IMG/VR virus record: IMGVR_UViG_3300030424_000005
Location: 1 to 20,690 of that record
Length of the DNA: 20,690 nucleotides
Reading direction: 5' to 3' (one strand)
Origin: a virus
The translations under genes were made by a program, and so were the position numbers. The notes beneath the pieces are model-generated. The model was given only the letters and a program-made list of their open reading frames with translations. It was not told where the DNA came from and did not search any database. Positions 1-20,690 of this stretch are shown piece by piece; the stretch's first letter is position 1, and the number at the start of each line of letters is the position of its first letter.

Positions 1-117
1 GGCGGCTTGAAGCGCGTCCCGGCCGACCGCGAGCCGACGCCCGCCGAGATCGAGCGCGAACGTCAACGCCAACTGGCCGATGCTGCCACCCTCATATCCC
101 AGGAGGCCGCAGAATGA
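1..117 (+). CDS. 3' end of an unidentified phage gene (partial)
   Basis: An open frame enters from the left edge and ends at the TGA at 115-117, giving the last 38 residues of a protein. The visible part is hydrophilic and probably helical, rich in Glu, Arg, Gln and Ala, with no recognisable motif. Its stop overlaps the ATG of the next gene (ATGA at 114-117), and the AGGAGG of that gene (101-106) lies inside this reading frame. This is the usual look of two co-translated genes in one operon. The function cannot be judged from this fragment. Confidence 0.7.
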   Translation, partial: GGLKRVPADREPTPAEIERERQRQLADAATLISQEAAE

Positions 118-596
118 CCTACCTCTCCGACCGCCGCCGGGTCGCCCTGGCGATCTACCCCCGCCTCCTGGCCGTGTGGATGGCGGTAGCGATGGACGCG
201 GCGGGTGGTGCCGCCGACGACGAAGACAGGGCCGTTCTGGCTGCGATAAAGGCAGCCGAGGACGACGCGTACGCGGGCCTCGACGGCAAAAGGGTGCAAA
301 CTCTGCGCAACCGGGTCAAGACGCTCGCCGCCGAATGCCTGGAGGGCTACGAGCAGTCGGCCATGGTCAAAGTTTTCCTCATGGTGGCCTACGCCCTGCG
401 CGACACGCTGGAGTCCGGCGCCCTGGTGCTGGTCGATGGCAGCCCGTTGGATGTGGCCTACAGCACGATTGCTGCCGAGGTGTCACGCCACGAAGACCTG
501 ATGGCCGACGTGGACCGCAGCGCCGAGAAGCACGCTCGCAAGCTGCGGGAACGGCTGGCCGGGTATCTGCCGGTGATGCAGGAAGCCGCCGAGTAA
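114..596 (+). CDS. Hypothetical phage protein, 160 aa, helical
   Basis: The start is fixed by a consensus AGGAGG at 101-106, seven bases before ATG 114, and by the ATGA overlap with the previous gene. The 160-residue product is predicted to be almost entirely helical. Two Ala/Leu/Val-rich stretches lie near residues 9-32 and 85-100, and the C-terminus is charged and Lys/Arg/Glu-rich. The first of these is only mildly hydrophobic and I do not call it a membrane helix. No family is recognised. It belongs to the run of small accessory genes left of the late region. Confidence 0.7.
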   Translation: MTYLSDRRRVALAIYPRLLAVWMAVAMDAAGGAADDEDRAVLAAIKAAEDDAYAGLDGKRVQTLRNRVKTLAAECLEGYEQSAMVKVFLMVAYALRDTLESGALVLVDGSPLDVAYSTIAAEVSRHEDLMADVDRSAEKHARKLRERLAGYLPVMQEAAE

Positions 597-721
597 CCCC
601 CACACACCACACGCAACGCCCCGGCAACAGGGCCAGCGTGCGCAACTACCACCAATGAGCCACACCGATACCCCTCATGCCGAGTTGCGCACCAGAGGGG
701 CGGAAAATGAGGGAATGAGGA

Positions 722-1135
722 ATGAAGGATTTTGGGGTCGTGCTGACCATGCGGCCAACCAACAAAACGGCCGCCATGGTGATGGCAAAGGGGTTCGAGT
801 ATCAGCCGGACAAAAAAATAAACACGCCGCATCACTGGGATGCCCCGCAGCAGGTGAGGCCGGTCCCCAAGAATACGCAAGACCTGACCGGCTTGCGCGT
901 CGGGAGACTCAGAGTGATCGGGCTACTGATCGACAAGCCATTGTGGTTGGTGCGCTGCGACTGCGGTAAGTACGAGGCCCGGCGGTCAAAATCCCTGAAG
1001 AATGAAAGGAACAGCGGGGATAGGTGCGAGATTTGCAGGCACCACAATTACTTGATGATGGCAGATGAGTTCAGACGCACCGGGCAAAACAAGATTTACG
1101 GCCTGCACACTGACCAAAAAGGGGCAGCGAAATGA
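722..1135 (+). CDS. Small zinc-ribbon-like phage protein
   Basis: The 137-residue product carries a segment (residues 55-67) of the type LTGxRxGRLxVIG, followed by a Cys-X-Cys at 79/81 and a Cys-X2-Cys at 102/105. This pattern recurs in phage proteins and in the N-terminal part of some AP2/HNH-type phage proteins, where the four Cys are thought to bind zinc. No AP2 or HNH catalytic part follows here, so this is a stand-alone ribbon of unknown role, perhaps nucleic-acid binding (inference). GAGGGA at 709-714 is seven bases before ATG 722. An alternative start at 749 would lose only nine residues. Its stop overlaps the next ATG (1132). Confidence 0.7.
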   Translation: MKDFGVVLTMRPTNKTAAMVMAKGFEYQPDKKINTPHHWDAPQQVRPVPKNTQDLTGLRVGRLRVIGLLIDKPLWLVRCDCGKYEARRSKSLKNERNSGDRCEICRHHNYLMMADEFRRTGQNKIYGLHTDQKGAAK

Positions 1136-1581
1136 ACCGAACACAGACACTCGACGCCGCACGGTCGGCGGTCACCGGCCAGCGGGAACAGGACTACGGG
1201 GTGCCCGAGAACCACTTCGGCCAGATCGCGGCCATGTGGACGGCATACCTCGACGGCGGGCCGATCCGCCCTGTCGATGTGCCGATGATGATGGGGATGC
1301 TCAAGATGGCGCGCATCCGCACCAGCCCGGCACATTTCGACAGTTTTGTCGATATGGCGGGCTATGCGGCTTGTGGGGCGGAAATCGGGACGGCGCGGTG
1401 GGGTGAGGATGCGGCCCCGGTCATCACCCCGGAACGCGTCTGCGGGAACTGCCGTCACCGCGTCATGGGGGACCACTGCATCAGTGGGGGCGTCACGCAC
1501 ATGCCGAAGTCGTGCCATGCGGCTTGGCCTGGGCCGTGCGGGTCCAAGGGCTTGCTGTGGGAGGCTGCCGATCATGGCTGA
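1132..1581 (+). CDS. DUF6378-like phage protein with C-terminal Cys cluster
   Basis: The product has 149 residues. Residues 12-88 fit a widespread phage family of unknown function (DUF6378 type): an RxxxYG..xxNF segment, a central stretch of Met/Leu ending in LKMARI (57-62), then a FDSFVDMAGYAA segment (69-80). The remaining part adds Cys 104, 107, 116, 128 and 136, a spacing that could hold a metal. The gene starts with an ATGA overlap at 1132-1135, so it is probably translated from ribosomes leaving the upstream gene. It overlaps the following small gene by eight bases. Family assignment rests on pattern recognition, not a search. Confidence 0.75.
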   Translation: MNRTQTLDAARSAVTGQREQDYGVPENHFGQIAAMWTAYLDGGPIRPVDVPMMMGMLKMARIRTSPAHFDSFVDMAGYAACGAEIGTARWGEDAAPVITPERVCGNCRHRVMGDHCISGGVTHMPKSCHAAWPGPCGSKGLLWEAADHG

Positions 1582-1759
1582 GACGACAACCAGCAAGACC
1601 CCCAACCTCGACCGGCTGGGCGCTGCCAAGTTCACGATTCTCATGCTGTGCGCGGGTTTTGCGTTCGGCATCGGGTGGGAGGGTGCGGCGCAGATGATGC
1701 GCAAGGCGGCCGGGCCGGCGGTCGTCATCCATGCCCACTATGACGCGGAGACGGAATGA
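1574..1759 (+). CDS. Small one-helix membrane protein, 61 aa
   Basis: The ATG at 1574 lies inside the end of the previous gene and the frame ends at 1759, giving 61 residues. A polar N-terminus of about 17 residues is followed by one hydrophobic helix (residues 18-36) and a short tail with two His. The in-frame extension upstream of 1574 reads antisense-like Arg/Ser-rich sequence and is rejected. The size, single helix and position would fit a holin, an Rz-like part or an inner-membrane exclusion peptide, but no specific family is recognised. Its stop overlaps the next start (ATGA 1756-1759). Confidence 0.6.
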   Translation: MAETTTSKTPNLDRLGAAKFTILMLCAGFAFGIGWEGAAQMMRKAAGPAVVIHAHYDAETE

Positions 1760-2058
1760 TGGCTGACAAGCCGAGCAAGTGGGCGATGGAGCGGGCGCGT
1801 GCGATGTACGCCGCAGCGCCATGGGCCTTCGATGACGCCAGCACGCGGGCGGATGAGGATGTGTGCCTATCGGATATCGCCCGCGCCATCGACGCCGCCC
1901 GCCGGGATGCGCTGGAGGAGGCAGTATGGCTGGCGGACGAGTATAACGGGGATGGACTGAAGGCTGGCAGGGGATACGAACTCGGCAATGCGGAGTTGAC
2001 CAGGGCCGACATAGCCGTTCGCATCGAAAGCCTCAAGCACAAGGAGCCCGCCCAATGA
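1756..2058 (+). CDS. Hypothetical phage protein, 100 aa
   Basis: A soluble 100-residue protein that begins MMADKPSKWA, followed by helical Ala/Arg/Asp-rich sequence with a LSDIARAIDAARRDALEE segment in the middle (residues 38-55). Similar short proteins, with a conserved opening such as KPSxWAxxRA and a central IAxAIxxARxxAL helix, are common in prophage early regions, and their role is unknown. Either ATG of the tandem pair (1756 or 1759) may be used. It overlaps both neighbours by four bases, so the block 1132-2213 reads as a single translationally coupled unit. Confidence 0.65.
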   Translation: MMADKPSKWAMERARAMYAAAPWAFDDASTRADEDVCLSDIARAIDAARRDALEEAVWLADEYNGDGLKAGRGYELGNAELTRADIAVRIESLKHKEPAQ

Positions 2059-2213
2059 TGACCGACGAACGCCGAGCCGCCGCAGCCGCCGAAATGCAGC
2101 GTATGGCCGACAACTTCCGCGCCGCCAAGCCTGCTATAATCCAGGGCTTGCGTGATATGACCGACAGCCTGCGCCTCAATATCTCGGCAGCAGTTGCGCC
2201 GCCAACAAAGTAA
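2055..2213 (+). CDS. Small hypothetical protein, 52 aa
   Basis: A short frame starts at a tandem ATG (2055/2058) overlapping the previous stop and ends at TAA 2211-2213. The product is a 52-residue Ala/Arg-rich helix with amphipathic spacing and no recognisable motif. Support comes from the ATGA coupling, which repeats the pattern of the preceding genes, and from amino-acid content unlike random frames in this GC-rich DNA. The coding sequence contains a perfect extended -10 box (2132-2140), discussed separately. Confidence 0.5.
   Translation: MMTDERRAAAAAEMQRMADNFRAAKPAIIQGLRDMTDSLRLNISAAVAPPTK
2132..2140 (+). promoter_or_regulatory. Extended -10 element inside a coding sequence
   Basis: The bases TGCTATAAT are a perfect extended -10 consensus. 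No good -35 box is seen 16-18 bases upstream (the region reads AACTTC), but extended -10 promoters can work without one. It would start RNA near 2147 and read into the gene at 2329. It lies inside a small gene, so it may also be coincidence of codon choice. Confidence 0.3.
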
Positions 2214-2272
2214 CCACCAAGCAACACCACAACATTTCCGCGCAGAAACAAGCCCGCACTGTCGCTTATACG

Positions 2273-2301
2273 TTGTGAGCGCGTGCGGGTTCTGGTATAG
2301 T
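2273..2301 (+). promoter_or_regulatory. Sigma-70-like promoter with flanking inverted repeat
   Basis: TTGTGA (2273-2278) and TATAGT (2296-2301) are separated by 17 bases, giving RNA from about 2308, about 20 bases before the ATG at 2329. Arms AGCCCGCAC (2251-2259) and GTGCGGGTT (2283-2291) form a nine-base inverted repeat with one G-T step that brackets the -35 box. This could be an operator or an RNA hairpin ending upstream transcription. Confidence 0.5.
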
Positions 2302-2328
2302 GGTGTGGTTGATTTTGGGAGTTCTGCC

Positions 2329-2541
2329 ATGCGTTTTTCCGATACTTCGGAACCAGACCACTACGGCACCGGATGCGCCACAGACTGCATCGACGGCTGC
2401 GGCTGGCCTGCGCTCCCCTGTGGCCGACTGCTGCGGGACTGCGCGCGGGATGCGGGCCCGGTCGTCACCGTTGCCGATGCTGACCGGGCGAAGATGCGGG
2501 CGGGGGCAGCGATTTATGACGGGGAACGCACCGCGCCATGA
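2329..2541 (+). CDS. Cys-rich small protein, 70 aa
   Basis: The start at ATG 2329 is preferred because GGGAG (2317-2321) sits seven bases upstream and a promoter lies just before it. A longer frame to 2194 would run through the promoter. The 70-residue product has five Cys in the first half (CxxxCxxxC, then PCG and DC), which could bind a metal or form disulfides. The C-terminal half, ending in an ADADRAKMRAGAAIYDGE-like helix, looks soluble. No family is recognised. It overlaps the next gene by ATGA at 2538. Confidence 0.5.
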   Translation: MRFSDTSEPDHYGTGCATDCIDGCGWPALPCGRLLRDCARDAGPVVTVADADRAKMRAGAAIYDGERTAP

Positions 2542-2738
2542 GCCACCCCCGCACCAGCCTCTCCCGCCACATCCAATCCGGCCCGACCGACGACGCCACC
2601 CTCGACGCCATGCGTTCGGCAGCTTGGCACCAACAGGGCGTCGTCATGCTGCGGCTGGACGAGGTGGCTTGCGAGTGGACGCGGCAGGCGGTTGAGAACC
2701 ACATGGCGGCGCGGTACGGCAAGCGGCGGGGCGGCTAG
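2538..2738 (+). CDS. Small hypothetical phage protein, 66 aa
   Basis: ATG 2538 overlaps the previous stop. The 66-residue product is basic, with a QSGPTDDATLDAMRSAAW segment (residues 13-30) and a second helix ending in AARYGKRRGG. No DNA-binding motif can be assigned with confidence. It is the last gene of the coupled run from 2329, and only 45 bases separate it from the next gene, so co-transcription with the putative late regulator downstream is likely. Confidence 0.55.
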   Translation: MSHPRTSLSRHIQSGPTDDATLDAMRSAAWHQQGVVMLRLDEVACEWTRQAVENHMAARYGKRRGG

Positions 2739-2783
2739 CTTGCCTGTGAAGTGCAATGATATAACATCTCGGAAGGACGCGGC

Positions 2784-3308
2784 ATGGCCCGGACAGCGAC
2801 GGCACGGAAGCGCAAGACCAAGCCACCGGTGGCCGCAATGGAGCCCGCCGACTGGCAGGAGCGCCACAGCCCGACCGATGGCGTGGTGGTCGCCATGCCC
2901 ATCCCCGGAACCGTCCGCACCGAGGTGCATCAATGCCAGCGCCGGAGGTCGGCGCGCATCATGGCGGAACTGACCGACAACCAGGCACGCGCGGCGCAGC
3001 GGATCTACGAGGCGTTCAAGGCGATCACGCTGCCGGTGTCGAGCAAGATCGCCAGCTATGACCCGCCGACCGGGCGAGGTGAGTGCGCGGAGTGGTCGGC
3101 GTTCATCCAGGACTGCGTGCGGGACTACAAGCGGTGGGCCGATGCTTGCGCTGATCGTCACGTTGACGAGGTTGTCGTGTTGGCAATCACGGTCCACGGC
3201 ATGAGTCTGGAGGCCGCCGAGCAACAGGCCCGCAAGCGTCGGGGTCATGCGCGAGAGACGCTGATTGCCGGCCTGGACCTGTACTGCAAAATCAACCGGC
3301 TGGGCTAG
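2784..3308 (+). CDS. Basic protein with C-terminal HTH-like segment; candidate late regulator
   Basis: The 174-residue product has a very basic N-terminus (first 15 residues rich in Arg, Lys and Thr). The C-terminal segment (about 130-170) reads VVVLAITVHGMSLEAAEQQ, then a basic RKRRGHAR and an amphipathic helix. That layout resembles sigma region 4 or DUF6456-type helix-turn-helix ends found in small phage regulators. AAGGA (2773-2777) precedes ATG 2784. An extended -10-like TGATATAAC (2757-2765) lies just upstream but would start RNA too close to the ribosome site, so I do not list it. Its place directly before a strong promoter, a long leader and a terminator suggests a Q-like antiterminator role. 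That is inference from position, as no Q family match is visible. Confidence 0.65.
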   Translation: MARTATARKRKTKPPVAAMEPADWQERHSPTDGVVVAMPIPGTVRTEVHQCQRRRSARIMAELTDNQARAAQRIYEAFKAITLPVSSKIASYDPPTGRGECAEWSAFIQDCVRDYKRWADACADRHVDEVVVLAITVHGMSLEAAEQQARKRRGHARETLIAGLDLYCKINRLG

Positions 3309-3356
3309 ATCCTCATCCGTTCTCCCATCATGTTGCGTTGGCGCGCGAAAAGGTTG

Positions 3357-3385
3357 TTGACGGCCGGGCGGGTTTAGCGTACCTT
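3357..3385 (+). promoter_or_regulatory. Strong sigma-70-like promoter (candidate late promoter)
   Basis: TTGACG (3357-3362) and TACCTT (3380-3385) are 17 bases apart, the form typical of housekeeping promoters in alphaproteobacteria. RNA would begin near 3392 and run through a long untranslated leader. The same two boxes, with one base changed, recur at 15451-15479. Confidence 0.6.
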
Positions 3386-3814
3386 CTCAGGCATGGTGGT
3401 TTTGGTGCGTTCGCGCTTCCCCCTCTGGCCCGTTGCGCTTCCCCTGGCGTGACGGGCCGCCCCCTCCAGGTCTACCGCTTAGCCCCTGATAGGACTTGCA
3501 AGGAAACGTCAGGGTGATGCGGTCTGCGGCGAGCCTCGTCTACGTCGCGTTGGGGTGCCAGCCGAATAAGCGGCCCCGATCAATTCAGAGATACCAGCGG
3601 CGGCGCTGAGACGCGCTAGGTTACGCCCACCGGGATACGCGCCGCCCCGTATGGGCTGGGGTGGGTAAGTCGGAACGCCGCTGGTTGCCATTCCAGGCCG
3701 AGCCCACCCCTGGATACCGTGCCCGCCCGGCTTGGCGGGGCTGATGCTTCCCTGCGACGGGATAGCCGTGATGACCTAGAGCCGCCGACGTCATGGGGTG
3801 GCAGATGAACAACG

Positions 3815-3845
3815 AAGCCCGCTGCCTCACGGTGGCGGGCTTTTC
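3815..3845 (+). terminator. Intrinsic terminator before the late genes
   Basis: The stem runs from 3815-3826 to 3831-3842: AAGCCCGC pairs perfectly with GCGGGCTT, and UG/UG wobbles plus CC/GG close on a UCAC tetraloop. It is followed by a short T tract (TTTT at 3841-3844, partly in the stem). It lies 26 bases before the next start codon, so read-through or antitermination is needed to express the downstream genes from the 3357 promoter. Confidence 0.75.
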
Positions 3846-3870
3846 GCATTCCGACATGAGGTGTGACGAC

Positions 3871-4158
3871 ATGCCCATCCGCATCGTGAGCGACAACGGC
3901 ACAGGCGTCGGGACCAAGATCCTCGACGCCGAGACGGGTGCTGACTTGGGCGAGGTTCTGCCTATCACCTACGGAGCCATGCTGGAGATCGGCCCCGTTC
4001 TGACCCTGCAATGCGAGATCGCCATGATCCGCGTTGACACCGTTGCCGGCGCGGTCAACTGGCACATCCCCATGATCGACGGCGACGTGGCAGAGGTCCG
4101 CATGAAGGATGGGCGCGTCATCCGCATCCGGGAAGATGGTGTGCCGGAGGCGGTGTGA
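3871..4158 (+). CDS. Hypothetical phage protein, 95 aa
   Basis: The open frame extends back to 3793, but that would read through the terminator. GAGGTG (3858-3863), seven bases before ATG 3871, fixes the start. The 95-residue product is rich in beta-type residues: an N-terminal MPIRIVSDNG strand, a central Ile/Val-rich sheet-like part, and a closing MKDGRVIRIREDGV hairpin. No family is recognised. It is the first gene after the terminator and so the first expected to respond to antitermination. Its TGA overlaps the next ATG by one base. Confidence 0.65.
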   Translation: MPIRIVSDNGTGVGTKILDAETGADLGEVLPITYGAMLEIGPVLTLQCEIAMIRVDTVAGAVNWHIPMIDGDVAEVRMKDGRVIRIREDGVPEAV

Positions 4159-4355
4159 TGGCAAAGCCCCCGATGCCGGACCCGATAGGCTGGACACCAC
4201 CCCCGCCGCGCGGTGTGGTCATCTACGATCCAGATGAGCGCGCAGCGTACGAGCACGGGAAGCGCGTTGGTACGTTCGCCGGGGCTGTCTTGACGCTGTT
4301 ATGTCTAGTGATGGCCGGGTGCCTTATTGGCCTGGGCTTTTCTCTGAAGGGTTGA
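4158..4355 (+). CDS. Small one-helix membrane protein, 65 aa
   Basis: ATG 4158 is chosen over the in-frame GTG 4155 because GGAGG (4146-4150) is then seven bases away rather than four. The first 38 residues are Pro-rich and polar. Residues 40-62 form a single strongly hydrophobic helix, with a short FSLKG tail outside it. One short membrane helix in an early late-operon gene is compatible with a holin or a related envelope peptide, but such proteins are too variable to assign by eye. The next gene is an even smaller membrane peptide four bases downstream. Confidence 0.6.
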   Translation: MAKPPMPDPIGWTPPPPRGVVIYDPDERAAYEHGKRVGTFAGAVLTLLCLVMAGCLIGLGFSLKG

Positions 4356-4359
4356 CCCC

Positions 4360-4473
4360 ATGACCTCGCACCCGTGGACAGGCTGGGCGGTGGCTTGCCT
4401 GTGCATCGGGGCTGTGTGTGCGGTGGCTGGTGCGGCCTATGTTTGGCGGTTGGGTGATCGGCGGGGGTGGTGA
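4360..4473 (+). CDS. Tiny membrane peptide, 37 aa
   Basis: AAGGG (4347-4351) precedes ATG 4360 by eight bases. The frame gives 37 residues with one hydrophobic helix (residues 8-29, rich in Ala, Val, Cys and Gly) and a basic RLGDRRGW end that would keep the C-terminus in the cytoplasm. It follows another one-helix gene by four bases, and the pair could act together, as two-part holin or spanin systems do (inference). The -35 box and extended part of a promoter for the next gene lie in its last codons. Confidence 0.5.
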   Translation: MTSHPWTGWAVACLCIGAVCAVAGAAYVWRLGDRRGW

Positions 4474-4479
4474 TATACT
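4450..4479 (+). promoter_or_regulatory. Extended -10 promoter for the gene at 4565
   Basis: TTGGGT (4450-4455), an 18-base spacer and TATACT (4474-4479), preceded by TG at 4471-4472, form a good extended -10 promoter. RNA would begin near 4486, so the first stem element of the leader (4492) lies a few bases from the 5' end. Confidence 0.5.
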
Positions 4480-4485
4480 TATTGC

Positions 4486-4564
4486 GCGGATAGGGTAGCT
4501 CCCGAAAAGCGCGTACCCTGCGCGCCTTCCGTGCTTTCAGCAGGGGCGCGAAAGGGTAGCGAGA
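4486..4564 (+). promoter_or_regulatory. Leader with two mutually exclusive hairpins covering the RBS
   Basis: Element A is AGGGTA (4492-4497), B is TACCCT (4514-4519) and C is AGGGTA (4553-4558). B can pair with A or with C. The B:C form extends by CGCGCC (4521-4526) with GGCGCG (4545-4550), and a small TGC/GCA stem lies inside. C contains the likely ribosome site AAGGG (4552-4556), eight bases before ATG 4565. B:C therefore hides the ribosome site, while A:B would free it. No T tract follows, so control of translation is more likely than termination. Confidence 0.5.
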
Positions 4565-5077
4565 ATGGTTCGGGAAGTGGCCGAGGTGGTCTACATCTGC
4601 GATCGTGGACACAGACACAAGGACCGCGAAGTAGCCGAGGCGTGCGACGCCCGGACTCGCGAGAAAGCGGCAAGGGTGCTGGTGGCAGACTGCAAGCGGG
4701 CAGCCAGGAAGGACGCTAGAGCAAAAAGGGTCGCCACCCTCCCGCCCAAAGGAACGAGTGAGCGATCCAGAAATAAGGCCATCAAGTTCATTGCCGCGCT
4801 AGGCGGGCCTGATAAGGCGTCGGCGCTCTCGGAGGCTGACTTTCTGCGGTTGGGTGCTGGCCGGAGGGTCTTGGGTGCCGCCAAGGAGGTGCTGGCCGAA
4901 TCTGGCCTTCACTTCACTGGACATTTAAGTCGAGACGAATGGTCTCGTGTTCTGTCTGCGTTTATGGCGAGGGTGGTCATACGGAAGGGCTTTCTTTTCA
5001 TCGGCCCCAGCGGCAAAGGCGGCGGCGCGCATCTCGGGAACGGGCCGCCCAACCTGACGGAAACAGACGAAGATTGA
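4565..5077 (+). CDS. Unidentified phage protein with own promoter and leader
   Basis: The 170-residue product is basic and mostly helical. It opens with VVYICDRGHRHKD (residues 8-20), which has a Cys-His-His grouping and a second Cys at 27 that could bind a metal. A Lys/Arg/Ala-rich stretch follows (30-75), then a helical core and a Gly/Pro-rich tail. The name ParB, sigma or HTH cannot be supported. What stands out is its control: it has its own promoter and a switchable leader, unlike the neighbours, which suggests that its dose matters. It lies 28 bases before the next gene. Confidence 0.65.
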   Translation: MVREVAEVVYICDRGHRHKDREVAEACDARTREKAARVLVADCKRAARKDARAKRVATLPPKGTSERSRNKAIKFIAALGGPDKASALSEADFLRLGAGRRVLGAAKEVLAESGLHFTGHLSRDEWSRVLSAFMARVVIRKGFLFIGPSGKGGGAHLGNGPPNLTETDED

Positions 5078-5105
5078 CCGCGTGACTTGGTGGTGAGGTG
5101 GTGCG

Positions 5106-5846
5106 ATGGCCCGTGAGTGGTTCAATATCACCCTCGACACCGCCTCGCAGGCCAAGGCGTTTTCCCGCTTGGAGAAGCAAGCCCCGTTCGCCGTCGCCCT
5201 GGCCCTGACACAGACCGCCAAGGACGCGCAGACCCGCATCAAGAAGCTGCTACCTGAAATCTTTGACCAACCCACGCGCTGGACGATCAACAGCACGCAG
5301 GTCACGCCCGCGACTAAGGCTAATCTGGTGGCTGACGTGGGCTACAAGTATCAGGCTGGCCGCTACCTCATCCCTCAGGTTGACGGCGGCGGACGACGCG
5401 ACAAGGGCAGCGAGCGGCAGTTGAAGGGCCAAGCCCTGCTGCCCAGGGATATGCAGTTCGTGCCCGGTGGTGGCGCGCAACTCGACGCCTACGGCAACAT
5501 GCGGCGCGGGCAACTGGTCAAGGCTCTGTCCGCCGTCCGAGGCTTCACCCAGGTCGGCTATAACGCCAACGCCACGAAAGGCCGCAAGAGCAAGGGGAAA
5601 CGCCGGAAGGAACGGTACTTCCTCGCCTCTGAGGACAACCCGCGCACCAAGCACCTGCGGCCCGGCGTGTGGCAGCGGTTCGTGTTCGCCGAGGGTAGCG
5701 CGATCAAGCCGGTGCTGCTGTTCACCCAGCCCGCCAAGTACGAGAGCCGCTTCGATATGGAGGGTATCGTGGCGGAAGTGGTGCGGGAGAAGATGGGCGA
5801 CAACCTCGATGCCGCGATGGTTCGGGCGCTTGGGACGGCGCGGTGA
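5106..5846 (+). CDS. Putative virion morphogenesis protein, minor tail protein Z-like
   Basis: The 246-residue soluble protein begins with a short strand, then the helix AFSRLEKQAPFAVALALTQT (residues 18-37) and a long mixed part. A very basic KGRKSKGKRRKER cluster near residue 159-171 and the closing helices complete it. The pattern of an N-terminal helix AxAxAxxxTAxxxxxxI and a central segment on a Gly-rich insert resembles the minor tail protein Z / head-tail morphogenesis group. I rate this assignment as weak. It would be unusual for such a gene to sit before the terminase. ATG 5106 overlaps no neighbour and follows GAGGTGG (5095-5101). Confidence 0.55.
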   Translation: MAREWFNITLDTASQAKAFSRLEKQAPFAVALALTQTAKDAQTRIKKLLPEIFDQPTRWTINSTQVTPATKANLVADVGYKYQAGRYLIPQVDGGGRRDKGSERQLKGQALLPRDMQFVPGGGAQLDAYGNMRRGQLVKALSAVRGFTQVGYNANATKGRKSKGKRRKERYFLASEDNPRTKHLRPGVWQRFVFAEGSAIKPVLLFTQPAKYESRFDMEGIVAEVVREKMGDNLDAAMVRALGTAR

Positions 5847-5972
5847 TCGTTCGTGTAGGGGCATTGGGTCCCTGTGGATAACCCCGTGTTTGGGGGGAAT
5901 TCGGGCCTCGCACTTTGTCTAGGCATGAGCTTTCCCTAAGGGGGTTCCGCTTCCGGTTGAGGGGTTTTTGAC
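5847..5972. other. Intergenic region before the terminase; candidate packaging site
   Basis: No gene or clear promoter is seen. The 126 bases contain several short G/C-run repeats: CCCC-GTGTTT-GGGG at 5882-5895, CCCTAAGGG at 5934-5942, and GGGGTT repeated at 5941-5946 and 5961-5966. In lambda-like phages the cos site lies directly before the small terminase gene, so this is where it would be expected. No cos overhang can be read from sequence alone. Confidence 0.25.
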
Positions 5973-6467
5973 ATGGCGACACAGGGTGAGGTTGCCGAGC
6001 ATCTGGACCTCTCCGACCGCTCTGTGCGTGACCTAATTTCGCGTGGTGTCTTCAGCAAAACCGGGCGTGGCGCGTTGGATCTGGACGCCTGCCGGGTTTC
6101 CTATCTGCGTCACCTCAGGGAGCGCGCGGCGGGCCGGGCATCCGATGCCGCCGAAGCGGAAGGCCTCAACATTGAAGTTGAGCGCGCCCGCCTCGCCAAA
6201 GAGCAGGCCGACCACTACGCCATGAAGAACGCCGAGCGGCGCAACGAGCTTGTCGAGTACGCCCCCTGGATTGACGCGATCCGCCAGATCATCGCCATGA
6301 CGCAGGGCCGCCTCCGCAGGGTGCCCGGCCAGGTCCAAGGCCTTGACCCGAAGATGAAGGCGCGAATTGCCGACGCACTGGATGATGCCTTGGAAGACTT
6401 GACGTTGACGCGCGTCGAGGAGGAGCTTGGACGCGATGGCGAAGACGGCGGCAGCGAGGACGATTGA
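5973..6467 (+). CDS. Terminase small subunit, Nu1-like
   Basis: The 164-residue product has the plan of lambda Nu1. A winged helix-turn-helix fills the first 45 residues (QGEVAEHLDLSDRSVRDLIS at 4-23, then an SKTGRG turn and DLDACRVSYLRHLR). A Lys/Glu/Ala-rich coiled helix (about 60-90) follows, then a C-terminal part that would contact the large subunit. This protein binds the packaging site on phage DNA and hands it to the large subunit. GAGGGG (5959-5964) is eight bases before ATG 5973. The gene overlaps the large terminase gene by 32 bases, typical of this pair. Confidence 0.85.
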   Translation: MATQGEVAEHLDLSDRSVRDLISRGVFSKTGRGALDLDACRVSYLRHLRERAAGRASDAAEAEGLNIEVERARLAKEQADHYAMKNAERRNELVEYAPWIDAIRQIIAMTQGRLRRVPGQVQGLDPKMKARIADALDDALEDLTLTRVEEELGRDGEDGGSEDD

Positions 6468-8457
6468 GACGTTGGCCGTTCGCGGCGGCCAACTTGTCGT
6501 TGATGGCGCCGCCCTCATTCTTGCTGCCCTGAAGCCGAAGCGCACCCTTCCCCTGGTCGAGTGGGCCTCGAACAACGTCCGGCTTGAGGCCGGCAAGCGA
6601 TACCGTCCCTGGCCTCTGCAGCAAGGAATCCTTGAGGCCCTGGGCGACCCGGACGTGACGCAAGTCACCGTCATGAAGTCGTCGCGCATCGGTTACAGCG
6701 AGATCGTAAACGCCTACCTCGGCTGGCTCATCGACCAGCGGCCTTTGCGCGTCCTAGTCTATCAGCCGACGATTGACGACGCCGAGGACTACAGCAACAC
6801 CGACCTCGTGCGCCTGCTCAACTGGCCTGCGATTCGTCAGGTCGTCCAGTACAAGACCCGCGACAGCCGCAACAAGATCCGCGCCAAGGTCTTTCCGGGC
6901 GGCTCGATCAAGGTCAAGGGCGCGAACAGCCCGAAGGAATTTAGGCGCGTCACGGCCGATGTGGTCATCCTTGAGGAGCCGGACGGCTATCCTCCGACCG
7001 CTGGCCTTGAGGGCGACCAAGCCGAGCTTGCCTTCAAGCGGTGCATCACGTCCGACGAACCGAAGAAGGTGGCCGGCTCGTCACCAACCGTGAAGTTCGA
7101 CCCGCAGACCAACAAGGGCAGCAAGATCGAAGGCCTGTTCCTTGCGGGCACCCAGGAATACCGCTATGTGCCTTGCCCTCACTGCGGCGAAATGCAGCGC
7201 CTCACCCTGGGTGACGGCACCGGCCCCGGCCTGCGATGGGAGCCGAAGCGCGCACCGACCAAGGCTTGGTACGTCTGTCTCAATGGCTGCGTGATCGAGG
7301 AGCAGCACAAGCCCGACATGGACGCGGCCGGTGAGTGGCGCGCGTCAGCGCCGGAGCATTGGCCGCACCGCTCGTTCCACGTGTCGGCCCTCTACAGCCA
7401 ATTCGCCAATGCATCGTGGCTTGAGGTCGCCCGCGAGAAAGTCCGCTGCGGCAAGAACCCGGCGAAGATGGTGACGTTCGTCAACCAGACCTTGGGCGAG
7501 ACTTGGGAGATTCGAGGCGAGGCGCCTCCGTGGCGCATCCTCTACGACCGCCGCGAAGACTGGCCCATGGGCTCTGTCCCGATGGCCGTCCGGTTGCTGC
7601 TGGCCGGCATCGACGTGCAGAAGGACCGCATAGAACGCTACGTGTGGGGCTACGGTGAAGACGGCCAGCAATGGCTTATCGACCACACTGTGGTGACCGG
7701 CGACCCCTTCAACGACGCGACGTGGACAAAGCTCGACGCGATCATGGGCGACACGTTCACCCACGCGGCTGGTGCGGAAATGAAGCCGTTCAAGGTGGCG
7801 ATTGATACCGGGTTCGCCACCACGCAGGTTGAAAAGTGGGCCCGGAAGTACGGCCGATGGGTCGTTCCAGTCAAGGGTGCCAACACGTTGCAGGCCCCGG
7901 CGTTCCGGTGGGGTCCGGTCAATGACGTGTCCGCCAACGGAAAGCGGCGCAAGACAGGCATGCAGATCGGCCACGTCGGCGGCCATATCCTGACCCTGGA
8001 GCTTTACGGCTTTCTCGGCCAGGAACCGCCGACCGCCCAGCAAGTCGCAGACGGGCAGGGTTATCCGCCGGGCTATGTCCACCTTCCGACTTGGGCGACC
8101 GAGGAAACGTGCAAACAGCTTGTTGGCGATCAGTGGATGGAAGACCGGGCCGAGTGGAAAAAGGTCCATGCGACCGAAGCCCTCGACTGCTGGAAGTACC
8201 CCCGTGCCGTGGCCGTCATGCTGGGCATGGACCGATGGAAGCCAGCCAAATGGGCGCAGCTACGGAACGCGCTTGGGGCGACTGAGGAAAAGCCTCAAGC
8301 CCTGCCACCGCCACCCACAGAACAGCAGACCCACCCCAAGCCGCCCGCCCCCCAGCAGGCGGCTTCTTCTTTGCCCGCGCCCCGGCAGCCTGAACCAAAG
8401 CCCAAAAAGCGCGGGTGGCTAGGTGGCGGCAGTCGTGGGCGCGGCGGCTGGATATAG
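6436..8457 (+). CDS. Terminase large subunit, GpA family
   Basis: The 673-residue protein is a GpA-type DNA-packaging motor and nuclease. Visible parts are the Walker A-like VMKSSRIGYSE (Lys at about 81) as in lambda gpA, the Walker B-like VVILEEPDGYP (Glu at about 180/181), a zinc knuckle of Cys 247/250 and Cys 281/285, and the nuclease part with LLAGIDVQKDRIER, KVAIDTGF and HATEALDCWKYPRA carrying acidic residues. The last 60 residues are Pro/Gln-rich and basic, probably a flexible tail for the prohead. ATG 6436 is chosen. TTG 6427 is in frame but only one to two bases from the purine-rich GAGGAGGAG (6417-6425). Confidence 0.95.
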   Translation: MAKTAAARTIETLAVRGGQLVVDGAALILAALKPKRTLPLVEWASNNVRLEAGKRYRPWPLQQGILEALGDPDVTQVTVMKSSRIGYSEIVNAYLGWLIDQRPLRVLVYQPTIDDAEDYSNTDLVRLLNWPAIRQVVQYKTRDSRNKIRAKVFPGGSIKVKGANSPKEFRRVTADVVILEEPDGYPPTAGLEGDQAELAFKRCITSDEPKKVAGSSPTVKFDPQTNKGSKIEGLFLAGTQEYRYVPCPHCGEMQRLTLGDGTGPGLRWEPKRAPTKAWYVCLNGCVIEEQHKPDMDAAGEWRASAPEHWPHRSFHVSALYSQFANASWLEVAREKVRCGKNPAKMVTFVNQTLGETWEIRGEAPPWRILYDRREDWPMGSVPMAVRLLLAGIDVQKDRIERYVWGYGEDGQQWLIDHTVVTGDPFNDATWTKLDAIMGDTFTHAAGAEMKPFKVAIDTGFATTQVEKWARKYGRWVVPVKGANTLQAPAFRWGPVNDVSANGKRRKTGMQIGHVGGHILTLELYGFLGQEPPTAQQVADGQGYPPGYVHLPTWATEETCKQLVGDQWMEDRAEWKKVHATEALDCWKYPRAVAVMLGMDRWKPAKWAQLRNALGATEEKPQALPPPPTEQQTHPKPPAPQQAASSLPAPRQPEPKPKKRGWLGGGSRGRGGWI

Positions 8458-8466
8458 GAGCCTCAC

Positions 8467-8682
8467 ATGGCGGTCACGCAAGCCCAGCTAAACGCCTTGG
8501 TCGCGGCCTGGGCGTCCGGCGTCCTGACCGTCAAAGAGGGCGACAACCAAACCACTTACCGGACGCAGGACGACATGGAGCGGGCGATTGCCCGCATGTC
8601 GTCCGCGCTTGGCGTGTCCAGTCCGATCAGCCCGCCGAAGCCGACCAAGCGCACATCCCTGACCCGCTTCCGCAAGGGCTGA
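8467..8682 (+). CDS. Head-tail joining protein, gpW family
   Basis: The 71-residue product matches the small lambda gpW group in length and plan. It has an N-terminal helix (ALVAAWASGVLT, residues 10-21), a two-stranded hairpin with a Lys-Glu-Gly turn, a second helix (DDMERAIARMSSAL, 35-48) and a basic C-terminal tail. In lambda, gpW sits below the portal and is needed before the tail can join. AGGAG (8456-8460) lies six bases before ATG 8467. It sits between the terminase and portal genes, exactly as in lambda (A-W-B). Confidence 0.85.
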   Translation: MAVTQAQLNALVAAWASGVLTVKEGDNQTTYRTQDDMERAIARMSSALGVSSPISPPKPTKRTSLTRFRKG

Positions 8683-8686
8683 CCGC

Positions 8687-10192
8687 ATGAAACTCAACAT
8701 CCTGGATCGCACAGTGGCGTTCTTCTCGCCCGGTGCGGGGTTGAACCGTGCGCGCCAACGGGCAGCCATGGAGACGGTGCGCTCCTACGAGGCCGCGCGT
8801 CACTCCCGGCGAACTGATGGCTGGATTACGTCCGGCACGTCGGCCGCTGCGGAGGCTGGCCCGGCAATCGCTCGCCTGCGCGCAAATGCCCGTGACATGG
8901 TCCGCAACAACCCGTATGCCGCCCGCGCTGTCTCGATCATCGCATCTAACGCGGTCGGCACTGGCATCGAGGCCAAGAGCCGCACGGGCGACGTTGAGCT
9001 TGACAAGAAAGTCGATGCGCTCTGGAAGAAATGGGCGGAAGACGAGTGCGACGCAGACGGCCAGCTTGATTTCGCCGGCCTGCAACATCTGGCGGTGCGG
9101 ACCATCGTAGAGGGTGGCGAAGTCCTCTGCCGATTCCGGCCGCGCCGCGCGGCCGACAACATGGAGACTGTGCCACTTCAGCTTCAGTTGCTCGAAGGCG
9201 ACTATCTCGACACCAGCCGCGACACGTCGGCCACGGCGTCCGGCGGCTTTGTACGCCTGGGCATCGAGTTCGACGCCATCGAGAACCGCTCAGCCTACTG
9301 GCTTTACCGGCAGCACCCCGGCGACGCCACATTGACCTCTCGGGCGGGCATGGAAAGTGTCCGCGTTCCAGCCGAAAACATCGCCCACATCTACAGCAAG
9401 GATCGCCAGGGCCTCCCGCGTGGCGTGACGTGGTTCGCCCCCGTCATGATGCGGGTGCGTGATCTTGATGAGTTCCACGAGGCCGCGCTCGTCAAGGCCA
9501 AGGTCGAGGCGTGCTTGGGTGTCGTCGTCACCCGGCCGGACAATGAAGACGCCGACCCTATCGGCGTGGAGCGGACAGACGAAAACGGCCAGCCCATCGA
9601 AGGCATGGAGCCGGGCATGGTCGTCTACACCAAGCCGGGCGAATCCATCGAAGTCATCAACCCGCAAGGCCATACGGCATACGACCCCTACACCCTGCAA
9701 ACGCTGATGGCTGTCGCGTCCGGCATGGGTATCACATACGACCAGCTTACAGGTGACCTCCGACAGGCCAGCTACAGCAGCCTCCGCGCCGGAAAGATTG
9801 AGTTCCGCCGGAACATGGAGCGGTTCCAGTGGCAAACGCTCATCAAGATGCTGTGCAAGCCGACCCGCAAGCGGTGGATTGCACAGGCTATCGCGGCCGG
9901 CAAGCTGCCTGACCGGAAAAGCGGATACCCGACCGAGTGGGTGGCCCCGAAGTTCGAGCGCATTGATCCGCTGAAAGACCTGAAGGCCGACATTCTGGAG
10001 GTCCGGGCCGGCGGTATGACGTGGGATCAGATGGTCGCCCGCAACGGATACGACCCGCGCGAACAACTTGAGGCCATCGCCAAGCACAACGCCGACTTGG
10101 ACCGCCTGGGCATCGTTCTTGAGACGGACCCGCGCCGCATGTCGGCCGGCGGGCAGGCGATACCGCAGCCCGAGACAGAATCACCCGACTGA
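8687..10192 (+). CDS. Portal protein, lambda gpB family
   Basis: The 501-residue protein has the signature of the lambda-type portal. The N-terminal part IARLRANARDMVRNNPYAAR (residues 61-80) leads into an SNAVGTGI turn, and the core has repeated Asp/Glu-rich strands (for example a DYLDTSRD segment). Further on come the AASGMGITYDQLTGDLRQAS-like clip segment, a long wing helix and an acidic C-terminus. Twelve copies would form the ring through which DNA enters. AAGGG (8674-8678) is eight bases before ATG 8687, and only four bases separate it from the gpW-like gene. Confidence 0.93.
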   Translation: MKLNILDRTVAFFSPGAGLNRARQRAAMETVRSYEAARHSRRTDGWITSGTSAAAEAGPAIARLRANARDMVRNNPYAARAVSIIASNAVGTGIEAKSRTGDVELDKKVDALWKKWAEDECDADGQLDFAGLQHLAVRTIVEGGEVLCRFRPRRAADNMETVPLQLQLLEGDYLDTSRDTSATASGGFVRLGIEFDAIENRSAYWLYRQHPGDATLTSRAGMESVRVPAENIAHIYSKDRQGLPRGVTWFAPVMMRVRDLDEFHEAALVKAKVEACLGVVVTRPDNEDADPIGVERTDENGQPIEGMEPGMVVYTKPGESIEVINPQGHTAYDPYTLQTLMAVASGMGITYDQLTGDLRQASYSSLRAGKIEFRRNMERFQWQTLIKMLCKPTRKRWIAQAIAAGKLPDRKSGYPTEWVAPKFERIDPLKDLKADILEVRAGGMTWDQMVARNGYDPREQLEAIAKHNADLDRLGIVLETDPRRMSAGGQAIPQPETESPD

Positions 10193-10218
10193 CCCCAAAC
10201 CACCAAAGGACTGTCGCC

Positions 10219-12327
10219 ATGACCGACGACGACCAGACCGCCGCCGATCAGGTGGCGGAAACCCCTGCGCCTACGGAGGCCGAGCCAGAACGGGAGGCCG
10301 AACCGGCAGCCGAGCCAGAAGCCCGCGCCAAAAGCCCGGAAACTGTTGCGCAGCCCTTGACGCTCCCCGCTGGTAGCGACTTCGACGCCCTGCGCGGCGC
10401 CCCCGGAACGGGCCTAGACCGTCGAGGCCTGGACCTGCGCACGGTGCCGGGCACAGTTGACGAAAGCGACCGCACCGTTGATGTGGTGATTTCAGCCGGC
10501 GCTGCCGTCCGGCGCTACGACTACCGCGCCGACCGTGAGTACATCGAGACGCTGGAAATCTCCCCGGCCGCCGTTCGCCTGGGCCGCCTCAATGCCGGCG
10601 CGTCTGTGCTGGACTCGCACAACAACTGGTCCATGCGTGGCGTGGTCGGCGCCGTCGTGCCCGGTTCAGCTCGCGTCGAGGGCGGCTTGCTGGTTGCCCG
10701 CGTGAAGTTCTCGGCCCGTCCCGACGCTGACGCCATGTTCCGCGACGTCGTGGCTGGCGTGGTCCGGCATATCTCGGCGGGCTACGTGACCCACAAGCGC
10801 GAGGTTGACGAGACGACCACCCCACCGACCTACCGCGCCACCGATTGGGAGCCGCACGAGATCAGCGTCGTCCCCATTCCTGCCGATCCCGAAGCTGGGT
10901 TCCGGTCGTTCGATCCCCCCATCACCCCCACGGCATCTCCCGCCGACAACACCAAGGAGCGTCAAATGGCCGATCAGGTCACCAACATTCCGGCGGCTGA
11001 TGATGCCGCTGTGATTGCCGTCCGCGCCGAAGCCGTCCAGGCCGAGCGCACCCGTGCCGCCGAGATCCGCACTATCGCGCGTCAGGCGAACCTGGGCGAT
11101 GAGTTCGTAGAGCAGCATGTGACCGCCGGCCATGATGTGGCCGACGTTCGCAAGGCCGCCCTGGACGCCATCGCCAACAAGGCCGAGCCGGCTGGCAGCA
11201 CCGTGTCTGGCATCCGCTCCGGCGACTACGACGAGCACGAGGTGCGCGGCAAGTCCATGGCCGCCGCCCTGCTGCACCGCTACGATCCCGGCGCCTACAA
11301 GCCCGAGTTCCGCGCTGGCGATTACGTCGGCCTTTCGCTGGTCGATTTCGCTCGCGAAGCCGTCGAGGCCACCGGCACCCGGACCCGTGGCATGTCGCGC
11401 GAGGAGATCGCCCGCCGCGCCCTGGAAATCCGCACGCAGCACACCGTGTCAGACTTCCCGAGCGTCCTGGCCGATGTGGCGAACAAGACCCTGCGCAACG
11501 CCTATCAGCAGTCGCAGCGCACCTTCCCGCTGTGGGCTCGCCGCACCTCGGCTGCTGACTTCAAGAACATCAACCGCGTCCAGCTTGGCGAGGCGCCGAG
11601 CCTGAAGAAGATCGCTGAGAATGGCGAGTTTAAGCGCGGAACCATCGGTGAGAGCAAGGAAACCTACAAGCTCGAAACCTTCGGGCGCGTGGTGTCGATT
11701 AGCCGACACGTCATCGTCAACGATGACCTCGACGCCTTCACCCGCGTGCCGGCCATGTACGGTGCCGCTGCCGCCAATCTGGAATCGGACACCGTTTACG
11801 GCGTCCTGGTCGGCAACCCGATCATGGCTGATGGCAACGCCCTGTTCCACGCGGCAAAACACTCCAACCTGACGACTGGCGCGACCGTGCCGACCGCCGA
11901 CACGCTCGGCGTCATGCGGTCCAAGTTGCGCAATCAGAAGGGCCTGGACGGCGAGAGTATCCTGAATTTGACCCCGCGCTTCCTGCTCGCCTCTGCCAGC
12001 CGCGAAACCGACGTGGAAAAGCTTCTGTCCGCGCTGGTCGTGCCGGGCACGCAGGCCGACGTCATCCCCGCGTCCATGCGGTCCCTGGTGCCGGTCATCG
12101 AACCGCGCCTCGAACTGCTGTCTGGCGGTAGCGCCACAGCCTTCTATCTGGTGGCAGATTCCAGCCAGATCGACACGGTCGAATACTGCTACCTGGAAGG
12201 CCAGGAGGGCGTCTACATCGAGACCCGCATGGGCTTCGACGTGGACGGCGTGGAGGTCAAGGCCCGCCTGGACTTTGGCGCCAAGGCTATCGACTGGCGC
12301 GGCATGCAGAAGCACACCGGCGCGTAA
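10219..12327 (+). CDS. Fused prohead protease / major capsid protein
   Basis: One uninterrupted frame of 702 residues joins two normally separate proteins. Residues 1-65 are an acidic Pro/Glu/Ala-rich tail. Residues 70-235 are a prohead protease of the S78 / HK97 type with the likely catalytic pair His 134 (in LDSHNN) and Ser 186 (in HISAGY). Residues about 250-702 form a major capsid protein, with a helical scaffold-like part first and the gpT-like C-terminus IDWRG at about 691-695. Such fusions are known in phages of this group. An internal ATG (10966, residue 250) with AAGGAG six bases upstream could supply free capsid protein of 453 residues. The protease would be released by self-cleavage. 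Confidence 0.93.
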   Translation: MTDDDQTAADQVAETPAPTEAEPEREAEPAAEPEARAKSPETVAQPLTLPAGSDFDALRGAPGTGLDRRGLDLRTVPGTVDESDRTVDVVISAGAAVRRYDYRADREYIETLEISPAAVRLGRLNAGASVLDSHNNWSMRGVVGAVVPGSARVEGGLLVARVKFSARPDADAMFRDVVAGVVRHISAGYVTHKREVDETTTPPTYRATDWEPHEISVVPIPADPEAGFRSFDPPITPTASPADNTKERQMADQVTNIPAADDAAVIAVRAEAVQAERTRAAEIRTIARQANLGDEFVEQHVTAGHDVADVRKAALDAIANKAEPAGSTVSGIRSGDYDEHEVRGKSMAAALLHRYDPGAYKPEFRAGDYVGLSLVDFAREAVEATGTRTRGMSREEIARRALEIRTQHTVSDFPSVLADVANKTLRNAYQQSQRTFPLWARRTSAADFKNINRVQLGEAPSLKKIAENGEFKRGTIGESKETYKLETFGRVVSISRHVIVNDDLDAFTRVPAMYGAAAANLESDTVYGVLVGNPIMADGNALFHAAKHSNLTTGATVPTADTLGVMRSKLRNQKGLDGESILNLTPRFLLASASRETDVEKLLSALVVPGTQADVIPASMRSLVPVIEPRLELLSGGSATAFYLVADSSQIDTVEYCYLEGQEGVYIETRMGFDVDGVEVKARLDFGAKAIDWRGMQKHTGA
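10954..10968 (+). promoter_or_regulatory. Internal ribosome site and start codon for free capsid protein
   Basis: AAGGAG (10954-10959), six bases, then ATG (10966-10968), all in frame with the fused gene. It falls precisely between the protease domain and the capsid part. A product from here would be 453 residues, the normal size of a major capsid protein. Confidence 0.55.
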
Positions 12328-12350
12328 GGCGAGCGGTTCAACCTGACCAC

Positions 12351-12387
12351 AGCGGGCGGCCTCAGTGCCGCCCGCTCTCCTGCGGAG
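12351..12387 (+). promoter_or_regulatory. Perfect intercistronic hairpin and small RBS hairpin
   Basis: AGCGGGCGGC (12351-12360) pairs perfectly with GCCGCCCGCT (12367-12376) across a six-base loop, with no T tract after it. It is followed at once by CTCC-TGC-GGAG (12377-12387), a small hairpin that includes the ribosome site GGAG for the gene at 12397. The pair may set RNA stability or tune the dose of decoration protein relative to capsid protein. Confidence 0.5.
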
Positions 12388-12396
12388 TAGTTCCCC

Positions 12397-12720
12397 ATGA
12401 AGAATTTCGTTCAGCCTGGCATGGACCTGACTGTTGCCGCCCCGTCCGGCGGCGTCACGTCCGGCGATTTCGTCCTCATCGGCAGCCTGTTCGGTGTCGC
12501 CGCGTCCACCGCCGATGCTGGTGATGACGTGGTGATCTCGACGGTCGGCGTCTACGAACTGCCCAAGTTGGGCGCCCAGGCGTGGACCGTTGGCGCCCCG
12601 ATCTATTGGGACGCGACCGAGTCCCACATGACCACCGTCAGCACCGACAACACCTTGGTCGGCGTGGCTGTCGCGGTCGCTGCCAACCCCTCCGACACCG
12701 GCCTCGTCAAGCTGGACTAA
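12397..12720 (+). CDS. Capsid decoration-like protein, DUF2190 family
   Basis: The 107-residue product is a small all-beta protein. An N-terminal stretch KNFVQPGMDLTVAAPSGG (residues 2-19) leads into GDFVLIGSLFGVAAS and later YWDATESHMTTV and a closing VAVAANPSDTGLVKLD. This is the recognisable pattern of the DUF2190 group, which lies next to capsid genes and is thought to decorate or stabilise the head, the place of lambda gpD. GGAG (12384-12387) is nine bases before ATG 12397. It is followed by a perfect terminator. Confidence 0.85.
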   Translation: MKNFVQPGMDLTVAAPSGGVTSGDFVLIGSLFGVAASTADAGDDVVISTVGVYELPKLGAQAWTVGAPIYWDATESHMTTVSTDNTLVGVAVAVAANPSDTGLVKLD

Positions 12721-12745
12721 TCCAGCCCACCACCCCCTGACCACC

Positions 12746-12785
12746 CACGAAACCCCGCCCTAATCCGGCGGGGTTTCGTGTTTCT
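12746..12785 (+). terminator. Perfect intrinsic terminator inside the late operon
   Basis: The 14-base arms CACGAAACCCCGCC (12746-12759) and GGCGGGGTTTCGTG (12767-12780) pair without a mismatch around a seven-base loop, followed by TTTCT. It ends 11 bases before the next start codon (12797), and no promoter is seen between them. Tail genes would need read-through. Confidence 0.85.
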
Positions 12786-12796
12786 GGAGCCTGCCA

Positions 12797-13114
12797 ATGT
12801 CCGGCGCCAACCCGCTCCTGTTCGGCCCGATCTTCGCGCTTCAGGGCGTGGACGTGATCTACACCCCCGTCGCCGGCCAGCCCACCACCATCCGCGTCCT
12901 CGACAAGTTCCGCAGCGCCGAAGCCTTCGATGACCCCGGCGTGTGGGCGACCGTCGCGGAAATCCACGCGATGCCCACCGAGGTCGCAGCCAACCCGGAC
13001 GGCGGCACCATCGAAATGCACGACAACGCCTATCGCATCACCAGCCACGGCGCCACGCGCGGGCCGGGTAGCCCGGTGCGCCTGACCTTGACGATCACCG
13101 GAGGCGCACCATGA
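12797..13114 (+). CDS. Putative head-tail connector / stopper, gpFII-like
   Basis: The 105-residue product is probably all-beta. It opens with a short N-terminal segment, then DVIYTPVAG (19-27) and an EAFDDPGV turn (42-49), and closes with IEMHDNAYRITSHG (72-85) and a strand ending in TLTITGG. This order is that of the FII / head-tail stopper group, with a GDxIxxxGxxYxV-like core. Position supports it: it lies after the decoration protein and before the tail terminator, as in lambda (E-FI-FII-Z-U). The next gene overlaps it by four bases (ATGA 13111-13114). Confidence 0.65.
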   Translation: MSGANPLLFGPIFALQGVDVIYTPVAGQPTTIRVLDKFRSAEAFDDPGVWATVAEIHAMPTEVAANPDGGTIEMHDNAYRITSHGATRGPGSPVRLTLTITGGAP

Positions 13115-13539
13115 GCCAGCGCGAACAAGTCCTGTCCGCCCTGAAAGCTGCCCTGGACACGGTCCCCGGCTTCTCCGCCGAGCGCAACCGGCCGGACGCC
13201 ATTTCCGAAAGCGCCACGGCAGCGCTGATCCTCACCGATGGCGACGACACCGCCGAGCCCGGCCAGCGGGGCAGGGGGGACGCTGTCGTCATGATGACCA
13301 CGTCGGCCCGCGTGCTGGTTTATCTGGCCGGCGAACAGGCTGCAATCGGCCCGTCGTGGTCGGCGGCCTCGCTGGCGATCATGCGCGCCGTCCTGCATGA
13401 CCCGGCATTGCGCGCGGCCGTGACCAGCAACGGAGCGGTGCGCTGGGTCAACACCAAGACCGCCCTGGCTGCGGGCACCCGCACCGCCCACGCGGCCGAA
13501 ATGACCTTTGCGTTGACCTACCCCGAACGCCTCGCCTGA
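13111..13539 (+). CDS. Putative tail terminator, gpU-like
   Basis: The 142-residue protein begins with a helix (residues 4-17), then a strand-rich core of the kind TAALILTDGDD. A segment MMTTSARVLVYLAG and a helix AASLAIMRAVLHDPALRAAV (83-102) follow, and it ends with an AEMTFALTYPERLA strand. This alpha-beta plan and C-terminal strand fit tail terminator / completion proteins, which cap the tail tube and join it to the head. It is placed directly before the tail tube gene. The sequence signal is moderate, so the call depends in part on context. Confidence 0.65.
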   Translation: MSQREQVLSALKAALDTVPGFSAERNRPDAISESATAALILTDGDDTAEPGQRGRGDAVVMMTTSARVLVYLAGEQAAIGPSWSAASLAIMRAVLHDPALRAAVTSNGAVRWVNTKTALAAGTRTAHAAEMTFALTYPERLA

Positions 13540-13582
13540 CCGGCTGGCACCCCCTGACAACTGACCACATGGAGGCCCGGCC

Positions 13583-14338
13583 ATGCCGAGCACTGAGAAC
13601 TACTCTATCTTCAAGGCCGACGTGTTCCTCGGCCGGTATGGGTCCACCGACAAGAAGCACATCGGCAACGTCCCGGCGCTGTCGTATGCGCCCGAGGTCG
13701 AGACGCTGGAGCATTACAGTTCCATGGCCGGCGTGCGCGAAAAAGACGCCGAGGTGACGACCACCACGGCGGCCACCCTGTCCATGACCCTGGACGAAAT
13801 CACGTCCCGCGCCATCGCCATCGCCATGTTGGGCGAAGAGGTCGTTTACGAGCGCGTCGAGGCTGCCGGGCAAGTGGCTGTGTTCGAGGGCGTGAAGGCT
13901 GGCGACAAGTTGGCTCTGCCGCATGGCGTGGTGTCCGGTGTCACCATCACCGATGGCACCGCCGTTACCCCGGTGGACTACACCCTGACCACCCACTACA
14001 CCGTGGACGCGGCGGCCGGCGTCATCACCATCGTCGCCATCCCCGCCACCGCCGACGATACCGTTGAGGTGGCCTACGACGCCGACGCCATCGTGGCCGG
14101 CACCCGCAAGGTCATCAACCTGCTGGCCGACACCACCGCCGAATGGTCGCTGTTTTCTGTCGGCACCAACGACGTGGGCAAGCGCCTGCGCATCGAAGTT
14201 GGCCGCTTCAAGATCACCCCGTCCGGCGAACTCGGCCTCATCACCGATGAGTGGGCCACCCTGGAGGTCGAGGGCTCCGTGTTGCGCGACACCGCGACTC
14301 CCGGCTACCCGTTCGGCCGTGTGATCGAGTTGAATTAA
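13583..14338 (+). CDS. Major tail tube protein
   Basis: The 251-residue protein has the composition and order of a siphovirus tail tube subunit. The N-terminus reads NYSIFKADVFLGRYG, then GNVPALSYAPEVETLEHYSS. A Thr/Ala-rich part with VTTTTAATLSMTLDEIT (58-74) follows, then an insert of beta strands at about 90-165, and a C-terminal part ending YPFGRVIELN. The insert, rich in Thr, Val and Asp, may be a small surface domain of the Ig-like type found in many tail tubes. GGAGG (13571-13575) is seven bases before ATG 13583. Its TAA overlaps the next ATG. Confidence 0.85.
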   Translation: MPSTENYSIFKADVFLGRYGSTDKKHIGNVPALSYAPEVETLEHYSSMAGVREKDAEVTTTTAATLSMTLDEITSRAIAIAMLGEEVVYERVEAAGQVAVFEGVKAGDKLALPHGVVSGVTITDGTAVTPVDYTLTTHYTVDAAAGVITIVAIPATADDTVEVAYDADAIVAGTRKVINLLADTTAEWSLFSVGTNDVGKRLRIEVGRFKITPSGELGLITDEWATLEVEGSVLRDTATPGYPFGRVIELN

Positions 14339-14760
14339 TGGCAACCCTGCTCGACATCGTGCCGCAGACGCGCTCCGTGCCCGTCTGCGGCGTCAACCTG
14401 ACTGTGCAGGGCGTGGCCTTGCCGGATCTGGTGTCCATCGTCGTGCGCTTCCCGGCCTTGACCGGCGTCCTGTCCGGCAAGGGTGTGGATGTTACGGCCT
14501 TGGTCGGCTTGGGTCGCGAGGTCTGCGGTGCGGTCATTGCCGCCGCGACGGGCTGCCCTGGCAATCCCGAAGCCGAGGCCAAGGCCGCGTCCCTGCCGGC
14601 CATGACACAGGTGGACATCGTCGCCGCCGCCGTGGACCTGACCTTTCCGGGGGAGCCGGTGACGGTGGCGGTGGAACGCCTGGCCGCCATCGTCGCAAAT
14701 CTGGCCGGGGCAAGCAGCGAGACGGCCTCGAAGTCCTTGCCGAAGCGGCCGAAAGGCTGA
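14338..14760 (+). CDS. Tail assembly chaperone, N-terminal (G-like) product
   Basis: The true start is ATG 14338, overlapping the tail tube stop by one base. The frame extends further upstream only as a shadow of the tube gene. The 140-residue product has a strand-rich N-terminus, the LVSIVVRFPALTGVLSGKG part (residues 39-57), a helical middle, and a SETASKSLPKRPKG end at 14758-14760. Its place between tube and tape measure genes is that of the lambda G product, which holds the tape measure protein during tail assembly. Coding-quality sequence continues in the -1 frame past its stop. Confidence 0.7.
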   Translation: MATLLDIVPQTRSVPVCGVNLTVQGVALPDLVSIVVRFPALTGVLSGKGVDVTALVGLGREVCGAVIAAATGCPGNPEAEAKAASLPAMTQVDIVAAAVDLTFPGEPVTVAVERLAAIVANLAGASSETASKSLPKRPKG

Positions 14761-14933
14761 TCGCAGCCGGCCACCGTGACGCCCTGCACTACACGCCCCG
14801 GCAGATCGTGGCGTTCTCCACCTTGCTCGACAAACGCGAGCGGACGGAGCGGGCGGCGCGGTTTGCCGACATGGCGATGAGCCACCCGAACAAGGGCATC
14901 AAGAAGTACCTGGAGGGGCTGGCGAAGGGTTAG
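14721..14933 (+). CDS. Tail chaperone extension (T-like), probably by -1 frameshift
   Basis: In the frame one base back, the sequence is open past the upstream stop to TAG 14931-14933. It reads as real protein from about 14721: LEVLAEAAERLIAAGH, then DALHYTPRQIVAFSTLL, and a charged KRERTERAARF helix. It has no ATG, GTG or TTG at a usable position, so a -1 shift from the G-like gene is the simplest way to make it, as in lambda G-GT. No canonical X XXY YYZ heptamer is in register. The A run at CCG AAA GGC (14749-14757) is the only weak candidate. The start coordinate is approximate. Confidence 0.6.
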   Translation, partial: DGLEVLAEAAERLIAAGHRDALHYTPRQIVAFSTLLDKRERTERAARFADMAMSHPNKGIKKYLEGLAKG

Positions 14934-15229
14934 GCGTCGTCTTCGCCAAACAGCACTGCACGAATGCGGTCTATTTCATCGCTCGCTGCTTCGAGGTCGT
15001 TGCGGGCTTCATCGTAGATCGTATCGTCGTAGGCCCATTGGGAGAGCTTGTCTGCGGCCGCCGTCAGCGCGGCGCGTTCCGCTGTCGCGCGCAGGCCAAG
15101 GGAGATCAACTGGCGGATAGCCTCGGCCCGGCTTGGGACGCGGTTCGTAAAGCGCCACTCGTCGATAGCGTCCGCCTCAGAGGCAGTCACCATGATCGGC
15201 AGCCGGACATCCTTAGGCTCGTCCATCAT
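14930..15229 (-). CDS. Ribbon-helix-helix protein with long C-terminal helix, 99 aa
   Basis: On the minus strand, start 15229 (ATG; 15226 is a tandem alternative) to TAA at 14930. The N-terminal part, VRLPIMVTASEADAIDEW (residues 8-25), then RVPSRAEAIRQLISLGL (29-45), is a clear ribbon-helix-helix DNA-binding fold. The long acidic helix-rich remainder has spaced Leu/Ile/Ala and could form a coiled coil, as in P22 Mnt. The start overlaps the end of the next upstream minus gene by 17 bases, so they are coupled. Its stop overlaps that of the T-like chaperone gene (convergent). Confidence 0.8.
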   Translation of the reverse strand: MMDEPKDVRLPIMVTASEADAIDEWRFTNRVPSRAEAIRQLISLGLRATAERAALTAAADKLSQWAYDDTIYDEARNDLEAASDEIDRIRAVLFGEDDA

Positions 15230-15401
15230 TTTCCAAACTGCCCGGTGACTGCTCGCACTCAAGCCCGCGCAGAACGAGGCGGCGGACAGCTTCCGCGCGG
15301 GAGGGTAGGTCAGCCTGGACGCGGCGCCAGTCGTCAACGAGGCGCAGAAAATCAGGTGTTACCCGCATGTTAAAGGTTTCAGTCTTCTGCGCGTCAACCA
15401 T
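15213..15401 (-). CDS. Ribbon-helix-helix repressor, 62 aa (Mnt-like position)
   Basis: ATG 15401 is chosen. The frame is open further back to 15476, but that would cross the promoter and operator region. A GGTGG lies a few bases upstream of the start. Residues 9-14 (TFNMRV) would be the beta ribbon, PDFLRLVDDWRR helix A, and LPSRAEAVRRLVLRGL helix B. The QADLPSRAExVRRLV segment is nearly identical to the divergent gene at 15513, so the two are paralogues. It is the first gene of a leftward operon with the 99-residue RHH gene and lies beside the overlapping divergent promoters. Confidence 0.75.
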   Translation of the reverse strand: MVDAQKTETFNMRVTPDFLRLVDDWRRVQADLPSRAEAVRRLVLRGLECEQSPGSLENDGRA

Positions 15402-15435
15402 TCCTGCCACCGACTTCGTCAACGGGAAAAGTAGG

Positions 15436-15464
15436 CATGTATCACAAGCGTTGACGTGCCACAA
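15436..15464 (-). promoter_or_regulatory. Leftward promoter of the RHH pair
   Basis: Read on the minus strand, TTGTGG (15464-15459), 17 bases, then TACATG (15441-15436) with TG one base before it (15444-15443). RNA would start near 15429. Its -35 lies inside the first inverted repeat and overlaps the zone of the rightward promoter. Confidence 0.4.
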
Positions 15465-15479
15465 AGAAAGTGGCACCTT
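15451..15479 (+). promoter_or_regulatory. Rightward promoter of the RHH-antirepressor operon
   Basis: TTGACG (15451-15456), 17 bases, then CACCTT (15474-15479); RNA would start near 15486, 27 bases before ATG 15513. It differs by a single base in its two boxes from the candidate late promoter at 3357-3385. Its spacer is filled by an inverted repeat. Confidence 0.55.
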
Positions 15480-15492
15480 GCCACTTGTGGCA
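15456..15492. promoter_or_regulatory. Two perfect inverted repeats: likely RHH operators
   Basis: Site 1 is GTGCCAC (15456-15462), seven bases, GTGGCAC (15470-15476). Site 2 is TGCCAC-TT-GTGGCA (15479-15492), a perfect palindrome. The same half-site TGCCAC thus occurs four times in 37 bases. Site 1 fills the space between -35 and -10 of the rightward promoter, and also covers the leftward -35. Site 2 covers the rightward -10 and start. Confidence 0.65.
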
Positions 15493-15512
15493 CATCGGTA
15501 CGGAGCAATCTA

Positions 15513-15668
15513 ATGGAGAGGACTTTCACGATGCGGGTTCCTGATGAGTTTGTTCGGAAGGTGGATGAGTTGCGACGGTCGCAGGCGGATCTTCCGAGCC
15601 GGGCAGAAATCGTCCGCCGCTTGGTCGAGAAGGCCACCTCTGAATCGGTGGCGCAGCACGCCGCTTAA
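15513..15668 (+). CDS. Arc-like ribbon-helix-helix protein, 51 aa
   Basis: ATG 15513 is set by GGAG (15502-15505), seven bases before it. The upstream extension crosses the operators. The 51-residue product is all RHH: TFTMRV (4-9) as ribbon, then helices at PDEFVRKVDELRR (10-22) and LPSRAEIVRRLVEKAT (26-41), with a short polar tail. Arc of P22 has 53 residues and the same plan. It is the first gene of the rightward operon that goes on to two antirepressor-like genes. It likely represses its own promoter through the inverted repeats (inference). Confidence 0.8.
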   Translation: MERTFTMRVPDEFVRKVDELRRSQADLPSRAEIVRRLVEKATSESVAQHAA

Positions 15669-15673
15669 TTATC

Positions 15674-15709
15674 GGCCCGACGTGGTGCTACCAACACCGC
15701 CGCCGGGCC
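15674..15709 (+). promoter_or_regulatory. Intercistronic hairpin between the RHH and Rha-like genes
   Basis: GGCCCG (15674-15679) pairs with CGGGCC (15704-15709), and inside it GGTG (15684-15687) pairs with CACC (15695-15698). No T tract follows. It lies six bases after the RHH stop and could limit translation or transcription of the next gene. In P22 this intercistronic place holds the sar antisense RNA. Confidence 0.4.
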
Positions 15710-15733
15710 TAACCAGACACATGGAGAAGACCC

Positions 15734-16765
15734 ATGCAACAGGCTGAGAACAACCATATACCGCAGAGCGCGGGAATTCCTGTGGAAAAAGCGCACTGTT
15801 TTTCACCGGGCGCCCTGGCCGTGATCGACGGTGAGCCGCGCATGAAGGACACCGACATTGGCGCCGCTCTGGGCATGGCGCAGCCGCGCAACATCCGGGC
15901 CATCATCGACAAGAATCGGGCGGAACTGGAGCGGTATGGATTGGTGCACGTGGCGCGTTCGCCAATCACAAGCGGGAAGGGCCGCGTTCAGGAAGTCACC
16001 ACCTACCACCTGAACGAAGGCCAAGCGATCCTGCTGTGCATGTTCAGCCGCACGCCGACCGCCGCCGCCGTCCGTCACCAGATCGTGACCGTGTTCATGG
16101 CGTGGCGCCGGGGGGAACTGGAGAAGGTGCCGGTCAAGGCGCATACCCGGCGGAAGGCTGCCCCGAAGGTTGCCCACCCTGCGGCCTCCAAGGAAGGTGT
16201 CGCGGTCGCAGTGATCGGCGGCGAGGTCGTCACCTTCGACACGAACGACTACGACCTCCGTGATGGCGATTGGGCGGTCGTCCTGATGGGCAGCAAGTTC
16301 GCCAAGATGCAGTTGACCGAAACTCAGGGCCGCAGCAACTCCGGGTGGGAGTCGCCGCGCCGGGGCTGGGTGGACTACACCAGCGGGTACTATGGCAGCG
16401 GGCCGCGCGAATACGCAGAGGTGAGGATCGTGGGGCGTATGCTGTCGGCTGTCCGCGCGACCGCCGCACCCGCGATTGCCGCACCCCAGGTGGACGCGGC
16501 CCGCTTCGACCCGAAAAACCGGCATCTGGTGTCGTTCGGTTCGGACGGGAAGATGGAGATCAAGGCTGTTGGCCCGGACGCCTGCGTCGTGAGCGGCGCC
16601 AACGAAACCAACCTCTACACCTTCCTGCGGGAGTTCGTGCCGGTGGAAAACCTGCCCGTCGCCTTTGACGTCATCTGCCAGCGCATGAAGGCCCTGGCCT
16701 GCCGTGAACTGGGCAAAAAGAACAACGGCCGTCACCTGTCGGTCGTGAAGCAGGCGGTGGCGTAG
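15734..16765 (+). CDS. Phage antirepressor / Rha-like regulator, 343 aa
   Basis: The N-terminal domain (residues 35-127) has the plan of Rha / antirepressor-type phage regulators. DIGAALGMAQPRNIRAIIDK (41-60) is a helix-turn-helix-like part, then a NRAELERYGLV strand, a GKGRVQEVTTYHLNEGQAIL segment (81-100) and VRHQIVTVFMAW (113-124). A basic linker follows. Residues 165-241 have a VVTFDTND...RDGDWAVVLMG...EVRIVGRMLSAV order that recalls S24 repressor ends, but no Ser-Lys pair is certain. The C-terminus (250-343) is unassigned. GGAGA (15723-15727) precedes ATG 15734. It is second in the operon, the place of P22 ant. Confidence 0.75.
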   Translation: MQQAENNHIPQSAGIPVEKAHCFSPGALAVIDGEPRMKDTDIGAALGMAQPRNIRAIIDKNRAELERYGLVHVARSPITSGKGRVQEVTTYHLNEGQAILLCMFSRTPTAAAVRHQIVTVFMAWRRGELEKVPVKAHTRRKAAPKVAHPAASKEGVAVAVIGGEVVTFDTNDYDLRDGDWAVVLMGSKFAKMQLTETQGRSNSGWESPRRGWVDYTSGYYGSGPREYAEVRIVGRMLSAVRATAAPAIAAPQVDAARFDPKNRHLVSFGSDGKMEIKAVGPDACVVSGANETNLYTFLREFVPVENLPVAFDVICQRMKALACRELGKKNNGRHLSVVKQAVA

Positions 16766-16855
16766 ATCGCCAAACCTGAGCCGCCGCCTGCTCTCCCAAC
16801 CGGCCCCGTTGGCGCGGGGTCGATCTACCAACCGCCTGAAATGGAGGCAGTTAGC

Positions 16856-17761
16856 ATGGGCAATATGACCCACGTCCTGAATTACAACAACACTGAGATT
16901 CGCGCGGCCGGAGAACGGCTGAACATGACGGATATGTGGAAGGCAGCGGGAGCCGATCCTTCACGGAAGCCTGCCGAGTGGCTGCGCTCTGCTGATGCTG
17001 TTCGCTTCATCGAGTTTTTGGCCGAGACGATGGGAATAGAAGTGGGAAATTCCCAACTCCAATTGGTCAAGGTGTCGAAGGGCGGGCGTGGAATTGGGGG
17101 CTCCACTGCCGCCCACTGGCAGATCGGCCTTGCCTACGCCAAGTACCTGTCGCCCGAGTTCCATATGTGGTGCAACACGGTGGTCCGCGAGCGCATGGAA
17201 GGTCGGGGCGTTGCTGTCCCGGAGGTCGGTGAATTGGCGCGGCGCACCGATGGTATCGTGCGTACCACCATCCATAAGGTGACGGGAATCGAGCGGGCCG
17301 TTGAAGGTATCGGGACGGTGATGCGGCTGATGTCCGATGCTGTTACGGATCAGGACTCGCGCATCGGCCAGATTGAGCGGGCGCTGCTCGACACAGCCGA
17401 TATCGTCAAGACGCTGGTGGTCGCCAACGACCCGCGCGTTGCCGCCCTGAGTCGGGTGAGCCAAAAGGAACTCTTGGAAAAAGCGAAAGTGCCGAGCAAG
17501 GGGCGATCTTCCATCAACCGCCGGTTCGCGTACCATCTGCCGCGCTACGCGATTTCCAACGGCGTGTTGCCGGACAGGTGCCCGCACTCCGGCACGTTGC
17601 TGTACCCGCGCGACTTGGCCGACCGCTTCATGAAGGAGAAGGGCAGCGGGTGGGTGCGCGACCACATGGCAAAGGTTTTCGGCCAGGGAGTCCTTCAGTT
17701 TCCCGACCGCCGCAGTGGGCCGCCGCAGCCGGAAGGTGTTGGCGAAGGGCTATCTACATAG
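16856..17761 (+). CDS. KilA-N domain protein, 301 aa
   Basis: ATG 16856 is used, eight bases after GGAGG (16843-16847). The in-frame ATG at 16841 overlaps that site. Residues 1-115 form a KilA-N domain with NMTDMWKAAG (23-32), KPAEWLRS (38-45) and HWQIGLAYAKYLSPEFHMW (87-105). A helical linker rich in charged residues (about 120-215) could be a coiled coil, followed by a small C-terminal domain with LLYPRDLADRFMKEKG. KilA-N proteins are DNA-binding phage regulators or antirepressors. The stop is overlapped by 12 bases by the convergent minus-strand gene. Confidence 0.85.
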   Translation: MGNMTHVLNYNNTEIRAAGERLNMTDMWKAAGADPSRKPAEWLRSADAVRFIEFLAETMGIEVGNSQLQLVKVSKGGRGIGGSTAAHWQIGLAYAKYLSPEFHMWCNTVVRERMEGRGVAVPEVGELARRTDGIVRTTIHKVTGIERAVEGIGTVMRLMSDAVTDQDSRIGQIERALLDTADIVKTLVVANDPRVAALSRVSQKELLEKAKVPSKGRSSINRRFAYHLPRYAISNGVLPDRCPHSGTLLYPRDLADRFMKEKGSGWVRDHMAKVFGQGVLQFPDRRSGPPQPEGVGEGLST

Positions 17762-18274
17762 CCCGTGGCCGGCCCATTTTTTGCAATAGTCCGCCAGCAT
17801 CTGCACTCCTAGCGAGGTGTTGACGGTCACGGTAGCCAAGCCTCCGATGCGGTATGTTGGCATGTTGTCCCACTGGACGCGGCGCAGGTCTGCGGCGCGG
17901 AATACGAGGAAGAACACTTGTTGTTCCCCGGCATTGCCGAAGCGGTCTAAAGTCTGTGCGACGGCCCGTAGAACTAAACTGTTCACATCGACGTGCTCGT
18001 CTGGTCTTTCCTCAAACATCCACCGAGCCACGTCTTGGGCGGTTATGAGGGCGCTTGTGACGTCGAGGTTGCCACCGTCAATGCTGGACATGGCGGCGTA
18101 GACCGTCACGACGCCTTTGTCGCGCGTCACCAAACTGATCTTGCTGCTAACCTCTTCAATCGACTGAGGACCAGCCCCGGAGCAGGCCTTCAGTAGGCCG
18201 ATGACGATAGCAATTAACACAATGACGATTAGGCAGCCTTCTGCGGCCTGCCGGTTCTGACTACTCTCACTCAC
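17750..18274 (-). CDS. Membrane-anchored protein, possible exclusion factor
   Basis: The frame is open on the minus strand back to 18505, but that part is antisense to the tape measure gene. GTG 18274 is taken as start because a GAGGGGG lies seven bases upstream of it. The 174-residue product has a short polar N-terminus (1-13), one strong membrane helix (14-30) and a CSGAG just after it that is close to a lipobox but has Lys at -2. A soluble domain of about 140 residues would lie outside the cytoplasm. No family is recognised. A single leftward, self-standing gene of this kind in a late operon is typical of a prophage-expressed moron, such as a superinfection exclusion protein (inference). 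Confidence 0.6.
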   Translation of the reverse strand: MSESSQNRQAAEGCLIVIVLIAIVIGLLKACSGAGPQSIEEVSSKISLVTRDKGVVTVYAAMSSIDGGNLDVTSALITAQDVARWMFEERPDEHVDVNSLVLRAVAQTLDRFGNAGEQQVFFLVFRAADLRRVQWDNMPTYRIGGLATVTVNTSLGVQMLADYCKKWAGHGLCR

Positions 18275-18325
18275 AGCTAATCCCCCTCTTCTTGATCGCG
18301 CAGCCACGCATGGTGGCGCGCCTAC

Positions 18326-18350
18326 CCCTCGCTGTCCAGTGGCAGCGGGG
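18326..18350 (+). promoter_or_regulatory. Hairpin just before the tape measure gene
   Basis: CCC-T-CGCTG (18326-18334) pairs with CAGCG-GGG (18343-18350) with one bulged T. It ends three bases before the ribosome site AAGGAG (18353-18358). There is no T tract. It may reduce tape measure translation or protect the RNA end. Confidence 0.35.
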
Positions 18351-18366
18351 CGAAGGAGTTTTGACC

Positions 18367-20690
18367 ATGTCCCGCGACTTCCTGCTGAAAACGTCCATTG
18401 CCGGCGGCGATGACGTGGCCGCCTCGCTCCAGAAGATCGGTGCGTCTGGTCGCAAGGCGTTTGAGGACATTCAGAAGGCTGTGGGCAAGTTCGGTGCCGC
18501 TGCATCAGTCGCCTCGCAGGCCCTGCGCGCTCAGATGGACGCCCAGGCCAAGGCGGCGGTCGAGGCTGCCGAGTTGGAGGGCGCCTATAAGAAGCTGGGC
18601 GTCACGTCCTCCAAGTCGGCGGCGGAGCAGCGCGCGGCCTACGTTTCCGCATACGAGAAGATCCGCGACAGCGGCACGGCCACCGCCGGGCAAATTTACG
18701 CCGCGTGGCAGAAGATGTCTCAGGCCGTCAGCCGCCTTGATATCGAGATCGATACTCAGGGAATATCCGACGCTGCGGAGAAGGCTGCCGAAGCCACGGC
18801 GGCGGCGTACCAGAAGCTCGACATCACGTCTGTTGCGTCGGCTGAGGACCAAAAGCGCGCCTATATCGAGGCCTACGAGCGAATCAAGGCCGATGCCAAC
18901 GCCACCGCCGGGCAAGTCTATGCGGCGTGGCAGAAGATGTCCGAAGCGGTTAATCGCCTGGATATTGAGATCGATACGCAGGGCGTTGTCGATGAGGCCG
19001 CTAAGGCTGCCGCTGAGGCCGAGAAGGCCGCAGCGGACACGGCGGAGGCGTACCGGACTCTTGGCGTCACCAGCACCAAGCAAGTTCAGGCGCAGCGTGC
19101 GGCCTACATCGAAGCCTATGAGCGCATCCGCGACAGCGGCGAAGCGACGGCTGAGCAGCTTATGGCGGCGTGGAAGAAGATGGACGCCGAGGTCGGCCGC
19201 CTGGATGGTCGGCTTGCCGCCATCCCGAGCCGTCTGGAGCGCATCCAGGCGAGTGCGGCCAAGATCGGAGAATCGTTCACACGCATCGGGCAGTCCATGT
19301 CCCTTGGCGTGACCGCGCCCATCGTCGCGGCCGGCGGCTTCACCCTCAAGACTGCTGCCGACTTCGAAACGGCGATGAACCGCATTAATGCAATCGTCAA
19401 CCCGACCGAAGCGCAGTTTGCGCAGATCCGCGACACCGTCAAGGACCTGGGTGCTAGCACGAAGTTTACCGCGACCCAGGCGGCAGACGCATTCACCCTG
19501 TTGGGTGCGGCCGGCCTGACCGTGGATCAAGCCCTGAGTGCGCTGCCCAAGACGCTCCAGCTTGCGGCTGCTGGTGAATTGCAGCTTGCCGAGGCGGCGG
19601 AAATCTCCACCAAAATCATCGCTGGCTTCCGGCTTGGCGTGGACGATCTTGGCCGCGTCAACGATGTTCTCGCCCAGGCTGCCGTCGATTCTAGCGCCGA
19701 CATCAAAGACCTTGCTGCGGCAATGCGCGATGCTGGCCCAGCCGCCGCTGCCGTTGGTTACAGCCTGGAAAGCACCGTAGCCACCCTGGCCGTGTTCGCC
19801 AATAACGGCATCGTCGGCGAAGTCGCGTCCACCGCTTTCGCGGGGGGGCTGTCTCGCCTACTTAAGCCGACCAAGGAGGTCCGCGACGGACTTGCGGAGC
19901 TTGGTCTCAAGATCAGCGACCTTCGGGGCGTTGACGGCAATCTGTTGCCCATGTCCGAGATTCTGCAAAAGCTGACCGATGGAGGCGTTGATGCCGCTGC
20001 CGCGCTGAAGATCTTCGGCGAAGAAGCAGGGCGAAAGATGATCGCCCTGATTGGCGGCGGCTCCAAGGCCCTGGCTGATATGGAGCAAGGGCTGTTGGCG
20101 GTCGATGGCGCCACCGAGACGATGGCCGAAAAGATGAATCGTGGCGCCAAAGCTGGCGTGCTGGGCCTGCTATCCGCAATGGGCGACCTGATGATCGCTA
20201 TTGGTGATAGCGGCCTGCTGGGGGCGTTCACGGTCGTGACTATCGCGGTCACGGAGTTTGTCCGCTGGATGGCCGATGCGCCGCTGGTCGTCATGGCGGT
20301 TGCCAGCGGCCTTGCCGCCCTGGCCGCCACCATTGGTCCGTTCCTGATCGCCCTTGGCCTCATGTCCAAGGGTGTTGCCTTTGCCGTCACCGGGTTTACC
20401 ACCTTGAAGGCGGGCGCAATCGCACTGTCCGCTCGCCTGGTTGCGTTGCGCGCTGCTGTGGCGGCCGTCAATATCGCCATGTACGCCAACCCTGTTGGCC
20501 TCATCATCGGCGGAATCGTCCTGTTGGGCGCGGTTGTTGCCGCCCTCGTGGTCGATTGGGACGACCTCAAGCGGGCCATCGGCTTGACTGTTGACGAGTC
20601 CGTCGAGGGTGCCACTGAGGCCGCCGACGCGGCTGCGGACAGCATCAAGACCGTCTCGGCCGCTGCCCAAGAGGCCGCCGTCGAAGCCGC
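18367..20690 (+). CDS. Tail tape measure protein, TP901-type core (partial, no 3' end)
   Basis: ATG 18367 lies eight bases after AAGGAG (18353-18358) and the frame is open to the right edge, giving 774 residues so far. Residues 73-146, 147-227 and 228 to about 283 are three imperfect tandem repeats of the type AYxxLGVTS...AAYxxAYExIxD...AAWxKM. From about 300 the TP901-type core appears: FTRIGQSMSLGVTAPIV, TAADFETAMNRIN, LGASTKFTATQAADAF. Three or so hydrophobic stretches follow (about 610-735), normal for this family. The protein sets tail length. The gene is separated from the chaperone genes, its usual neighbours, by a 3.4-kb cassette. Confidence 0.93.
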   Translation, partial: MSRDFLLKTSIAGGDDVAASLQKIGASGRKAFEDIQKAVGKFGAAASVASQALRAQMDAQAKAAVEAAELEGAYKKLGVTSSKSAAEQRAAYVSAYEKIRDSGTATAGQIYAAWQKMSQAVSRLDIEIDTQGISDAAEKAAEATAAAYQKLDITSVASAEDQKRAYIEAYERIKADANATAGQVYAAWQKMSEAVNRLDIEIDTQGVVDEAAKAAAEAEKAAADTAEAYRTLGVTSTKQVQAQRAAYIEAYERIRDSGEATAEQLMAAWKKMDAEVGRLDGRLAAIPSRLERIQASAAKIGESFTRIGQSMSLGVTAPIVAAGGFTLKTAADFETAMNRINAIVNPTEAQFAQIRDTVKDLGASTKFTATQAADAFTLLGAAGLTVDQALSALPKTLQLAAAGELQLAEAAEISTKIIAGFRLGVDDLGRVNDVLAQAAVDSSADIKDLAAAMRDAGPAAAAVGYSLESTVATLAVFANNGIVGEVASTAFAGGLSRLLKPTKEVRDGLAELGLKISDLRGVDGNLLPMSEILQKLTDGGVDAAAALKIFGEEAGRKMIALIGGGSKALADMEQGLLAVDGATETMAEKMNRGAKAGVLGLLSAMGDLMIAIGDSGLLGAFTVVTIAVTEFVRWMADAPLVVMAVASGLAALAATIGPFLIALGLMSKGVAFAVTGFTTLKAGAIALSARLVALRAAVAAVNIAMYANPVGLIIGGIVLLGAVVAALVVDWDDLKRAIGLTVDESVEGATEAADAAADSIKTVSAAAQEAAVEA

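Follow-up and report, generated by a model that had tools for sequence, protein, structure and literature searches.

A putative RHH-controlled antirepressor cassette upstream of a phage tape measure gene, probably assembled from two such cassettes

The stretch of DNA analyzed here (the window) comprises 20,690 nt of the viral record IMGVR_UViG_3300030424_000005 (positions 1 to 20,690), whose contig is 39 kb long. Between its tail chaperone and tape measure protein (TMP) genes lie, in order, two leftward RHH genes, a divergent RHH gene, a Bro-N/Rha-type gene and a KilA-N gene, which probably form a secondary RHH-controlled antirepressor cassette ("ant moron") built from two such cassettes. This reading draws on the gene order, the protein families, a cluster of operator-like half-sites, a -35-like box and the recurrence of related cassettes before TMP genes, together with interchangeable effector genes, relatives carrying each half and a tandem pair in a genome of the host's family. 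We call the cassette secondary because the prophage has a separate CI/Cro-like region. The features of the locus are as follows.

14338-14760, + strand: tail assembly chaperone (pre-tape-measure protein), left flank (PF23789, 43.9 bits; phrog_5260, tail)
14930-15229, - strand: RHH1, 99 aa, with a C-terminal extension, in the Mnt-like position (phrog_4738, 3e-7)
15213-15401, - strand: RHH2, 62 aa, co-directional with RHH1 (phrog_4738, 4.6e-6)
15402-15512, no strand: divergent control region, 111 bp (five GTGGCA/TGCCAC half-sites)
15450-15455, + strand: TTGACG, -35-like box of the rightward operon (TTGAC recurs in inter-RHH regions)
15457-15475, no strand: candidate operator 1, TGCCAC-N7-GTGGCA, directly 3' of the -35-like box
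15479-15492, no strand: candidate operator 2, TGCCAC-TT-GTGGCA, the sole exact match in the window
15513-15668, + strand: RHH3, 51 aa, in the Arc-like position (RHH_1, 20.7 bits; start codon checked)
15674-15709, + strand: G+C-rich hairpin without a T run, between RHH3 and the Bro-N/Rha-type gene (repeat search; fold z = -2.6 for the region)
15734-16765, + strand: Bro-N/Rha-type gene, 343 aa (PHROG anti-repressor families; Foldseek BFVD)
16856-17761, + strand: KilA-N gene, 301 aa, ORF open from 16841 (PF04383, phrog_129)
17750-18274, - strand: 174-aa ORF with an N-terminal hydrophobic segment (translation; phrog_25219, 8e-5, unknown function)
18367-20690 (continuing past the window end), + strand: TMP, right flank (phrog_1533, 8e-91; 1335 aa in the contig)

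An earlier note on this DNA had described two leftward RHH genes, a 51-aa divergent RHH gene, a Rha-like gene and a KilA-N gene set between tail chaperone and TMP genes; all five genes are present, and the profile matches listed above bear out both flanks. The palindromes that it placed between divergent promoters are likewise there, in the form of an exact TGCCACTTGTGGCA at 15479-15492 and the five half-sites. The RHH1 and RHH2 genes overlap by 17 nt.

All three RHH proteins match phrog_4738, labeled "transcriptional repressor" (RHH3 at 1.1e-4). With Pfam RHH_1, RHH3 scores barely above the cut-off (20.7 versus 20.5 bits) and RHH1 falls under it (16.4 bits), and the Pfam search with RHH2 returned no match. 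Membership of the ordinary Arc family was ruled out, as none of the window RHHs matched the Arc/Mnt family PF03869 at E<=1; this family is matched by the cassette RHHs of Pkon1, L057 and L109 and, among 385 surveyed genomes of the class, by proteins in 17. RHH2 and RHH3 share 71% identity across 35 aa of the strand-helix segment, and relatives of RHH2 at 42-72% identity occur in 34 other viral loci. Because their DNA-contacting strands are near-identical, the GTGGCA half-sites separating the divergent promoters are most likely shared targets of RHH2 and RHH3; RHH1, with a different contact strand, may bind elsewhere.

The half-sites in the divergent gap lie at 15405, 15457, 15470, 15479 and 15487. 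Five sites in 111 bp, versus 23 across the rest of the 39-kb contig, amount to clustering well beyond chance (Poisson P ~8e-9, uncorrected for a motif chosen after the fact), and among the top-ranked places of the contig for GTGGCA/TGCCAC no other 112-bp stretch had more than one site. The region has a G+C content of 52%, compared with 57-66% in the flanking genes. A sigma-70 scan found no full promoter; forward TTGAC occurs in 19 of 27 inter-RHH regions (21 sites versus 2.5 expected). The DNA preceding RHH2-type relatives shows no enrichment of GTGGCA; this fits diverging specificities, but the motif gains no support from comparison. Of the divergent gaps tested, only some contain a repeated half-site or strong dyad.

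Both large proteins resemble phage antirepressors. The KilA-N protein, whose start at 16856 is favored by a GGAGG (the ORF spans 16841-17761), matches PF04383 at 45.5 bits against a gathering score of 23.8 and phrog_129 at 1e-27, a family labeled "transcriptional regulator" rather than anti-repressor; its predicted structure is weak (pLDDT 63), with no significant PDB match. The 343-aa protein had been called Rha-like, a label favored by its fold and its PHROG matches and weakened by its Pfam scores. Its predicted structure, reliable only for about residues 21-130, matches phage regulatory, antirepressor, Rha and Bro-N proteins (Foldseek BFVD, best E 7e-5), and its sequence matches phrog_130, 63, 5060 and 245, "anti-repressor Ant" (1e-4 to 2e-3); Bro-N PF02498 (21.2 versus 25.6 bits) and pRha PF09669 (18.7 versus 29.9 bits) both stay under their cut-offs. 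To this Bro-N/Rha-type N-terminal domain is joined a C-terminal domain, predicted to be beta-rich, that stands alone next to KilA-N in phiAX1 (L008) and L154. Sequence searches for solved relatives of the two proteins returned none. One family, phrog_2812, joins a KilA-N region, which the window protein matches, to a C-terminal half matched by the P22-type Ant of phage Oslo.

The earlier note knew of no such cassette between chaperone and TMP genes; the arrangement is in fact recurrent and annotated in many phages, SPN3UB and Pkon1 among them. Immediately 5' of the TMP gene, a divergent RHH pair accompanied by one or two genes of antirepressor type is found in at least eight annotated phages (Salmonella SPN3UB and Oslo, Erwinia Midgardsormr38, Pseudomonas PS-1, Klebsiella KPC3phi13.1, Acinetobacter Ab105-2phi, and Paracoccus Pkon1 and Pyei1). 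Metagenome and genome scans added seven further cases in which an RHH pair and KilA-N precede a TMP gene, the TMPs belonging to several PHROG families. Divergent and co-directional RHH genes lie upstream in 26 of 138 distinct KilA-N loci, and in the 2.5 kb preceding KilA-N, RHHs are 23-fold denser than elsewhere, a ratio inflated by an RHH profile trained on cassette members. The gene after the RHH varies among cassettes (P22-type Ant, Bro-N, pRha+ANT/KilAC, KilA-N or the window type) and is of an antirepressor type in every case; elsewhere, cassettes of the same plan and position have true Arc-family RHHs (PF03869) and an annotated P22-type Ant. Judged from sequence comparison, RHH/antirepressor cassettes before TMP genes form a common but little-discussed class, of which the window, with its divergent RHHs and antirepressor-type genes between chaperone and TMP, is one example. 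Particular to the window are RHHs outside the Pfam Arc family, the two leftward RHHs, and the Bro-N/Rha and KilA-N effectors.

A merger of two cassettes accounts better for the doubled leftward RHH and the two antirepressor-type genes than does the elaboration of a single one. Locus L233 has an RHH2-type gene, a Bro-N/Rha-type gene (44% identity to the 343-aa protein over 164 aa) and a TMP gene, and L012 has an RHH1-type gene (50% identity between its leftward RHH and RHH1 over 28 aa), KilA-N and a TMP gene. In L222, a prophage locus in a genome of the host's family, two complete cassettes stand in tandem, Bro-N then KilA-N, the latter 41% identical to the window KilA-N over its full length. 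With relatives that have one half each and a tandem pair, the window cassette is best read as merged and was probably assembled from two RHH/antirepressor switches, although the single remaining rightward RHH means that a merger would need one loss. A search with the major tail protein found no close relative beyond the same phage in IMG/VR and one distant match, so no cassette-free relative could be aligned for an empty-site comparison.

The likeness to P22 immI proposed in the earlier note is well supported as an analogy of mechanism, and strict membership does not hold. The P22 "ant moron" contains mnt, arc, ant and sar, with sieA nearby, inside the late operon (PMC2629481). In P22 as in the window, divergent RHH repressor genes flank a common control region within a late operon and a gene of antirepressor type lies 3' of the rightward RHH (PMC2629481). 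The window differs in its two leftward RHHs, in RHHs that are not PF03869 members, in having Bro-N/Rha-like and KilA-N proteins where P22 has Ant, and in its site before the TMP gene rather than the tailspike gene. In a comparison with sar RNA, the 65-nt gap after RHH3 holds only the G+C-rich hairpin and gave no relevant Rfam match. Closer in layout are Midgardsormr38 (ORF16-19) and PS-1 (gp66-69), in which a tail tube or chaperone gene, a divergent pair and two antirepressors precede the TMP gene, but with a single leftward RHH, Arc-type RHHs and a P22-type Ant in first place. Oslo and SPN3UB have an Arc-like pair and Ant before the TMP gene and KilA-N at the left edge of the insertion, outside the RHH-led operon. 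Pkon1 (whose KilA-N is 49% identical to that of the window over the domain), Pyei1 and Psychrobacter phage Y8A, for which one leftward RHH only is listed, have an Arc-like RHH followed by KilA-N or KilAC/Rha and the TMP gene, but one effector and Arc-type RHHs (Y8A: PMC10434257). Paraburkholderia phage 437 (orf63-66) has a leftward Arc-domain gene, a rightward Arc, Ant and a second regulator, Roi, but is contractile-tailed (PMC5567305). L222 shares the side-by-side Bro-N and KilA-N effectors, whereas each of its cassettes has its own Arc-type RHH pair and they lie before a tail-fibre-type gene.

From this layout we infer repressor binding and a pattern of expression in which RHH2 and RHH3 on the GTGGCA half-sites, with RHH1, would keep the cassette low in the lysogen. 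Were repression to lapse, upon fresh infection of a cell lacking RHH protein or upon RHH loss during induction, the TTGAC-type promoter would fire and yield RHH3, as an autogenous brake, and the Bro-N/Rha-type and KilA-N proteins. These would inactivate or bypass the main CI-like repressor of the prophage, or the repressors of other phages, and lytic growth would be favored. That the target is not the cognate CI-like repressor but the repressors of other prophages, such that the cassette couples induction between prophages or overcomes the immunity of a different phage, we consider unlikely: a pair of unlike effectors would broaden the range of targets, and by inspection the cognate repressor looks S24-type and self-cleaving and may respond to SOS induction unaided by an antirepressor, but the sequence names no target. 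Such action is known for Salmonella prophage antirepressors, which act on the repressors of other prophages (PMC3121763; restated in PMC10432266).

The recurrence of the pre-TMP position in unrelated tails would also suit a moron that tunes late genes, in which RHH proteins at their operators, or transcription of the cassette, throttle late transcription into the TMP gene and set the ratio of TMP to tube protein, the large proteins being ordinary late or early regulators. We give this a low probability, as the same plan is found in front of tail-fibre-type genes or elsewhere in late regions (L008, L019, L222, GF-2, PfDIW6), adjoining early genes (JLK-2012) and beside an integrase (L020), so that the constant partner is an antirepressor-type gene and not TMP. 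RHH proteins are common antitoxins, the KilA-N protein has one weak PADLOC match (PDC-S22, 19.4 bits) and defence-like genes adjoin some related cassettes (L234, L254); nonetheless, a toxin-antitoxin element, which the earlier note had named as a reading that would undo its own, or a defence element is very improbable. Pfam, NCBIfam and PADLOC show no toxin family for any cassette gene, on which ground we rejected a toxin-antitoxin module, and the large genes are DNA-binding antirepressor types swapped between cassettes while the RHH frame is kept. More speculatively, and somewhat doubtfully, a mobile modular family may insert repeatedly before TMP genes in unrelated tails, freely exchanging repressor specificities and effectors; the window copy would then be a merged double, with each of its two antirepressors directed at a different repressor and with RHH operators that, in addition, control how much late transcription enters TMP.

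These comparisons suggest that the bipartite immunity of P22 is one member of a widespread antirepressor-moron class rather than an oddity, and that this class, in phages of alpha- and gammaproteobacteria, preferentially occupies the position before TMP. Annotations list these genes under scattered labels ("Arc-like," "partition protein ATPase," "hypothetical"), so that their likely roles in lysogeny and prophage crosstalk can readily be overlooked. Since the effectors (Ant, Bro-N, pRha/ANT, KilA-N) replace one another among cassettes, they allow KilA-N proteins to be tested directly for antirepressor activity.

The 174-aa leftward ORF (18274-17750) falls within the range covered by the earlier note and went unmentioned there; a tblastn search gave no phage match, and the ORF is possibly an exclusion-type moron.

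The window forms part of a 39-kb contig (G000:C246) that carries most of a prophage, and IMG/VR record UViG_3300027283_000004 represents the same phage. Along the contig run CI-like and Cro-like genes (a long way left of the window, the CI-like product having, as we read it, an S24-type region), early genes, terminase, portal, capsid, tail tube, chaperone, the cassette and the tape-measure protein (TMP) gene. Sequence and family checks confirmed the cassette genes and coordinates of an earlier note, beyond which one more leftward ORF (18274-17750) precedes the TMP gene:

14930-15229, minus strand: RHH1, ribbon-helix-helix (RHH) gene
15213-15401, minus strand: RHH2
15457-15475: dyad TGCCAC-N7-GTGGCA, candidate operator
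15479-15492: dyad TGCCAC-TT-GTGGCA, sole exact match within the window
15513-15668, plus strand: RHH3
15734-16765, plus strand: Bro-N/Rha-type gene (343 aa)
16856-17761, plus strand: KilA-N gene
17750-18274, minus strand: 174-aa ORF, hydrophobic segment at its N-terminus, between KilA-N and TMP

We searched annotated phages using an Arc-type RHH protein as query and inspected the matching records for gene order. The order tail tube/chaperone, leftward Arc, rightward Arc, antirepressor(s), TMP is shared by Salmonella phages SPN3UB and Oslo, Acinetobacter Ab105-2phi, Paracoccus Pyei1 and Pkon1, Klebsiella ST512-KPC3phi13.1 and, with two antirepressors, Erwinia Midgardsormr38 and Pseudomonas PS-1. 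This refutes the earlier note's claim that no such cassette was known between chaperone and TMP; the window carries a variant on an already known cassette plan, and its pre-TMP location is not itself new. For Psychrobacter Y8A, Arc-like and KilA-N genes are listed a short way upstream of TMP (PMC10434257), Paraburkholderia phage 437 has Arc/Arc/Ant/Roi (PMC5567305), and a late-operon "ant moron" was proposed for P22-like phages in 2008 (PMC2629481). No paper treating pre-TMP cassettes as a class was found in the literature searched, largely open-access papers. P22-type Mnt and Arc-like proteins match phrog_795 and phrog_2685 (locus L230 is also concerned), labelled "partition protein ATPase", a name that phage records also use; the label is misleading and conceals these cassettes.

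The plan recurs when GTDB genomes and IMG/VR are scanned with a KilA-N alignment (A1) as query. An RHH gene lay ≤2.5 kb upstream in 36 of 138 distinct KilA-N loci, with both a divergent and a co-directional RHH gene upstream in 26. RHH matches numbered 68 in 326 kb of upstream zone versus 12 in the other 1,350 kb of these loci, a ratio inflated by the training of the RHH profile on such cassette genes, which leaves orientation and order unaffected. A full RHH pair with KilA-N stands upstream of TMP in loci L005 (Pkon1), L012, L057, L075, L109, L110, L124 and L133 (TMP match weak), and partial pre-TMP versions occur in L010/L097 (where an HTH gene replaces the RHH), L016, L030, L115 and L116. 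The TMPs downstream belong to several PHROG families, and further cassettes, in other tail types, lie directly after TMP or upstream of tail-fibre-type genes. In a Thalassospira-type prophage (L224, 7123-9438), a KilA-N gene adjoins CI/Cro-like genes and is not in the tail operon; the related L227 (4220-5113) encodes a protein related to the Bro-N/Rha-type one of the window.

RHH2-type relatives were found in 34 other viral loci. In L233 such a gene is divergent from one whose product shares 44% identity over 164 aa with the Bro-N/Rha-type protein of the window, and a PF20155 TMP lies nearby. The RHH2-type gene is followed in L238 and L261 by Bro-N genes and then a long tape-measure-like ORF, and it lies upstream of a Bro-N gene in L254 and of a pRha+ANT gene in L234. 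Adjoining these RHH2-type cassettes, and read by eye, are a DNA methyltransferase and a GHKL-type ATPase (L234, 609-3685) and a TIR-type protein (L254, 2842-3633); the insertion sites may also gather defence genes.

Two further loci bear on how the window's gene set arose. L012 has a leftward RHH1-type gene and a related rightward RHH gene upstream of KilA-N and TMP, and L222, a prophage in another genome of the host's family, has two complete Arc-type cassettes in tandem, the first with Bro-N and the second with KilA-N, whose product shows 41% full-length identity to the window's KilA-N protein. The simplest account is that the window carries two merged cassettes, RHH2 pairing with the Bro-N/Rha-type gene and RHH1 with KilA-N, and RHH3 being the rightward repressor left over. 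phiAX1 and L154 also encode the 343-aa protein's C-terminal domain on its own, as a gene next to KilA-N.

The 111-bp RHH2-RHH3 gap holds five copies of GTGGCA/TGCCAC versus 23 in the remaining 39 kb (P about 8e-9, for a motif picked after inspection), and two pairs of the five make up the dyads listed above. The first dyad lies immediately downstream of a TTGACG box at 15450, reminiscent of P22, where the Arc operator is located within Pant. Forward TTGAC is present in 19 of 27 comparable inter-RHH gaps (21 sites observed vs 2.5 expected; P about 3e-13), mostly 40-80 nt upstream of the rightward RHH start. RHH2 and RHH3 likely share DNA specificity, since their strand-helix segments (TFNMRV/TFTMRV) are 71% identical; RHH1 diverges from both in this segment and has a longer C-terminal tail.

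On the favoured reading, the RHH proteins would keep the rightward operon silent in a lysogen, and escape from this repression would yield RHH3 and two antirepressor-type proteins that counteract the prophage's main repressor. The KilA-N protein can be argued to be a putative antirepressor because the same slot is filled by antirepressor-type genes of several kinds and because phrog_2812 joins an N-terminus matching the window's KilA-N region to a C-terminal half matching Oslo's P22-type Ant. The proposed likeness to P22 immI is supported as an analogy of mechanism; strict membership is not, as the window's RHH proteins did not match PF03869 in a Pfam search and its Ant type differs. Rivals to this repressor-antirepressor reading are that the cassette tunes expression of the TMP gene, that it acts in trans on other prophages, or that it has a toxin-antitoxin role, for which there is almost no support.

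Leftward genes immediately upstream of TMP recur (Pkon1 p57; 183 aa in L057; 211 aa in L110). P22's ant moron also carries sieA, so the 174-aa ORF may have an exclusion role. At the other end of the cassette, the last bases of the chaperone ORF (14338-14760) are shared with a -1 frame ORF (14757-14933), the arrangement of lambda G/GT. A programmed frameshift may occur there, but inspection by eye found no canonical slippery heptamer. A second Rha-like gene, also read by eye, lies at the prophage's far left (L002/L003; 547-1299 of the contig's reverse complement), so the prophage may carry three antirepressor-type proteins in all.

Follow-up and report, generated by a model that had tools for sequence, protein, structure and literature searches.

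Gene content of the locus

The window analysed here is a stretch of 20,690 nucleotides (positions 1–20,690 of IMG/VR record IMGVR_UViG_3300030424_000005) that belongs to a 39,082-base phage contig. Within it, three genes for predicted ribbon-helix-helix (RHH) proteins are found beside an antirepressor-like gene (ant) and a KilA-N gene, in the following order:

14930–15229, minus strand: RHH-3, 99 aa, R-L-P-I-M-V type, overlapping the end of RHH-L; weak match to RHH_1
15213–15401, minus strand: RHH-L, 62 aa, recognition strand T-F-N-M-R, in the Mnt position; phrog_4738 transcriptional repressor (9e-6)
15402–15512: divergent intergenic region between RHH-L and RHH-R, 111 bp; start codons at 15399–15401 (minus strand) and 15513–15515 (plus strand)
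15513–15668, plus strand: RHH-R, 51 aa, recognition strand T-F-T-M-R, in the Arc position; RHH_1 (6e-4), phrog_4738 (0.0018), own-genome profile match
15674–15714, plus strand: conserved, covarying hairpin with CUAACC behind it; model R1 scores it at 49.2 bits, the window being among the sequences from which R1 was built
15734–16765, plus strand: antirepressor-like protein (Ant), 343 aa; Bro-N (4.7e-4, below the gathering threshold), phrog_130 anti-repressor Ant (1.1e-4)
16841–17761, plus strand: KilA-N protein, the next gene, on the same strand as ant; PF04383 (7e-12)

RHH-L and RHH-R share 66% identity over 35 aa, and RHH-R is preceded by GGAG at 15502–15505. For RHH-3, a longer open frame (14930–15337) matches phrog_4738 at 5.5e-7. 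The AlphaFold model of RHH-L (pLDDT 80.7) has an extended segment at residues 1–15 and helices at residues 16–28 and 35–51, with no strand assigned in this single-chain model. Together, the model and an alignment of 33 relatives give the short beta strand, two helices and conserved recognition strand of the RHH fold. A Foldseek search with the RHH-L model matched no solved structure, PDB sequence searches with the RHHs returned chance matches only, and tblastn of the RHHs on annotated phage genomes found no match. In alignment A2, which was used only for searching, the RHH-R row holds one mistyped residue (I to A). A type II toxin-antitoxin operon was considered and rejected, as the locus has no toxin gene and the neighbours are RHH-3, the antirepressor-like gene and KilA-N.

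The matches of Ant to Bro-N and Phage_pRha are weak and fall under the curated cut-offs, while Ant shares 44% identity over 164 aa with an RHH-controlled relative in locus L018. DNA matches among annotated phage genomes were confined to the KilA-N gene, which matched a Paracoccus phage. The module is flanked by late genes, namely a pre-tape-measure gene (14251–14760, plus strand) and a long open frame extending from ~18310 as far as the end of the window. Behind the pre-tape-measure gene comes a short open frame in a different reading frame (14808–14933, plus strand), as expected of a tail-assembly frameshift product. The rest of the contig encodes a CI-like repressor (HTH_3 and S24), a small HTH protein divergent from it and a Rha/ANT protein, and a near-identical viral record (L002) carries an integrase. 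Because of the CI-like repressor and the integrase, the phage is probably temperate, with immC-like and immI-like regions as in P22.

Structure of the operator

The intergenic region between RHH-L and RHH-R contains the following elements:

15436–15441, minus strand: putative leftward −10, TACATG (weak), at 17-bp spacing and preceded by TGA, extended −10-like
15439–15445: degenerate box GTATCAC, adjoining the putative leftward −10
15451–15456, plus strand: putative rightward −35, TTGACG
15456–15476: O1, perfect inverted repeat GTGCCAC-N7-GTGGCAC
15459–15464, minus strand: putative leftward −35, TTGTGG (CCACAA on the plus strand), proposed from position only
15470–15484: inverted repeat GTGGCA-CCT-TGCCAC, centred on the putative rightward −10
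15474–15479, plus strand: putative rightward −10, CACCTT (weak), proposed from its 17-bp spacing only, with 2/6 consensus matches
15479–15492: O2, perfect inverted repeat TGCCAC-TT-GTGGCA, whose core contains CTTGTG (15484–15489)

A first-pass annotation, made from the sequence alone, had described an operator of four half-sites covering overlapping divergent promoters. All four TGCCAC half-sites are present, at 15457–15462 (plus), 15470–15475 (minus), 15479–15484 (plus) and 15487–15492 (minus), and O1, which it had reported as a perfect inverted repeat, is exact; an imperfect counterpart, TGTCAC-N8-GTGGCA, lies in locus L061. The annotation had also placed O1 exactly within the rightward spacer, which is incorrect, since the repeat shares one base with the −35 (its last) and three with the −10 (its first three). 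Its second palindrome, said to cover the rightward −10, holds for GTGGCA-CCT-TGCCAC, while O2 touches only the last base of the −10. Beyond the half-sites, CACAAG at 15443–15448 mirrors CTTGTG at 15484–15489, and inverted-repeat arms of 26 nt (15437–15462 and 15470–15495, 73%) span the operator.

TGCCAC is not enriched in the window overall (20 occurrences, 16 expected). What is unusual is the packing: in the whole phage contig, GTGGCA alone among 6-mers reaches four or more copies within 40 bp, and the box cluster is unique in the phage; any 6-mer cluster of that density arose in 2 of 100 locally shuffled windows. Allowing up to one mismatch, there are five GTGNCAC boxes (at 15439, 15456, 15470, 15478 and 15487), a number reached in 1 of 100 shuffles. 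The operator copy is also the only GTGCCAC-N(5–9)-GTGGCAC in the 3.9-Mb host assembly. A scan of viral contigs for GTGCCAC-N(3–9)-GTGGCAC gave mainly unrelated hits; many of these come from marine phages and have an 8-bp spacer. Several apparently unrelated viral contigs (L183, at 3375–9003, L210, L213, L216 and L240) carry several copies each of GTGCCAC-N8-GTGGCAC, often with TGCTC nearby.

Related modules and the divergent promoters

Searches of viral contigs and genomes revealed four other loci where a divergent pair of RHH genes adjoins an antirepressor-type gene:

L322: KilA-N; intergenic region 110 bp
L302/L320: Bro-N; intergenic region 111 bp
L083/L321: Rha and ANT; intergenic region 115 bp
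L003: Rha; intergenic region 108 bp

In each of these, a palindrome is present twice, or nearly so (TGTCATGAC, TGTGCGCACA, TGTAATKACA and TGTAATKACA). All four modules also have the conserved central TTGAC. They differ from the window in their box sequences and antirepressor types, and only two RHHs were seen in each, against three in the window. The R1 hairpin model matched none of the four.

The distance from TTGAC to the start codon of the antirepressor-side RHH is 65 bp in L322, 72 bp in L302, 70 bp in L083/L321 and 64 bp in L003, and 62 bp in the window. In shuffles of the four modules, TTGAC fell 54–70 bp before the ATG with a probability of 0.015–0.019 each, L302 (72 bp) lying just outside this band. 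This conserved position is the best evidence that 15451–15456 is a real −35.

The remainder of the proposed promoter pair fared less well. Both −35 hexamers, TTGACG and TTGTGG, are located as first annotated, but the sigma-70 match is poor, and by consensus both the rightward −10 and the leftward promoter as a whole are weak. The mutually exclusive use of the two promoters and the two-state switch envisaged in the first-pass annotation are hypothetical. The two −35 elements are offset by 8 bp, as in several relatives. A sigma-70 scan requiring 9/12 matches found no promoter, and a weighted scan ranked other pairs above the proposed ones. One such pair, TTGTGG-18-TCTAAT (15485–15514), scores 5.8 against 4.7 for TTGACG-17-CACCTT and could instead be the rightward promoter. 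We consider this quite unlikely, given that its transcripts would start inside the RHH-R coding region, downstream of both its ATG (15513) and its beta strand, and that TTGAC is the element conserved across the modules. In many relatives (L015, L017, L018, L063, L065 and L080), ~6 nt separate the end of the RHH promoter's −10 from the ATG, and the repressor mRNA may be leaderless in relatives such as these.

Correspondence between recognition strand and operator box

The reading of bases by beta-strand residues is established for RHH proteins (PMC3325190). We grouped 136 RHHs, non-redundant in their upstream regions, by residue x of the F-x-M-R strand; the sequences were clustered by upstream similarity only, so some residual relatedness remains in the counts that follow. 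Upstream of Q-type proteins, TGTN4ACA was found in 26/29 cases, with 0.8 expected from shuffles, and all 23 E-type proteins had at least two TACG/CGTA sites. Fisher's tests of Q against E gave 2e-8 and 8.5e-13. GATATC-like sites occurred upstream in 4/4 I-type (FIFS) rows. For the N/T type, to which RHH-L and RHH-R belong, GTGN(1–2)CAC was present in 4/4 rows, which amount to only three independent loci (the window, L061 and L302); it was found in one of the 52 Q or E rows, that one being L302's own partner. The closest relative, L061 (F-T-M-R, from a Geminicoccaceae MAG), has TGTCAC-N8-GTGGCA upstream (L061 139–158) and has flanking blocks in common with the window. Across relatives, residue x is thus a predictor of the upstream box, with few cases for N/T. 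In a related chromosomal RHH family (RLQIML..PSRAAAVRELL; L056–L060 and L097–L110), TGAGTAA/TTACTCA often lies upstream.

Since residue x predicts the box and both proteins have T-F-[NT]-M-R, RHH-L and RHH-R probably use the same boxes, and the GTGNCAC boxes are most simply read as predicted sites of both. Against this explanation stands the irregular spacing of the boxes (14, 8 and 9 bp), which differs from that in L061. Alternatively, the two inverted repeats might serve different proteins, with O1 bound by RHH-R and O2 by RHH-L. The unlike spacers (7 in O1, 2 in O2) would fit such an arrangement, as would the P22 precedent, in which Arc and Mnt each have an operator of their own at a comparable location. 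We regard it as doubtful, although with some weight, because the half-sites are identical, the two proteins share T-F-[NT]-M-R, and one sequence likewise accounts for both boxes in the other modules of the alphaproteobacterial type.

CTTGTG lies upstream of all three R-x-P-x-M RHHs outside the window that face an intergenic region (L047, L077 and L360), and of L391, compared with 7 among the 132 remaining rows; the window operator makes up two of these seven. RHH-3 belongs to this class, so the outer CACAAG (15443–15448) and CTTGTG (15484–15489) are probably RHH-3 sites. The grouping of the half-sites into two palindromes is accordingly one reading only, and the RHH-3 reading of CTTGTG overlaps with that of O2.

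The repeats could also act as RNA, as a minus-strand intrinsic terminator or leader hairpin (AAGTGGCA-AGG-TGCCACTT, then TCTTT). A terminator scan does detect this stem at 15486–15468 of the minus strand, among 4 found where 1.8 were expected from shuffles, but its U tract is poor, it takes in only two of the four half-sites, and it is not kept in L061. Moreover, the half-site cluster occupies the place where relatives have box pairs matched to their RHH. We hold an RNA role to be highly improbable.

A covarying hairpin in the leader of ant

The hairpin-CUAACC element between RHH-R and ant is found in ~40 related loci, in the leader of a gene divergent from an RHH of the F-x-M-R type (for example, L017 2382–2420 and L344 2884–2922, both minus strand). 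Compensatory changes occur at 12/12 hairpin pairs among 41 distinct sequences. The hairpin has a covariation score of 0.65, compared with 0.19 in shuffled and at most 0.11 in slid controls, which are the relevant comparison because the R1 set was first chosen by a folding criterion that biases the percentage paired upward. By our count, only 7 of the 426 paired cells are G-U, and this near absence suggests that folding is required of the complementary strand as well.

The window's own hairpin has no match in Rfam. Its relatives in L008 and L036 match the whole of RF00043 (R1162-like plasmid antisense RNA), including the hairpin, CUAACC, a second hairpin around GGAG, and AUGGCU, although below threshold (37.1 bits in L008, against a gathering score of 55). 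In L018, the hairpin precedes the window-like antirepressor and is divergent from a Q-type (F-Q-M-R) RHH. This arrangement suggests that RHH-R may have entered the window's locus between the promoter and the leader. Two further features were seen: a tandem repeat (unit GCGGCCACGGCGAGCGGCACTC-like) at L376 11592–11683, running into the end of the phage contig, and a tRNA gene (37.4 bits) directly behind the RHH gene at L013 2654–2738 (minus strand).

A model for the control of ant

We propose, with a probability of roughly 0.7, that this region serves as operator for an immI-like "ant moron" in a probably temperate alphaproteobacterial phage, in which RHH-L, RHH-R, RHH-3 and the hairpin would control ant in the style of P22. 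The proposal is built on the sequence elements, the gene order, conservation, the residue-to-box association and the hairpin covariation; from these we infer binding, promoter use, the direction of regulation, antisense control and the target of Ant.

The beta strands of RHH-L and RHH-R differ by one base-reading residue (TFNMR and TFTMR), which is why both proteins are expected to bind one set of GTGNCAC boxes (15456–15493). Being on and just past the rightward promoter, the occupied boxes would keep RHH-R, the leader hairpin and ant silent, and weaker outer sites would extend to the leftward promoter. The prophage state would have RHH-L, possibly together with RHH-3, on the boxes in the manner of Mnt, keeping RHH-R and ant off. 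Once ant is expressed, RHH-R would accumulate alongside it and shut the promoter again, as an Arc-like autoregulatory brake. RHH-3, co-encoded with RHH-L, would probably read the outer CACAAG/CTTGTG pair, and the hairpin between RHH-R and ant would probably add post-transcriptional control of ant, in place of the sar RNA of P22. Ant would then inactivate the phage's own CI-like S24 repressor, its likely target.

A simpler possibility is that the RHHs merely repress their own operons and that the antirepressor-like gene is passively controlled, with no switch. Most RHH relatives are indeed lone genes that face a small unrelated gene divergently and follow the same box logic. However, divergent RHH pairs beside antirepressor-type genes recur at five loci, and relatives of Ant are divergent from an RHH in L018, L390, L391 and L398, which makes autoregulation alone unlikely.

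The locus may further represent a portable cassette of alphaproteobacterial phages. Such a cassette would combine one compact operator, two paralogous RHHs on identical boxes, a third RHH on the flanks and an ant leader hairpin folding on both strands for sense-antisense RNA control, with the F-x-M-R residue serving as a cipher for changing immunity specificity. We put this forward tentatively, judging it somewhat short of an even chance. The residue-to-box correspondence provides testable binding predictions for more than 60 uncharacterised phage repressors, and the covarying hairpin is a possible second control layer on antirepressor synthesis.

Comparison with P22 immI and lambda

The immI region of P22 is a textbook switch, the parts of which are known mainly from P22-like phages. 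The first-pass annotation had likened the position of O1 to that of the Arc operator in P22 Pant. Gene order and spacing resemble those of P22 immI. The P22 order, mnt leftward and arc-ant rightward, is reproduced in the window on the same strands. The intergenic region is 90 bp between mnt and arc and 111 bp in the window; the gap between the rightward RHH gene and ant is 68 bp in P22 and 65 bp in the window; and TTGAC lies 68 bp before the RHH start in P22 and 62 bp in the window. In both phages, the rightward RHH gene encodes ~50 residues, the module has a late-gene location, and an immC-like CI repressor is present.

The components themselves differ. P22 Arc and Mnt match PF03869 at 5e-31 and 4e-30, whereas neither RHH-L nor RHH-R matched the Pfam Arc/Mnt families (PF03869 and PF11423) at E 0.1. 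P22 Ant matches PF10547/PF10548 (P22_AR), while that of the window is weakly Bro-N-like, and the window has a third RHH, unlike P22. By sequence, the locus is therefore immI-like in its logic, yet outside the Arc/Mnt family. Insertions of the immI type have been termed ant morons, and that of P22 includes the antisense RNA sar (PMC2629481). In the window, the corresponding gap between RHH-R and ant holds an RNA element of another type, the hairpin.

P22 has two private operators, whereas the window has repeated copies of one box. The window would reach the immI logic with RHHs from outside the Arc family and other antirepressors, and with operators predicted to be shared rather than private. 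In lambda, the two repressors CI and Cro act on shared operator sites between divergent promoters, and the window is predicted to work alike, with ribbon-helix-helix repressors in place of the helix-turn-helix proteins of lambda.
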